From Falsiroseomonas oleicola (GTDB taxonomy: Bacteria; Pseudomonadota; Alphaproteobacteria; Acetobacterales; Acetobacteraceae): DNA of 64,000 nucleotides. How positions within the stretch are numbered: the first letter of the stretch is position 1; every line of letters starts with the position of its first letter. The notes below the pieces were generated by a model. That model ran no database searches and was not told where the DNA came from. It saw nothing but the letters and a program-made list of their open reading frames with translations. A program made the translations under genes and the position numbers. The DNA is taken from positions 124,001-188,000 of the forward strand of contig NZ_JAERQM010000002.1 of assembly GCF_019029495.1 (NCBI RefSeq), read 5' to 3'. Below are positions 1-64,000 of the stretch, one piece after another.

Positions 1-245
1 CCGAGGTGCTGCAGTCGACGATCTCCTACTTCCGCCTGGGTGCGGAGGATGCGCCGAAGCCAAACTCCGTGCCCCGGACGGCCCCGGCGCCACGCCAGAT
101 CCGCGTGGCGCGCGTCGCGGATTTCGCGAAGCCCGCCACGCGGCGCCCGGCGCGCCCCACCACCAGTGGCAAGCTGAATGGCGGCTTCGCCATCGACATG
201 GCCGGCGCTGGCGATCCGCTGGATGCGGACTTCCAGCGCCACTGA
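1..245 (+). CDS. Methyl-accepting chemotaxis protein, C-terminal fragment (5' end outside window)
   Basis: This is the last 80 or so codons of a chemoreceptor whose start lies before the window; the first complete codon is at position 3. The visible protein begins [13 protein letters not shown], the end of the MCP signalling coiled coil. It aligns with [13 protein letters not shown] in the complete receptor that follows. A basic, proline-rich linker leads to a tail [16 protein letters not shown] ending DFQRH that the neighbour shares almost exactly. The two genes are therefore tandem paralogues, probably with a tail function such as tethering CheR or CheB (inference). The ligand-binding part cannot be seen. 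Confidence 0.85.
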
Positions 246-291
246 GACCACCCCTTCCATCCAAACCGCTCGAGACAGGATGATTCGGACC

Positions 292-2106
292 ATGCGTATC
301 ACGGTAAAGGCGAAACTCTTTGCCGCCTTCGGCTTCGTCATCCTGCTGATGGCAGGCATGGTGGGGCTGGGCATCAGCAGCCTCGGCGCGCTGAACACGA
401 CCCTGGAGGATGTGCTGAACGGCGCCGTGCCCCGCGTGCAGCGCTCCCAGACCGTGCAGACCGACATGGCGCTGCTGGTGCGGGCGGAGAAGAACCTGCT
501 GGTCTCGACCGACCGGGCCACGATTGACCAGTTCGCGGGCGAGATGGACCAGCGGCGCCAGGCGCTGACCCAATCCATGGATGATGCGATCCGCGTCGCC
601 TCCGAAGCGGGTCGGCCGCGCTGGGTCGCCGCGCGCGCGGCGTTGCAGCAGTACATCCAGGCGCAGGACCAGATTCGTGACTTCGTGCGGGCTGGCAACA
701 ATGCGCAGGGCGTGGCGATATCCACCTCTGCCGGCCGGCGCCATGTCACGGAGGCGATGGATCGTCTTGGGGAGATTGTCTCGCTGAACCAGGACATGGC
801 GCGCGCGGCGCAGGCCGAGGCGGTCGCCACTTATGAGCAGGCACGCACCCTGCTGCTGTCCATCGCCGGCGTGGCCTTGCTGATCGCCATCGGCGCCGCG
901 CTGTGGATCGCGCTGTCCGTCAGCCGCGGTCTTGCCCTGGCCGTGGGCGTGGCGAATGCCGTCGCGATCGGTGACCTGACGGCGGAAGCCAAGGTCTCGA
1001 CCAATGACGAGATCAAGGACCTGATCGACTCCATGGCCCGCATGACGGAAGGCCTGAAGGCCACCGCCGCGGTGGCGGAGGAGATCGCCAATGGCAACCT
1101 GGCCGTGCAGGCCAGGCGCCTGTCCGACAAGGACACGATGGGCATCGCGCTGGAGCGGATGCTGGAGAAGCTGCGCGGCGTGGTCTCCGAGGCCGTGACG
1201 GCGGCGCAGAACGTCTCCTCCGGCAGCCAGGAACTGTCCTCCAGCGCCGAGCAACTGGCGCAGGGCGCGACGGAACAGGCCTCCTCGGCCGAGGAAGCCT
1301 CTTCCTCGATGGAAGAGATGGCCGCGAACATCAAGCAGAACGCCGAGAATGCCGGCACGACGGAAAAGATCGCGCGGCAGTCGGCGCTGGATGCGCAGCG
1401 CAGCGGCGATGCGGTGGGCCAGGCGGTGGCGGCGATGCAGTCCATCGCCGAGAAGATCAACATCGTGCAGGAAATCGCCCGCCAGACCGACCTGCTGGCG
1501 CTGAACGCGGCGGTGGAAGCGGCACGTGCCGGCGAACACGGCAAGGGCTTCGCCGTCGTGGCCTCCGAAGTGCGCAAGCTGGCGGAACGCAGCCAGGCGG
1601 CGGCGGGCGAGATCAGCACGCTGTCGTCGAACACGCTGAAGACGGCGCAGGAAGCGGGCGACATGCTGCTGCGGCTGGTGCCGGACATCAAGCGCACGGC
1701 GGAGCTGGTGGAGGAGATCACGGCGGCGTGCCGCGAGCAGGATATCGGCGCCAGCCAGATCAACCAGGCGATCCAGCAGCTCGACAAGGTGACGCAGCAG
1801 AACGCCAGCGCGTCCGAGGAAGTCTCCGCGACCTCCGAGGAACTCTCCACCCAGGCCGAGGTGCTGCAGAACACCATCGCCTATTTCCGCCTGGGTTCGG
1901 AGACGCATCACGCCCAGCCCGCGGCCCCGATCCAGGCTGCGCGTCCGGCCAACTTCGCGCGGTCCAGGCCGATGGTGAAGGCCGCGCCGAAGCGGGCGCC
2001 GGAGAAGCCGGTGAAGCACGCCAATGGCAAGCTGAATGGCGGCGGCTTCGCCATCGACCTGGCCGGCGCGGGCGACCAGCTCGACACCGAATTCCAGCGC
2101 CACTGA
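292..2106 (+). CDS. Methyl-accepting chemotaxis protein (4HB sensor, HAMP, MCP signalling domain)
   Basis: Transmembrane chemoreceptor of 604 residues that would control a CheA kinase through CheW. TM1 is at about residues 10-31, followed by a helical periplasmic domain of the four-helix-bundle type. TM2 is at about 186-209 and HAMP at about 210-262. The signalling hairpin contains the family tip [20 protein letters not shown] near residues 398-418. The ATG at 292 has AGGA 11 bases upstream and gives the short basic N-terminus MRITVKAKL; an in-frame ATG at 280 is the alternative. The C-terminus ends [19 protein letters not shown], matching the upstream paralogue. Its gene is first of the complete che genes here, 15 bp before cheW. 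Confidence 0.93.
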
Positions 2107-2121
2107 CGGGCGGAGGCATCC

Positions 2122-2604
2122 ATGGCGGATCACGGCCAGTACATCACGCTCGGCGTCGGGGAGGAGGTCTTCGCGATCCCCGTCGCCCATGTCCAGGAAA
2201 TCCTGGACCTGCGCCCCATCGCACGCCTGCCGCATGCGCCCGCCAGCCTGCTCGGCCTGACCGATGTGCGCGGGCAGAGCGTGGCGGTGGTCGATCTGCG
2301 CAGCATGCTCGGCCTGCCACCCGTGCCCGCCAGCCAGGGCACGCGCATCCTGGTGCTGGAACTCACATTGGCCGGGCGCCCGCTGCGCCTCGGCCTGGTG
2401 GTGGACCGCGTCTTCGAGGTGACGGCGCTGGACGAGGATCGTTCGGAGCCGGCGCCCGAGATCGGCCGCCCCTGGCGCTCCGACTGCATCCGCGGCATCG
2501 GCCGCCGCTCGGGCGGCTTCGTCATCGTGCTCGACATCGCCCGCCTGATCGGCACGGAGGCGCCGGCCGCGCTGGCCGTCGCCGAAGCCCCGATGGCCGC
2601 CTGA
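2122..2604 (+). CDS. cheW: Chemotaxis coupling protein CheW
   Basis: Cytoplasmic adaptor of 160 residues that links chemoreceptors to the CheA kinase. It has the single-domain CheW beta-barrel pattern: an opening strand YITLGVGEEVFAIPV, then VQEILDLRPIARLPHAP, then the hallmark LLGLTDVRGQSVAVVDLR, and later FVIVLDIARLI. Length is normal for the family. GGAGG lies about 8 bases before the ATG. It sits between the receptor and cheR with only a few bases on either side, so it is probably cotranscribed with both. Confidence 0.93.
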   Translation: MADHGQYITLGVGEEVFAIPVAHVQEILDLRPIARLPHAPASLLGLTDVRGQSVAVVDLRSMLGLPPVPASQGTRILVLELTLAGRPLRLGLVVDRVFEVTALDEDRSEPAPEIGRPWRSDCIRGIGRRSGGFVIVLDIARLIGTEAPAALAVAEAPMAA

Positions 2605-2610
2605 GGGTCC

Positions 2611-6244
<3,634 letters not shown>

Positions 6245-6288
6245 GGCCCGTGCCGAGTCGGGGAAGGCGGGACCGGCCCGCATCGACA

Positions 6289-6303
6289 GTTCTTGATTTG
6301 TTC
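6289..6303 (+). promoter_or_regulatory. LexA (SOS) box upstream of imuA-imuB-dnaE2
   Basis: The bases read GTTC-TTGATTT-GTTC, a perfect match to the alphaproteobacterial LexA operator GTTC-N7-GTTC. It lies 26 bp before the chosen imuA start. This cassette is a known SOS target in alphaproteobacteria, so DNA-damage induction of the three genes is strongly implied. Confidence 0.92.
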
Positions 6304-6328
6304 CAGGGCTTCGGCCACTCTCCCGACC

Positions 6329-7099
6329 ATGCCGCCGCCCCCTCTCCCCATTGCGCCCCCCGATACCGACCCGCCGGGCATCGACCAGCAGACCCTGCTG
6401 GCGGCGCTGCGCGCGCGGGTGGCGCGGCTGGAAGGGGCGGGGCGGGAAGGGCATGGGGCGGCCCCGATCCCGGTCTGCGAGGGTCTCGGCCTGTCCGGCG
6501 GCGGCCTGGCGCGGGCGGCGCTGCATGAGATCCTGGCGGCCGAGCCCGGCTGCGGTGCGGCCTTCGCCGCCATGCTGCTCGGCCGCGCCGGGGGCACGGT
6601 GCTGTGGATCGGCGCCGGGGCGGAGGCGCTGACCGCCTGGCCCCCCGGCCTGGCGCGATTCGGGCTGCTGCCGGCCAACCTGATCCTGCTGCGCGCGGCG
6701 CAATGGAGCGACGCACTCTGGGCGATGGAGGAGGCGCTGCGCTGCCCGGCGGTGGCCGGGGTGCTGCTGGCGCCGGATTGGGCGGGCGACCCGGCGGCGC
6801 AGGCGCTGGACCTCACCGCCAGCCGCCGCCTGCAACTCGCCGCCGAGGCGGGGGGCGGCATCGGCCTGCTGCTGCGCCCGGACATGGCGGAGCCGCCGCC
6901 CAGCGTGGCCGCCAGCCGCTGGCGCATCGCGGCCCAGAATGCGGCGGGCGCCGGGCAGGGCATCGGCGATCCCTGCTGGCGGCTGGAATTGCTGCGGCAG
7001 CGCGGTGGCCGGCCGGGCGGCCCCTGGACCGTCACCTGGCGCGCCGCGGCTGGGCAGATCGACCGCGAATCCGAGGCGCTGGAGGCCGAATCGGCATGA
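6329..7099 (+). CDS. imuA: ImuA, RecA/SulA-like mutagenesis accessory protein
   Basis: 256-residue protein of the ImuA family, distantly RecA-like, which works with ImuB and DnaE2 in damage-induced translesion synthesis. Recognisable family features are GGGLARAALHEIL, an inner strand TVLWIGAG, and LARFGLLPANLILLRA followed by an acidic ALWAMEEALRC helix. A canonical Walker A is absent, as is usual in ImuA. The ATG at 6329 was chosen because the earlier in-frame TTG (6293) lies inside the LexA box. Its stop overlaps the imuB start (ATGA), and it is the first gene of the SOS cassette. Confidence 0.88.
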   Translation: MPPPPLPIAPPDTDPPGIDQQTLLAALRARVARLEGAGREGHGAAPIPVCEGLGLSGGGLARAALHEILAAEPGCGAAFAAMLLGRAGGTVLWIGAGAEALTAWPPGLARFGLLPANLILLRAAQWSDALWAMEEALRCPAVAGVLLAPDWAGDPAAQALDLTASRRLQLAAEAGGGIGLLLRPDMAEPPPSVAASRWRIAAQNAAGAGQGIGDPCWRLELLRQRGGRPGGPWTVTWRAAAGQIDRESEALEAESA

Positions 7100-8604
7100 C
7101 CGCGCCGCGTCGCTACCTGGCACTGCACCTGCCCGCCTTCGCGACAGACCGGCTGCGCCGCGCGGAGCCCGACCTGCCACAGGACGTGCCGCTGGCCATC
7201 TGGGCCAGCCAGGGGCCGCGCCGCCTGCTCTCGGCCGTGGATTTGCGGGCCTGGGCGGCCGGGCTGCGGCCGGGCCAGGCGCTGGCCGATGCCCAGGCCA
7301 TCGCGCCGGACCTGCTGCTGCGCCCCGCCGATCCGGAAGGCGACCTGCGCCTGCTGGAGGGCCTCGCCCTCTGGGCCCGGCGCTACACGCCGCTGGCGGC
7401 GCTGGATGCGCCGGATGGGCTGCTGCTCGACATCACCGGCTGCGACCATCTGTGGGGTGGGGAGGCGGCCCTTCTGGCGGAGGCGCAGGAGCGGCTGTGG
7501 CGGGCCGGATTCGCGGTGCGGGGCGCGGTGGCCGGCGCCGCCGCCACCGCCGGCGCCCTGGCCCGCGCCCACGGGGATGGCCCGGTGGCGCCCAGCGGGG
7601 CGGAGGCCGAATGGGTGGGGCCGCTCTCCATCGCCCCGGCGCTGCGGCTGGACCCGGCGCTGCTGGAACAGTTGGGGGGGCTGGGGCTGATGACCGTGGC
7701 GGATCTTTTACGCCTGCCGCGCCCCGGCCTCGCCCGGCGCTTCGGGGTGGATCTGCTGGACCGGCTGGATGCCCTCGCCGGCCGGCGGCACGCCCCGCTG
7801 CGCCCGGTGCTGTCGCCGCCCGATCTGGGCGCGGCGCGGGACCTGGTGGAGCCGATCATCACCCGCACCGCCATCGATGCGCTGCTCGACCGGCTGCTGG
7901 ACCAGCTCTGCGCGAAGCTGCGGGCGGCGGGGCGGGGGGCGCGGCAGGTGGTGCTGATGGCCTGGCGGGTGGATGGCGCGGTGCAGGAGGTGGCGATCGG
8001 CACCGGCACCCCGCTGCGCGCCCCCGCCCATCTGCGCCACCTGTTCCGGGACCGTCTGGAACGGCTGGAACCGGGCCTGGGCTTCGAGCGCATGGCGTTG
8101 GAGGCGCGGGTGACCGAGCCGATGAGCGGCGGCCTGCAATCCGCCCTGGCCATTGGCGGCCGGCGGGACGAGGCGGCGGCCCAGCTTCTGGCGCAGTTGC
8201 TCGACCGGCTGCGCCAGCGGGTGAAGGTGCGGCGCCTGGCGCCACGCGATGGGCACTGGCCGGAGCGCAGCGTGGCGGCGCTGCCCCTGCTGGCGCCGAT
8301 GCCCGAGATGCCGGTGGGCTGGGTCCGGCCCGACGCGCCGGTGCTGCTGCTGCGCCGGCCACAGCCGATCGAGGTGGTGGCGTTGCTGCCGGATGATCCG
8401 CCTGCGCTGCTGCGCTGGCGCAACCGCCCTCATCCCGTGCTGCGGGCGGAGGGGCCGAGGCGGCTGGAGCCGGAATGGTGGCGCGGCCCGGGGGTGGCGC
8501 GCGACTACCACCAGGTGGCGCTGGCCAGCGGCGCGCGGCTCTGGCTGTTCCGCGCCGGCCCGCCGGAGGCCGCGCGCTGGATGCTGCACGGGCATCTCCC
8601 TTGA
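7096..8604 (+). CDS. imuB: ImuB, catalytically inactive Y-family polymerase-like protein
   Basis: 502-residue Y-family DNA polymerase relative that acts as the clamp-binding hub for ImuA and DnaE2. The N-terminus RRYLALHLPAFATDRL replaces the catalytic motif DMDAFFASVE of active Y-family enzymes. The metal-binding aspartates are therefore missing, the known signature of ImuB. Later parts include the fingers/palm region, a helix-hairpin-helix segment (LGLMTVADLLRLPRPGLARR) and a little-finger region near LMAWRVDGAVQEVAIGTG. The start overlaps imuA (ATGA) and the stop overlaps the TTG start of dnaE2. Confidence 0.92.
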   Translation: MTAPRRYLALHLPAFATDRLRRAEPDLPQDVPLAIWASQGPRRLLSAVDLRAWAAGLRPGQALADAQAIAPDLLLRPADPEGDLRLLEGLALWARRYTPLAALDAPDGLLLDITGCDHLWGGEAALLAEAQERLWRAGFAVRGAVAGAAATAGALARAHGDGPVAPSGAEAEWVGPLSIAPALRLDPALLEQLGGLGLMTVADLLRLPRPGLARRFGVDLLDRLDALAGRRHAPLRPVLSPPDLGAARDLVEPIITRTAIDALLDRLLDQLCAKLRAAGRGARQVVLMAWRVDGAVQEVAIGTGTPLRAPAHLRHLFRDRLERLEPGLGFERMALEARVTEPMSGGLQSALAIGGRRDEAAAQLLAQLLDRLRQRVKVRRLAPRDGHWPERSVAALPLLAPMPEMPVGWVRPDAPVLLLRRPQPIEVVALLPDDPPALLRWRNRPHPVLRAEGPRRLEPEWWRGPGVARDYHQVALASGARLWLFRAGPPEAARWMLHGHLP

Positions 8605-11600
8605 CCGGCTATGCGGAACTGGCGGCGCGGTCGAATTTTTCTTTCCTCGATGGTGCCTCCCACCCGCAGGAACTGGTGGAGCGGGCGGCGGAGCTGGGCC
8701 TCGCCGGGCTCGGCATCTGCGACACCAATTCCCTGGCCGGCGTGGTGCGCGGCCATGTCGCGGCGAAGGCGAAGGGGCTGCCCTTTCGCGTCGGCTGCCG
8801 GTTGCGGTTGGAGGATGACAGCGAATTCCTGGCCTGGCCGACGGACCGCGCCGGCTATGGCCGCCTGACCCGGCTGCTCTCGGAAGCCCGGATGGCGGCG
8901 CCGAAGGATGCCGGGCGGATCAGCCGCGCCGCGATGCGGCAGGCCGCCACCGGCTGGGTGCTGGCCGCCATTCCGCCGGAGGACCCCGACGCTGCCTTCG
9001 CCGCGCGCCTGCGCGAGGATGCGGCGGCGCTGCGCGGGCAGCTGGCCCTGCCGCTGCTGCTGGCCGCGGCCTGCACCTGTCGCGGCGACGACCAGGCGCG
9101 GCTGGACCGCCTGGCTGCCATCGGCCCCGCGCTGCTCGCCACCGGCGATGTCCGCTACCACGATCCCGCGCGCCGGCCGCTGGCGGATGTGCTGAGCGCG
9201 ATCCGGCTCGGCCGGCCCGTCGCCGCGCTGGGCGGCGCGGCGGAGCCGAATGCCGAGCGCCATCTGAAGCCCCCCGCTGAAGTCGCGCGGCTCTTCGCCC
9301 GCCATCCCCAGGCACTGTCGAACACGCTGGAGGTGCTGCGCGCCACCGCCGGCTTCTCGCTCGACCAGCTTCGCTACGAATATCCGGACGAAATCCTGGA
9401 GGAAGGCCGCAGCCCGCAGCAGACGCTGGAATCGCGGGTCGCCGCCGCGATGGAAACGCGCTGGCCGGATGGCGTGCCGGACCATGTCCGCATCCGCATC
9501 GCGGAGGAGCTGCGGCTGATCGAACAGCTCGGCTACGCGCCCTATTTCCTGACGGTGCATGAGATCGTGCGTTTCGCCCGCGCGCAGACCCCGCCGATCC
9601 TGTGCCAGGGCCGCGGCTCGGCGGCGAATTCGGCGGTGTGCTACGCGCTGGGCGTCACCGCCGTCGATCCGGCGGAGCACGACCTGCTGTTCGAGCGCTT
9701 CATCTCCGCCAGCCGGGGCGAGCCGCCCGATATCGACATCGACTTCGAGCATGAGCGGCGGGAGGAGGTGATCCAGCACCTCTACCAGCGCTATGGCCGC
9801 GACCGCGCGGCGATCTGCGGCACCATCATCCGCTACCGCGCCCGCAGCGCGATCCGCGAGGTCGGCAAGGCGCTGGGCCTGACCGAGGACGTCACCGCGC
9901 GCCTCGCCAAGGCGAGCTGGGGGCCGGGCCGCGAGCGGGAATTGCCGGAGCTGGCGGCGGAGGAGGGGCTGGACACGCGCGATCCGCGCCTCGCCATGGC
10001 GATGGAACTGGCCGGGGAACTGGTCGATTTCCCGCGCCACGCCGCGACCCATGTCGGCGGCTTCGTCATCACCCGCGGGCCCTTGGTGGAACTGGCGGTG
10101 GTCGGCCAGGCGGCGATGCAGGACCGCACCGTGCTGGAATGGGACAAGGACGATGTGGAGGCGCTGGGCATCCTGAAGGTGGATGTGCTGGGGCTCGGCA
10201 TGCTGTCCTGCCTGCGCCGGGGCTTCGACCTGCTGCGCGGCCATGCGCGGCTGGATCTCGATCTCGCCACGCTGCCGCGCGAATGCCCCGAGACCTACGC
10301 CATGCTGCGCCGCGCCGATACGGTGGGCGTCTTCCAGGTGGAAAGCCGGGCGCAGATGAACATGCTGCCACGGCTGCGCCCGGAGAAGTTCTACGACCTG
10401 GTCATCGAGGTCGCCATCGTCCGCCCCGGCCCCATCGCCGGCGACATGGTGCACCCCTATCTGCGCCGCCGTTCCGGGGAGGAGGAGCCGGACTATCCTG
10501 CCCCGGCGGGTGGCGATCCCGATGAGTTGCGGCAGGTGCTCCACAAGACCCTGGGCGTGCCGCTGTTCCAGGAACAGGCGATGCGCATCGCCATGGTCGC
10601 CGCCGGCTTCTCGGCGGATGAGGCCGACCAGTTGCGCCGCGCCATGGCGACCTTCAAGGCGCATGGGCAGGTGGAGAAGTACCGCGACAAGCTGGTCTCC
10701 GGCATGGTCCGGCGCGGCTACCAGCGCGATTTCGCCGAGCGCGTCTACAAGCAGATCGAGGGTTTCGGCAGCTACGGCTTTCCCGAAAGCCACGCCGCCA
10801 GCTTCGCCCTGCTGGTCTATGCCTCGGCCTGGGTGAAGTGCCACCACCCGGCGGTCTTCGCCTGCGCGCTGCTGAACAGCCAGCCCATGGGCTTCTACGC
10901 GCCGGCGCAGATCGTGCGGGATGCGCGGGAACACGGCGTCGCCATCCTGCCCATCGACGTCAATGCCAGCGCCTGGGACTGCACGCTGGAGTCGCGCGCG
11001 GACAGCGCCCAGGGCCTGGCGCTGCGACTCGGCCTGCGGATGGTGACGGGCCTGGCCGGGACGGATGCCGATGCGATCCTCGCGGTGCGGGATGCCCATA
11101 ACGGCGCGCCCTTCGCCAGTGTGGAGGAGGTGGCGCTGCGGGCCGGGGTGGAGCGCCGCGCGCTGGATGCGCTGGCCGCGGCGGATGCCTTTGCCGGATT
11201 CGGCGTGGCACGGCGCCCGGCGGCCTGGGCGGCGCGGGGCGTGGCCGGCGGGCCGCAGGCGCTGCCGCTGTTCGCCGCCGCGCGCGACCCGCTGGCGGAG
11301 GAAGCCCCGCTGATGCCGGAGGCGCCGGTGGCGCTTCGCCCGCCTTCGGAGGGGGAGGGGGTGGTGGAAGATTACCGCGCCACCGGGCTGACGCTGGGCC
11401 GGCATCCGCTGGCGCTGCTGCGGCCGGAACTGACGGCGCTGGGCCATGCCGATACGCGCCAGTTGCTGACGGCGCGGCCCGGTTCCCTGCTGCGCATCGG
11501 CGGGCTGGTGCTGATGCGCCAGCGCCCGGGCTCGGCCAAGGGGGTGATCTTCATCACCATCGAGGATGAGCACGGCGTGGCGAACCTGGTCGTCTTCACC

Positions 11601-11882
11601 GATGTGGCGGCCCGCCACCGCGCCGCCTTGGTCAAGGCCCGGCTGCTGATCGCGGAGGGGTGGGTGGAGCGGGTGGTGGAGCATGCGGAGGTGCCGATCA
11701 CCCATCTCATCATCCGCCGGCTGACGGATCGTTCGGACCTGCTGGACGGGTTGCTGCGGGCGCCGGTGGGGGACGCCGCCTGGGCGGAGCGCAATCTGGG
11801 CCATTCCGACGAGGTCCGGCGCCCGGAATCGGCCGGCCGACGGCCGAAGGCACGGCTGCCGGGAAGCCGGGATTTCCGCTGA
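8601..11882 (+). CDS. dnaE2: Error-prone DNA polymerase DnaE2 (ImuC)
   Basis: 1093-residue C-family polymerase that carries out SOS mutagenic translesion synthesis with ImuA/ImuB. The chosen start is the TTG at 8601, which overlaps the imuB stop and yields (M)TGYAELAARSNFSFLDGASH, the expected PHP-domain opening. The palm has PPDIDIDFEHERREEV near residues 375-390 and a further acidic site in EALGILKVDVLGL. The fingers/tau region includes FPESHAASFALLVYASAW. A C-terminal OB-fold reads LLRIGGLVLMRQRPGSAKG. Length and order match DnaE2 rather than replicative DnaE1. No separate ribosome site is seen, so translation probably depends on imuB. Confidence 0.94.
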   Translation: MTGYAELAARSNFSFLDGASHPQELVERAAELGLAGLGICDTNSLAGVVRGHVAAKAKGLPFRVGCRLRLEDDSEFLAWPTDRAGYGRLTRLLSEARMAAPKDAGRISRAAMRQAATGWVLAAIPPEDPDAAFAARLREDAAALRGQLALPLLLAAACTCRGDDQARLDRLAAIGPALLATGDVRYHDPARRPLADVLSAIRLGRPVAALGGAAEPNAERHLKPPAEVARLFARHPQALSNTLEVLRATAGFSLDQLRYEYPDEILEEGRSPQQTLESRVAAAMETRWPDGVPDHVRIRIAEELRLIEQLGYAPYFLTVHEIVRFARAQTPPILCQGRGSAANSAVCYALGVTAVDPAEHDLLFERFISASRGEPPDIDIDFEHERREEVIQHLYQRYGRDRAAICGTIIRYRARSAIREVGKALGLTEDVTARLAKASWGPGRERELPELAAEEGLDTRDPRLAMAMELAGELVDFPRHAATHVGGFVITRGPLVELAVVGQAAMQDRTVLEWDKDDVEALGILKVDVLGLGMLSCLRRGFDLLRGHARLDLDLATLPRECPETYAMLRRADTVGVFQVESRAQMNMLPRLRPEKFYDLVIEVAIVRPGPIAGDMVHPYLRRRSGEEEPDYPAPAGGDPDELRQVLHKTLGVPLFQEQAMRIAMVAAGFSADEADQLRRAMATFKAHGQVEKYRDKLVSGMVRRGYQRDFAERVYKQIEGFGSYGFPESHAASFALLVYASAWVKCHHPAVFACALLNSQPMGFYAPAQIVRDAREHGVAILPIDVNASAWDCTLESRADSAQGLALRLGLRMVTGLAGTDADAILAVRDAHNGAPFASVEEVALRAGVERRALDALAAADAFAGFGVARRPAAWAARGVAGGPQALPLFAAARDPLAEEAPLMPEAPVALRPPSEGEGVVEDYRATGLTLGRHPLALLRPELTALGHADTRQLLTARPGSLLRIGGLVLMRQRPGSAKGVIFITIEDEHGVANLVVFTDVAARHRAALVKARLLIAEGWVERVVEHAEVPITHLIIRRLTDRSDLLDGLLRAPVGDAAWAERNLGHSDEVRRPESAGRRPKARLPGSRDFR

Positions 11883-11966
11883 GGGTCGGCCCTGCCGCCT
11901 TCACGGCGCCGGGCGACATATGCGCAACAGGTCGTTCCAAAACTTGGAGGGGACGCTCCCGGCGCG

Positions 11967-11995
11967 TTGACAATGATAATGATTCGCATTTGCAT
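11967..11995 (+). promoter_or_regulatory. Fur box within the promoter of the TonB-dependent receptor gene
   Basis: TTGACA (11967-11972) is followed after 17 bases by TTGCAT (11990-11995). Between them lies TGATAAT-G-ATTCGCA (11974-11988), a 7-1-7 Fur-type inverted repeat. Fur bound here would cover the -35/-10 spacer. The motif shares ATGATTCGCA and a following TTGCAT with the box between yejA and yejB. Iron-dependent repression of the receptor is therefore likely. Confidence 0.85.
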
Positions 11996-12024
11996 CCCGC
12001 CTCTTTCACGAGGGGGTAGTTCCG

Positions 12025-14328
12025 ATGTCGTTCCCACAGGCCTTGCCCATCCACCGCCCGCGCCCCTGGCGCGCCCTGCTGCTGGCCACCGTCGCCGCCT
12101 TTGCCGTCAGCCCCGCCCTGGCCCAGGACAGCACCGCCCCCGCCGAGGGCGAGGTGCGGGTGCCGGCGCTCACCCTGCTGCCGCCGGTCAACACCACGGG
12201 CCTGCGCAATGAGCGCCGGCTGATGGACACGCCGGCCACCGTCGATGTCATCTCCGGTGCCGAGCTGGACCGGCAGATGGCGCGGAATGCGGAGGATGTG
12301 TTCCGCTACACCCCCGGCGTCACGGTGAACCGCCAGACCACCGGCACCGACCCCTTCGGCAGCCTCGGCGGCATCACCGTGCGCGGCGTCGGCGGCAACC
12401 GCGTGCTGACCGTGGTGGACGGCTTCCGCACCATCGAACGCATCACCGACAACACCCGAGACGTGGTCGATCCCTGGAACATGAGCCGTGTCGAGGTCGT
12501 GCGCGGCCCGGGCTCGGTGCTCTATGGCTCGGATGCGCTGGGCGGCGTGGTGAACTACATCACCCGCAATCCCTCCGACTATATCCAGCCCGGCCAGAGC
12601 TGGGGCGGCGAGGCGAGCACCAGCTTCTCCTCGCTCGACAACAGCCTGCAAAGCCGCATGACGGTCGCGGCGCGCGCCGCGGAATACTCGGCCATGTTCT
12701 CCTATCAAAGGCGGGATGCCAGCGAGCCCTCGCGCAACAATTCCCGCTCCCCCGACGGCATCTGGAACTGCACGCGCAACACCGCCGCCGGCGCCTTGCC
12801 CTGCAACCGGCTGAACCCGACCGACATCGCTTCCGACAACTACTTTGCGCGTGTCGTCTGGGATCCATTGCCCAACTTCCGCATGCGCTTCACCGCCGAT
12901 GTGATGCAGCGCGCGACGGATGTGGACCAGCGCTACGACCTCGGCCCGACCTCGGCCACCAGCGGCATCACCAACCTCGACTACCAGCGCCGCCAGGCGA
13001 TCAATCGCGGCCTGTTCTCCACCGATGCGGAGTGGCGCCCGGAATATGGCTGGCTCGATTCCGTGCGCATCATGGCCGGCTACCAGCCGCAGGAGATCGA
13101 GCGGACCGGCACGCGGCTGCGCCAGATCGCCAATGGCCAGCGCACCAGCACCTATGACCGGACGACCTATTCCGAGAATGTGCTGCAGGGCGAATTGCAG
13201 CTCAGCTCCAGCCTCAACGTGATCGGCACGCGCCACGTCTTCACCTATGGCGTCTCCGCCAGCACGACGGAGACGGATTATGAGCGGGAGGACATCGCCA
13301 CCAACCTGAACACCGGTGTGCGCACGGTGACGCGGGCCGGTGGCTTCAACTTCGCCAATGCCGATACGCGCCGCCTCGATGCCTTCGCGCAGGATGAGAT
13401 CACGCTGTTCGGCGGAAGGCTGACCCTGGTGCCGGGCATGCGCTATTCCACCACGCGCATCAGCCCGCGCCCGGATGGGGACTACAAGCCGGTGGCAGGC
13501 GCGGAGCCGCGCAACCAGGATGACAGCAACCTGTCGCTGGCGCTGGGTGCCATCTGGCGGCTGGACGAGGTCTTCTCGCTCTATGCGAATTACGGCGAGG
13601 GCTTCAAGCAGCCGACGGCGGAGCAGCTCTATACCTCCCTGCCCAGCACCACCTTCAACCTGGTGCCGAATGCCAACCTGCGGCCGGAGGAAGTGCGCAG
13701 CGTGGAGGGCGGCATCCGCGTGCAGCTTCCGAATGCCTATGCCAGCCTCGGCGTCTTCCGCGCCGACTACACGGACTTCATCCAGAGCTTCGTCAGCATC
13801 CCCGGCACGGCCGACCTGACCTATCAGAACCTCAGCGAGGTGACGGTGCAGGGTGTGGAATTCAGCGGTGCCTGGCGCTTCGCGCGCGACTGGACGCTGA
13901 ATGGCGCGGCCTCCTGGCAGGAAGGTCGCCAGCGCGCCACGCCGACCTCCCAGCGCACCGCCTTCGATGGCGCGCGGCCGCTGACGGCGACGGCGGGCGT
14001 CACCTATGACAACCGCGACCTGCGCACCAGCGTGACCCTGAACGGGACCTATGCGGCGGAGGTGACGGAGGCGAGTTCATCTCAGCTCTACATGCCGAAG
14101 TCCTACCAGGTCTTCGACATGCTGGCCTCCTGGCGGCCGCTGCCGAATGTCGAGTTGAATGGCGGCATCTTCAATCTGCTCGACACGCGCTACCTGCCGC
14201 TGGCCCCCGGCGGCACCACCTATACCCGTTCGGAATTCGCCAGCGACGCGACCAAGGCGACGAACCCGATCGAGCTTCAGGTGGCGCCCGGCCGCACCTT
14301 CCGGCTCGGCGCGCGCGTCACCTTCTGA
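12025..14328 (+). CDS. TonB-dependent outer-membrane receptor, probably haem (hemoglobin-receptor subfamily)
   Basis: 767-residue outer-membrane gated porin. A signal peptide ends near ALAQ at residues 34-37. The plug has TPATVDVISGAELDRQ, FRYTPGVTVNRQ, ITVRGVGGNRVLTVVDG and RVEVVRGPGSVLYGSDALGG. The barrel ends RTFRLGARVTF, with the usual terminal Phe. Motifs YGEGFKQPTAEQLY and NANLRPEEVRSVEGG correspond to the FRAP/NPNL region of haem/haemoglobin receptors. The ATG has AGGGGG about 8 bases upstream and a Fur box in its promoter. Convergent with the yej-type binding protein gene. A siderophore ligand is the main alternative. Confidence 0.87.
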   Translation: MSFPQALPIHRPRPWRALLLATVAAFAVSPALAQDSTAPAEGEVRVPALTLLPPVNTTGLRNERRLMDTPATVDVISGAELDRQMARNAEDVFRYTPGVTVNRQTTGTDPFGSLGGITVRGVGGNRVLTVVDGFRTIERITDNTRDVVDPWNMSRVEVVRGPGSVLYGSDALGGVVNYITRNPSDYIQPGQSWGGEASTSFSSLDNSLQSRMTVAARAAEYSAMFSYQRRDASEPSRNNSRSPDGIWNCTRNTAAGALPCNRLNPTDIASDNYFARVVWDPLPNFRMRFTADVMQRATDVDQRYDLGPTSATSGITNLDYQRRQAINRGLFSTDAEWRPEYGWLDSVRIMAGYQPQEIERTGTRLRQIANGQRTSTYDRTTYSENVLQGELQLSSSLNVIGTRHVFTYGVSASTTETDYEREDIATNLNTGVRTVTRAGGFNFANADTRRLDAFAQDEITLFGGRLTLVPGMRYSTTRISPRPDGDYKPVAGAEPRNQDDSNLSLALGAIWRLDEVFSLYANYGEGFKQPTAEQLYTSLPSTTFNLVPNANLRPEEVRSVEGGIRVQLPNAYASLGVFRADYTDFIQSFVSIPGTADLTYQNLSEVTVQGVEFSGAWRFARDWTLNGAASWQEGRQRATPTSQRTAFDGARPLTATAGVTYDNRDLRTSVTLNGTYAAEVTEASSSQLYMPKSYQVFDMLASWRPLPNVELNGGIFNLLDTRYLPLAPGGTTYTRSEFASDATKATNPIELQVAPGRTFRLGARVTF

Positions 14329-14336
14329 GGTGACCG

Positions 14337-14361
14337 GCCGGCGCCGCATCGCGGCGCCGGC
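14337..14361. terminator. Hairpin between convergent receptor and binding-protein genes
   Basis: A perfect 10-bp GC stem (14337-14346 with 14352-14361) and a 5-base loop fill the 40-bp gap between two convergent stop codons. There is no clear U-run, so it may be a weak bidirectional terminator or an mRNA-stabilising end. Confidence 0.55.
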
Positions 14362-14368
14362 ACAATGC

Positions 14369-16174
14369 TCAATCGCGGCACCACCAGGCGTCGTCGCCAT
14401 AGCCGAAGCGCGGCGGCTGGGGTGGCGCGGTGAAGCGGGCGGAAACCGCCAGTCGCCGCATCGGATTGTAGTAGGACGGCACCACCAGCCACTGCCATTG
14501 CAGCGCCCGGTCCAGCACCCGCGCCGTGCTGCGCAGGCTGTCGCGGTCCGGCGCCGCCACCAGCCGGTCCAGCAGCGCATCCAGCGCCGGATTCGCGATG
14601 CCGCTGAGATTGCCGCTGCCCGTGCGTGACGCGGCTTCCGAGGACCACAGGTTGCGCTGCTCCGCCCCCGGCCATTCCGGCGGGATGGTGAAGCGGAAGG
14701 CGAGGTCGAAATCGCGCGCGCGGATGCGCTGGGCGAAGGTGGAGGCGTCCAGGATCTCGAAGCGCGGGTTGATGCCGATGCGCCGCAGCGCGCGGAACCA
14801 GACGGTGATCAGCGCCTGCTGCGCATTGCTCTGCGCCAGGACCGACAGGCTGAAGAGCTCGCCGGTTTCCTTGTGCACCAGCCTGCCGTCATCCTCCCGC
14901 GGTGCCCAGCCGGCGGCGTCGAGCAAGGCGAGGGCGCGTTCCAGCATGGCGCGGTCGCGGCCGCTGCCATCGCTGCGCGGCGGCTGCCAGGCACGGTCGA
15001 AAGCCTCGGGCGGAAACAGCCCCGGAAATTCCGCCATCAATGCGCGCTCCGCCGCATCGGGTGGCTCCTGCGCGGCGAGGTCGGAATTCTCGAAAAAACT
15101 GCCGGTGCGCCGGAAGCTTTCATGGAACAGCGCGGCATTGGCCCATTCGAAATCGAGCAGAGTGGTCAGCGCCTCCCGCACCCGCGCATCGGCGAATCGC
15201 GCGCGGCGCAGGTTGAAGCCGAAGCCGTTCATGCCCGTGATGTACCAATGCGGCTGTTCGACGCGGCGGATGCGGCCATCGCGCACCGCGGGCGTGTCGT
15301 AGCCCACGGCCCAGCGCCGGGTATCGGCCTCGATCATCCAGTCGGCATTGCCGGCGAGCAGCGATTCGAAGGCGGCGATGCGGTCGCGGTGGTAGGTCAC
15401 CTCGATCCGGTCGAAATTCCAGCGGCCGCGCGCCGTCGGCAGGTCGCGCGCCCACCAGTCGCGGTTGCGCTCGAAGACCACGCGGCGGCCCGGATCCACC
15501 TCCGTCACGCGATAGGGGCCGCTGCCGGGCGGCGCATCCATGGTCAGCGCGCCGAATTCGCGCCCCTGCCAATAGTGGCGCGGCAGGATCTGCACGGCGC
15601 CGAGGCGCAGCACCGCATTGGCCGGGTCCCCGGGCGGCAGGCGGAAGCGCACGACGCGCGGCGATTCGGCCACCGGATCGGCATGTTCGAACAGGGCGCG
15701 GAAATGCGGCCGGCCCTCCCGCCCCAGGGTCTGGGCGGTGAAGACCACGTCATCGGCCGTGATCGGGCTGCCATCGGTGAAGCGCGCCTCCGGCCGCAGG
15801 GTGAAGCGCACCAGCCGCGCCTCCGCGTCGATCTCGAAGCTTTCGGCGAGGTGGCCATAGGCCGCCTGGGCCTCGTCCGGATTGCCCATCAGCAGGGAAT
15901 CGAAGGACCAGGTCCAGACGCCCATCACCATGCGGCCGCGCAGGGTGAAGGGGTTCAGCGTGTCGAAGGTGCCGGGCTGCACCATGCGCAGGGTGCAGCC
16001 CTTGGGTGCATCCGGATTCACATGCGGGAAATGGGTGAAGCCCGGGGGCAGGGCCGGGGCGGCATGCGCGGCCACGGCGTCGTGGCGTGGTGCCTGCGCG
16101 GCCCCTGGGGCCGGCATGCCGAAAAACAGGGGAAGGACGCCGAAGGCGGATATGCAATTGCGAATCATTTGCAT
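14369..16174 (-). CDS. yejA: YejA-like extracellular solute-binding protein (SBP_bac_5 family)
   Basis: 601-residue periplasmic binding protein of the oligopeptide class, closest in layout to YejA. The signal peptide runs MIRNCISAFGVLPLFFG to about AQA. Family motifs include FTHFPHVNPDAPKG, DTLNPFTLRG, the cluster-C stretch ARFTDGSPITADDVVFT, and GMNGFGFNLRRARFADARVR. Two ATGs fit (16174 and 16168), both inside the Fur box; a stop two codons upstream rules out a longer form, and no good ribosome site is visible. Divergent from the permease genes through a shared 30-bp promoter region. The locus suggests haem or a metallophore as ligand rather than plain peptides (inference). Confidence 0.86.
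   Translation of the reverse strand: MQMIRNCISAFGVLPLFFGMPAPGAAQAPRHDAVAAHAAPALPPGFTHFPHVNPDAPKGCTLRMVQPGTFDTLNPFTLRGRMVMGVWTWSFDSLLMGNPDEAQAAYGHLAESFEIDAEARLVRFTLRPEARFTDGSPITADDVVFTAQTLGREGRPHFRALFEHADPVAESPRVVRFRLPPGDPANAVLRLGAVQILPRHYWQGREFGALTMDAPPGSGPYRVTEVDPGRRVVFERNRDWWARDLPTARGRWNFDRIEVTYHRDRIAAFESLLAGNADWMIEADTRRWAVGYDTPAVRDGRIRRVEQPHWYITGMNGFGFNLRRARFADARVREALTTLLDFEWANAALFHESFRRTGSFFENSDLAAQEPPDAAERALMAEFPGLFPPEAFDRAWQPPRSDGSGRDRAMLERALALLDAAGWAPREDDGRLVHKETGELFSLSVLAQSNAQQALITVWFRALRRIGINPRFEILDASTFAQRIRARDFDLAFRFTIPPEWPGAEQRNLWSSEAASRTGSGNLSGIANPALDALLDRLVAAPDRDSLRSTARVLDRALQWQWLVVPSYYNPMRRLAVSARFTAPPQPPRFGYGDDAWWCRD
16159..16173. promoter_or_regulatory. Fur box in the divergent yejA/yejB promoter, overlapping the yejA start codon
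   Basis: TGCGAAT-C-ATTTGCA is a 7-1-7 inverted repeat of the Fur type. Read on the minus strand it contains AATGATTCGCA, identical to the core of the box before the TonB-dependent receptor. Only 30 bp separate the two start codons, so one operator can control both directions. It physically covers the yejA initiation codon(s). Confidence 0.82.
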
Positions 16175-16204
16175 ATATCAGGGCCAACGCCGCTCCAGGG
16201 CAAG

Positions 16205-17276
16205 ATGCAACTGCACCGCTACATCCTCCGCCGCCTGCTTCTCGTGCCGCCGACGCTGCTGGCGATCGTGGCCCTGAACTTCATGGTCGCCCAGCTCGCG
16301 CCGGGCGGGCCGGTGGAGCATATGATCGCGACGCTCGGCGGCGATGTGCAGGATGCGGCGGAGCGTGCGCTGGGCGCCCAGGCCTTCGACGAGCCGCAGG
16401 AGCCCGCCTTGCGCTACCGCGGCAGCGAGGGCATGGACCCGCGCCTGGTGGCGGAGATCGAGCGGCAGTTCGGCTTCGACAAGCCGCCACTGGAACGCTT
16501 CTGGCTGTTGCTGCAGAGGCTGGTGACCTTCGACCTCGGCCGGTCGCTGTTCCTCGACCGGCCGGTGGTGACGCTGCTGTGGGAGAGGTTGCCGGTCACC
16601 GCCTCCCTCGGTGCCTGGTCGATGCTGTTCACCTATCTCATCGCCGTGCCGCTGGGCATCGCGCTGGCGGTGCGGCGCGGCAGCCGCTTCGACCGGATGG
16701 CCACGGCCATCACCGTCGGGCTGCATGCGGTGCCGGCCATGGTGGTCGCCGTGGTGCTGCTGGTGGTCTTTGCCGGTGGCCGCTTCTGGCAGTGGTTCCC
16801 GGCCGGCGGGCTGCTTTCCGCCGATGCCGCCAGCCTGTCCTGGCCGCTTCTGGTGCTGGACTGGCTGTGGCACCTGGTGCTGCCGGTCTCGGCCATGGTG
16901 ATCGCCGGCTACTCCTCCCTCGCGCTGATGACCCGCAACCTGTTCCTGGAGGAGCTGGGCAAGACCTATGTCCTGCTCGCCCAGGCCAAGGGGCTGGCGC
17001 CGCGCCGCGTGCTGTTCGGCCATGTCTTCCGCAACGCCATGCTGGTCATCGCCGCCGGCCTGCCCGCCGCGCTGCTGATGGAGCTGTCGAGCGGCGCGGT
17101 GCTGATCGAGGCGCTGTTCGGCCTGCAGGGCCTCGGCCTGCTCGGCATCGATGCCGCGCTCAGCCGCGACTTTCCGGTGATCTTCGGGACGCTGTGGCTG
17201 TTCACCCTGCTCGGGCTGCTGATGCACCTGGCTTCGGACCTGCTTTATGTCGCGATCGACCCGCGTATCGGCTTCG

Positions 17277-17293
<17 letters not shown>
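16205..17293 (+). CDS. yejB: YejB-like ABC transporter permease
   Basis: 362-residue inner-membrane permease of the peptide/nickel class. The N-terminus LHRYILRRLLLVPPTLLAIV is the typical first membrane helix, followed by a long periplasmic loop and a five-helix BPD_transp_1 core. The coupling (EAA) loop is LLAQAKGLAPRRVLFGHVFR, facing the ATPase. The insertion VEHMIATLGGDVQDA after the first helix is as in YejB. AGGG lies a few bases before the ATG. Its end overlaps the next gene by 17 bp. Probably controlled by the Fur box just upstream. Confidence 0.9.
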
Positions 17294-19804
<2,511 letters not shown>

Positions 19805-19808
<4 letters not shown>

Positions 19809-20539
19809 GCGAGACCACCCCCGACACCCTGCCGAAACGCTTCCTGCTGGAGGCCAGCCTGGAGGAGGTGGCGGCGATGCTGCCGGCGATCGGCCGCGCC
19901 ATGGTCGGCATCAGCGGCGGCGGCACCACGCATGAGCGTATCGGCGTGATCGCGGCCGCGCCCTGCACGGCGGAGACGCTGCGCATCCAGGGCGAGCAGC
20001 ATGATTCGGAACTGGCGCTGGCCCGCGTGGTGCGCGTGATCGGCGACCGCAGCAGCACCATGCGCGGCAAATCCTATCCGCGCTTCGAATTCAAGGATGC
20101 GGCGGATGTGACGCTGATGTCGGTCACCGCGATGGACGGCGCCGAACTCTACGACGAAGCCGTGCGCGCCCATGTCGGCACGGTGCTGGAGTCGCCACCG
20201 CGCCCCGACCTGCCGCCCACGGACCAGCAGCCCGAGGCCGATGCCGGCAATGCGGCGCTGGAGGCGCTGCGCGACAGCGGCGGCCAGGTGGAGATCGGCT
20301 TCGGCGAGGCCGGCGCCCGCCAGGTCTGGCGCGGCCAGGTGGAGGAGGTGAAGGGGGTGATGGGCTACGCCAATATCATCCGCCCGGACTTCCACCTGCA
20401 TCTGCGCGGCGGCTCCGTCACCGGCTTCCGCCGGACGGAGGCCGGGCTGGCGGCGCTGGATGCGCAGGGGGCGGAAACCGGGCTGGTGCTCCGGCCGCTG
20501 GATGCGGCGGCGGAAGCAGCCCTGGCCAGCTTCGGCTGA
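19805..20539 (+). CDS. HutX/ChuX/HemS-like haem utilisation protein (divergent)
   Basis: 244-residue cytoplasmic protein with no signal peptide. The second half matches the HutX/HemS pattern: ARQVWRGQVEEVKGVMG, then IIRPDFHLHLRGGSV, where HemS-type proteins have G-QIHTG-V, then NVLDP-FNLHLR. The first half has MLPAIGRAMVGISGGGTTHE and GVI, similar to the LG-VM...HE..GVY stretch of that family. Such proteins bind, carry or degrade haem in the cytoplasm. Its ATGA overlap with the ABC transporter gene ties it to import of the same ligand. Divergence is substantial and haem ligands cannot be assigned from sequence, so the family call is likely but not certain. Confidence 0.68.
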
Positions 20540-20542
20540 GCC

Positions 20543-21265
20543 ATGCGGGCGGCGCTGCTGCGGTTCCGGCGCGACGGTTTCGCGGTGTTGCCCGGCCCGC
20601 CGGCGGCCTTGCAGGACCGGCTGCGGGCGCTTCTGGGAAGGCTGGACCGGCGCGCGCTGAGCCCGGCTGAACGCGGTCGCTGCGTCATGGAATCCGCCCT
20701 GAGGGAAAGCCAGCGCGGCATGGCGCTGCCGGAGGGGCGGGACGCCATCTTCATCCTCGGCGAGCCCGGCCGGCTGCATCCGGCCTTTTCGGCGGCGGTG
20801 GCGCATCCCCGCGTCATCGCCGCCGTGTCGCGGGCGCTGGGCAGCGAAAGGCTCGCCTTCCACTTCGCCAATGTCACCGCCAAGGCGGCGGGCTTCGGCA
20901 GCGGCATCGCCTGGCACCGGGACGCCACCAACCGCTACATGCCGAGCCGGCGTGGCGCCTTCCTGCGCGCCATGATCTGCCTGGACGGCATGCGCCCGGC
21001 CAATGGCGGCACCGCCTTCCGGCCCGGCTCGCATCGCGGCGCCAGCCGGCCGGCGGTGGTGCCACGGGTGCCCAGGGGCGGGCTGGTGCTGATCCATGCC
21101 CGGGTGCTGCATGGCGGCGCGCCGAACCGCTCCGCCACACCGCGCCGCAACCTGATCGTGCAATGGGGAAGGCGGGACGATCCGCTGGTCCTGCGCAACC
21201 GGGAAAGCCAGACCGGCCGCCCGCCCACATCGCTGGCGCGCCCCGGGCGCTGGCTGACGGGTTGA
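20543..21265 (+). CDS. PhyH-type Fe(II)/2-oxoglutarate-dependent dioxygenase
   Basis: 240-residue protein of the phytanoyl-CoA dioxygenase superfamily. The iron-binding facial triad is visible as His125-x-Asp127 in AWHRDATNRYM and His190 in RVLHGGAPNRS. RRNLIVQW near the C-terminus could supply the arginine that binds 2-oxoglutarate. LDGMRPANGGTAFRPGSHRG is the usual segment preceding the distal His. The substrate is unknown. It starts 3 bp after the HutX-like gene, so it is probably in the iron-controlled operon, which would fit a non-haem iron enzyme working on a metallophore or haem-derived compound (inference). Confidence 0.78.
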   Translation: MRAALLRFRRDGFAVLPGPPAALQDRLRALLGRLDRRALSPAERGRCVMESALRESQRGMALPEGRDAIFILGEPGRLHPAFSAAVAHPRVIAAVSRALGSERLAFHFANVTAKAAGFGSGIAWHRDATNRYMPSRRGAFLRAMICLDGMRPANGGTAFRPGSHRGASRPAVVPRVPRGGLVLIHARVLHGGAPNRSATPRRNLIVQWGRRDDPLVLRNRESQTGRPPTSLARPGRWLTG

Positions 21266-21315
21266 TGAGCGTCGGGCGTCTTGCACCACGCATCGCCCAT
21301 CGCAACATCCGGGGC

Positions 21316-22125
21316 ATGATCGACCCCAAGGCTCTCCTCGACCGTTTCCTCGGCACCGGCAGCGGTGGCCAATCCGCCTCGCCCTGGGGCGCCCAGCCGG
21401 GTGCCCAGCCGCCGGCGGCGCCCCCCTCCGGCCAGGCACCCTCCCCCTGGACCTCCCCCGGCGGTGCCGGCGGCGGGCTGGCTGATGCGGCGCGGCAGAT
21501 GCTGAACCGCACGGGCGGCATGGGCGGCTTCGCCGGCGGCGCCGCCGCGGGCGGCCTGGCCGGGATGCTGCTGGGCGGCAAGGGCTTCCGGCGCGGCGGT
21601 GGCTTGCTCAGCCATGGTGGCGCGGCGGTGCTCGGCGCGCTGGCGCATCGTGCCTGGCAGAACTGGCAGGCCGGCCAGGCCCCCGCCACCGCGCCGCCCG
21701 CCACCGCGCAGGACGCCGCGGCGGTGGAGCCCCGCTTCCTGCCCGGCGCCAGCCCGGCGGCGACTGGCGAGGCCTTCGAACTCGCCCTGATCCGCGCCAT
21801 GATCGGCGCCGCCCGCGCCGATGGCCATATCGACGGGGAGGAGCGCGGCCGCATCTTCGCCCAGGTGGAAAAGGCCGGGCTGGACCCGGAGGCCAAGGCC
21901 TTCGTCTTCGACGCCATCGACCAGGGCATCGGCGTGACGGAGGTGGTGGCCGCCGCGAAGACGCAGGAACAGGCCAGCGAGATCTACCTGATCTCCCGCC
22001 TCGCGGTGGATCCGGACCATCCGGCGGAGCGCGCCTATCTCCAGGCGCTGGCGCACCGGCTGCAACTGCCGCCGGACCTCGTGGCGCATCTCGACCGGCA
22101 GGCAGAGGCCGCGCCCGCCGCATAG
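21316..22125 (+). CDS. DUF533 / TerB-like inner-membrane-associated protein
   Basis: 269-residue protein with a proline/glycine-rich N-terminal third and a glycine-rich hydrophobic stretch (GGFAGGAAAGGLAGMLLGG, about residues 70-90). The C-terminal all-helical TerB-like domain begins at EAFELALIRAMIGAARADGH and contains IDGEERGRI and LISRLAVDPDHPAERAYL. This is the arrangement of the DUF533 (YebE) family, of unknown function. The start ATG 21316 (MIDPKALLDRFLG) matches the family opening. It begins 50 bp after the dioxygenase and need not be in the same operon. Confidence 0.8.
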   Translation: MIDPKALLDRFLGTGSGGQSASPWGAQPGAQPPAAPPSGQAPSPWTSPGGAGGGLADAARQMLNRTGGMGGFAGGAAAGGLAGMLLGGKGFRRGGGLLSHGGAAVLGALAHRAWQNWQAGQAPATAPPATAQDAAAVEPRFLPGASPAATGEAFELALIRAMIGAARADGHIDGEERGRIFAQVEKAGLDPEAKAFVFDAIDQGIGVTEVVAAAKTQEQASEIYLISRLAVDPDHPAERAYLQALAHRLQLPPDLVAHLDRQAEAAPAA

Positions 22126-22157
22126 GCGGGGCGGCGCCGTGCTGGCATGATGCCGGC

Positions 22158-23231
22158 ATGAAGATCGCGCGCGTCACGACCCATCTGCACCGCAGCCCCT
22201 TCACCTATGGGGCGGGCGCCCAGACCAGCGGCGGCAATCTGCGGCTGCGGGAGATCGAGACGCTGCTGGTGCGCGTCGAGACCGAGGATGGCCTGCATGG
22301 CTGGGGGGAGGGGTTCGGCTTCTCCCTGGCCGGCACCACGCGGGATGCGGTGGACCGGCTGGTCGCGCCTGCCTGTATCGGCCAGGATGCCGGCGACATC
22401 GCCGGGCTCGGCGCCATGCTGGCGCGCCGCTTCCACAATTACGGCCGCAACGGGCCGGTGAGTTTCGCGCTGGCGGCCATCGACATCGCCTTGTGGGACA
22501 TCGCGGCGAAGGCGCGCGGCCTGCCCTTGCATGCGCTGCTGGGCGATGCGGCAAGGCCCAGCGTGCCGGCCTATGCCAGCCTGCTGCGCTATGGCGTGGC
22601 CGCCGATGTGGGGCGCAACGTGGCGGAGGCGGTGCGGCGCGGCTATCGCCAGATCAAGCTGCATGAGGTGGACATCGCCTGCATCCGCGCGGCCCGGGCA
22701 GTGGCGCCGGCCGAGGTGCCGCTGATGCTCGATATCAACTGCGCCTTCGATGAGCTGGCCGACGCGCGCGATTTCTGCGCCGCCGTGCGCGACCTGCATA
22801 TCGGCTGGGTCGAGGAGCCGGTCTGGCCGCCGGAGGATTTCGGCAGCCTCGCCACGCTGCGGCGGGAGGCCGGGGTGCCGATCTCGGCCGGGGAGAATCT
22901 GGGCGGCGTGCCGGATTTCGCGCGGTTGTTCGCGGCCGGCGCGGTGGATGTGGCGCAGCCCAGCATCACCAAGCATGGCGGCGTCTCCGGCCTGATGGCG
23001 GTGGCCGGGCTGGCGGCGAAGGCCGGCGTGGCGGTGGTGCCGCATGCGCCCTATTTCGGGCCGGGGCTGCTGGCCACGCTGCATCTGCTGGCGGCCTGGC
23101 CCCGGGCCGCGCCGCTCGAAATCTATTTTGCCGATCTCGCAGCGCCGCCCTATCCGGAACTGTGCGTGCGGGATGGCGCCATCGCCGTGCCCCAGGCCCC
23201 CGGGCTGGGGCTGGAACCCGCCATCGGATAG
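22158..23231 (+). CDS. Mandelate racemase/muconate lactonizing enzyme family protein (enolase superfamily)
   Basis: 357-residue enzyme of the enolase superfamily, which abstracts a proton next to a carboxylate using a Mg2+ ion. The capping domain (residues 1 to about 125) precedes a TIM-like barrel. A Lys-x-His motif occurs in YRQIKLHE. Metal ligands are the Asp of LMLDINCAF, the Glu of WVEEPVWPPED and the Glu of ISAGENLGG. A late His lies in VVPHAPYFGPGL. Substrate cannot be deduced. The start has no strong ribosome site but aligns with the family N-terminus. A repeat array lies immediately downstream. Confidence 0.87.
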   Translation: MKIARVTTHLHRSPFTYGAGAQTSGGNLRLREIETLLVRVETEDGLHGWGEGFGFSLAGTTRDAVDRLVAPACIGQDAGDIAGLGAMLARRFHNYGRNGPVSFALAAIDIALWDIAAKARGLPLHALLGDAARPSVPAYASLLRYGVAADVGRNVAEAVRRGYRQIKLHEVDIACIRAARAVAPAEVPLMLDINCAFDELADARDFCAAVRDLHIGWVEEPVWPPEDFGSLATLRREAGVPISAGENLGGVPDFARLFAAGAVDVAQPSITKHGGVSGLMAVAGLAAKAGVAVVPHAPYFGPGLLATLHLLAAWPRAAPLEIYFADLAAPPYPELCVRDGAIAVPQAPGLGLEPAIG

Positions 23232-23258
23232 GTGCCAGCCAATGCCGGAAAAGCCTCA

Positions 23259-23502
23259 CCTGCGGCGGGCGAAGCTGGCCAAGCGCCCGAATGGGCGCCG
23301 CGCCAAGTGGCGCGCAGCCAAGCCGGCGGAGCCGGCGCCCGGCGCATGAGGGACTGGAAATATCCTGCGGCCGGCGAAGCTGGCCGAGCGCCCGAATGGG
23401 CGCCGCGCCAGGTGGCGCGCAGCCAAGCCGGCGGAGCCGGCGCCCGGCGCATGAGGGTCATAAAATTCCAAGCCCCCGGAGGGGGCGCCCGGCGCCTGAG
23501 GG
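23259..23502. repeat. Intergenic palindromic repeat array (two 94-bp copies plus a short third copy)
   Basis: Copies at 23259-23352 and 23364-23457 differ at only a few positions. A shortened copy at about 23470-23502 keeps the end GGCGCCTGAGGG. Each copy contains GCCGCGCC-AGTGGCGCGCAG, then AAGCCGGCGGAGCC, then a GGCGC-TGAGGG end, with small GC hairpins. Short AT-richer spacers separate the copies. The same family recurs at 39029-39212 and 52976-53078. The last copy ends 9 bp before the stop codon of the minus-strand gene. No coding function is seen in this gap. Confidence 0.85.
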
Positions 23503-23511
23503 CCTCGAAAT

Positions 23512-24357
23512 TCACGGCAGCATGATCGGCGCCAGCCCGTGCCGTTCGGCCGCGCGGGCCAGGCTGCCATCGACCCGGCTGCGCTCCAGGAAGGCGTTGA
23601 CCTCGTTCAGCCAGGCCTGGTCGCCACGCGGCATGGCATAGGCGTAGAGCGTGTCGCCGAAGCGGCCGGGCGGGTCGATGACCCGCGCCCAGTCATGCAT
23701 CAGCACCATCCGCCGGGTATAGGGAAAGTCGGACATGAAGACATCGGCCCGGCCCGACAGGATTTCCCCCTCCCGCGTCCGGGGCGGGGTCACCACCATC
23801 ACCTCCGCGTTGCGCAGCGTCTCCCGCATCAGCGGTTCCATCACCGTCCCGGCGGCCACGGCCACCACCGTGCCGGGGCTGTCGATGTCCCGCCAGCTCT
23901 GCACCCGGGTATTGGTGCGCGTGGTCACCGCATAGACGGCGCTGGCCATATAGGGCTTCGAGAAGGCCACACGCAGGGCGCGAGCGGGAGTGATGCCGAC
24001 CGCCATCATCGCGATGTCGCAGCGCCCCTCCTCCAGCCTTGCCATGAATTCGGTGAAATTCGTCTCGATGAAGGCCGGCCGCACCTGGAGTCGCGCCGCC
24101 AGGCCGCGCGCCATGTCGATGTCGAGGCCTTCCATCTCGCCGTTCCGGGGATTGCGGTAGGAGATCGCGAAATAATCCGGCCAGATACAGACCAGCAGTT
24201 CACCACGGCTGCGGATCGCGCCCAGGCGGCCGGGTGCGGACGGGGTTGCGGTCGCGTCAGGCGGTCCTGACAGAATTTGCGCCCGAACTGCGTCTCTCCG
24301 CTCGCAAATTAAGACAAAAAGAACCATAAACGTCGTCGCAAAGATGGCTCCACGCAT
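23512..24357 (-). CDS. Periplasmic amino-acid-type solute-binding protein (SBP_bac_3)
   Basis: 281-residue bacterial family-3 binding protein. The N-terminus [17 protein letters not shown] is a signal sequence or anchor. The mature part has [35 protein letters not shown], and [19 protein letters not shown] followed by RVAFSKPYM, all family hallmarks. No permease genes are adjacent. The neighbour is a divergent hybrid sensor kinase, and the two start regions overlap by about 14 bp. The protein may serve sensing rather than transport (inference). Start alternatives are ATG 24327 and an ATG at 24441 that would give an 84-bp longer N-terminus inside the kinase gene. Confidence 0.82.
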
Positions 24358-27013
24358 CACCCAACTCCGTTTCGCCCTGCGGCGCTCGCTGGGCCTCGGC
24401 GCACCCCGCCCCGCCGAGCCGCGTCCCTGGCTGCTGTTCACCGCGGCCGTCGGGCTGGTCGCCCTGTGCCTTGTGGGAATCTACAGCATCCTGATGCATC
24501 GCGGCCAGCAGGACGCCATCGCGGATGCGGAAAGGCTGACCCAGGGGGTCGCCGCCGGGCTGGCGGACCAGCTCACCCGCGCCATCCAGACGGTCGACCT
24601 GGTGATGCTGGATGCCCAGGACCGGCTGACGGAAGCCGAGCCGGGCCAGGTCGCGCGGCAGGTCACCGTCCGCATCCGGGATGTGCCGCAGCTGCGCGCC
24701 GTGCTGATCGCCGATGCCCAGGGCTTCATCATCGCCAGCTCGGTGGAGGGGCTGCGCGAGGCCTCGGTGGCGGAGCGGGAATGGTTCCGCCTGCTGCGCT
24801 TCGGCGGCCAGGCCCTGCGCCTGGGCGCGCCGGAGGCCGGGCGCTACCTTGGCCCCACCGGGCGGGCCATCGGCCATGCCGGCGGGCTCTATGCCATTCC
24901 CTATGCCCGGGCGCTGCGCGGGCCGCGCGGCGAATTCCTCGGCACCATCATCGCCATCCTGAATCCGGACTACTTCGTCGGCGTGGCCCGGCGCCATGCG
25001 GAGAGCTTCGGCGCCGTCATCCGCATCCATTCCTTCCAGGGCCTGCTGCTGGCCCGTTCCGATGGCCGGGTGGAAGGGGTGGGGGAGCTGAATTCCTCCT
25101 CCTGGATCTTCCGCGATTTCCTGCCACGCCGGGAATCCGGCACCTGGGCCGGAATCGACCAGGACCGGTCCGATGTCGTCGCCTCCTTCGCCGTCACCCG
25201 CCAGGGGGCCTTCGTGGTCGAGGTCGCCCGCAACCGGGAGGATGCGCTGGACAGCGCGCATCGCCTGGGCGCGCTGCTGGCCGCCGGTGTCGCCGCCGCC
25301 GCCGTGGTCACGCTGGTGGCGCTGTGGCTGCTGGTGCGCCAGGCCCAGGCGCTGAAGATGCAGGGCCAGCGCCTTTCCGAGTCCGAGCGTCATGCCGTCG
25401 CCGCCTCCCGCGCCAAGGAGGATTTCCTGGCCTCGATGAGCCATGAGATCCGCACGCCGATGAATGGCGTGATCGGCATGACCGGCCTGCTGCTGGACAC
25501 GCGGCTCGACAGCCTCCAGCGCCGCTATGCCGAGACCATCCAGGGCTCCGCCGAGCATCTGATGCTGGTGCTGAACGACATCCTCGACTTCTCCAAGCTG
25601 GAGGCGGGGGCGCTGCAGATCGAGCAGGTGCCCTTCAACATCGAGGCCGAGATCGCCACGATCGTCGAGCTTTTCGCCCCGCGCGCCGCCGCCAAGGGGG
25701 TGGAGCTGGTCTGCGCCCTGTCGCCCGAACTGCCGGCGCGCGTCATGGGCGACCCCGGCCGCATCCGCCAGATGCTGTTCAACCTGGTCGGCAACGCCGT
25801 GAAATTCACCGAGACGGGCTGGATCCAGGTGGCGATCTCGGTCGATGCCGAGCTGGACTACTGGCGGCTGCGCGCCTCCGTCTCCGACACCGGAATTGGC
25901 ATCGAGCGCGACAAGATCGCGCATCTGTTCGAACGCTTCACCCAGGCCGATGCCTCGATCCGCCGCAAATACGGCGGCACCGGCCTGGGGCTCGCCATCT
26001 GCAAGCGGCTGGCGGAGGAGATGGGCGGCGGGATCGAGGCGGTGCCGCGGCTGGCCGGGGTGCGCAATGGCGGCGGCAGCGTCTTCCGCTTCTCCGTGAA
26101 GATCGGCCGGGTGGAGGGCGACCAGCAGCCGCTGACCGGCCTCGCCGGGCGCCGCGTTCTGGTGGTGGACGACCTGCCGCTGAACCGGGAAATCCTGGTG
26201 CGACAGTTGGTCGGCATGGGGGCGGAAGCCGCCGCCGTTTCCGATGGCGGCACCGCGCTCGCCGCGCTGCGCGCCGCCGCCAGCCAGGGCCGGCCCTTCG
26301 AGGCGGCGGTGCTGGACGGGCAATTGCCGGATGGCGACGGCCTGGCCCTGGCGCGGCGCATCCGCCAGGACTGGGACAGCTTTGGCCGGCCGCGCCTGCT
26401 GCTCTGCGCTTCCGGTTCCGCCGACCCGCGGGAGGCGCAGCGCCAGGGGGGGCATTCGGGGAACCATTCGGGGCAGGGGGTGCTCGACGGGCTGCTGCTG
26501 AAGCCGGCGCTGCCGACCCGGCTGCGGGACGCGCTGCTGCTGGCGCTGGCGCCACGCCAGGCGGCGGCGGCGCCCGCCCCGGCGCCCGAGCCGAGCCCCG
26601 AACCGGAGGGGCCGCAGATCCGCATCCTGCTGGTCGAGGACAACCCGACCAACCAATTGGTCATGCGCACCATCCTGTCCCGCGCCGGGGCCCTGGTGGA
26701 GGTGGCGGGGGACGGGGCGCAGGCCGTGGCGGCGGCGGAGGGCGACCCCTTCGATGCCATCCTGATGGACCTTCAGATGCCGGTGATGGACGGGCTGGAG
26801 GCCACCCGCACCATCCGCGCCAGGTCCGGGCCCAACAGCGGCACCCGCATCATCGGCCTGACCGCCGCCGTCGGCCCGGAATTCGAGCGGCAGTGCCGGG
26901 AGGCGGGGATGGACGACTACCTCGGCAAGCCGGTGCAGCGCGAGACGCTACTGCGCAAGCTGGGCCTCGCGGTCAAGCCGAAGCAACCCGCCGGCTCCGA
27001 CCGCGCCGCGTAA
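24344..27013 (+). CDS. Hybrid histidine kinase with periplasmic sensor and two receiver domains
   Basis: 889-residue membrane kinase. TM1 is at about residues 30-50 and TM2 at about 306-330, enclosing a periplasmic PDC/dCache-like sensor of roughly 250 residues. HisKA carries the phosphorylated His367 in [12 protein letters not shown]. HATPase_c shows [13 protein letters not shown] and [12 protein letters not shown]. Receiver 1 (about 603-720) has VLVVDD and the acceptor Asp in [12 protein letters not shown]. Receiver 2 (about 760-880) has ILLVEDN and [12 protein letters not shown]. There is no Hpt domain, so phosphate must pass to an external partner. The divergent binding-protein gene may supply its ligand (inference). 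Confidence 0.92.
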
Positions 27014-27017
27014 AGGG

Positions 27018-27716
27018 CTATTCGGCGAGAGGCAGTCCGTCCACCGCGACGGCGAGGCCGCCGCGCTGGTCGCGCAGCGCCATGACCGCCACCCCCGCCA
27101 CCGCCCAGCCTTCCCCCTGCCGCAGCAGCAGCGGCGCGCCGGAGACGCCGCGCGTGCCGGCGCAGCCATGGCGCAGCAGCAGCTGGCCCGCCGCGTCGCG
27201 CTGCACCGCCAGCACCCGGCAATCGGTATCGGCCAGCAGCGCATGCGCCCGGTCCTGCTGCCATCCGCCCAGCGCCACGGCCGTGCCGGCCGGCGGCAGG
27301 GCGGCCAGGGGCAGGAACGGATTGGGCAGGCGCCGCGCCAGCCGCAGCACCGCCCAGTCGGCGCCGGCCGGGCCGCCGGAAGCGGGGTCGTAGCCAGGGC
27401 CGATCCGCAGCGCGGCACCCTGCGCATGGCTGGTGAAGTCGCCGCGATGATAGCCGGCCAGCACATGCAGACGCTCCGGCCGCAGCGGCTGCCTTGTGCG
27501 CCGCGCCACCACGCAATGCGCCGCCGTCAGCACCAGGTCGGGCGCGATCAGCACGCCGGTGCAGCGGCCGCCGGCCTCACTCTGCACCCGCACCAGGCTG
27601 GACCAGGGGGCCTGCCCGGTCAGCACCGGCCGGCGCGCCGCGTCCTGCCCCACCCCCGGCAATTGCGCCGCCGCCGGGCTGGCCAGCAACAGGGCGAGCA
27701 GGGCGGCGCGGATCAT
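27018..27716 (-). CDS. Exported trypsin-like serine protease
   Basis: 232-residue S1-family protease with signal peptide MIRAALLALLLASPAAA. The catalytic triad is visible: His67 in LVLTAAHC, Asp120 in GADWAVLRLA and Ser192 in RGVSGAPLLL. The Cys pair around the His loop (RCTGVLIAPD, then AAHC) could form the usual disulfide. There is no PDZ domain, so it is not a DegP-type protease. The start overlaps the stop of the upstream MFS gene (ATGA), so the two are translationally coupled. The gene is convergent with the hybrid kinase gene, 4 bp away. Confidence 0.88.
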   Translation of the reverse strand: MIRAALLALLLASPAAAQLPGVGQDAARRPVLTGQAPWSSLVRVQSEAGGRCTGVLIAPDLVLTAAHCVVARRTRQPLRPERLHVLAGYHRGDFTSHAQGAALRIGPGYDPASGGPAGADWAVLRLARRLPNPFLPLAALPPAGTAVALGGWQQDRAHALLADTDCRVLAVQRDAAGQLLLRHGCAGTRGVSGAPLLLRQGEGWAVAGVAVMALRDQRGGLAVAVDGLPLAE

Positions 27717-28840
27717 GCAGCCCGCCGGGTCGGCAAACGATGAATCAGGACCGCGACGACCAGGGCCAGTCCGGCCACCAGCCAGGGCACAAGCCCGGCC
27801 CCGCCAAGGTCGGCCGCCAGCCCCAGCGCCGCCGGCACCACCGCCACCCCCAGAGTCGCCGCCGAGACCTGCAACCCCACCGCCTGCGCCGCCGCCGCCG
27901 CGCCCAGCCGGGCCGGGGTGCGGGCCATGATGGTGGGGTAGATCGGCGCCAGCGCCACGGCCAGCAGCGCCAGCATAAGCAGGTCCGCCACCCCGCTGGC
28001 AAAACCCAGCGCCGCCAGCACCGCCACCGGGGCAAGCAGCCGCAGCAGCCGGTCCGCACCGATCCGGTCCACCACGAAGCCCAGGCCGATGCGCCCGCCG
28101 GTGAGGGCGGCGAAGAACAGCGTGGCGGCCATGGCGCCCTCCGCCGGGGTGGCGCCGCGGGCGGCGGTCATGATGGTGGCGGCCCATTGGCCGGCGCCGG
28201 CCTCCAGCCCCGTATAGAGGAAGAAGATCGCCACCTGCAGCCGCGCCACCGGGTTGCGCAGCACGGTCCAGGCGCCGTGGCGCGGCCCCTCCGCCGGGCC
28301 GGCGCCCTGCCAGCGGCGGCGGGTGGCGAGGAAGCCGAGGGTGAGCAGCGCCAGCGCCAGCCCGACGGCGAGGTAGCCGGCCTGCCAGCCGAAGCCCGCC
28401 GCCAGCAGGGCCGCCGCCGTGGCCGGGCCGAGCGTGGCGCCGACCCCCCAGAAGCCGTGCAGCCAGTTCATGTGGCGCGGCTGGAAGCGGGCGGCGGCGA
28501 AGGCGTTCATCGCCGCATCCACCGCCCCGCCCCCGGCGCCGGCCAGCGCCGCCAGGGCGACGAAGAAGACGAAGGGCGGCGCCGCCGATTGCAGCAGGGC
28601 GGCGCAGGCGGTGGCCGCCAGGCTGGCCACCAGCAGCCAGCCGATGCCGAAGGCGTCGACCAGGCGGGCGGTGAAGATGCCGGCCAGCACATAGCCGCCG
28701 GCCGTGACCGCCAGGATCAGCCCGAGCCCGGCATTCGGCACGCCGTAGAAGGGTCGCAACTCCGGCCACAGGCTGCCCGGCATCGGGTCCGGCAGGCCGA
28801 GGCCGATGAAGGCGAGGAAGGCGAGGGCAAGAAGCGGCAT
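27713..28840 (-). CDS. MFS transporter
   Basis: 375-residue membrane protein with about 12 predicted helices in two halves. The helix 2-3 loop reads FTARLVDAFGIGWL. A loop in the second half, GGRIGLGFVVDRIGADRLL, is a clear version of the MFS A-motif pattern. GFWGVGATLGPATAAALL marks the helix 5 region. Substrate unknown. Coupled to the downstream protease gene by a 4-bp overlap, an unusual pairing with no obvious common role. Confidence 0.85.
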   Translation of the reverse strand: MPLLALAFLAFIGLGLPDPMPGSLWPELRPFYGVPNAGLGLILAVTAGGYVLAGIFTARLVDAFGIGWLLVASLAATACAALLQSAAPPFVFFVALAALAGAGGGAVDAAMNAFAAARFQPRHMNWLHGFWGVGATLGPATAAALLAAGFGWQAGYLAVGLALALLTLGFLATRRRWQGAGPAEGPRHGAWTVLRNPVARLQVAIFFLYTGLEAGAGQWAATIMTAARGATPAEGAMAATLFFAALTGGRIGLGFVVDRIGADRLLRLLAPVAVLAALGFASGVADLLMLALLAVALAPIYPTIMARTPARLGAAAAAQAVGLQVSAATLGVAVVPAALGLAADLGGAGLVPWLVAGLALVVAVLIHRLPTRRAA

Positions 28841-28875
28841 GAGCGGGGGCTACACCGGACGGTGCGCCGAGGCCA

Positions 28876-29358
28876 TCAGGGGTCGATGCCCGTCGCCTCA
28901 AGCGGCGTGCCGTCCTTGCGCGTGAACATCGCGGGTTGGTCATGGGGCGGCGCCAGCATGTCGATGTCCGAATAGGTGGCGTCATCGTCCGGGATGCGGC
29001 TGCCGATCTCCAGCACCAGGGCCTCGGCGCCGGACAGGTTGTGCAGATGGTGGCCATCCGGCTCGCCGGCCTTGAAGCCGGCCGCTTCGCCGGGGCGGAG
29101 CACTTCCTCCCCGGTATCGGTCACCAGCGTCACCTCGCCGGCCAGCACGAAGATGAACTCGTCGGAGCCCTTGTGCCAGTGGCGCTGGCTGGACCAGGCG
29201 CCGGGCGGCAGGCGCAGCAGGTTGACGCCGAACTGCGTCAGCCCCGCCGCATCGCCCAGCCGGCGGCGTTCGCGGCTCCGGCAGGGTTCGTCATGTGGCG
29301 CGGGATAGTGGCAGCCGATGACGGGGGGAAGGGTGGCGGGATCGATGCGCTTGCCCAT
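28876..29358 (-). CDS. Cupin-domain protein
   Basis: 160-residue single-domain cupin. Motif 1 contributes HWHKGSDEFIFVLAGE (metal-ligand histidines and Glu) and motif 2 contributes GHHLHNLSG. LVTDTGEEVLRPGEAAGFKAG is the characteristic turn between them. The ATG at 29358 is preceded by AGGAAA at good spacing and was preferred over the earlier ATG at 29391. Function is unassigned; relatives include sugar-binding and dioxygenase-like cupins. Lies downstream of the copper-handling genes but 67 bp away, so operon membership is uncertain. Confidence 0.83.
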   Translation of the reverse strand: MGKRIDPATLPPVIGCHYPAPHDEPCRSRERRRLGDAAGLTQFGVNLLRLPPGAWSSQRHWHKGSDEFIFVLAGEVTLVTDTGEEVLRPGEAAGFKAGEPDGHHLHNLSGAEALVLEIGSRIPDDDATYSDIDMLAPPHDQPAMFTRKDGTPLEATGIDP

Positions 29359-29425
29359 GCTGCGTTTCCTTTTGGAGCGAAAGAGCATCACAGCATGGGG
29401 CTGCGCCGAGGTCAGGACCGACCCG

Positions 29426-29908
29426 TCAGTGTCGGTGGCTGCCGCCGACGGCAGCCGGGCCGCGGGACCCGGCGGATTGCACTTCGAGGGTGACCTGAAT
29501 CTCCCCGGCCTTCTCGAAGACCAGGGTGACGGGCACGCTTTCGCCCTGGCGCAGGGCCTGCTTCAGGTCGATCAGCATGATGTGCAGCCCGCCGGGGGCG
29601 AGCGTCACCGTCTCCCCCGCCGGCAGGTCGATGGCCTCCACTGGCCGCATGCGCATGACGTTGCCGTCGCGGATATGGGTGTGCAGCTCCACCGTCCGGG
29701 CGATGTCGGCGCGGGCGGCGACCAGCCGGTCGGCCGCGCCGCTGTTGCGCAGCGTGAGGAAGCCGGCGCCGACCCGGCCGGCGCCGGCCGCGCGGGACCA
29801 GCCCGCCTCGGCCTGGATCGGGCCATGGGCATGGCCCTGTGCCTGGGCGCGGGTCGCGGCCAGACCGATCAGCGCGCCGAGGCCGGCGCGGCGTGTGAAT
29901 GCCGTCAT
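29426..29908 (-). CDS. PCu(A)C-family periplasmic copper chaperone
   Basis: 160-residue exported protein (signal MTAFTRRAGLGALIGLAATRA, with a twin-arginine-like start). The Cu(I) site pattern is present: ELHTHIRDGNVMRMR, later LAPGGLHIMLIDL, giving the His/Met ligands of the H-M-x10-H-x-M class. The C-terminal GGSHRH adds more possible metal ligands. PCu(A)C proteins deliver copper to cytochrome oxidase CuA/CuB centres. It is the last gene of a copper-related run (DUF2946, YcnI, small protein, PCu(A)C). Confidence 0.9.
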   Translation of the reverse strand: MTAFTRRAGLGALIGLAATRAQAQGHAHGPIQAEAGWSRAAGAGRVGAGFLTLRNSGAADRLVAARADIARTVELHTHIRDGNVMRMRPVEAIDLPAGETVTLAPGGLHIMLIDLKQALRQGESVPVTLVFEKAGEIQVTLEVQSAGSRGPAAVGGSHRH

Positions 29909-29920
29909 CGTCCTGCCTCC

Positions 29921-30271
29921 TCAGCCCAGCATGTCGAGGCTGTCGGCACCTATACCGGCGCGGCCCTCGATGCGCCCCGCCAGCCGGGCGAGATTGGCGG
30001 CGATGCGGGCGCCGGCCACCGGGTCGCCGGTGGTGCAGGTGGCATTGGCGATGGTCAGCGCGCGCTGCATCGCCATGGTCTCGGCCGGGGTCGCGTGAAT
30101 CAGCGCGGCCTCCAGCGCTCTCCGGGCCGGCTCCAGCGCGCCGTCACAGACGGCGGTCAGGTGGGCCTCCATCGCCTCCGCATCGCAGGCGGCGGCGCGG
30201 CGGGTGGTGAGCAGGGTGCCGGCGGCGACCGCGGCGGCGGCGAGCGGCAGGAAACGGCGGGTCTGGGTCAT
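29921..30271 (-). CDS. Small exported protein of unknown function in the copper cluster
   Basis: 116 residues with a signal peptide (MTQTRRFLPLAAAAVAAGTL to about AAAC). The mature part is mostly helical and contains three cysteines (ACDAEAM, TAVCDGAL, NATCTTGDP) and several Met/His residues, which would suit a metal-related role. It matches no family I recognise. It lies 10 bp after ycnI and 12 bp before the PCu(A)C gene, so it is almost certainly cotranscribed with both. Confidence 0.7.
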   Translation of the reverse strand: MTQTRRFLPLAAAAVAAGTLLTTRRAAACDAEAMEAHLTAVCDGALEPARRALEAALIHATPAETMAMQRALTIANATCTTGDPVAGARIAANLARLAGRIEGRAGIGADSLDMLG

Positions 30272-30281
30272 GGTGATGTCC

Positions 30282-30791
30282 TCAGTTGCGCGGCAGCAGC
30301 CGCACGGCCGGGGCGGGCATGCGGTAGTCGGTGATGCGGCGGCCGGCTTCGGGAATCTCGGTCCAGGCGGCCTGCTTGCCCTCCGGGCAATCCTGCACGA
30401 CGGGGATGTAGAGCAGCTCGCCGGGCGTGTTGGGCAGGCGCATGCGGATGACGAATTCGTCGTAATGCGCGCTTTCCAGCCGGCCGCCTTCCCAGATGAT
30501 CTCGGAAAGCGGGGCGGTGGCGCCATGGCCGCTGCCGGCCTCGCCGCGCGCGACGGTGCGCAGCGTCCAGCCCGCCTTCGGCATCGGCTGGGCGATGGTC
30601 ACACCCTCCGGCAGCCGCACGGTGAAGCGGATGGTGGGGGCGCCGTCGCAGCCATGCGGCACGCGGAAGGTGGCGCGATAGGTGCTGTTCGGCGCGGCCT
30701 GCTGTGTTTCCAGCGTGACATGCGCGGCGGCGGGCGCGCTGCACAGGGCGGCACCGGCCAGGGCGAAGGCGCCCAGGGTGGTCTTGAACAT
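30282..30791 (-). CDS. ycnI: YcnI-like copper-binding protein (DUF1775)
   Basis: 169-residue exported protein. The signal peptide ends SAPAAA and the mature protein begins HVTLETQQAAPNSTYRATFR. A His at position 1 is the Cu(II) ligand of the YcnI mono-histidine brace. Further family stretches are VPHGCDGAPTIRFTVRLPEG, MPKAGWTLRTV and EFVIRMRLPNTPGELLYIPV. The start at 30791 gives a compact signal peptide. YcnI proteins act in periplasmic copper homeostasis, in keeping with the neighbouring PCu(A)C chaperone. Confidence 0.9.
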   Translation of the reverse strand: MFKTTLGAFALAGAALCSAPAAAHVTLETQQAAPNSTYRATFRVPHGCDGAPTIRFTVRLPEGVTIAQPMPKAGWTLRTVARGEAGSGHGATAPLSEIIWEGGRLESAHYDEFVIRMRLPNTPGELLYIPVVQDCPEGKQAAWTEIPEAGRRITDYRMPAPAVRLLPRN

Positions 30792-30833
30792 GGCGAGATT
30801 CCTGCATTCCAAGGGGATAGGCCCGGTTGGTCG

Positions 30834-31205
30834 TCAGGAGGTCGGCGGTGCCCTTGGTTGCGGCTGGCAGCGGGGCGGGGGCGCCGGGCTGGGCGTGGAG
30901 GGCGGGGCGGGGGCCTCGGCCTGCGCCAGCAGCAGGGGCGGCAGCAGCGCCATCGGGGGGGGCGGCAAGGCGGCGCCACCGAGGCCGCCGCAGAGCGGGC
31001 AGAGCATGCCCGTGGCATGGTCGGCGCCCGGAAGCTCGTGGTCGTCCAGCACCAGCGGGATGCTGCGCATCCCCTCCGGCGTGCAGATGTCCATGTGCAG
31101 AACATCGCCGGGCGCGGCCAGCTTCAGGCAATGGCCGAACGCCGTGCCCCACTGCATGAGCAGCAGCAGCACGAGAAGCCGGGTGAGGGCAGGGCGGAAG
31201 CGCAC
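30834..31205 (-). CDS. DUF2946-like small exported protein
   Basis: 123 residues with an N-terminal hydrophobic helix (LTRLLVLLLLMQWGTAFGH). Downstream features are VLHMDICTPEGM, then a conserved MLCPLCGG and a run of prolines, as in the DUF2946 family that commonly accompanies copper genes. His, Met and paired Cys residues suggest metal binding. The C-terminal third is low-complexity Pro/Ala. First gene of the four-gene copper run, 42 bp before ycnI. Confidence 0.72.
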   Translation of the reverse strand: MRFRPALTRLLVLLLLMQWGTAFGHCLKLAAPGDVLHMDICTPEGMRSIPLVLDDHELPGADHATGMLCPLCGGLGGAALPPPPMALLPPLLLAQAEAPAPPSTPSPAPPPRCQPQPRAPPTS

Positions 31206-31241
31206 GGCGTAGCTGTAGCACTGCCGACCCCTGAAACGGAA

Positions 31242-31273
31242 GCGGCGCGCGACCCTTCCGGATCGCGCGCCGC
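31242..31273 (-). terminator. GC-rich hairpin after the BI-1 gene
   Basis: An 11-bp perfect stem (31242-31252 with 31263-31273) with a 10-base loop lies 27 bp past the BI-1 stop. On the minus strand it is followed by TTCCGTTTC, a weak U-rich run. It separates BI-1 from the copper operon. Confidence 0.6.
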
Positions 31274-31299
31274 GCCATGTCAGGCGGTTGGCCTGGGCA

Positions 31300-32103
31300 T
31301 CAGTCGCTGTTCTGGCGCACGCCCATGAACTGCAGCAGAAGCTGGAACAGGTTCACGAAGTTCAGGTAGAGGCCCAGCGCGTCGAAGACGCTGCGCTTGC
31401 CAGCCTCGTCGGAGCCTTCGGCATAGGCATGCTCGATGTAGTCCGCCTTGATCCGCTGCGTGTCATAGGCGGTGAGGCCGACGAAGACGACCACGCCGAT
31501 GACGCTGATGGCGAATTGCAGGGCGGAGCTGCCGATGAACATGTTCACCAGGCTCGCGATGATGATGCCGATCAGGCCCATCAGCATGAAGCTGCCCAGC
31601 TTCGTCAGGTCGGCCTTCGTGGTGTAGCCATAGAGGCTGATCGCCGCGAACATGCCGGCCGTGATGAAGAAGGTGCTGGCGATGGAAGCGCCCGTGTAGA
31701 TCGCGAAGATGTTCGACATCGACGCGCCCATCACGGCGCAGAAGGCCCAGAACAGCGCCTGCGCACTGGTCTTGCTCATCCGGTTCACGCCGAAGCTCAG
31801 CACCAGGATGAAGGCCAGCGGCGCGAACATCGCGGCCCAGCCCAGGATGGTCGGCGCCGTCGCATTGCCGCGCGGCGTCCGGACCACCTGGTAGAACAGG
31901 CTGGCGATGTCGGGGTTGGAGGCGATGAAATAGGCGACGATGCCGGTCAGCGCGAGGCCGGAGGCCATCCAGTTGTAGACGCGCAGCATGTAGGCGCGCA
32001 GGCCTGCATCGAGCGCTGCGGCGTCCACGCCCGCGGACCGCCCAATGGGCTGGGTCCAGGCCGACGCGCCCGTCCGGAAGCGGTTGTCGGGACCGAGAGC
32101 CAT
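31300..32103 (-). CDS. Bax inhibitor-1/YccA family membrane protein
   Basis: 267-residue inner-membrane protein with seven predicted helices. Recognisable family stretches are YMLRVYNWMASGLALTGIVA, MSKTSAQALFWAFCAVMGAS, TFFITAGMFAAISLYGYTTK and the last-loop motif VGLTAYDTQRIK. The C-terminus YLNFVNLFQLLLQFMG is typical. Bacterial relatives include YbhL and YccA (an FtsH modulator) and Ca2+-leak channels. The ATG at 32103 has GAGGAG about 11 bases upstream. Monocistronic by layout. Confidence 0.92.
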   Translation of the reverse strand: MALGPDNRFRTGASAWTQPIGRSAGVDAAALDAGLRAYMLRVYNWMASGLALTGIVAYFIASNPDIASLFYQVVRTPRGNATAPTILGWAAMFAPLAFILVLSFGVNRMSKTSAQALFWAFCAVMGASMSNIFAIYTGASIASTFFITAGMFAAISLYGYTTKADLTKLGSFMLMGLIGIIIASLVNMFIGSSALQFAISVIGVVVFVGLTAYDTQRIKADYIEHAYAEGSDEAGKRSVFDALGLYLNFVNLFQLLLQFMGVRQNSD

Positions 32104-32232
32104 GGTCAGGAAATCTCCTCGCGGGCGATGGTTAGGGGCCGCCCGCATACGGCCCATCATATGGAACTTCTGTAATCCGGATCAACGGGGGGGTGGCCGG
32201 GACGCGCAAGATTCACGCGGGACCGCGGCGAA

Positions 32233-32736
32233 TCAGGCCGCGCCCTCGGTCCAGTAGCCCTGATGCGGCACCGCGCCTTCCGATTCCAGGGCCGGGCCGA
32301 CCACTTCCACCGGCTCCGCCGCCGAATCGAGGACCGCGCGGCAGGACAAGGTGAGGCCGGCTGTATGCGGCTGGGCATTGCGCAGATGCAGGATGGCCGC
32401 CGCCGACAGGCCATACACCACCCGCCCGACGCCGGTGTAGAAGATGGCGGCCGAGCACATGGCGCAGGGCTCGCCGGAGGAATAGATGCTGGCCCGCCGC
32501 AGCCGCGCGCGCGGCACGCCTGCGGCGATCACCGCCTGGCAGGCATTCATCTCGCTATGCGCCAGGGTGCCGCCGCCGCCTGTGCCCTGGGTGGACAGGC
32601 CCTCCGCCAGGATGGTCCCGTCCTCCGCCACGATCACCGCGGAGAAGGGGCGGTCGCCACGGGCGCGGGCCACGCCGGCCAGGTGGAAGGCGTGGCGCAG
32701 ATGCTCGATATCCTGGGGGTGGAGGTCACTGTCCAT
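32233..32736 (-). CDS. Cytidine/deoxycytidylate-deaminase-family protein (nucleoside or tRNA adenosine/guanine deaminase-like)
   Basis: 167-residue zinc hydrolase. The active-site motif reads LAHSEMNACQ, where most relatives have HAE, with Glu as proton shuttle. The second zinc motif is SSGEPCAMCSAAIFYTGV (PCxxC). RPFSAVIVAEDG is the usual N-terminal strand. Substrate could be guanine, adenosine or another purine base; it is not distinguishable here. Lies 21 bp downstream of the ABC permease gene and could be cotranscribed with it. Confidence 0.85.
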   Translation of the reverse strand: MDSDLHPQDIEHLRHAFHLAGVARARGDRPFSAVIVAEDGTILAEGLSTQGTGGGGTLAHSEMNACQAVIAAGVPRARLRRASIYSSGEPCAMCSAAIFYTGVGRVVYGLSAAAILHLRNAQPHTAGLTLSCRAVLDSAAEPVEVVGPALESEGAVPHQGYWTEGAA

Positions 32737-32756
32737 GCCCCCATCCAAGCGCGTGC

Positions 32757-35273
32757 CTACTCGTTGCGCAACAGCGGCGCGGGGCGGACGCGCAGCGCCA
32801 GCGCCGTGCCGATATAGCCCAGCGCCAGGGTCAGCAGCACGCAGCCCAGCACGGTCACGGCCAATGTCCCGGGCAGGAAGACCCAGTCGGCCCGCATGAT
32901 GTAGCGCACCACGGCCCAGCTCGCCGCCGATCCGGCGGCCGCGGCCAGCAGCCCGGCCACCAGCCCGAGCAGGCCGAATTCCACCAGCCAGGCACCGCGG
33001 ATCTGCGACCGCGTGGCGCCGATGGTCTTCAGCACCACCGCATCCCGCACCCGGGCCCGCTGCCCGGCGGCCACCGCCCCGGCCAGCACCAGCATGCCCG
33101 CCAGCAAAGTGACGGAGGACACCGCCTGCAGGGCGACACCCACCCGCGTCAGCAGCCCCGCCACCGCCTCCAGCGCATCCCGCACCCGGATGCCGGAGAT
33201 ATTGGGGAAGGCGTCGGTCAGCGTGCGCAGCACGGAGGTCTCCACCGCCTCGGTGCTGCGCACCGTGGCGATATGGGTGTGCGGCGCCGCCGCCAGCAGA
33301 CCGGGGGAGGCGACCATGACGTAGTTGATGCCCAGGCCACGCCACTGGATCTCACGCAGCGAAGCCACCCGCAGGTCGATGTCGCGGCCCAGCACGTTCA
33401 CGGTCACGATGGAGCCGATGCCCATGCCCCAGCCGGCGGCGAGGTTGGCGTCGAAGGAGACCAGCGGCGGGCCGCTGTAATCCGCCGGCCACCACTGGCC
33501 CGCGACCAGCCGCGTGCCATCTGGCGGCGTCGCCGCATAGGTCAGGCCGCGATCGCCGCGCAGCGCCCAGCGGGTGTCCTCGGTGGCCTGGACGTGGTCG
33601 GCCGGCGTGCCATCCACCGCGACGATGCGCGCACGAAGGGAAGGCACGCTGCGCACCTCCGCCACGCCGGGCTGTGCAGCGGCCAGGGTGTTGAAGGCCT
33701 CCGACTGGTCGGACTGGATGTCGATGAAGAAGAAGCTTGGCGCGGCCTGCGGCAGCTGGTCCGACAGCTGGGCGCGCAGATTGCCCTCGATGGTCGCCAC
33801 CGCTGCCAGCGTCGTCAGGCCGATGCCCAGCGCCACCAGCATGGTGGAGGTCGGCGCGCCGGGGCGGTGCAGATTGGCGAGGCCGAGCCGGATGGTCGGC
33901 CGCCGCAGCCCGCGCAGGCTGCGGGCAAAGGCCATCAGCCCGCTCGCCCCCAGGCGGAACAGCAGCAGGGTCAGCGCCGCGCCGGCGCAGAAGCCGAGCG
34001 CGAAGCGCGGCTGTTCCGCCGTGCCCACCACCAGCGCCACCAAGGCGAAGGCCGAAAGTCCGGTCGCCACCAGGATGCCCCGGGACGGCCAGCCGGGATT
34101 GGCGGTGATGAGGTCGCGGAACAGCGCGGCCCCCGGAATCCGCTGCGCCCGCCCAAGCGGCCAGAGCGAGAAGGTCAGCGCCGTCAGCAGCCCATACAGC
34201 GCGGCCAGCGCCAGCGGTGCCGGGTAGACGCCGAGCCGCGGCGGCACCGGAAGCGCACCGGCCAGGGCCTGCGCCGCCAGCCAGGTCAGGCCGAAGCCGG
34301 CGACCAGGCCGATGGTGATGCCGATGACCGACAGCACCAGCACCTGGATCAGATAGGTGGCGAGGATGGTCCCCGCCGGGGCGCCCAGGCAGCGCAGCGT
34401 CGCGATGGTGCGGCCGCGCGCATCCAGCCAGGCGCGCACGCCGGTGGCCACGCCGATGCCGCCCACCAGCAAAGCGGTGAAGCCGGCCAGCACCAGGAAG
34501 GCGGCGGCGCGGTCCATGAAGCGGTTCACCCCCGGCTCCGCCTGGTCCGCCGTCCGCACCCGCCAGCCGCCATCGCCCACCGCCGCCTGCATCTCGCGGC
34601 CAAAGCGGCGCACCTCCGTGCCCGGGGGCAGGCGGAAGCGGGTGTCGTAGGAGATCAGGCTGCCGGGCTGGATCAGCGCCGTGGCCGGCAGGGTCTCCGC
34701 CAGGATGAGGGCGCGCGGGCCGAGCACGGCAGGGCTGGCGACACGGTCCGGCTCCTGCGCGATGGTGCCGGCGAAGGTCAGGCTGGCCTCGCCGATGCGG
34801 ACCATGTCACCGGGCGTCAGGCCGAGGCGTTCGACCACCGAGGCCTCCAGCGCCACGCGCGGCCTGCCATCGATCGGCACCAGGCTGGCCTGGGGCGGGT
34901 CCAGGCGCAGCGTGCCGTAGAGCGGATAGGCGGCATCCACCGCCTTCAGCTCGACCAGCGACCTTTCGCCGGAAGGCGCCACGGCCATGGCCCGCATCTC
35001 AACGACGCGGGAGGCTTCGGCGCCGCGCGCCCTTGCCCAGTCCAGCGCCGCATCGGGCAGCGGCTGGTAGTTCACCCGCACCTCGACATCGCCGCCGAGC
35101 AGCCGGGCGCCATCGGCCAGCAGCCCGGCCTCGGTCGCCGCGCGCAGCGTGCCGACCGCGGCAATGGCGGCCACGCCGAGCGCCAGGCAGGCCAGCACGA
35201 TGCGCAACTGGCGAAAGCCGCCGCGCAATTCCCGCCGCGCCAGCCGCGCGCCGAGCCGGATATGATCCATCAT
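32757..35273 (-). CDS. ybbP: YbbP-like FtsX-family ABC transporter permease
   Basis: 838-residue membrane protein with two FtsX domains. The first helix is LRIVLACLALGVAAIAAVGT. A large periplasmic segment follows, then a helix group around RFMDRAAAFLVLAGFTALLVGGIG and a second group ending LGCVLLTLALGYIGTALALR. IATLRCLGAPAGTILATYLIQ and AVVLKTIGATRSQIRGAWLVEF are the two conserved FtsX cytoplasmic loops. With the next gene it forms an ABC exporter of the LolCDE/MacB superfamily, adjacent to a divergent tesA as in E. coli. Confidence 0.9.
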   Translation of the reverse strand: MMDHIRLGARLARRELRGGFRQLRIVLACLALGVAAIAAVGTLRAATEAGLLADGARLLGGDVEVRVNYQPLPDAALDWARARGAEASRVVEMRAMAVAPSGERSLVELKAVDAAYPLYGTLRLDPPQASLVPIDGRPRVALEASVVERLGLTPGDMVRIGEASLTFAGTIAQEPDRVASPAVLGPRALILAETLPATALIQPGSLISYDTRFRLPPGTEVRRFGREMQAAVGDGGWRVRTADQAEPGVNRFMDRAAAFLVLAGFTALLVGGIGVATGVRAWLDARGRTIATLRCLGAPAGTILATYLIQVLVLSVIGITIGLVAGFGLTWLAAQALAGALPVPPRLGVYPAPLALAALYGLLTALTFSLWPLGRAQRIPGAALFRDLITANPGWPSRGILVATGLSAFALVALVVGTAEQPRFALGFCAGAALTLLLFRLGASGLMAFARSLRGLRRPTIRLGLANLHRPGAPTSTMLVALGIGLTTLAAVATIEGNLRAQLSDQLPQAAPSFFFIDIQSDQSEAFNTLAAAQPGVAEVRSVPSLRARIVAVDGTPADHVQATEDTRWALRGDRGLTYAATPPDGTRLVAGQWWPADYSGPPLVSFDANLAAGWGMGIGSIVTVNVLGRDIDLRVASLREIQWRGLGINYVMVASPGLLAAAPHTHIATVRSTEAVETSVLRTLTDAFPNISGIRVRDALEAVAGLLTRVGVALQAVSSVTLLAGMLVLAGAVAAGQRARVRDAVVLKTIGATRSQIRGAWLVEFGLLGLVAGLLAAAAGSAASWAVVRYIMRADWVFLPGTLAVTVLGCVLLTLALGYIGTALALRVRPAPLLRNE

Positions 35274-35279
35274 GGCGCG

Positions 35280-35990
35280 TTATTCCGCCGCCAGCTTCAG
35301 GCCGGCACTGTCGGCGACGATGCGGCCATCCTCCATCCGCACCTGCCGCTCGCAGCGTTCGGCCAGCAGCGGGTCATGGGTGATCAGCAGCAAGGTGGTG
35401 CCGAGCCGGGCGCGCAGGCCGAAGAGCAGGTCCATCACCACCGTGCCGGTGGCGCGGTCGAGATTGCCGGTGGGCTCATCGGCCAGGATCAGGCGGGGCT
35501 CCGCCACCACGGCGCGGGCCAGCGCCACGCGCTGCTGCTCCCCGCCCGACATCTGGCCGGGGTAGTGTTCCAGCCGATGGCCGAGGCCGACATCCTTCAG
35601 CGCTTCCGCCGCGCGGTCGAAGGCGTCGCGCCGGCCGGCGAATTCCAGCGGCATGGCGACATTCTCCAGCGCCGTCATGGTGGGGATGAGGTGGAAAGCC
35701 TGGAAGACGATCCCCACCTCGTCGCGACGGAACCGGGCCAGCGCATCCTCATCCAGCGCCCCCAGATCCCGTCCGGCCACGGCGAGGCGCCCCGCACTCG
35801 GCGTCTCCAGCCCGGCCAGCAGCATGAGGAGCGATGTCTTGCCCGAGCCCGAAGGCCCCACGATGCCCACCGCCTCTCCAGATTGCACCGCCAGGTCGAC
35901 GCCGCGCAGCACATGCACCGGGCCGGAGGCCGCCTTGGCGGTGAAGACCAGTCCGGTGGCGGCGATCAGCGGCGATGCGGGTATGCTCAC
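35280..35990 (-). CDS. ybbA: YbbA-like ABC transporter ATP-binding protein
   Basis: 236-residue ATPase of the LolD/MacB/YbbA class. Walker A GPSGSGKTS is at about residues 45-53; the Q-loop is EVGIVFQAFHLIP, the signature MSGGEQQRVALA, Walker B LILADEPTGNLD and the switch His ITHD. Only 6 bp separate it from the permease gene. Divergent from tesA with 28 bp between starts, so promoters must overlap. Confidence 0.92.
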   Translation of the reverse strand: MSIPASPLIAATGLVFTAKAASGPVHVLRGVDLAVQSGEAVGIVGPSGSGKTSLLMLLAGLETPSAGRLAVAGRDLGALDEDALARFRRDEVGIVFQAFHLIPTMTALENVAMPLEFAGRRDAFDRAAEALKDVGLGHRLEHYPGQMSGGEQQRVALARAVVAEPRLILADEPTGNLDRATGTVVMDLLFGLRARLGTTLLLITHDPLLAERCERQVRMEDGRIVADSAGLKLAAE

Positions 35991-36018
35991 GGGGCGGGAA
36001 TCCTATTACGGCGGTTTC

Positions 36019-36684
36019 ATGTCATATGGGCGCCGTGCTGCGCTGCAAAAGGCGGCCTTCGGTATCGGAATATTGCTGGCTGCGACCAGGGGCACCCGCG
36101 CCCAGACGTCCGAGGTGCGCCTGCTGATGCTGGGCGATTCCATCACCGCGGGCTACGGCCTGGCGCGGGGGGAGGGGCCGCCAGCCCGGATCGAAGCCCT
36201 GCTGCGCGAGCGCGGCCGCAATGTGCGGGTGCTGGATGCCGGCGTGTCCGGCGATACCACGGCGGGCGGGCGGTCCCGGCTGGAATGGGCGCTGGCCGAC
36301 CGGCCGCAGGCGGCGATCGTGGCACTCGGCGGCAATGACGCGCTGCGCGGGCTGACCCCGGCGCAGATGCGCACCAACCTGACCGCGATCCTGGACGGGC
36401 TGGCGGCGCGGAATATCCCGACGCTGCTGGCGGGGATGATGGCGCCGCCCAATCTCGGCGCGGAATACGGCCGCGACTTCACCGCCGTCTTCACCGATCT
36501 GGCGGCGGCGCGGCCGCAGGTGGTGTTCTACCCCTTCCTGCTGGAGGGCGTGGCCGGCGACCCGGCGCTGAACCAGGCGGATCGCATCCACCCCAATCCG
36601 CGCGGCGCGCAGATTATGGCGGAGCGGATGCTGCCCGCCATCGAAACGCTACTGGACCGCATACCGGCTTCCGCCGCAGGCTGA
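36019..36684 (+). CDS. tesA: TesA-like multifunctional thioesterase/lysophospholipase (SGNH hydrolase)
   Basis: 221-residue periplasmic esterase. The signal region MSYGRRAALQKAAFGIGILLA begins with a twin-arginine-like pair. Block I LLMLGDSITAGYGLARG holds the catalytic Ser, then DAGVSGDTTAGG, block III VALGGNDALRG and block V DRIHPNPRGAQIMAE with the Asp/His pair. These match TesA closely. The tesA-ybbA-ybbP divergent arrangement is conserved with enterobacteria, which supports the naming. Confidence 0.9.
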   Translation: MSYGRRAALQKAAFGIGILLAATRGTRAQTSEVRLLMLGDSITAGYGLARGEGPPARIEALLRERGRNVRVLDAGVSGDTTAGGRSRLEWALADRPQAAIVALGGNDALRGLTPAQMRTNLTAILDGLAARNIPTLLAGMMAPPNLGAEYGRDFTAVFTDLAAARPQVVFYPFLLEGVAGDPALNQADRIHPNPRGAQIMAERMLPAIETLLDRIPASAAG

Positions 36685-36712
36685 CACCGCCCCGGATTCG
36701 GAGCCGCCTGCC

Positions 36713-37249
36713 ATGGTTCGTCTCTTCGTCGCCCTTGCCTTGCCGGACGAGGTCAAGGCCCAGCTCGCCGCGCTGGTCGGCGGCATCCCCGGCGCCCGCT
36801 GGGTGCCGCCGGAGAACTACCACCTGACGCTGCGCTTCATCGGGGAGGTGGAATCCTGGCAGGCGGAGGAGGTGGATGCGGCCCTCGCCGCGATCCGCGC
36901 GCCGCGCTTCGACCTGGCCTTGGCCGGGATCGGCACCTTCGAGAAGGGCGGCCGCATCCAGTCCATCCACATCACCGCCGAACGCAGCGAGGCGCTGACG
37001 CGGCTTCAGGCCAAGGTGGAGACGGCGTTGCAGCGCGTCGGGCTGGAGCCGGAACGCCGCCGCTTCGCCCCGCATGTGACCCTGGCGCGGACCGAGAAGG
37101 CGGAGACGCACAAGCTGATCGGTTTTGTTCATGCCCACAGCCTGTTCCGGTCCCCGCCGGTGCCGATCGACAATTTCGTGCTGTTTTCGTCCTATCTGGG
37201 GAAGGAGGCGGCGCATTACGTGCCGGAGGTGGAGTACGAGCTGGGATGA
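36713..37249 (+). CDS. thpR: RNA 2',3'-cyclic phosphodiesterase ThpR (LigT family)
   Basis: 178-residue 2H phosphoesterase. The two His-x-Thr motifs are His37 in YHLTLRFIG and His121 in PHVTLARTEK. The opening MVRLFVALALPDEVK and the end NFVLFSSYLG, followed by YVPEVEYEL, are typical of ThpR. It hydrolyses 2',3'-cyclic phosphate RNA ends to 2'-phosphates. It lies 28 bp after tesA, possibly in the same transcript, and is convergent with vapC, 6 bp away. Confidence 0.9.
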   Translation: MVRLFVALALPDEVKAQLAALVGGIPGARWVPPENYHLTLRFIGEVESWQAEEVDAALAAIRAPRFDLALAGIGTFEKGGRIQSIHITAERSEALTRLQAKVETALQRVGLEPERRRFAPHVTLARTEKAETHKLIGFVHAHSLFRSPPVPIDNFVLFSSYLGKEAAHYVPEVEYELG

Positions 37250-37255
37250 GGGCGG

Positions 37256-37678
37256 CTACCTCGCCCAGGGGTCGATCACCCTCACGCCAAAGCCTTCGAA
37301 ATCACGGCCATTGCGGGTGACCACGCTGGCCGTTCGGCAGTGCGCGATGGCTGCGATCATCAGGTCGATGGTGGTGGTCGGCCGCCCGGCGCGACGGCGC
37401 TCCGCGAAGATCCTGGCATAGGCCTCGGCTGCAGCGCTGTCGAAGGGCAGCAGGCGACCGGCAAAATCCTCGGCGAACATCGCGATGGCCGTTTCGATCA
37501 GGCGCGTGCGGCGCTGGCCTTCGGGCATGATGGCCAGGCCTGCCATGATCTCGGCCTGCGTCAGTGTCGTCGTGCAAAGCTGGTCGATGGGCTGGGCTGC
37601 GATCCAGCCCATCAATGCCGGATCGGGTTCGGCACGCATCAGGGCCGACAGGACGTTGGTGTCGAGGATCAGGGTCAC
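37256..37678 (-). CDS. vapC: VapC/FitB-type PIN-domain toxin
   Basis: 140-residue PIN-domain RNase. Acidic metal ligands occur in LILDTNVLSALMR, LTQAEIMAGLAIMPEG, TTTIDLMIAAIA and VTRNGRDFEGFGVRVIDPW, the FitB-like order. The GTG start at 37678 overlaps the antitoxin stop (GTGA), the usual coupling of VapBC pairs. VapC toxins cleave tRNA or rRNA, and VapB binding neutralises them. It is the last gene before the convergent thpR. Confidence 0.92.
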   Translation of the reverse strand: MTLILDTNVLSALMRAEPDPALMGWIAAQPIDQLCTTTLTQAEIMAGLAIMPEGQRRTRLIETAIAMFAEDFAGRLLPFDSAAAEAYARIFAERRRAGRPTTTIDLMIAAIAHCRTASVVTRNGRDFEGFGVRVIDPWAR

Positions 37679-37920
37679 GCGAAGCCGGGAGGGTCCCTGG
37701 CCTCTTCGCGTGCGGGAAGCTCCAGATCGACGTCGCCCAATGGGGCGAAGCGCGCCCGGATGCGGGCGCCGAGGTCCGTCTTGCCGGTGTCGGGGGTGGA
37801 AAGGGCGCTTTGCAGGATGTGCTGCGCTTCCGCTTCCATCGACCGTCCCTGTTCCGCCGCGCGGGCACGCAGCCTGTCCTTCAGCCCGGGATCGAGATTG
37901 CGGATGGTGAGGCTGCCCAT
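37675..37920 (-). CDS. vapB: VapB/FitA-type ribbon-helix-helix antitoxin
   Basis: 81 residues. The N-terminal ribbon-helix-helix MGSLTIRNLDPGLKDRLR, followed by ARAAEQGRSMEAEAQHIL, is a close match to FitA-like antitoxins. The acidic C-terminal half (GDVDLELPAREEARD) should wrap the toxin. The start MGSLT was taken because it aligns with FitA; an in-frame upstream ATG would add an untypical Gly/Arg segment. It binds its own promoter with VapC in other systems. A G-rich leader precedes it. Confidence 0.88.
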   Translation of the reverse strand: MGSLTIRNLDPGLKDRLRARAAEQGRSMEAEAQHILQSALSTPDTGKTDLGARIRARFAPLGDVDLELPAREEARDPPGFA

Positions 37921-37993
37921 GCCCCCAGAATCCCGCCCCAGCCCCACCCCTGTCAACGCAAACCCGCTCCCAACACCCCGCCGCCCCCAACCC
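37921..37993 (-). promoter_or_regulatory. vapBC promoter region with two G-quadruplex-type motifs
   Basis: On the vapB coding strand, TTGACA (37956-37951) is followed after 18 bases by GATTCT (37932-37927), a plausible promoter. The spacer and leader (37950-37922) hold five G-runs of three to five. A second group of four runs lies upstream at 37993-37969. Both fit the G3+N1-7 quadruplex rule. Folding is an inference. Confidence 0.5.
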
Positions 37994-38029
37994 AGGCGCC
38001 CCACTTCGCAACCCTGCAGCGGCAGCCTG

Positions 38030-38950
38030 TCAAAAATACCCTTCGCGTTTTTTGCGTTCCATGGAGGCTTCCTGGTCGTTGTCGATCAGGCGGCCCTGGC
38101 GTTCGCTGTGGCGGCTTTCGCGGATTTCGGTGAGGACCTGGTCGATGGTCTCCGCCCGGCTTTCATGGGCGCCGGTCAGGGGCCAGTCGCCCATGGTGCG
38201 GAAGCGGACCCACATGGTTTCCACCGTCTCGCCCGGTTCCAGCGGCATGCGGTCGTCGTCGCGCATGATGAGGGCGCCGTTGCGGCGGAGCATGGGGCGC
38301 GGGGCGGCGTAGTACAGCGGGACGACGGGGATGGATTCGGCGGCGATGTAGTCCCAGACGTCGAATTCGGTCCAGTTGGACAGCGGGAAGACCCGCATTT
38401 CCTCGCCCGGATTGATGCGGGTGTTGTAGAGGCCCCAGAGTTCCGGCCGCTGGCCGCGCGGGTCCCAGACATGGCCGGGGGCGCGGAAGGAAAACACGCG
38501 TTCCTTGGCGCGGGCCTTTTCCTCGTCGCGCCGGGCGCCGCCGATGGCAGCATCGAAGCCATGGGCGTCGAGCGCCTGTTTCAGCGCCTCCGTCCCCATG
38601 ACGTTCATATGGAGCTGGGAGCCGTGGCTGATCGGGCCGATGCCGCGGGCCAGGCCATCGGGGTTGGTATGGACGATGCAGTCCAGGCCCAGCTCGGCCA
38701 TGCGGCGGTCGCGGAAATCCAGCATCGCCCGGAAATCCCAGCCGGTGGCGATGTGCAGCAGGCTGAAGGGCGGCTTGCCCGGGGCGAAGGCCTTCATCGC
38801 CAGTTGCAGGACGACGGAGCTGTCCTTGCCGATGGAGTAGAGCAGGACGGGGTTGCGGAAGCTGGCCGCGGTTTCGCGCAGGATGCCGATGGCCTCCGCC
38901 TCCAGGCGCCTGAGATGGGGCGTCAGGCGGTGGGCGGTCTCGGTTGGCAT
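38030..38950 (-). CDS. cysD: Sulfate adenylyltransferase subunit 2 (CysD)
   Basis: 306-residue small subunit of ATP sulfurylase, which makes adenosine 5'-phosphosulfate from ATP and sulfate. The PP-loop [16 protein letters not shown] is at about residues 36-51. Further family stretches are [49 protein letters not shown] and the canonical C-terminus ERKKREGYF. The protein is complete. The GTPase partner CysN, normally next downstream, is not there; vapBC follows instead. A repeat array separates it from the upstream carD. Confidence 0.95.
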
Positions 38951-39028
38951 GGGGGACGTTGCCTCTGCGGTGGACGCGCCGTGTCTGATGGCACGGCGGG
39001 GCGGGAGGCGGAAGTGGCCCTGCGCCCC

Positions 39029-39212
39029 AGGCGGCCGGCTTTGCCGGCCGAGGCCGCGAAGGCGGCCCGCCGCTTATGCGGCGAAGCCAAGCGCGCGGAG
39101 CGCGCGCCCGGCGTCTGAGGGGCCTGAAACGAGGCGGCCGGCTTTGCCGGCCGAGGCCGCGCCTTCGGCGCGATGAGCCAGGCGCGCGGAGCGCGCGCCC
39201 GGCGTCTGAGGG
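39029..39212. repeat. Intergenic palindromic repeat, two tandem copies
   Basis: Copies at 39029-39120 and 39132-39212 share GGCGGCCGGCTTTGCCGGCC, then GAGGCCGCG, then GCGCGCGGAGCGCGCGCCCGG ending CGTCTGAGG. They differ in an internal insert. Each folds as several GC hairpins. The final copy ends 8 bp before the carD stop codon. The end module matches the arrays at 23259-23502 and 52976-53078. The rest of the gap between cysD and carD shows no gene. Confidence 0.82.
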
Positions 39213-39220
39213 TACAAAAA

Positions 39221-40024
39221 TCAAACCGCCTTCAGGAAGGTCAGCAGCTTGTCCGAGGCCGCGGCCTTGTCGGTGCGGTCGATGGCGGCGAGTTCGGCGG
39301 CCAGGCGGTCCAGCGCCTGTTCGTAGATCTGCCGTTCGGAGAAGGACTGGTCCGGCTGGCCGGCGTTGCGGTGCAGGTCGCGCACGACCTCCGCGATCGC
39401 CAGCGGGTCGCCGGAGTTGATCTTCGCCTCATATTCCTGGGCGCGGCGGGACCACATCGTGCGCTTGATGCGGGCGCGGCCGCGCAGAACTTCCAGCGCC
39501 TCGGCCATGTGGTCGCCGGTCGCCAGCTTGCGCAGGCCCGAGGAGGCGGCCTTGTTCACCGGCACCCGCAGGGTCATGCGGTTTTCCTCGAAGGTGACGA
39601 TGATCACCTTGAGCGACATGCCGGCGACGGGCATGTCCTCGATGCCCTGCACCTGGCCGACGCCATGGGTCGGGTAGACCACATGGTCGCCCGGATGGAA
39701 TTCCGGCGGCGGGCCCTTGGGGCGGGGCGGTGGCGGCGGGCTCGCGCCCTCCTCATCGTCCTGCGGCAGCGGGCGCGGGCCGCCGCGCGGCGGGAACATC
39801 GGCGGCCGGGGCGCATTGGAGGCGCCGGAGCCAGGGCGGCCGGGCGGGCGATGCGGCGGCGGGGGGGAATCCTGGCGCGGTGGCAGCGGCGCCGTGCCCG
39901 CCTTCTTTTCAGGCTTGGCGACCTTGATCTCGGCGGAGGTCTCGGCCTCCGGCTCGGATTTCTGGGTTGTCGCCGGACCGGACTTCGCCGTCTCGCCGGT
40001 TTTCGCCTGGGCGGTTTGCTTCAT
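39221..40024 (-). CDS. CarD family transcriptional regulator with long proline-rich N-terminus
   Basis: 267-residue protein. The CarD/CdnL core starts near residue 108 with EFHPGDHVVYPTHGVGQVQG and continues through RVPVNKAASSGLRKL into the helical DNA-contacting domain (RRAQEYEAKINSGDPLAIA). CarD binds the RNA polymerase beta subunit and stabilises open complexes at rRNA and other promoters. The first 107 residues are Pro/Lys/Glu-rich and look disordered, making it about 100 residues longer than typical CarD proteins. ATG 40024 was chosen; ATG 40051 is also in frame. Confidence 0.9.
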   Translation of the reverse strand: MKQTAQAKTGETAKSGPATTQKSEPEAETSAEIKVAKPEKKAGTAPLPPRQDSPPPPHRPPGRPGSGASNAPRPPMFPPRGGPRPLPQDDEEGASPPPPPRPKGPPPEFHPGDHVVYPTHGVGQVQGIEDMPVAGMSLKVIIVTFEENRMTLRVPVNKAASSGLRKLATGDHMAEALEVLRGRARIKRTMWSRRAQEYEAKINSGDPLAIAEVVRDLHRNAGQPDQSFSERQIYEQALDRLAAELAAIDRTDKAAASDKLLTFLKAV

Positions 40025-40156
40025 ATGGCCACCCGATTCTGCATCCCGCACCCCGGCTGCCCCCGTGCCGATGGCAAGGGGGCCCCAGGCTTGGGCATGT
40101 CATGGACCCGATGGGCGGCAAGGCGGCTGCATGGCGCCGCAACTTCCCGATCCCAT

Positions 40157-40189
40157 TGATTATGTAATACAAAGCGGGGCGAATTGCCA
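40157..40189 (-). promoter_or_regulatory. Possible carD promoter (AT-rich island)
   Basis: A rare AT-rich stretch in the 208-bp gap between fdxA and carD. On the minus strand TGGCAA is followed after 17 bases by TACATA within TATTACATAATCAAT. It is well placed for carD but the match is modest. No other feature is seen in this gap. Confidence 0.35.
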
Positions 40190-40232
40190 CCCCCCGGCCG
40201 GAATCGGCTTCGCTTGACCCTCGTTGAAGGGC

Positions 40233-40565
40233 TCAGGCCTTGCCGGGGGCCGGGTCGAACAGGTCCTTCTTGCCGGGCTTGTCCTTCCACTCATCCGCAT
40301 CGTCCGGCGCTTCGCCCTTCCGGGTGATGTTCGGCCATTGCGTGGCGTAGGTGCGGTTCAGCTCGACCCAGGGCGTCGCCTTGTCGTCGCTGTCCGGCAG
40401 GATGGCCTCGGCGGGGCATTCGGGCTCGCAGACGCCGCAGTCGATGCATTCATCCGGGTGGATGACGAGCATGTTCTCGCCCACATAGAAGCAGTCCACC
40501 GGACAGACTTCCACGCAGTCCATGTATTTGCACTTGATGCAGTTCTCGGTGACGACGTAGGTCAA
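40233..40565 (-). CDS. fdxA: Ferredoxin FdxA (7Fe-type, two clusters)
   Basis: 110-residue electron carrier. The opening (M)[20 protein letters not shown] and [20 protein letters not shown], then [14 protein letters not shown], give the cysteines for a 3Fe-4S and a 4Fe-4S cluster. The C-terminal tail ([13 protein letters not shown]) is typical of the alphaproteobacterial FdxA. The start is TTG 40565: it reproduces the family N-terminus and is preceded by GGAGG at 6-7 bases. Longer in-frame ATG starts would overlap the upstream S4 gene. Confidence 0.93.
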
Positions 40566-40689
40566 CTGCGCCTCCGGCGGGGATGCGGGGCCGCGCCCAT
40601 TGGCGGCTCCACCACCGCGCCAGTTCGGGGCCGCGGCCAGCCCCACATGGCCCAGCATCCGGCGCATGGCAAGCGGTTGCGCTGCATCA

Positions 40690-40998
40690 TCACGCCGGTT
40701 CCGGCCCGGATCGTCCCTCGGGCGCGGGATCGGAGAGGTCTTCATACAACCCGCGGGCCTCGCTGGCCGGGCCGCGCCGCGCCGCCAGGGCCAGCACGCG
40801 CCAGATGCGGACCTCGCCCGCCATGGCCAGTGTCAGCACATCGCCGGGGCGCAGCTTGTAATGCGGCTTGTCGGTCCGCTGGCTGTTGACGCGCACGCGC
40901 CCGTTGGAGACCTGGCGCGCGCATTCGCCGCGCGTCTTGGCGATGCGCGCGCACCAGAGCCAGAGGTCGAGCCGCTGGAAGGCGGGCTCAGCCTCCAC
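40690..40998 (-). CDS. S4-domain RNA-binding protein (Hsp15/HslR-like)
   Basis: 102 residues with one S4 domain: [40 protein letters not shown] and [21 protein letters not shown]. This is the HslR layout; HslR binds 50S subunits that carry stalled nascent chains after heat shock. The start is GTG 40998, 3 bp after the helicase stop, so it is cotranscribed with the helicase. The helicase + S4 + fdxA order on one strand suggests a transcription unit, with fdxA possibly on its own promoter. Confidence 0.85.
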
Positions 40999-41001
40999 GC
41001 G

Positions 41002-44000
41002 TCAGTCCTTGCGCAGCTTCAACTGGGCCAGCACGGCGAAGGGCGAATCCGGCTTGGGGCCGGAGGACCATTCGCGCGGCTGCCGGTCGCCGCCGCCCCG
41101 GTCGCGGTCGCGATCCGGGCGCGGGAAACGGTCGCCACCGCGCCGGTCGGGGCGCGGCCCCTCGGGACGCGGACGGTCGGCCTGGGGGCGATCCCCCTGG
41201 GGCCGATCCCCCTGGGGCCGGTCACCCTGCGGGCGCGGCGCCCTATCCCCCTGGGGCCTGTCACCTTGCGGCCTGTCACCCTGGGGACGATCCCCCTGCG
41301 GCGGCCGATCCCCTTGGGGCCGATCCGGCCGGGGGCGACGTGGACCCTCGAAGCGCGGGCGGTCCTGGCGCGGTGCCTCGGCCGCGGCGCCTGCGGTACC
41401 GGCTTCCGCCGGCGCGGCATCCCGGCGCTGTGGCGGCCGGCCGCGGTCACGGCGCGGGCCATCATGGCGCGGGCCATCCTCACGCTTGGGCCGCAGCTCC
41501 GGCGGGATGGGTGGGCCGAAATAGATCGGACGCGGGCCGGCATCGGCCGGGCGCGGCGCACGTTCGGGCCGCGGACCACGTTCCCCACGCGGCACATCGC
41601 CCCGCGATTGGTCGCCCCGATGCTGGTCGCCCCGAGGTTCCCCGCGCGCATCGCGACGCGGGCCGCGCGGCCCCATTGGCCGGTCCTGCCGCACCACGCT
41701 GATGCGCGGCGGGACAAGCGGGCCGAACTGCCCCTCCTCCAGCGGCGGGGAGGGCATCAGCCGGAAGCCCATCGCCTCCAGCGCCATGGACAGCGTGTCG
41801 CCCTTCACCCCGAGGCGGGAGGCAAGACCCTCCGGCACCGGCGCGGCAGCACGGCGGGTCAGATAGCCCAGCTCGCCGGCAATCCGCTCCGCCACATCCA
41901 GCCGCAGCAGCACCCGCCCGGCCGGCAGCCAGCCGGCGATCTGGGCGAAGCCTTGCGGCCAGCCTTCCGGCCCGCGCGGCGTGTTCGGGTCTTCCGGCGC
42001 CGGCAGCGGCGTTTCCGGCAGGGTGACGGAGACCAGCCCCGGATTCGGCAGCAGCGGCGTCGGGATATTGCGGCGCAGCGCCCAGAGCTGCGCGCGCAGC
42101 CCCATGGCGCGCGGTTTCAGCACGTCCGGCAGGTACATGGCGTAGCGCCCGGCGCGGATGCCGATGGCCTTCAGCCGCGCCCGCAGCTCCGCCGGAATTT
42201 CCCGCTCGGTCGCGCCGGGGGCGAGGCCCATCGCTTCGCGCAGCCGGAAGGCCGGGCCGCGCAGGGTATTGTCCTCGGCCGCCTTGGCCTCGATCGCCTC
42301 CAGCCCGCCGAGCTCGCGCTTGACCAGGGAGTCCATCCAGGCCGCGAGCCGCACCCGCACCCGTTCCCGCTGGGCATTGTCCAGGAATTCGGTGGCGATG
42401 ACGTCGACATGCGGCTTCAGCGGCTCCGGCCCCGGGCGCAGGCGGGCGATCTCGGCCTCGTCCCAGATCACCCGGTGCTGCGGCGTCAGCCGGAAGGCGT
42501 CGTCCTTGGCGACCTCAAGACTCGCCAGGCGGCGGGGGATTTCCTCGCGCAGGGCGCGGCGCGCGGCGCGCAGCACCAGGCGCTTGTCTTCCTCCTTGGT
42601 CGCCTCGGCATCCGGCTGGAAGTGGAAGCCGGTGACCTTGCCGACCGTATGGCCTTCCACCACCACCTCGCCCTGGCGCGTCACGGCGGAGAGCAGCGTC
42701 TCCTCCGTGTCATCCAGGCGGCGGATCAGATGGGCGGCGCGGCGGTCGACGAAGCGGGCGATCAGGCGCTCATGCAGCGCGTCGGAAACCGCTTCCTCGG
42801 CCTTGCGGGCTTCCGCCTGCTGGGTCGCGGCATCGGCGATCCAGTCGGCGCGGGCGGCGATGTAGGACCAGATGCGGATATTGGCGAGGCGGGCCATCAG
42901 GGTGTCGAGGTCACCCTCGACATTGCCGAGTGCGGCGATATTGCCGGCCACCCAGTCGCTTGGCAGCCGGCCATCCGTCGCCAGATGCTCGAAGATCTTG
43001 GCGCAGAGCCGCGTATGGCTGTCATCCGCGATCTTGCGGAAGTCCGGCACCTGGCAGGCTTCCCACAGCAGCCGCACGCGGGCGCGGCCCTTGCCGAGTT
43101 CCCGGATTTCCGATTCGCGGGACAGGGCGTTCAGCGTGATGTGGTCGACCGCGTCATTGCCCTTGGCGAGGCCGGGCGTGGGCGGCGCGGTGGCAAGGCT
43201 GTCCAGCAGCCCGTCGATGCTGGCGAAATCCAGGTCCGAATTGCGCCAGGCGATTTGTGCCAGTGGCTCGAAGGCATGGCCTTCTATCTGGCGGGCCAGC
43301 TCATCCGGCAGCGGCGGGCATTCGGCGGTGGTCCCGAAGGTGCCGTCGCGCATGCCGCGGCCGGCGCGGCCGGCGATCTGGGCGGCTTCCTGGGCGTTCA
43401 GCGGGCGGATCTGGTGGCCGTCGAACTTCTGGAGGTCGGCGAAGGCGATGTGGTCGACATCCATGTTCAGGCCCATGCCGATGGCATCGGTCGCGACCAG
43501 GAAATCCACCTCGCGATTCTGGTACAGCGCCACCTGGGCGTTGCGCGTGCGGGGCGACATGCGCCCCATCACCACGGCGCAACCGCCCCGGCGGCGACGG
43601 ATGGCCTCCGCGATCGCATAGACCTCGGCCGCGCTGAAGGCGACGACGGCGCTGCGCGGCGGCAGTTTTGTCAGCTTGGCGGGGCCGGAATGGGTCAGCT
43701 GCGACAGGCGGGGCCGCGTCTCGATCTCGGCCTGCGGCACCAGTCGCTGAAGCAGCGGCCGGATGGTCTCGGCCCCCAGAAACATGGTTTCGACCATGCC
43801 GCGCGCATGCAGCAGGCGATCCGTGAAGATGTGCCCGCGATCGGCATCGGCGCAGAGCTGGATCTCGTCCACCGCGACGAATTCAGCGCGGCGGTCCAGC
43901 GGCATGGCTTCCACCGTGCAGGCGAACCAGCGCGCCTCGGGGGGGACGATCTTTTCCTCCCCGGTGATCAGCGCGACGTACTTCTCCCCCTTGGCCGCGA

Positions 44001-44175
44001 CCATGCGGTCGTAGTTCTCGCGCGCCAGAAGGCGCAGCGGGAAGCCGATGATGCCGGAGGCATGCGCCAGCAGGCGAGTGATCGCCAGATGCGTCTTGCC
44101 GGTATTGGTCGGGCCAAGCACCGCGCGAACGCGCGGGGCAAACATCTGGCCATGGGACATGTGATGGTCGGACAT
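41002..44175 (-). CDS. SUV3/MgpS-like DEAD-box-type RNA helicase with low-complexity C-terminal tail
   Basis: 1057-residue superfamily-2 helicase. Walker A is AVLGPTNTGKTHLA, followed by LARENYDRMV, the DE-box AVDEIQLCAD and motif VI QIAGRAGRGMRDG. DFLVATDAIGMGLNMDVDH is motif V. These are the hallmarks of the SUV3 helicase of the mitochondrial degradosome, common in alphaproteobacteria. From about residue 825 the protein becomes an Arg/Pro/Gly-rich tail with GDRPQ repeats, ending AVLAQLKLRKD. The start is ATG 44175; ATG 44160 is possible. Divergent from a HAMP protein gene. Confidence 0.88.
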   Translation of the reverse strand: MSDHHMSHGQMFAPRVRAVLGPTNTGKTHLAITRLLAHASGIIGFPLRLLARENYDRMVAAKGEKYVALITGEEKIVPPEARWFACTVEAMPLDRRAEFVAVDEIQLCADADRGHIFTDRLLHARGMVETMFLGAETIRPLLQRLVPQAEIETRPRLSQLTHSGPAKLTKLPPRSAVVAFSAAEVYAIAEAIRRRRGGCAVVMGRMSPRTRNAQVALYQNREVDFLVATDAIGMGLNMDVDHIAFADLQKFDGHQIRPLNAQEAAQIAGRAGRGMRDGTFGTTAECPPLPDELARQIEGHAFEPLAQIAWRNSDLDFASIDGLLDSLATAPPTPGLAKGNDAVDHITLNALSRESEIRELGKGRARVRLLWEACQVPDFRKIADDSHTRLCAKIFEHLATDGRLPSDWVAGNIAALGNVEGDLDTLMARLANIRIWSYIAARADWIADAATQQAEARKAEEAVSDALHERLIARFVDRRAAHLIRRLDDTEETLLSAVTRQGEVVVEGHTVGKVTGFHFQPDAEATKEEDKRLVLRAARRALREEIPRRLASLEVAKDDAFRLTPQHRVIWDEAEIARLRPGPEPLKPHVDVIATEFLDNAQRERVRVRLAAWMDSLVKRELGGLEAIEAKAAEDNTLRGPAFRLREAMGLAPGATEREIPAELRARLKAIGIRAGRYAMYLPDVLKPRAMGLRAQLWALRRNIPTPLLPNPGLVSVTLPETPLPAPEDPNTPRGPEGWPQGFAQIAGWLPAGRVLLRLDVAERIAGELGYLTRRAAAPVPEGLASRLGVKGDTLSMALEAMGFRLMPSPPLEEGQFGPLVPPRISVVRQDRPMGPRGPRRDARGEPRGDQHRGDQSRGDVPRGERGPRPERAPRPADAGPRPIYFGPPIPPELRPKREDGPRHDGPRRDRGRPPQRRDAAPAEAGTAGAAAEAPRQDRPRFEGPRRPRPDRPQGDRPPQGDRPQGDRPQGDRPQGDRAPRPQGDRPQGDRPQGDRPQADRPRPEGPRPDRRGGDRFPRPDRDRDRGGGDRQPREWSSGPKPDSPFAVLAQLKLRKD
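41174..41327 (-). repeat. In-gene 15-bp repeats coding GDRPQ units
   Basis: About eight imperfect 15-bp units (coding GDRPQ, with occasional indels of whole codons such as RPPQGD and RAPRPQGD) within the helicase tail. All changes keep the frame. Such coding repeats are prone to slippage, so tail length probably varies between strains (inference). Confidence 0.85.
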
Positions 44176-44352
44176 ATTGGGAATTGGGCATGGTCCGTGG
44201 GGGCAGCGGTTGCGTGGCACGCCATCGCGCCCTTGGCAACAGCAGCCACGCCGCAGGCCTTCATCGAAATGGCAACGAAGTGTCAATCTCCGCGGGTCAG
44301 ACTGCCCCCGGTGGCCGTTCCCCCCGGGCCACATTCGGGCAGGAGGCCCAGG

Positions 44353-45270
44353 ATGTCCGTAACGTTTCGGCGAGCCCTGCAGCCAGGGCCGCGCTTCGAT
44401 TCCCCATCGCAGTCCGAGCCGAACGAGGGTCGCCTTGCCTGGATGATCGGCCTCGGGGCGCTGCTGGGTCTTTGCCTGACCGCAACCGTGCTGCTGCCGC
44501 GAAGCGATGCGCCATTGCCGTCACCCGATACGGCCGAGGCCCTCTCCTTGCTCGCACCACGTCCGGCGGAGCCCGCGACGCTGGGCGGGCTGGGCCGTGC
44601 CCTGGCGGTGCTGGAGCGGGACCTGAGCATCTGGCAACGGCTGGTGGCGCCGGAAGGCCAGGTCGATCTGGGCCCCCTGCGCGCCAGCCTGGCCGATGGC
44701 GCGGGCCCGGGGCGCCAGATGCCGGAGGCAGCGCCACGCGCGGGACTGGTCGAGCCGGCCGATGATGCCGCCGGCCTGGGGCTGATCCTGCTGGCGCTGG
44801 CGCTGGCCGGCGCCACGCTCTGCGCCGGGATCGCCGCGCTGCTGCTGGAGCGGCTGCTCTTCGCCCCCTTCCGCGCCTTGCGCGACGTGGCCGATGCCAT
44901 GGCGGAGGGAAATCTGGACAGCGCGGTGCCCGGCACCGGGCGGGCGGATGAGGCCGGCGCCCTGGCGCGCAGCCTGGAACGCCTGCGCATCGCGACGCTG
45001 ATGGCGCAGGAGGAGGTGGCGCCGGGCGCCGGCCCCGGGATCGAGGCGGCGACGCGCCATATCGAGCAGATCGCGGCCGGCGCCGCGGCCCGGGCGCTGG
45101 AGACCAGCCTCGCACCCGGTGCGGCGTGGGAGGAACTGGCGCGGGAGGCGCGGGAACTGGCGCGGCAGGTGGTGACCATCCGCGCCGCGGCCGGGCAATC
45201 CGTGGCCGCCATCGCGCGCCTGGAGGCAGAGGCGACCTCATCCGTTCGGGAGACGCATGCGGCCGGCTGA
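44353..45270 (+). CDS. HAMP-domain membrane protein without an output domain
   Basis: 305 residues. TM1 is at about 29-49 (WMIGLGALLGLCLTATVLLP) and TM2 at about 137-158 (LGLILLALALAGATLCAGIA). The HAMP motif then reads LRDVADAMAEGNLDSAVPGT, followed by DEAGALARSLERLR. A short helical C-terminus of about 90 residues follows with no kinase, cyclase or MCP tip. AGGAGG sits 6 bases before the ATG, which fixes the start. It resembles a receptor that has lost its signalling part, or one that acts through partner coiled coils. The function is unknown. Confidence 0.75.
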   Translation: MSVTFRRALQPGPRFDSPSQSEPNEGRLAWMIGLGALLGLCLTATVLLPRSDAPLPSPDTAEALSLLAPRPAEPATLGGLGRALAVLERDLSIWQRLVAPEGQVDLGPLRASLADGAGPGRQMPEAAPRAGLVEPADDAAGLGLILLALALAGATLCAGIAALLLERLLFAPFRALRDVADAMAEGNLDSAVPGTGRADEAGALARSLERLRIATLMAQEEVAPGAGPGIEAATRHIEQIAAGAAARALETSLAPGAAWEELAREARELARQVVTIRAAAGQSVAAIARLEAEATSSVRETHAAG

Positions 45271-45275
45271 GCCGG

Positions 45276-45584
45276 TCAGCCCAGCAGCAGGTGACCCAGC
45301 ATCAGCAGGGCGCCGAGAAAGGTGGCGGCCGGCACCGCCATCAGGCGCATGTCGATGGCATCGGTCGGCATCTTGCGACCCGGGAAGCCCGGCCGCAACG
45401 GCAGGTCGCGCCATTGCAGCCGCAGGTAGCGGGCCGATTCGAGGACCCAGATGGCGGCGGCCAGTCCGATGCCCAGCTCCTGCATCGGCAGGCGCGGCAC
45501 CAGCGTATCGGCGCTGGCCAGGGCGATCCACAGGGCTGGGGCGACGACGCCAATGACCAACATCCAGCGCAGGCCTGGATCCAT
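45276..45584 (-). CDS. Small three-helix membrane protein, unknown function
   Basis: 102 residues with hydrophobic segments around WMLVIGVVAPALWIALAS, LGIGLAAAIWVLESARYL and AVPAATFLGALLMLGHLLLG. No recognisable family. AAAGG precedes the ATG at suitable distance. It is convergent with the HAMP protein gene (5 bp) and divergent from the MFS transporter gene, so it is expressed alone. Confidence 0.6.
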   Translation of the reverse strand: MDPGLRWMLVIGVVAPALWIALASADTLVPRLPMQELGIGLAAAIWVLESARYLRLQWRDLPLRPGFPGRKMPTDAIDMRLMAVPAATFLGALLMLGHLLLG

Positions 45585-45686
45585 CGCGGCTGACCTTTTC
45601 CTGACACGAGGCCCCGCAGCTTGGCGGATTTCCGCCATGCGGCAACAGGCCTTGGCGACGCTGCCCGGGCAGGCCAGCCTGCGCGG

Positions 45687-46841
45687 GTGACACCCGCCCT
45701 TCGCTTCGTCCTGCTCTACAGTGCCCAGTTCGTGGTGGTCGGCGTCACGCTGCCCTTCCTGCCGGCGGTGCTGGCCGACAAGGGGTTGTCGCCGCAGGAA
45801 GTCGGGGTGCTGCTGGCGGTGGGCTCGGCGGTGCGGCTGCTGGCGGGGCCGGCGGGCGGGCGGGTGGCGGATGCGCTGGGCGATGCGCGGGCGGTGCTGG
45901 TCGCCGGCGCGGCCATCGCGGCGCTGGCCGCCTGCGGCTTCCTGCTGCCGGCGGGTTTTCTTCTGTTGATGCTGGCGATGGCGCTGCACAGCGCCGCCTT
46001 CGCGCCGGTGGTGCCGCTGACCGATGCGCTGGCGCTGGCCGCGTCCCGCCGCGCGCCGGGCTTCGACTATGCCCGGGTGCGGGCGGCGGGCAGCATCGCC
46101 TTCATGCTGGCGGCGGTGGCGGTGGGGCAGGCGGTGGCCTGGGCCGGGATCGGCGCGGCGGTCTGGCTGATGCTTGCGGGGCTGGTCGCCACCGCGCTCG
46201 CCGGACTGGTCCTGCCCGCGTCACCGCCCCGGCCGGCGCGAGGCCTGGCGCGCGGCTGGGCCGGCTTCCTGGCGCCGCTGCGCATTCCGGCGGTGCGCCG
46301 GTTGATGCTGGTCTCCGCCCTGATCCAGGGCAGCCATGCGTTGTATTACGGCTTTGGCACCCTGCACTGGCAGGCGGCGGGGCTGGGCGCCGGTCTGATC
46401 GGCGGGCTCTGGGCCGTGGGCGTGCTGGCGGAGGTGGCGCTGTTCCTCTGGGGGCGGGGGCTTGTCGCACGACTCGGGCCGGTCGGCCTGTCGCTGGCCG
46501 CCGCCGGGGCCGGGGTGCTGCGCTGGGGGGTGACGGCGCTGACGGTCGACCCCTGGCTGCTGGTGCCGGCGCAGATGCTGCACGCCGCGACCTTTGGGAT
46601 GCAGCACCTGGCGACCATGGCCGTGCTGTCCCGCGTGGTGCCGCCAGCCGAGGCCGGCACGGCGCAGACCCTGCACGCGGCGGTGGGCGTCGGGCTGTGG
46701 ATGGGGCTGCTCGCCTTGGTCTGCGGGCCGCTTTATGCCTGGGCGGGTGGGGCCGGCTTCTGGGCCATGGCGGTGCTCTGTGCCCTGGCGCTGCCCGCCA
46801 GCCTGGCGCTGGGGGCGGCGATTGGTCCCAAAGCGCGATGA
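45687..46841 (+). CDS. MFS transporter (MFS_1-like / HcaT family)
   Basis: 384-residue, roughly 12-helix transporter. The opening TPALRFVLLYSAQFVVVGVTLPFLPAVL, in which the N-terminal helix is followed by DKGLSPQEVGVLLAVGSAVR, and the later FDYARVRAAGSIAF with PPAEAGTAQTLHAA are typical of the HcaT-like (phenylpropionate transporter) branch. The substrate is not predictable. The GTG at 45687 was chosen because it gives this conserved N-terminus; an ATG at 45621 would add an uncharacteristic extension. Confidence 0.82.
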   Translation: MTPALRFVLLYSAQFVVVGVTLPFLPAVLADKGLSPQEVGVLLAVGSAVRLLAGPAGGRVADALGDARAVLVAGAAIAALAACGFLLPAGFLLLMLAMALHSAAFAPVVPLTDALALAASRRAPGFDYARVRAAGSIAFMLAAVAVGQAVAWAGIGAAVWLMLAGLVATALAGLVLPASPPRPARGLARGWAGFLAPLRIPAVRRLMLVSALIQGSHALYYGFGTLHWQAAGLGAGLIGGLWAVGVLAEVALFLWGRGLVARLGPVGLSLAAAGAGVLRWGVTALTVDPWLLVPAQMLHAATFGMQHLATMAVLSRVVPPAEAGTAQTLHAAVGVGLWMGLLALVCGPLYAWAGGAGFWAMAVLCALALPASLALGAAIGPKAR

Positions 46842-46880
46842 CCGGAGGTGCGAAGGCACCGGAGGTCTGAATCGCGCGGT

Positions 46881-47636
46881 CTACAAATCCCGCCAGCCAT
46901 CCCCGTACCAGACCCGCGGCGTGACCTTCGCGCGGCCGTCTTCCACCTCGATGCGGTTATAGGCATTGGGCGTGCCGCGCAGGCGGGTGGAGGTGGCGCT
47001 GCCGGCCTGGGCCAGCACCAGCGCGCCATCCCGCACCGGCCGCACATCGCCCAGATGCAGATGCCCGGTCAGCACCAGCCCCACCTTCAGCCGCGCGAAG
47101 GCGGCCAGCGCCGGCTCGGCATTGCCGACCAGCCGGGCGCCGGGCTTCAGCAGGGGGGCCTGGAAGGGGTGATGGGCCACGATGATGCGGAAGGGGCCGG
47201 GGGGCAGCGCCATCAGATGCGCCTCCGCCGCCGCCAGCCGGCTGCGCGAAACCCGGCCGCGCGCCCAGTTCAGGTAGAAGCCGGCGCGGCGGGCCGTGTT
47301 CATGCCGACCAGCGCCACCTCCGCATCGGTGAAGACCGGCTCCGTCTCCGGCCCCACATGGAAGCGCCAGCGGCGATAGGGGTCGGTGAAGCGCTCCAGC
47401 AGGTTGTAGGGCGACAGGTCGTGATTGCCCGGCACGGCGAGGAAGGGAATCCGCAGCCCGCGCAGGAATTCCATGGCGGCGATGAACTCGCTGTGCCGCG
47501 CGCCCTGGGTCAGGTCGCCCGAAACGGCGAGAAGGTCGGGCTGCCATTCCGCCAGTTCCTGCGTGAAGCTGGCCACCACCACCGGGTCATGGGCGCCAAA
47601 ATGCAGGTCCGAGAGATGCGCGATGCGTCGGGCCAT
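46881..47636 (-). CDS. Metallophosphoesterase
   Basis: 251-residue calcineurin-like phosphoesterase. All metal-binding blocks are present: IAHLSDLHFG, AVSGDLTQGA, VPGNHDLS, IIVAHHPF and LTGHLHLGD. This is the 3',5'-cAMP phosphodiesterase (CpdA)-like or general phosphodiesterase class; the true substrate is unknown. The start is 2 bp after the lipid kinase stop, so the two genes are cotranscribed, perhaps linking phospholipid and phosphate-ester turnover. Confidence 0.9.
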   Translation of the reverse strand: MARRIAHLSDLHFGAHDPVVVASFTQELAEWQPDLLAVSGDLTQGARHSEFIAAMEFLRGLRIPFLAVPGNHDLSPYNLLERFTDPYRRWRFHVGPETEPVFTDAEVALVGMNTARRAGFYLNWARGRVSRSRLAAAEAHLMALPPGPFRIIVAHHPFQAPLLKPGARLVGNAEPALAAFARLKVGLVLTGHLHLGDVRPVRDGALVLAQAGSATSTRLRGTPNAYNRIEVEDGRAKVTPRVWYGDGWRDL

Positions 47637-47638
47637 TC

Positions 47639-48574
47639 TCAGGCCGCGGCTGCGGTTTCGGCGGCGGCGCCCTCGGCCTCCCCGGGTGGCGGCACCAGCA
47701 CGCGCAGCGAAGCGGGATGGATGCGATAGACCAGCGGCGGGGTCAGCAGCATCGCCTCCCCGTCATTCATCACCCGGATCGCGGTGCGCGGCGTGCCGAT
47801 GGTCACCTGGCTCGCGGTGCGTTCCTGCACCAGGCGGGACCCGCGCCAGCTTCCCAGGAACATCCCGGCCATCAGCTTCACCCACCACCAGGCGCCGTAG
47901 CGCCGCGCGACATAGAGGGCCAACTCCCCGGCATCGAGGCGCGGGCGCGCCATCATCAGCCCGAAACCCTCCGCATAGCGATTGTTGGCCACCGCCAGCG
48001 CCCGGGTCCAGAGCCGGACGATCCGCCCCCCCTCCAGCGCCACCGACAGCCGCATCGGCCGATGCCGCCATTCGGAACGCAGCGCGGCGAGGGCGAAGCG
48101 AAAGCGCGGCAGCCAGCCACGCTTGCCGCGCCCCCGTTCCCGGTGCCGGCCGAGCCAGGAGGGGGAGCCGATGACCGAGGAACACAGGAAGACATGGCCG
48201 TTTACATCGGCCACGTCGATCACGCGGATATGGCCGTGCGACAGCGCGATGGCCGCGGCCTCCAGCTCCAGCGGAATGCCGAGATCCTTGGCCAGCATGT
48301 TCATGGTGCCGAGCGGCAGGATGCCCAGCGCCGTCTGCTTGCCCATCAGCCGTTCGGCGGCCGCCATGATGGAGCCGTCGCCGCCGCCCACCACCACCGC
48401 ATCCGCGCCCATGGCGACGGCCTCGTCGAGGCGGGCGAGCAGGCCCTCGGCATGATCGGGGACCAGCACGGCATCCAGGCCTGCGGCCGTGAGATGCCGC
48501 GTGACCTCGGCCTCGATTTCCTCGCGGCCAAGAGCTGTGCCGGAGGCGGCGTTGATGACGACGGCGATGCGCAT
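47639..48574 (-). CDS. Diacylglycerol kinase-family (YegS/DgkB-like) lipid kinase
   Basis: 311-residue kinase with the DAGK catalytic fold. The N-terminus IAVVINAASGTALGREEI, the nucleotide site VVVGGGDGSIMAAAERL, and LGILPLGTMNMLAKDLGIP are diagnostic. The second domain includes LALYVARRYGAWWWVKL. Such enzymes phosphorylate diacylglycerol or related lipids; substrate not certain. Precedes the metallophosphoesterase gene by 2 bp. The C-terminus is Ala/Glu-rich. Confidence 0.9.
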   Translation of the reverse strand: MRIAVVINAASGTALGREEIEAEVTRHLTAAGLDAVLVPDHAEGLLARLDEAVAMGADAVVVGGGDGSIMAAAERLMGKQTALGILPLGTMNMLAKDLGIPLELEAAAIALSHGHIRVIDVADVNGHVFLCSSVIGSPSWLGRHRERGRGKRGWLPRFRFALAALRSEWRHRPMRLSVALEGGRIVRLWTRALAVANNRYAEGFGLMMARPRLDAGELALYVARRYGAWWWVKLMAGMFLGSWRGSRLVQERTASQVTIGTPRTAIRVMNDGEAMLLTPPLVYRIHPASLRVLVPPPGEAEGAAAETAAAA

Positions 48575-48695
48575 GTGACCCGCAACGGTTTGGCCAGCGA
48601 AAGGTTCGCCGGAGCTGTGTGATGACACCAGCGATGTTTGTGGGACAGGCTGGTGGGGCTTGAGCCTCACGTGATCGTGCCCTGGCGGGGATGCG

Positions 48696-48729
48696 AAAAG
48701 GGCGCGGCCCTTGCGGACCGCGCCCCCTT
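48696..48729 (-). terminator. Rho-independent terminator of the aconitase gene
   Basis: An 8-bp GC stem (48700-48707 with 48718-48725), followed on the minus strand by TTTTC, lies about 25 bp past the aconitase stop. It is the clearest intrinsic terminator in the window. The remaining 120 bp up to the lipid kinase start show no gene. Confidence 0.8.
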
Positions 48730-48752
48730 TCCTCAATCGCGCGATGCTCGGA

Positions 48753-51449
<2,697 letters not shown>

Positions 51450-51725
51450 GGTCCGGGGTCCCCGTTCGCGTGGCGCCGGGTTGGGTGCCACCCCGGAAGC
51501 GGGGCGCCTTCCGCCAAGCCTGGCGCGGTTCCGCCGTGCCGCTTTCGCGACCGCAGCAGGCGGCTTAAACCACAGGGATGACGGGCGGTCCATCCGCCAG
51601 CGTCGCCAATGCGCGCGCTTGTGCGCGCCTTGTGTCCGACGCATGCCGGATTGGACCCTGCAAACCTGTGCAGGAGTTGTTTTCGTGCGCCGGGCCGTCG
51701 GCCTGGGTACGGGGAAGGGGGAGGG

Positions 51726-52316
51726 GTGCTGGAAGCGCGGGATCTGGCCTGCTGGCGTGGCGACCGGGCGATTTTCGCCGGCCTGTCCTTCACGCTTGAG
51801 CCCGGCGGGGCGCTGCTGCTGCTGGGCGCCAATGGCGCCGGCAAGTCCAGCCTGTTGCGGCTGCTGGCCGGGTTGATCCCGCCGGCCGAGGGCCTTCTTT
51901 TATGGCAGGGGCAGGATGCGCTGGCCGATCGCGTCGCCCATGCGGCGCGGCTGCGCTACCTCAGCCACCAGGATGCGCTGAAGCCCTCGCTGACGGCCGC
52001 TGAGAATCTTTCCTTCTATGCCCGGCTCTGGGGTGGGGAAGTGGCGGCGGCGCTGGCGAGTGTCGGGCTTTCGGAACTGGCGGAATTGCCGGCGCGGATG
52101 CTGTCCTCCGGCCAGAAACGGCGGCTGGCTTTGGCGCGGCTGGCCCTGGCGCCGGTGCCGCTCTGGCTGCTGGATGAGCCGACGGTGGGGCTGGATGCGG
52201 CCTCCGTCGAACGGCTCGGCGCGCTGCTGGCGGCACACCGGGCGGCGGGCGGCGCGGTGCTGGCCGCGACCCACCTGCCGCTGCCCCTGCCGGGCGCGCG
52301 GGAGCTGGTGCTGTGA
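51726..52316 (+). CDS. ccmA: Haem exporter ATP-binding protein CcmA
   Basis: 196-residue ABC ATPase of the cytochrome c maturation system, which with CcmB powers release of holo-CcmE. Walker A is [19 protein letters not shown], the signature [14 protein letters not shown] and Walker [32 protein letters not shown] is characteristic of CcmA. The GTG at 51726 follows a purine-rich GGGGGAGGG run and gives the family start [12 protein letters not shown]. An ATG at 51609 would add 39 residues. Its stop overlaps the ccmB start (GTGA). Confidence 0.92.
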
Positions 52317-52972
52317 GGGGCTTCAACGCGGTGCTCGGCCGCGAATTGCGGCTGGCGCTGCGGCATCCGGCGGACAGCCTGGCGGCGGTGATGTTCTTCG
52401 TGCTGGTCTGCGCCCTGTTCCCCTTCGGCATCGGGCCTTCCCCTGAAATCCTCGCCCGCATCGCCCCCGGCGCGCTGCTGGCGGCCGGGCTGTTGGCGGC
52501 GCTGCTGCCGCTGGACCGGCTGTTCGGGGCGGAGGCGGAGGATGGCTCGCTCGACCAGTTGTTGGTCTCCGGCCTGCCGCCGGCGCTGCTGGCCGCGGCC
52601 AAGGCGCTCGGCCATTGGCTGGTCACCGGCCTGCCACTGCTGGTGGCGACGCCCGTGGCGGCGGCCATGCTCAACCTGCCGGTGGAAGCCTGGGGGGTGG
52701 CGATGCTGGCGCTGGGTCTGGCCACCGGCGTGCTGTCGCTGTTCGGCACGGCGGGGGCGGCGCTGACGCTGGGCGCGCGGCGCGGCGGGGTGCTGCTGCC
52801 GCTGCTGGTGCTGCCGCTGTCTATCCCCGCGGTGATCTTCGGCGCCGCCGCCATCGAGGCGGCGGCCGGCGGCATCCCGGCGCGACCCTATCTTCTGCTG
52901 CTGGCCGCCCTGCTGGCCCTGGCCGCGCCCCTGGCCCCGCTCGCCGCCGGAGCCGCGTTGCGGGGGGAGTAA
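52313..52972 (+). CDS. ccmB: Haem exporter permease CcmB
   Basis: 219-residue membrane protein with six predicted helices. Family stretches are LGRELRLALRHPADSLAAVM, FFVLVCALFPFGIGP, the loop LFGAEAEDGSLDQLLVSGLP and LLVLPLSIPAVIFGAAAIEA. The GTG start overlaps the ccmA stop. The next gene of the usual cluster, ccmC, is not downstream; a repeat and a convergent amidohydrolase gene follow. Confidence 0.93.
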   Translation: MRGFNAVLGRELRLALRHPADSLAAVMFFVLVCALFPFGIGPSPEILARIAPGALLAAGLLAALLPLDRLFGAEAEDGSLDQLLVSGLPPALLAAAKALGHWLVTGLPLLVATPVAAAMLNLPVEAWGVAMLALGLATGVLSLFGTAGAALTLGARRGGVLLPLLVLPLSIPAVIFGAAAIEAAAGGIPARPYLLLLAALLALAAPLAPLAAGAALRGE

Positions 52973-52975
52973 TTA

Positions 52976-53078
52976 CCGGCGGGCCGGTCACTTGACCGGT
53001 CCGAGCGGCCGCCGCGCCCAGTGGCGCGCAGCCAAGCGGCCGGGTCGGGGCACTGCCCCGACGCGCCGGCGCCTGAGG
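52976..53078. repeat. Intergenic palindromic repeat, single copy
   Basis: Shares GCCGCGCCCAGTGGCGCGCA and GCCAAGCGGCC with the 23259-23502 array and the end GGCGCCTGAGG with both other loci. It has its own hairpin GTCGGGGCACTGCCCCGAC. It fills the gap between convergent ccmB and amidohydrolase genes and ends 6 bp before the latter's stop codon. Confidence 0.8.
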
Positions 53079-53084
53079 CAGCTT

Positions 53085-54500
53085 CTACCGCCGGGTGCGG
53101 CCCCAGCCCGGCTCCTCCACCGCCATATGGCGCAGATTGGCGCGGTCGAGCATTGCATCCGTCTCCCGCCACGCCGCCGTCGCGATCTCCGTGCCGTCCA
53201 GATGCGGGCAGACGCGGTCGCGCATCAGCACCTGGCCGTCCACCACCACATCCAGCACATCCTGCCCATTGGCGAAGTAGACCACCCGCGCCACCGGCAT
53301 GTTCGCCGGCACCATATGCGGGGCGGAGAGGTCGACGGTGATGACATCCGCCTTCTTGCCCTCCTCCAGGCTGCCGATCTCATCGCCCAGGCCGAGGCCG
53401 CGCGCCGCGTCGATCGTCACCATCTCCAGCGCCTTGCCGGGCGGGATCATGGTCTCGTCGCGGAAATGGCGCTGGTGGTAGCGGATGCATTGGAACATGT
53501 GGCGGAACATGTCGCCTGAGCGGTCCGGCGCGGTGGCGTCGGAGCCGATCATCACGGTCACCCCGGCCTCCATCATCTTCGGCGCCGGGCAATAGCCGCG
53601 GACGGCGGCGATGGCCGAGGGGTTGTGCACCACGCTCGTCCCCGTCCGCACCAGCGTGTCGATATCCGCATCCGTCAGCTCGGTGCAGTGGCTGAGCCAG
53701 GCATCGGGGCCGAGCAGGCCGAACATGCGGTCCGCCAGCTCGATGCTGCCCTGGCGATGGCCATCCTGGTGGAAGGGCGCGCCGCGCGACCGCCCGGCTT
53801 CGCGGACCAGATGACCCTGGCGCTCGATCTCCTTCACCTTCGCCGGGTCGTGCTTCGCCTCCCGGTAGACCGGCATCAGGGTGGCCACCTTCACGCGGCC
53901 CTTGTTGTGCCAGCGCTCCACCCCGGCGGTGATGACATCGAGCTGCTGCTCGAAGCTCACCGGCCGTTCGACCCCATCGGGGCCGACATAGGGGCGGGGG
54001 AAGGGCGGGCGGGTCGGGCCGAGCACCAGCAGGCTGCGGATGCCCACCTCCTCCGTCGCCTCGGCATGGGCATCGGTGAAGGCGCGGTCGTCCACCCGGC
54101 CGATGCTGTCGCCGCCGCCGAGCAGGGAGACGCCGGTGGTGACGCCGAAGCGCAGCCGTTCATAGGCCGCGAGCTTCGCCTCCGCCCGCCAGAAGCTGGG
54201 CGGGGAGGCGAGGGTGTAGATGACACGGCAGGCCTCCATCCAGGCGGCGCTGTCATTGTTGCCGAGCGTCTTCACCAGGCCATGGCCCGCATGGGCATGG
54301 CCGTCGATCAGCCCGGGCAGCACGGCGCGGCCGCGCGCCTCGATCACCTGCTTCGCATGGGGATGCGCCAGTTCCACCGCCTCGGTCGGGCCGACGGCCT
54401 GGATGCGGCCATCCTTGATGGCGACGGCGCCATCCGGCAGCACGCGGCGCTGGGTGTCCATGGTGATGACGACGCCGCCGCGGATGAGAAGATCGGTCAT
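53085..54500 (-). CDS. Amidohydrolase family protein (chlorohydrolase/cytosine-deaminase-like)
   Basis: 471-residue metal-dependent hydrolase. The N-terminal small beta-domain (LLIRGGVVITMDTQRRVLPD) is followed by the metal motif PGLIDGHAHAGHG, a His-rich FHQDGHRQG, then WLSHCTELTDADID and the catalytic Asp in VMIGSDATAPDRSG. It belongs with the TrzN/AtzB/MtaD branch that deaminates or dechlorinates N-heterocycles; the substrate is unknown. It lies 95 bp downstream of an SBP_bac_5 gene on the same strand, and a perfect palindrome sits between them. Confidence 0.88.
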   Translation of the reverse strand: MTDLLIRGGVVITMDTQRRVLPDGAVAIKDGRIQAVGPTEAVELAHPHAKQVIEARGRAVLPGLIDGHAHAGHGLVKTLGNNDSAAWMEACRVIYTLASPPSFWRAEAKLAAYERLRFGVTTGVSLLGGGDSIGRVDDRAFTDAHAEATEEVGIRSLLVLGPTRPPFPRPYVGPDGVERPVSFEQQLDVITAGVERWHNKGRVKVATLMPVYREAKHDPAKVKEIERQGHLVREAGRSRGAPFHQDGHRQGSIELADRMFGLLGPDAWLSHCTELTDADIDTLVRTGTSVVHNPSAIAAVRGYCPAPKMMEAGVTVMIGSDATAPDRSGDMFRHMFQCIRYHQRHFRDETMIPPGKALEMVTIDAARGLGLGDEIGSLEEGKKADVITVDLSAPHMVPANMPVARVVYFANGQDVLDVVVDGQVLMRDRVCPHLDGTEIATAAWRETDAMLDRANLRHMAVEEPGWGRTRR

Positions 54501-54538
54501 GGAAGTCCCTTGAATGGGGGGTACTCAAATCGGCACGG

Positions 54539-54560
54539 CCCCCTCACCCGGGTGAGGGGG
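54539..54560. promoter_or_regulatory. Perfect 22-bp palindrome between binding-protein and amidohydrolase genes
   Basis: The centre is CACCCGGGTG, extended by CCCCCT on the left and AGGGGG on the right. It lies 35 bp past the binding-protein stop and 39 bp before the amidohydrolase start. It could be an operator or an attenuating hairpin; there is no U-run after it on the minus strand. Confidence 0.5.
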
Positions 54561-54595
54561 ACTTCGCGCGTCGAGAAAAAACGCAAGCGGCAGTC

Positions 54596-56179
54596 TCAAT
54601 CCACCTTCACCAGCCACAGCCGCAGCCGGTTGTCCGGCGCCTGGCGCAGGTCGATCCCCCGCCGGGACGCCCAGGCGATGGGCTGCTGGAACAGTGGGAT
54701 ATGGGCGATCTCGGACCGCTCGATCTGCAGCGCCTGGCGGATCAGGGCGCGGCGGCTGGTCTCGTCCGGGGCTTCCGCGGCCTGGGCCACCAGCGCGTCG
54801 AATTCCGCATTGGACCAGCGGCCGTAGTTCAGCCCGCCGGTGGTGCGGCTGTTGGTGCGCAGCACCTCGTTCAGCGTGGAATAGGCATCGGCCAGCGGCA
54901 GCCCGGCATGGCCCAGCATGTACATGGAGAAGTCGCGCGTCGCGGTGCGGCGGGACCAGATATTGGTGGGCTCCGACTGCAATTGCAGCCGGATGCCGAC
55001 CCGGGACAGCATGGCGGCCACCGCCTGGCAGGTGCGCTCGTCATTCACATAGCGGTCGTTCGGGCAGACGATGCCCACAGAGAAGCCGTTCGGGAATCCT
55101 GCCTCCGCCAGCAGGCGCCTCGACGCCTCTGGATCATAGGGCAGGCGCTCGTTCAGATCGGCCGGCGCGCCGGTCAGGAAGGGGCTGACCATCATGCCGG
55201 CGATCCAGGCCTTCTCGCGCATCACCGTTCGGCGCAGGGCGTTCACGTCGATGGCGCGGTAGATCGCCTCCCGCACCCGGCGATCCCGGAAGGGGTTCTG
55301 GCCGCGCACGTCGGAATAGAGCAGCTCGTCGCGCTCATAGTCGAAGCCGAGATAGATGGTCCGCAGCTCCGGCCCCTCGACCATCTGCACCCGCTGGTCC
55401 TGCAGCAGGCGCGGGATGTCCTGAAGCGGCACCTCCACATTCGCGTCGATGGCGCCCGACAGCAGGCTCGCCGTGCGCGTCGCGGCGCTGCGGATCGGCT
55501 GGAAGTTTACTCGAGTTAGGTTGTGCACGGGCGTATCCCACCAGCGTGCATGGGGTTCCAGCACCGTGCGTTCATCCGGCCGGCGCTCCGTGATGCGGAA
55601 GGGGCCGGTGCCATTGGCGGTGCGGGTCGCGCCCGATTCCTGCTGCGAGGACAGGTTGGCCGCATTCTCCGCATTGTTCGCCCGCGACCAGCCCTCATCC
55701 ATCATGAAGAACTGGGTGATGGAGGCGAGCAGGATCGGGAAGGGGCGGTGCGTCTCGATCTCGATCGTGTGGCTGTCGAGCTTCCGGACCTCCTTGATCG
55801 CGCCCAGCAGCCCACGCGCCAGGGACCCCGGCCCGTTCACCCGCGCCCAGGTGAACAGCACGTCGTCCGCGTCGAAGCTCTCCCCATTATGGAAGACCAC
55901 CCCGCGGCGGAGGTTGAAGCGCCAGACCGTGGGGCTGGTGCGTTCCCAGCTTTCGGCGAGCGCCGGCTCGATCTCGATGCGGTCATTGTGCCGCACCAGC
56001 GCCTCATAGACATTGCCGAGGAAGGTATTGGTGAAGGTGTTGTTGGAGGAATGCGGATCCAGCGTCAGCACATCCGCATTATAGGCCCAGGTGAAGGACT
56101 TCGCGGCCGCCGGCGCGGCCCCCATTGCAGCCATGGCGAGGCCGCCGGCGAGCAGGGCGGCAAGGGCAAGCGGGCGCAT
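54596..56179 (-). CDS. ABC transporter substrate-binding protein (SBP_bac_5 family)
   Basis: 527-residue periplasmic binding protein for peptides or similar solutes. The signal peptide MRPLALAALLAGGLAMAAMG ends near APAAA. Mature-protein hallmarks are ADVLTLDPHSSNN, EALVRHNDRIEIEPALAESW, VVFHNGESFDADDVLFTW and DRRVREAIYRAIDVNAL. No permease or ATPase genes accompany it. The only neighbour on its strand is the amidohydrolase gene downstream, which suggests that the ligand is that enzyme's substrate (inference). Divergent from the SIMPL gene. Confidence 0.9.
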   Translation of the reverse strand: MRPLALAALLAGGLAMAAMGAAPAAAKSFTWAYNADVLTLDPHSSNNTFTNTFLGNVYEALVRHNDRIEIEPALAESWERTSPTVWRFNLRRGVVFHNGESFDADDVLFTWARVNGPGSLARGLLGAIKEVRKLDSHTIEIETHRPFPILLASITQFFMMDEGWSRANNAENAANLSSQQESGATRTANGTGPFRITERRPDERTVLEPHARWWDTPVHNLTRVNFQPIRSAATRTASLLSGAIDANVEVPLQDIPRLLQDQRVQMVEGPELRTIYLGFDYERDELLYSDVRGQNPFRDRRVREAIYRAIDVNALRRTVMREKAWIAGMMVSPFLTGAPADLNERLPYDPEASRRLLAEAGFPNGFSVGIVCPNDRYVNDERTCQAVAAMLSRVGIRLQLQSEPTNIWSRRTATRDFSMYMLGHAGLPLADAYSTLNEVLRTNSRTTGGLNYGRWSNAEFDALVAQAAEAPDETSRRALIRQALQIERSEIAHIPLFQQPIAWASRRGIDLRQAPDNRLRLWLVKVD

Positions 56180-56319
56180 GGCGGGGGCTCTCCGGGGAGG
56201 GGGGTCGCGGCGGTCAGCCTCCTTCCGCATCGCGCAGGCGTCAATCGCATTCCGGCGCCATGCCGCTGTCCCGCCACGAAAAATCACCATCTTCGCAGGA
56301 TCACCGAGGGGTAATCCGT

Positions 56320-57024
56320 ATGCTGCATCCGATCCGCGCCTTGGCCATCTCCACACTGCTGCTGGCGCCCCCCGCCTTGGCCCAAACCGCCTTGGCCCAG
56401 CCCGCCGGCCTGTCCGAGACCACGCTGCACATCGCCGAGACCGCCGAAGTCACCCGCGCGCCCAATGAAGTGGTGGCCGTGCTGCGTGCCGAATCCCGCG
56501 CCGGCACCGCCGCCGCCGCCCAGGATGCGGTGAACCGCGCCATCGCCGCCGCCGTTGCCCGTGCCCAGGGCAGCAACGGCGTGCAGGTCTCGACCGGCGG
56601 CTACTGGACCGCGCGGGTGGAGGAAGCCCGCGCCTGGCAGGCCAGCCAGACCCTGACCCTGCGCGGCGCCGCCGCCCCCGCCTTGCTGGAACTGGTCGGC
56701 GCGCTGCAGGGCCAGGGCCTGGCCCTGGCCTCGCTCGACTGGACCCTGACGCGGGAGGCCGCCCGCACGGCGCGGGAGGAAGCCTCCCGCCTCGCCCTCG
56801 AATCGCTGCAACGCCGCGCCGGGGCCATCGCCACCCAGCTCGGCCTGCATCTGGTCGGGCTGCGGGAGGTGCGAATCGACGTGCCGGATCGCGCGCCGCG
56901 CCCGATGATGGCCATGGCCGCCCGCGGCAGCAGCCTGTCCTCCGCCGCCCCGCCCGTCGCCGTCGCCGAGGATACGGTGGTGACCGCGACGGTGGAGGCG
57001 GTGGCGGTGCTGCGCGCGCGCTGA
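56320..57024 (+). CDS. Exported SIMPL-domain protein (DUF541)
   Basis: 234 residues with a signal peptide MLHPIRALAISTLLLAPPALA. The SIMPL/DUF541 pattern is visible in LHIAETAEVTRAPNEVVAVL, VSTGGYWTARVEEARAWQAS and LASLDWTLTREAARTAREE, ending VTATVEAVAVLRAR. Family members form periplasmic oligomers of unclear function. GAGGGG lies 9 bases before the ATG. Divergent from the binding-protein gene. Confidence 0.83.
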   Translation: MLHPIRALAISTLLLAPPALAQTALAQPAGLSETTLHIAETAEVTRAPNEVVAVLRAESRAGTAAAAQDAVNRAIAAAVARAQGSNGVQVSTGGYWTARVEEARAWQASQTLTLRGAAAPALLELVGALQGQGLALASLDWTLTREAARTAREEASRLALESLQRRAGAIATQLGLHLVGLREVRIDVPDRAPRPMMAMAARGSSLSSAAPPVAVAEDTVVTATVEAVAVLRAR

Positions 57025-57198
57025 AACCTTCATGATCTTGCGGCGTGCCCCCGCTCCGGCGGCGTTTTTTTGCGCCCCAGACCAAGACGGTATGCGAAAC
57101 TGGCGCGCCGCCCGCCCAAAAACGCATTGCGGCCCTGCCGATTGCGTGGCTGCACAGCGGCTGCTTATGCGCTAGACCCACGGGATGGTGGCAACTCC

Positions 57199-57612
57199 AT
57201 GACGGAAACTATTCAAATGGGTGTCGTAATCGGGGAGGTCGCACGCAAGCTGGGCTACCGCCCTGGCATGGCTTGTGCAGTTCTTGGCAACCCCCCGGGG
57301 ATGACCTTCGGCCTTCCAAACGGAGCAACCGCGGCGGCGGACCTCATCCTCGCCTTCGCGGCGGACAAGGTGGCACTCCGCGCCATCGCGCCCCGCGCCC
57401 TCAACCTCTACGGCATCGGCGCCCGCCTCTGGCTCGCCTATCCGAAGAAAACCGGCCCGGTCCGCTCCGACCTCGACCGCGACCACGGCTGGGACCCGCT
57501 GACCACCGAAGGCCTGCTGCCCGTCACCCAGGTCGCCCTGGACGACACCTGGTCCGCCCTGCGCTTCCGGTTCCGCGAGGAAATCCCGAAAGTCATGCGC
57601 GCCGGGTCCTGA
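57199..57612 (+). CDS. DUF3052-family protein
   Basis: 137 residues, cytoplasmic. Matches the DUF3052 layout: ARKLGYRPGMACAVLGNPPG, then ARLWLAYPKKTGPVRSDLDR, GWDPLTTEGL and VALDDTWSALRFRFR near the end. The function of the family is unknown. The ATG at 57199 is the first that gives a compact domain. The 174 bp upstream have a T-run (57064-57070) but no feature I can name. Confidence 0.75.
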   Translation: MTETIQMGVVIGEVARKLGYRPGMACAVLGNPPGMTFGLPNGATAAADLILAFAADKVALRAIAPRALNLYGIGARLWLAYPKKTGPVRSDLDRDHGWDPLTTEGLLPVTQVALDDTWSALRFRFREEIPKVMRAGS

Positions 57613-57754
57613 ACATTGCCGAAGCCGTCAGCCCCACCGCTGACGGCTCCGCCAATGCGTCAGCCACCCCTCCGCGTCACGGCATTTCCCTCCGGCATGA
57701 GGCTGCGGTAACCTGCGAGGATTGCGCCCAGCCCGGCGCCCGACCGGATCCCGC

Positions 57755-58555
57755 ATGACCCAAAGCCGCAGCCCGGCCAGCCCGATGCCAGCAGCAGCAC
57801 GCCCCAGCCTGCCCACAGGTCCGCGGCCCGCGGCCCCCGACCTCAACCGCAGCGCGGTCGCCCGCTACCTGCAACTCGCCACCCTGTTCCGCCGCCGCGT
57901 CGAACAAGGCATCTGGCTGCCCGGCACCCAGATCCCCACCGTGGACGACCTTGCCGCCGAATACGGCGTCGCCCGCGCCACCATCCGCCAGGCGCTCGAC
58001 CAGCTCGCCGGTGAAGGCCTGATCGAACGCTTCCGCGCCAAAGGCACCTTCGTCAGCACCACACCCCCGCAACGCCTGTGGTGCGACGTCGAAACCGACT
58101 GGAACGGCCTGCTCCGCTCCCGCGAAGGCGCCCATATCGAAATCCTCTCCGACACCCCGGGACAAGACCCGCAATCCCTGCCCGCCAGCGAAGGCCTGCC
58201 CGCACCCCTCTACCGCCACCTCCGCCGCCGCCACTGGCGCGACAACCAACCCTTCCTCCTCGCCGACGTCTGGCTGGACGAACGCCTCTCCCCCCAAATC
58301 ACCACCGAAGACCTGACCACCAAAACCGCGCTCCGCCTGGTCGCCAGCATCCCCGGCGTGCGTATCGCACAAGCCCGCCAAACCCTGACCATCGGCGCCG
58401 CCGACGTCGAAGCGGCCGCCCAACTCCACATCCCCCTGAACGCCCCCATCGCCCACGTCCACCGCCTGGCCATCGACCCCGACGGCACCCTCCTCCTCAT
58501 CGCCAACGGCACCTACCGCGGCGACATGGTGCGCATCGACGTCAAGCTGCGGTAA
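57755..58555 (+). CDS. GntR-family transcriptional regulator (HutC subfamily, UTRA domain)
   Basis: 266 residues. The winged-helix N-terminal domain (about 30-105) has YLQLATLFRRRVEQGIWLPG, then IPTVDDLAAEYGVARATIRQ, ALDQLAGEGLIERFRAKGTF. The C-terminal UTRA domain (about 125-260) has YRHLRRRHWRDNQPFLLADV and ends AHVHRLAIDPDGTLLLIANG. UTRA domains bind small effectors such as sugars or histidine-pathway metabolites. The regulated operon is not obvious, as no catabolic genes adjoin. An ATG at 57722 is an alternative start. Confidence 0.87.
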   Translation: MTQSRSPASPMPAAARPSLPTGPRPAAPDLNRSAVARYLQLATLFRRRVEQGIWLPGTQIPTVDDLAAEYGVARATIRQALDQLAGEGLIERFRAKGTFVSTTPPQRLWCDVETDWNGLLRSREGAHIEILSDTPGQDPQSLPASEGLPAPLYRHLRRRHWRDNQPFLLADVWLDERLSPQITTEDLTTKTALRLVASIPGVRIAQARQTLTIGAADVEAAAQLHIPLNAPIAHVHRLAIDPDGTLLLIANGTYRGDMVRIDVKLR

Positions 58556-58588
58556 GGCCGGGGGAAGGTCGGCGCTGGTTGTTTGCAA

Positions 58589-58804
58589 GGAGGGCTCCGC
58601 CCTCCCTGCACCCTCCCGCGAAGGGGCAGTGGCCCCTTCGAACCCAGGGATGAGGGGCAGGATGGAGGAGGGGCATGGCGGAAGCGTCGGGCCAGGCGGT
58701 CGCGCCTTGCCCCTCCTCCATCCTGCCCCTTAACGGGATCCCAAAGGGACCACTGTCCCTTTGGCGGGGATCGGACGCATGCGTCCGATGGGGGCAGCGC
58801 CCCC
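58589..58804. repeat. Inverted pair of hairpin-rich repeat elements between convergent genes
   Basis: Left half: hairpins at 58589-58605 (7-bp stem) and 58620-58639 (8-bp stem). Centre: a perfect 23-bp inverted repeat, 58653-58675 with 58708-58730. Right half: hairpin 58741-58764 (10-bp stem), the 20-bp palindrome ATCGGACGCATGCGTCCGAT (58770-58789), and hairpin 58790-58804. The right half read on the minus strand has the same order as the left half. It fills most of the 279-bp gap between gntR and uvrD and could terminate both. Confidence 0.82.
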
Positions 58805-58834
58805 TGCAATCACCAGCGCGACCTACCCCCGGGC

Positions 58835-61081
58835 CTAAACCTCGCTTGCCTTCGACACGAACCGGTCGAGGACGCGTTTGGGGCCGCTGTGGTCGAAGGT
58901 GATGTCCAGGCGGTCTTCGTCGATGTCGGTGATGGTGCCGTAGCCGAATTTCTGGTGGAAGACGCGTTCGCCTTTGGTGAGGGCGGTGTCGCGGGCGGGG
59001 CGTTCGCGTTGGTCCCAGGGGTTCACTTCGGTCAGGCGGGGGCGGCGGGCGAGCAGGCCTTGGCTGCCGAGGAAGACGCTGGGGGTGTCGGCCATGCGGT
59101 TCGCGCGGCTGGTGGATTGGCCTTCGCGGGTGATGGCGTCTTCCGGCAGTTCGTCGAGGAAGCGGGAGGGGATGGAGGAGGTCCAGTTGCCGTAGATCTG
59201 GCGGTTGGCGGCGTGGCTGATGATGGCGGTGCGCCGGGCGCGGGTGATGCCGACATAGGCCAGGCGTCGTTCTTCCTCGAGCGCCTTGTCGCCGCCTTCG
59301 TCGAGCGAGCGTTGGGAGGGGAAGAGTCCTTCTTCCCAGCCGGGCAGGAAGACGGTGTCGAATTCCAGGCCCTTGGCGGCGTGGAGCGTCATGAGCTGGA
59401 CGCGTTCGGCTTCGGCGTTCTCGTCGGTTTCCATGACCAGGGCGACGTGGTCGAGGAAGCCGGCGAGGGTCTGGTAGTCGCCGAGGGCGCGCTCCAGTTC
59501 CCTGAGGTTTTCCAGGCGGCCGGGGGCTTCGGGGCTGCGGTCGAGTTTCCACATTTCTCTGTAGCCGGATTCGTCCAGCATGGTCTCGGCGGCGACGACG
59601 TGGCCCTCCTTCTCATTCACCTGCCGCCAGCGGACGAAGCCGCGCATGAGTTCGCGGAGTGCGGCGCGGGGTTTCGGCTTGAGGGTGTCGGTCTCGGCGA
59701 TGCGTTCGGCGGCGAGGGCCAGGGGAATGTTCTCGGCGCGGGCGGCCTGGTGCAACGTGCGCATGCCGCTGTCGCCGAGGCCGCGCTTCGGCGTGTTGAC
59801 GATGCGCTCAAACGCCAGGTCGTCGGCCGGTTGGTGCAGGATTCGGAGATAGGCCATGGCGTCGCGGATTTCCGCGCGCTCGTAGAATTTCAGCCCGCCG
59901 ACCACACGGTAGGGCAGGCCGAGGGTGATGAGGCGTTCCTCAAAACTGCGGGTCTGGGCGTTGGCGCGGACGAGGATGGCGAATTCGGAGAGCGGGTGGC
60001 CCTTGCGCTGCGCCTGCTCGATCCGCTCGCCCACCATGCGGGCCTCTTCCACGCTGTCCCAGAGCGAGACGACGCGGACATTCTCCCCTTCCGCATCCTT
60101 GCGGCCGGGGCGCAGCGTCTTGCCGAGGCGCCCGGCATTGCGGGCGATCAGCCCGGCGGCGGCGGCGAGGATGGGCTTGGTGGAGCGGTAGTTGGATTCC
60201 AGCCGGACGATTCGGGCGCCAGGAAAGTCCTTCTCAAATCGAAGAATATTTTCGATCTCGGCGCCGCGCCAGGAATAGATCGACTGGTCGTCGTCGCCGA
60301 CGCAGCAGATGTTTCTCTGATTCGGGTCCTCGTTCTGGGCGAGCAGGCGCAGCCAGAGGTACTGGACCAGGTTGGTGTCCTGGTATTCGTCCACCAGGAT
60401 GTAGCGGAAACTGCGGTGGTACTCGGCCAGGATATCGGCGCGGGTGCGCAGGATTTCGGTGACGTGCAGCAGCAGGTCGCCGAAATCCGCGGCGTTCAGC
60501 TCGATCAGCCGGCGCTGATAGGCCTCATACAGGGATCGGGCGCGGTTGTTGGCGTAGTCCGAATCCTCGGCCGGCGTGATCCGCGCCGGGGTCAGGCCGC
60601 GGTCCTTCCAGCGCTGGATCACGGCCATCAGCCCCTGGGCTGGCCAGCGCTTGCTGTCGATGCCGCCGGCGGCTTCCATGATCTGCTTCAGCAGCCGCAT
60701 CTGGTCGTCGGTGTCGAGGATGGTGAAGTTGGACTTCAGCCCGACGATCTCCGCATGCCGCCGCAGCATGCGGGCGCACAGCGCGTGGAAGGTGCCGAGC
60801 CAGAGGCCATCCGCCGGCTGGCCGAGGATGGTGGCGACGCGTTCGCGCATCTCCCGCGCCGCCTTGTTGGTGAAGGTCACGGCCAGCACCTGCCAGGGGC
60901 GGGCGCGGCCGGTCATCAGCAGATGGGCGAAGCGGGTGGTCAGCACGCTGGTCTTGCCGGTGCCGGCGCCGGCCAGCACCAGCAGCGGCCCGTCCAGCGT
61001 TTCCACCGCCAGGCGCTGTTCCGGGTTGAGCCGCGCCAGGTAGTCGGGCTGGGTCGTCGGCTGGCTCCCAGGGGAGCTCAT
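58835..61081 (-). CDS. uvrD: UvrD/PcrA-type DNA helicase
   Basis: 748-residue superfamily-1A helicase. Motif I is LVLAGAGTGKTSVLTTRFAH, followed by AVTFTNKAAREMRERV, motif II ILVDEYQDTN, motif III CVGDDDQSIYSWRGAEI, motif IV VRLESNYRSTKPIL and motif V/VI LMTLHAAKGLEFD with RRLAYVGITRARR. A C-terminal Tudor-like module (FHQKFGYGTITDIDEDRLDI) is typical of PcrA/UvrD. It unwinds DNA in excision and mismatch repair. The start overlaps the pentapeptide gene stop (ATGA), which places it under the LexA-controlled promoter further upstream. Confidence 0.93.
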   Translation of the reverse strand: MSSPGSQPTTQPDYLARLNPEQRLAVETLDGPLLVLAGAGTGKTSVLTTRFAHLLMTGRARPWQVLAVTFTNKAAREMRERVATILGQPADGLWLGTFHALCARMLRRHAEIVGLKSNFTILDTDDQMRLLKQIMEAAGGIDSKRWPAQGLMAVIQRWKDRGLTPARITPAEDSDYANNRARSLYEAYQRRLIELNAADFGDLLLHVTEILRTRADILAEYHRSFRYILVDEYQDTNLVQYLWLRLLAQNEDPNQRNICCVGDDDQSIYSWRGAEIENILRFEKDFPGARIVRLESNYRSTKPILAAAAGLIARNAGRLGKTLRPGRKDAEGENVRVVSLWDSVEEARMVGERIEQAQRKGHPLSEFAILVRANAQTRSFEERLITLGLPYRVVGGLKFYERAEIRDAMAYLRILHQPADDLAFERIVNTPKRGLGDSGMRTLHQAARAENIPLALAAERIAETDTLKPKPRAALRELMRGFVRWRQVNEKEGHVVAAETMLDESGYREMWKLDRSPEAPGRLENLRELERALGDYQTLAGFLDHVALVMETDENAEAERVQLMTLHAAKGLEFDTVFLPGWEEGLFPSQRSLDEGGDKALEEERRLAYVGITRARRTAIISHAANRQIYGNWTSSIPSRFLDELPEDAITREGQSTSRANRMADTPSVFLGSQGLLARRPRLTEVNPWDQRERPARDTALTKGERVFHQKFGYGTITDIDEDRLDITFDHSGPKRVLDRFVSKASEV

Positions 61082-61599
61082 TGACAGGAGCCCACGGAGC
61101 CGGCGGCGCAGATCCGCGTGCCATCGGTCCAGGTGGCGCCGTCCAGGATCACCCCGGTGAAATCGGTGCCGCCCAGCATGGCGCCGGTCAGGTCCGCCTG
61201 CGTCAGATCGGCGCGGTACAGCCGGGCCCGGCGCAGATCGGCGCGGATCAGCTTGGCGCCGCGCAGCGTGGCCCGGGTGAAATCCGCCTCCCGCAGTGTC
61301 GCGCCGGTGAAGTCGGCGCCGTTGAGGTCGGAGGAGACGAAGCGCACATAGGACCCCTCGACCCCGGCCAGATTGGCGCCGACAAGCTGGACCCGCTGGA
61401 GCGAGGCGTCGCGCAGCTGCATGCCGGCGAGGTTGGCATTGCTGAGGTCCCGCCCGTCCAGGCTGCAGCGCCGCCAATCCACCCCCGCGCCGGGCGGGTC
61501 GGTGCAGGCGGCCTGGGCCGGCGCGGCGCCGAGCCCGGCGGACAGCGCCAGAAGGGTGAAAAACAGGATGGCAAACCGGGTGTGATGACGGGGGCGCAC
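61078..61599 (-). CDS. Exported pentapeptide-repeat protein, LexA-controlled
   Basis: 173 residues. The GTG at 61599 gives a clean signal peptide (MRPRHHTRFAILFFTLLALS to APAQA). From about residue 45 the protein is a run of A(D/N)LxX units such as LSNANLAGMQL, LNGADFTGATL and LYRADLTQADLTGAML, which fold as a right-handed quadrilateral helix. A longer form from ATG 61668 would cover the promoter and LexA box, so it was not chosen. The predicted transcription start coincides with the GTG, so the mRNA may be leaderless. Its stop is coupled to uvrD. The function is unknown; being exported, it is unlikely to act like gyrase-protecting Qnr. Confidence 0.78.
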   Translation of the reverse strand: MRPRHHTRFAILFFTLLALSAGLGAAPAQAACTDPPGAGVDWRRCSLDGRDLSNANLAGMQLRDASLQRVQLVGANLAGVEGSYVRFVSSDLNGADFTGATLREADFTRATLRGAKLIRADLRRARLYRADLTQADLTGAMLGGTDFTGVILDGATWTDGTRICAAGSVGSCQ

Positions 61600-61605
61600 C
61601 CTCGC

Positions 61606-61634
61606 GATATAGAACACAGGTCGAACAACTCCAA
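61606..61634 (-). promoter_or_regulatory. LexA-controlled promoter of the pentapeptide-uvrD operon
   Basis: On the minus strand TTGGAG (61634-61629) and TATATC (61611-61606) are spaced by exactly 17 bases. The spacer holds GTTC-GACCTGT-GTTC (61626-61612), a perfect GTTC-N7-GTTC LexA box. Transcription would begin near 61599, at the GTG chosen for the first gene. Confidence 0.83.
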
Positions 61635-61678
61635 CCTCTGACGTCCGCTTCCTTCTCTCCCCTGGCATCTGGGTTCCC

Positions 61679-62617
61679 TTGCTCCGTTTTCTCGAATGGT
61701 CAGCCCGCAAAGGCGGGGCGCTGTTGGGATTTGGTGTCTTCATCGGCGTGTTGCTGCCGCCCTTGGCCGCCGCGACACGGGATGTGGTGACGCCGGTCGT
61801 CGCCTGCCTGATGACATTGGTGTTGTTGCGGGTCGATTTCGGCCAGGTGCTTGGTTATCTGCGCCGGCCGCTGCTGGTGGCGGCGCTGCTGGGCTGGGTG
61901 TTGCTGGCCTGTCCGCTGCTGGTCTTCGCCATCGTCCGCATCCTGGGGTTCGAGGGGCCGCTCAGTGCCGCGGTGGTCATCATGGCGACGGGCTGCGCCG
62001 CCACATCCTCCCCGGCCTTCGCCCGGATGGTGGGGCTGGATGGGGAGATTTCACTGGTCGTCGCGGTGATCTCCACGCTGCTGGTGCCCTTCACCGCGCC
62101 GCCCTTGGCGCTCGGCCTGCTGGGGATCGACCTGGCGATCTCCCTGACCGGGCTGATGGCGCGGCTGTCCCTGGTGGTGGGGCTGCCGCTGCTGGTCTCC
62201 CTGGTGATCCGCCGGCTGGCGGGGCCGGCGCGGCTGGCGCGCTATGGCCGTGGCGTGGATGGGGCGGTGGTGCTGCTGGTGGTGTTCTACGGCTTCGGCG
62301 TGATGGATGGCGTGCAGGCCATGCTGCTGGCCGAGCCGCTCTGGGTTCTGGGTGGCATCGCGCTGGCCTTCGCCGGCAATTTCGGGCTGAACATCGCCAC
62401 CGCGCTGGTCTTCCTGAAGGTCGCCGGGGCGCGGGTGGCGCTGTCCGGCGGCCTGCTGTCGGGCAATCGCAACATGGCGCTGTATCTGGCGGTGCTGCCG
62501 GCGGCGACCGATGCGCGCATCCTTATGTTCTTCGCGCTGTGCCAGTTCCCGCTGTTCCTGTCCCCGGTGCTGCTGCGCCCTGTCTATGACCGGCTGCGCC
62601 TGCGCCTGTTGGATTGA
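61679..62617 (+). CDS. BASS-like (bile acid:sodium symporter superfamily) membrane transporter
   Basis: 312-residue membrane protein with nine or ten predicted helices. Suggestive stretches are IMATGCAATSSPAFARMVGL, in the position of the BASS helix-4 crossover, and LSGGLLSGNRNMALYLAVLP in the second repeat. The fold is a reasonable match to BASS/ArsB-like carriers, but the substrate is unknown. The start appears to be TTG 61679, only 11 bp from an ATG on the other strand; a slightly later start is possible. Divergent from the pentapeptide-uvrD operon. Confidence 0.68.
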   Translation: MLRFLEWSARKGGALLGFGVFIGVLLPPLAAATRDVVTPVVACLMTLVLLRVDFGQVLGYLRRPLLVAALLGWVLLACPLLVFAIVRILGFEGPLSAAVVIMATGCAATSSPAFARMVGLDGEISLVVAVISTLLVPFTAPPLALGLLGIDLAISLTGLMARLSLVVGLPLLVSLVIRRLAGPARLARYGRGVDGAVVLLVVFYGFGVMDGVQAMLLAEPLWVLGGIALAFAGNFGLNIATALVFLKVAGARVALSGGLLSGNRNMALYLAVLPAATDARILMFFALCQFPLFLSPVLLRPVYDRLRLRLLD

Positions 62618-62684
62618 GGCACCCCTTGCCGCCGCCTGATCCACGCCCTGTTATGGGACAGGAAGCGCAACAAGGAAGACTGGC

Positions 62685-63089
62685 ATGGCCTGGCCCGACC
62701 CGCATCGCCCTGGCGAGCCCGCCGACCCCTCCCGCCCCTGGCACTGGGTGGCGCGGATCGAGGATGGGGCGGCGGCCACGCCCCTGCCGATCGGCTGGAA
62801 TGGCGCATTGCGCAACTGGATGGTCTGGGACGGCAGCGCGGTCACGGCAGCCGAGGCGGCGCGCCGCTTCACCTATCTCGGCCCCTGCCTGACGCCGGCC
62901 GAGGCGCAGGCCAGGGCGGAGTCCGCGCCTGAGGAACCGCGCGGCCTGGCGGCGCTGGCCGCTTCCGCCACCCCGCCGCCGCCGCCCGCCATGGTGTTCC
63001 GCAAGGACGCGGTGCGGAACCACCTGCTGATCTTCGCCGGCACGCTGTTCGGCACCCTGTTTCTGGCGGAGAAGGTGATCCGCTGGTAG
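62685..63089 (+). CDS. Small protein with C-terminal membrane anchor, unknown function
   Basis: 134 residues. The soluble N-terminal part is Trp/Pro-rich (WPDPHRPGEPADPSRPWHWV) and contains IGWNGALRNWMVWDGS; a proline run leads to a single C-terminal helix HLLIFAGTLFGTLFLAEKV. No family recognised. AAGGAAG lies about 9 bases before the ATG, supporting translation. It is convergent with the TTT binding-protein gene, 7 bp away. Confidence 0.62.
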   Translation: MAWPDPHRPGEPADPSRPWHWVARIEDGAAATPLPIGWNGALRNWMVWDGSAVTAAEAARRFTYLGPCLTPAEAQARAESAPEEPRGLAALAASATPPPPPAMVFRKDAVRNHLLIFAGTLFGTLFLAEKVIRW

Positions 63090-63096
63090 CGGCGGG

Positions 63097-64000
63097 CTAT
63101 CCCGCGTTCTGCGGCCGGACCCCCGCGGCGCGGGCGGCGGCGCCCCATTTCTCCATCTCGGCCTGGACGAAGCCGCGGGTCTCATCGGGGTTCGAAGTGA
63201 CGACCTCCGCCCCGAGTTGCCGGTGGCGCGCCACCACATCGGGGCGCAGCACGGCGGCGGTGATCTCCCGGTGCAGCCGGTCCAGCACGGGCACCGGCAG
63301 GTTGGCCGGACCCATCACCATGCCCCAGGTGGAGGCCTCGAACCCCGCCACGCTTTCGCCCAGTGTCGGCACATCCGGCAATTGCGGCGCGCGGGTGGCG
63401 CCGGTGGTGGCCAAGGCCTTCAACGTGCCGGCCTGGATATGCGGCAGCGCGGCGGGAACGGTGTCGAACATGATGTCGACGCGCCCGGCGATCAGGTCGG
63501 GATGCGCCTGGGTCGAACCACGATAGGGCACATAGGTCATCTCGATGCCCGTCTGCTGGGCGAAGAGCACCGGCGCCAGCCGGACCACGCCCCCCGTGCC
63601 GGCGAAGGTCACATGGCCGGCCGGACTGGCCTTGGCATGCGCCACCAACTCCGACGGGGTGGAGGGCCCGAAGCTGCGCGCGGCGCAGAGCACCAGCGGG
63701 GTCTTCGTGGTCAGGCTGATGAAGGTGAAGTCCCGCATCGTGTCATAGGGCAGTCGGTAGAAGGCGGCGTTCACGGGATGGCCGACGGACACCAGGGCCA
63801 GCGTATGGCCATCGGCGGGCGCGCGCGCCACGACCTCCGTCCCGATGACGCCATCGGCGCCGGCGCGGTTTTCCACAGGCACCGCAACACCCATGGCCGC
63901 GGCCATGGGCTCCGCGATCAGCCGCGCGGTGATGTCGGAAACGCCCCCCGGCGTATAGGGCACCACGATCCGCACGGGGCGGGAAGGCCAGGCCTGGGCG
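63097..64000 (-). CDS. Bug-family tripartite tricarboxylate transporter binding protein (5' end outside window)
   Basis: The last 301 codons of a TctC/Bug-type periplasmic binding protein; the signal peptide lies beyond the window, and the visible part starts AQAWPSRPVRIVVPYTPGGV, just after a probable cleavage site. Family features are SDITARLIAEPMAAAMGVAV, VENRAGADGVIGTEVVARA, GRVDIMFDTVPAALPHIQAG and LKALATTGATRAPQLPDVPT. These proteins bind carboxylates for TctAB or for signalling; the ligand is unknown. No tctA/tctB genes are visible. Confidence 0.92.
   Translation of the reverse strand, partial: AQAWPSRPVRIVVPYTPGGVSDITARLIAEPMAAAMGVAVPVENRAGADGVIGTEVVARAPADGHTLALVSVGHPVNAAFYRLPYDTMRDFTFISLTTKTPLVLCAARSFGPSTPSELVAHAKASPAGHVTFAGTGGVVRLAPVLFAQQTGIEMTYVPYRGSTQAHPDLIAGRVDIMFDTVPAALPHIQAGTLKALATTGATRAPQLPDVPTLGESVAGFEASTWGMVMGPANLPVPVLDRLHREITAAVLRPDVVARHRQLGAEVVTSNPDETRGFVQAEMEKWGAAARAAGVRPQNAG

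What the first reader, a model, noticed from the sequence alone, without database searches (positions are those of the whole stretch)
11967..21265. Candidate Fur-regulated haem uptake system using a Yej/Dpp-type ABC importer
Two near-identical Fur boxes control a haemoglobin-type TonB receptor and a divergent SBP_bac_5/permease pair. The permease operon runs on, coupled, into a HutX/ChuX/HemS-like protein and an Fe(II)/2OG dioxygenase. Usual haem loci use HmuTUV; here an oligopeptide-class importer takes that place. E. coli DppABCDF with DppA/MppA is known to import haem, so the chemistry is plausible. A peptidic metallophore is the main alternative ligand.
Basis: partly seen in the sequence, partly recalled or inferred. 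Interest (0 to 1): 0.8.

Follow-up and report, generated by a model that had tools for sequence, protein, structure and literature searches.

The report
Iron-controlled haem-like uptake, peptide importer
A bacterium carries an iron-controlled import system that joins an outer-membrane receptor and haem-handling-type proteins to a peptide transporter; relatives swap in a different peptide transporter, and the usual haem-gripping residues are gone, so its exact cargo is open.

Summary
In detail: receptor, divergent YejA-type binding protein, YejB, a YejE-YejF fusion, a HemS-fold protein and a PhyH dioxygenase. The two operators match at 17 of 18 bases and recur in this genome before hemP-hmuR, exbBD, another TonB receptor and chaN, so Fur control is well supported. 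(2) On plasmids of Paracoccus, Devosia, Pannonibacter and Rhizobium, receptor, HemS-like protein and ChaN sit with a SbmA/BacA-like ABC transporter instead of Yej. Against plain haem uptake: this genome has its own hmu locus, so nothing is replaced; both canonical haem-ligand histidines are missing from 10 of 10 aligned receptors; the HemS-like protein lacks the HemS axial-His segment and distal Arg. Best reading: a second Fur-controlled uptake system for a haem-class ligand, possibly peptide-bound; rival: a peptidic metallophore. The ligand is not shown.

The parts
11978..11995 (+). Fur-type operator upstream of the TonB receptor
12025..14328 (+). TonB-dependent receptor, TIGR01786/TIGR01785 type, distinct clade with ERITDx(T/S)RD in the plug instead of the haem-ligand His
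14369..16174 (-). YejA/MbnE-type periplasmic binding protein (SBP_bac_5)
16152..16169 (-). Fur-type operator overlapping the start codon of the binding protein and lying upstream of the permease operon
16205..17293 (+). YejB-type permease
17247..19808 (+). YejE permease fused to YejF (two ABC ATPase domains)
19805..20539 (+). HemS-fold protein (two HemS/ChuX domains) lacking the HemS axial-His segment
20543..21265 (+). PhyH-family Fe(II)/2-oxoglutarate dioxygenase with conserved HRD, distal His and Arg

Best explanation
A second, Fur-controlled iron-uptake system, additional to the genome's hmu locus, for a haem-class ligand in a form or binding mode other than Hmu's (haem, a porphyrin/haem derivative, or haem still attached to a peptide). 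When iron is short, Fur leaves the two operators and the unlinked chaN operator. The TonB receptor brings the ligand through the outer membrane; the YejA-type protein captures it; the YejB/YejEF-fusion ABC importer moves it in; the HemS-fold protein receives it; the ChaN-fold protein, PhyH and, in some relatives, HmuQ help take it apart so that iron is freed. In other alphaproteobacteria a SbmA/BacA-like transporter with an ATPase domain does the inner-membrane step with the same receptor, HemS-like and ChaN proteins. Shown by computation: gene set, operators, conservation, co-occurrence, folds, transporter swap. Inferred: ligand class, order of steps, chemistry of ChaN and PhyH.
For: Operator shared with hemP-hmuR, an exbD operon and a further TonB receptor. 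Nearest solved receptor PhuR, E 2.3e-57. HemS-like model (mean pLDDT 92.1) best matches ChuS/PhuS/HemS, E 1.3e-15 to 2.9e-13; 7 of 11 members tested exceed Pfam's HemS cut-off. chaN occurs in 8 of 8 HemS-like carriers and 2 of 291 other genomes at E < 1e-40, lies in the G195 cluster, carries the operator at its own start in this genome, and its model's best match is haem-bound ChaN 2g5g, E 2.2e-11. Beside chaN in G195, G602 and G703 lies a homologue of haem-degrading HmuQ; the G195 copy scores 143.9 against a cut-off of 130, and G195 has none in the 16 kb fetched around its canonical hmu locus. YejABEF and BacA/BclA import a common peptide (PMC10128002, passages); E. coli Dpp imports haem (PMC3792355, passage).
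Against: Both canonical haem-ligand His of the receptor are missing in 10 of 10 aligned members. The HemS-like protein lacks the segment with HemS His196 and has no Arg at the Arg102 place. 7 of 8 carriers already have canonical HemS and a FecCD-type gene. The binding protein is closest to MbnE (methanobactin binder) and YejA. The window HemS-like protein itself is below Pfam's cut-off (21.5 versus 24), as are 3 of the other 10 tested. No HmuQ homologue lies in the window, the own chaN stretch (19 kb) or the own hmu stretch (17 kb); the whole genome was not searched for it. No haem role of PhyH is known to me (recalled).
Confidence: 0.58

Rival explanations
1. The ligand is a peptidic or RiPP-like metallophore (own or foreign siderophore, methanobactin-like). 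The receptor and Yej/SbmA-like importer take up the metal-peptide; the ChaN-fold protein (Tiki/EreA-like superfamily) hydrolyses it and PhyH and the HemS-fold protein process or bind the product.
For: Both alternative importers are peptide-transporter types. Binding protein closest to MbnE, E 2.2e-117. Receptor lacks the haem-ligand His. The ChaN-like proteins show no signal peptide on reading their starts; Foldseek also gives erythromycin esterase EreC, E 1.7e-4. In Azoarcus a ChaN-family gene is followed by an M1 aminopeptidase. The genome already has hmu.
Against: Two haem-type families (HemS, ChaN) track the receptor and HmuQ joins in 3 of 8 carriers. Receptor is nearest haem receptors. 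No siderophore biosynthesis gene stands among the annotated neighbours in the 5 plasmid loci; no dedicated search was made. The MbnE and YejA scores are close to each other, so MbnE being first says little.
Confidence: 0.2
2. One reading: ordinary uptake of free haem or haemoglobin haem, chemically like Hmu, through a Yej importer.
For: Fur operator shared with hmu; receptor HMM scores above cut-off; HemS fold; HmuQ beside chaN in 3 of 8; G703 carries this system and shows neither canonical HemS nor FecCD above cut-off. PMC3792355 (passage) names PhuR, the nearest solved relative, as a haem receptor lacking some standard elements, and PMC6018153 (passage) reports that HmuS His196/Arg102 mutants lose degradation but not binding.
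Against: Missing ligand residues at receptor and HemS-like protein, which the same genome's HmuR and HemS keep; redundancy with hmu in 7 of 8.
Confidence: 0.18
3. Corrinoid or another non-iron tetrapyrrole uptake, or uptake of antimicrobial peptides for detoxification.
For: BacA-related transporters import cobalamin and antimicrobial peptides (PMC12003926, passage).
Against: Iron-type operator shared with hmu and exbD; receptor scores 102.7 against the B12-receptor cut-off of 599.7.
Confidence: 0.04

Closest known systems
HmuRSTUV/PhuRSTUVW-type haem uptake
   Same: TonB haem/Hb-type receptor, HemS-fold protein, Fur operator; a full hmu locus lies in the same genome under the same motif
   Different: Inner-membrane importer is Yej- or SbmA/BacA-like, not HmuTUV; ligand residues missing; ChaN and PhyH added
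E. coli DppABCDF with DppA/MppA (haem through a peptide permease)
   Same: Peptide-class SBP_bac_5 ABC importer proposed to carry a haem-class ligand (PMC3792355, passage)
   Different: Yej branch with YejE and YejF fused; iron-type operator and its own linked receptor
YejABEF (microcin C, phazolicin importer)
   Same: YejA, YejB, YejE, YejF homologues; phazolicin enters by either YejABEF or BacA (PMC10128002, passages)
   Different: Fusion of E and F; Fur-type operator; TonB receptor and HemS/ChaN partners
Campylobacter ChaN
   Same: Best fold match 2g5g and Pfam PF04187
   Different: No signal peptide seen on reading the N-termini, so probably cytosolic, whereas annotators call it a lipoprotein
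HmuQ (IsdG-type haem-degrading protein)
   Same: Gene beside chaN in G195, G602 and G703; G195 copy above the HmuQ cut-off
   Different: Not found in the stretches held for the other 5 carriers
MbnT/MbnE methanobactin uptake
   Same: Binding protein's closest solved relative is MbnE
   Different: Receptor is of haem type; methanobactin genes were not searched for

Membership tests
Fur regulon | Operator motif shared with known iron genes of the same genome, beyond chance | tested here: met
   9 genome sites, 6 of 9 at TonB/haem/ChaN genes including the 2 window sites, 3 of 9 not; SBP/permease operator in 9 of 9 Yej-type loci where that place was held
Fur regulon | Fur binding and iron response measured | not testable with these tools
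   needs ChIP or transcript data
TonB haem/haemoglobin receptor | Curated HMM cut-off | tested here: met
   TIGR01786 368 versus 323.75; TIGR01785 325.4 versus 316.85; the own HmuR scores 518 on TIGR01785
TonB haem/haemoglobin receptor | Plug His and FRAP-NPNL loop His as haem ligands | tested here: not met
   0 of 10 aligned clade members; plug column is Asp142 in 10 of 10; own HmuR has both. The plug His as ligand is recalled; the FRAP/NPNL His is in PMC3792355
HemS/ChuX superfamily | Fold and profile membership | tested here: met
   7 of 11 members over the Pfam HemS cut-off, the window protein not (21.5 of 24)
HemS/ChuS/PhuS haem-degrading proteins | Axial His (HemS His196) and distal Arg102 | tested here: not met
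   segment absent and Arg not at its place in 5 of 5 family rows of A2; residues named in PMC6018153
YejABEF importer | YejA, YejB, YejE and YejF homologues together | tested here: met
   NCBIfam scores stay below the curated cut-offs (YejB 385.8 of 445, YejF 385.1 of 834, YejE-type 294.9 of 439)
HmuTUV/FecCD importer | FecCD-type permease in the cluster | tested here: not met
   none in the cluster; present elsewhere in the genome
ChaN | PF04187 and ChaN fold | tested here: met
ChaN | Secreted lipoprotein that binds haem | tested here: inconclusive
   no signal peptide seen by eye in 5 of 5 (no predictor run); haem binding not testable

The most novel reading that the evidence does not exclude
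The system imports haem still attached to peptide (for example haem c peptides from broken-down cytochromes). Such a ligand brings its own axial histidine, which would explain why receptor and HemS-like protein lack theirs, why two unrelated peptide importers serve with the same receptor, and why a Tiki/esterase-superfamily ChaN protein and a dioxygenase travel with it.
Probability: 0.14. Interest if true: 0.85.

Novelty: new variant of a known kind. Interest (0 to 1): 0.63.

Why it matters
It would add a modular iron-scavenging system in which a core (receptor, HemS-fold protein, ChaN) is paired with either of two peptide importers, give promiscuous Yej and SbmA/BacA-like transporters a dedicated nutritional role, and give apparently cytosolic ChaN proteins a context in which their function can be tested directly.

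Tried and rejected
Replacement of HmuTUV: rejected for this genome. One-domain HutX: rejected, the model matches two-domain HemS. PhyH as a stand-in for ChaN in the Yej version (considered): rejected when chaN was found unlinked in the own genome and in the cluster of G195. The operator was not found (14 or more of 18) in the 5 plasmid loci; their iron regulators may differ (recalled). In the 260 bases before those receptors the only perfect 7-base inverted repeat is one far upstream in the two Pannonibacter loci. Between chaN and hmuQ of G195 no operator of 14 or more was found. PhuR ligand residues could not be confirmed in print (nothing listed). ChaN had no sequence hit in PDB up to E 1. 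A first ChaN alignment (A7) used the wrong strand for 3 rows and was redone. Wider searches of class (24 of 385 genomes matched) and phylum (43 of 398) showed no further full-length HemS-like member besides the own one; the other matches are partial, mostly in frames of canonical HemS length. One broken remnant next to chaN lies in G924. Tistrella has receptor plus SbmA/BacA-like transporter without HemS-like or chaN in the 26 kb fetched. Two chaN matches with E 6e-5 and 7e-4 (G119, G107) were left out of the co-occurrence count, and 7 weaker receptor matches (427 bits or less). The co-occurrence p-values ignore kinship of genomes. Papers: searches listed nothing describing this gene set in the held library; that is not proof of absence, since most subscription journals are missing.
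Full report
What is there. The window contains a TonB-dependent receptor (12025-14328, +), a family 5 solute-binding protein (14369-16174, -), and an operon-like row on the + strand: YejB-type permease (16205-17293), YejE-YejF fusion (17247-19808), a 244-residue protein (19805-20539) and a PhyH dioxygenase (20543-21265).

Operators. AATGATTCGCATTTGCAT precedes the receptor and AATGATTCGCAATTGCAT lies between the binding protein and the permease; they are the only matches within 3 mismatches in 64 kb (expected 0.02). Genome-wide there are 9 sites at up to 2 mismatches and none for the reversed-pattern control. Besides the two window sites they lie before chaN, before hemP-hmuR (hemP named by eye), before a row of genes with ExbD (Pfam; ExbB by eye; a 155-residue gene comes first), before another TonB receptor (Pfam), before a 147-residue protein without Pfam match, and at two places without an evident iron gene. 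In the Yej-type loci the SBP/permease operator was found in 9 of 9 loci in which that place is held (window, G195, G044, G124, G602, G640, G724, G703, G685) and the receptor operator in 8 of 8 (the same without G640, whose fetched stretch ends inside the receptor), at 14 or more of 18 positions; in G724 and G685 the receptor site has only 14. L018 starts inside the permease. The SBP operator overlaps the start of the binding-protein gene: its bases encode the first residues (M-T-R-x-C-I or similar) in 8 of 8 loci translated.

Conservation. The HemS-like protein recurs with its neighbours in L018, G195, G602, G703, G044, G124 and G640 (42-84% identity) and in G724 (30%); in G703 the cluster is split over two contigs. 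phyH lies between receptor and binding protein in G044, G124 and G640 and was not found in the stretch held for G724; in G703 and G685 it cannot be judged. Its HRD motif is conserved in 7 of 7 sequences, its distal His and Arg in the 6 that reach so far (G602 is cut by the contig end).

A missing member: chaN. A search of the own genome for PF04187 found one gene, on another contig, with the operator about 20 bases before its start. Among 299 genomes of the order, 8 carry the HemS-like protein at E below 1e-30; the receptor clade occurs in 9 (1227 bits or more, next best 426.5); chaN at E below 1e-40 in 10. All 8 HemS-like carriers and all 9 receptor carriers have chaN. The one extra receptor carrier, G685, has receptor, binding protein, permease and chaN together, but reads N after the permease, so its HemS-like gene cannot be judged. 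The one extra chaN, G049, is only 41% identical. Fisher tests give 3e-14 (HemS-like and chaN) and 2e-16 (receptor and chaN), without correction for kinship; five further genomes listed as the same genus lack all three at these thresholds. Three of five unlinked chaN genes examined have the operator at 14 or more of 18 (own, G602, G703; not G124, G724).

HmuQ beside chaN. In G195 chaN lies downstream of phyH, with a 108-codon gene on the opposite strand between them. It is an ABM-domain protein that passes the HmuQ haem-degrading-protein cut-off (143.9 of 130). Compared with all 207 sequences held, homologues lie beside chaN in G602 (75%) and G703 (70%), and near HemS-length frames in G273 and G559 (55-56%); none in the window, the own chaN or hmu stretches, the 16 kb around G195's own hmu locus, or the stretches held for G044, G124, G640 and G724. 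So 3 of 8 carriers show it, with stretches of unequal length. This is the most direct haem link found.

The swapped transporter. Five plasmid records match the HemS-like protein. In all five (Paracoccus, Devosia, two Pannonibacter, Rhizobium) the order is receptor, transporter, HemS-like, ChaN (in Rhizobium a 48-codon annotated frame overlaps the HemS-like start). All five transporters carry SbmA_BacA, ABC_membrane_2 and ABC_tran domains. Four of the receptors are 36-42% identical to the window's (the fifth 40.5%), against 29% for the genome's own HmuR. Over 11 loci the distances correlate: receptor/HemS-like 0.76, receptor/ChaN 0.89, HemS-like/ChaN 0.60; 0, 0 and 12 of 2000 permutations reach this. 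Published work shows that phazolicin enters by both BacA and YejABEF (PMC10128002, passages read).

What the proteins look like. Receptor: above both haem-type NCBIfam cut-offs, one of them narrowly, nearest solved PhuR. The column that holds the plug His of the own HmuR holds Asp142 in 10 of 10, within ERITDx(T/S)RD (one member has ESITD), and the FRAP-NPNL loop has no His in 10 of 10. HemS-like: AlphaFold2 mean pLDDT 92.1, best solved matches ChuS, PhuS and HemS. The alignment of own HemS to 2j0p places HemS His196 in the DVHEFF segment (numbering counted by hand), and this segment is missing in the window family; the Arg102 position is not Arg. His196 as axial ligand is from PMC6018153 (passages), which also reports that mutating His196 or Arg102 in HmuS stops degradation but not binding. 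ChaN: mean pLDDT 81.1, best match 2g5g, haem-bound ChaN, then toxin-domain and erythromycin-esterase entries of the wider superfamily. No signal peptide is visible by eye in own, Devosia, Rhizobium, Paracoccus and Pannonibacter ChaN, so the label lipoprotein is doubtful. Binding protein: MbnE, a family 5 protein and YejA are nearly equal best hits.

Reading. Iron-type operators, a haem-type receptor, two haem-type folds and, in three relatives, HmuQ point to a haem-class ligand. Two peptide-class importers and missing axial ligands point away from bare haem bound in the usual way. Canonical HemS and a FecCD gene are present in 7 of 8 carriers (side by side in 6; in G724 on different contigs), so this system more likely serves a different ligand or form; G703, with neither above cut-off, cuts the other way. 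I put 0.58 on a haem-class ligand in an unusual form or binding mode, 0.18 on plain haem, 0.20 on a peptidic metallophore.

Novelty. Each part is a known family; the combination, its core-plus-swappable-importer layout and the ChaN link were not found in the searches made (listings, plus passages of the papers named). I therefore call it a new variant of a known kind.

Noticed in passing
window 23259-23457 and 23423-23513: A 105-base unit repeated 1.9 times at 96% and a 45-base unit twice, between the enolase-superfamily gene (22158-23231) and a family 3 solute-binding protein (23512-24441).
   Followed up: partly
window 8475-11882: A DNA polymerase III alpha-type gene (PHP, alpha, finger, HHH domains) directly upstream of the receptor; perhaps DnaE2, not checked.
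   Followed up: no
L126 8897-9803: In G924 a fragment of the HemS-like gene lies beside a chaN matched in two frames, which looks like a decaying copy.
   Followed up: partly
L204 11881-15928: Tistrella mobilis plasmid pTM3 has the receptor and a SbmA/BacA-like transporter but no HemS-like or ChaN gene in the 26 kb fetched.
   Followed up: partly
L205 9833-13095: Azoarcus plasmid: a ChaN-family gene is followed by an M1 aminopeptidase gene with overlapping ends.
   Followed up: no
L197 1024-1467: A 147-residue protein without Pfam match has the same operator (1 mismatch) about 33 bases before its start in the own genome: a possible unknown iron-regulated gene.
   Followed up: partly
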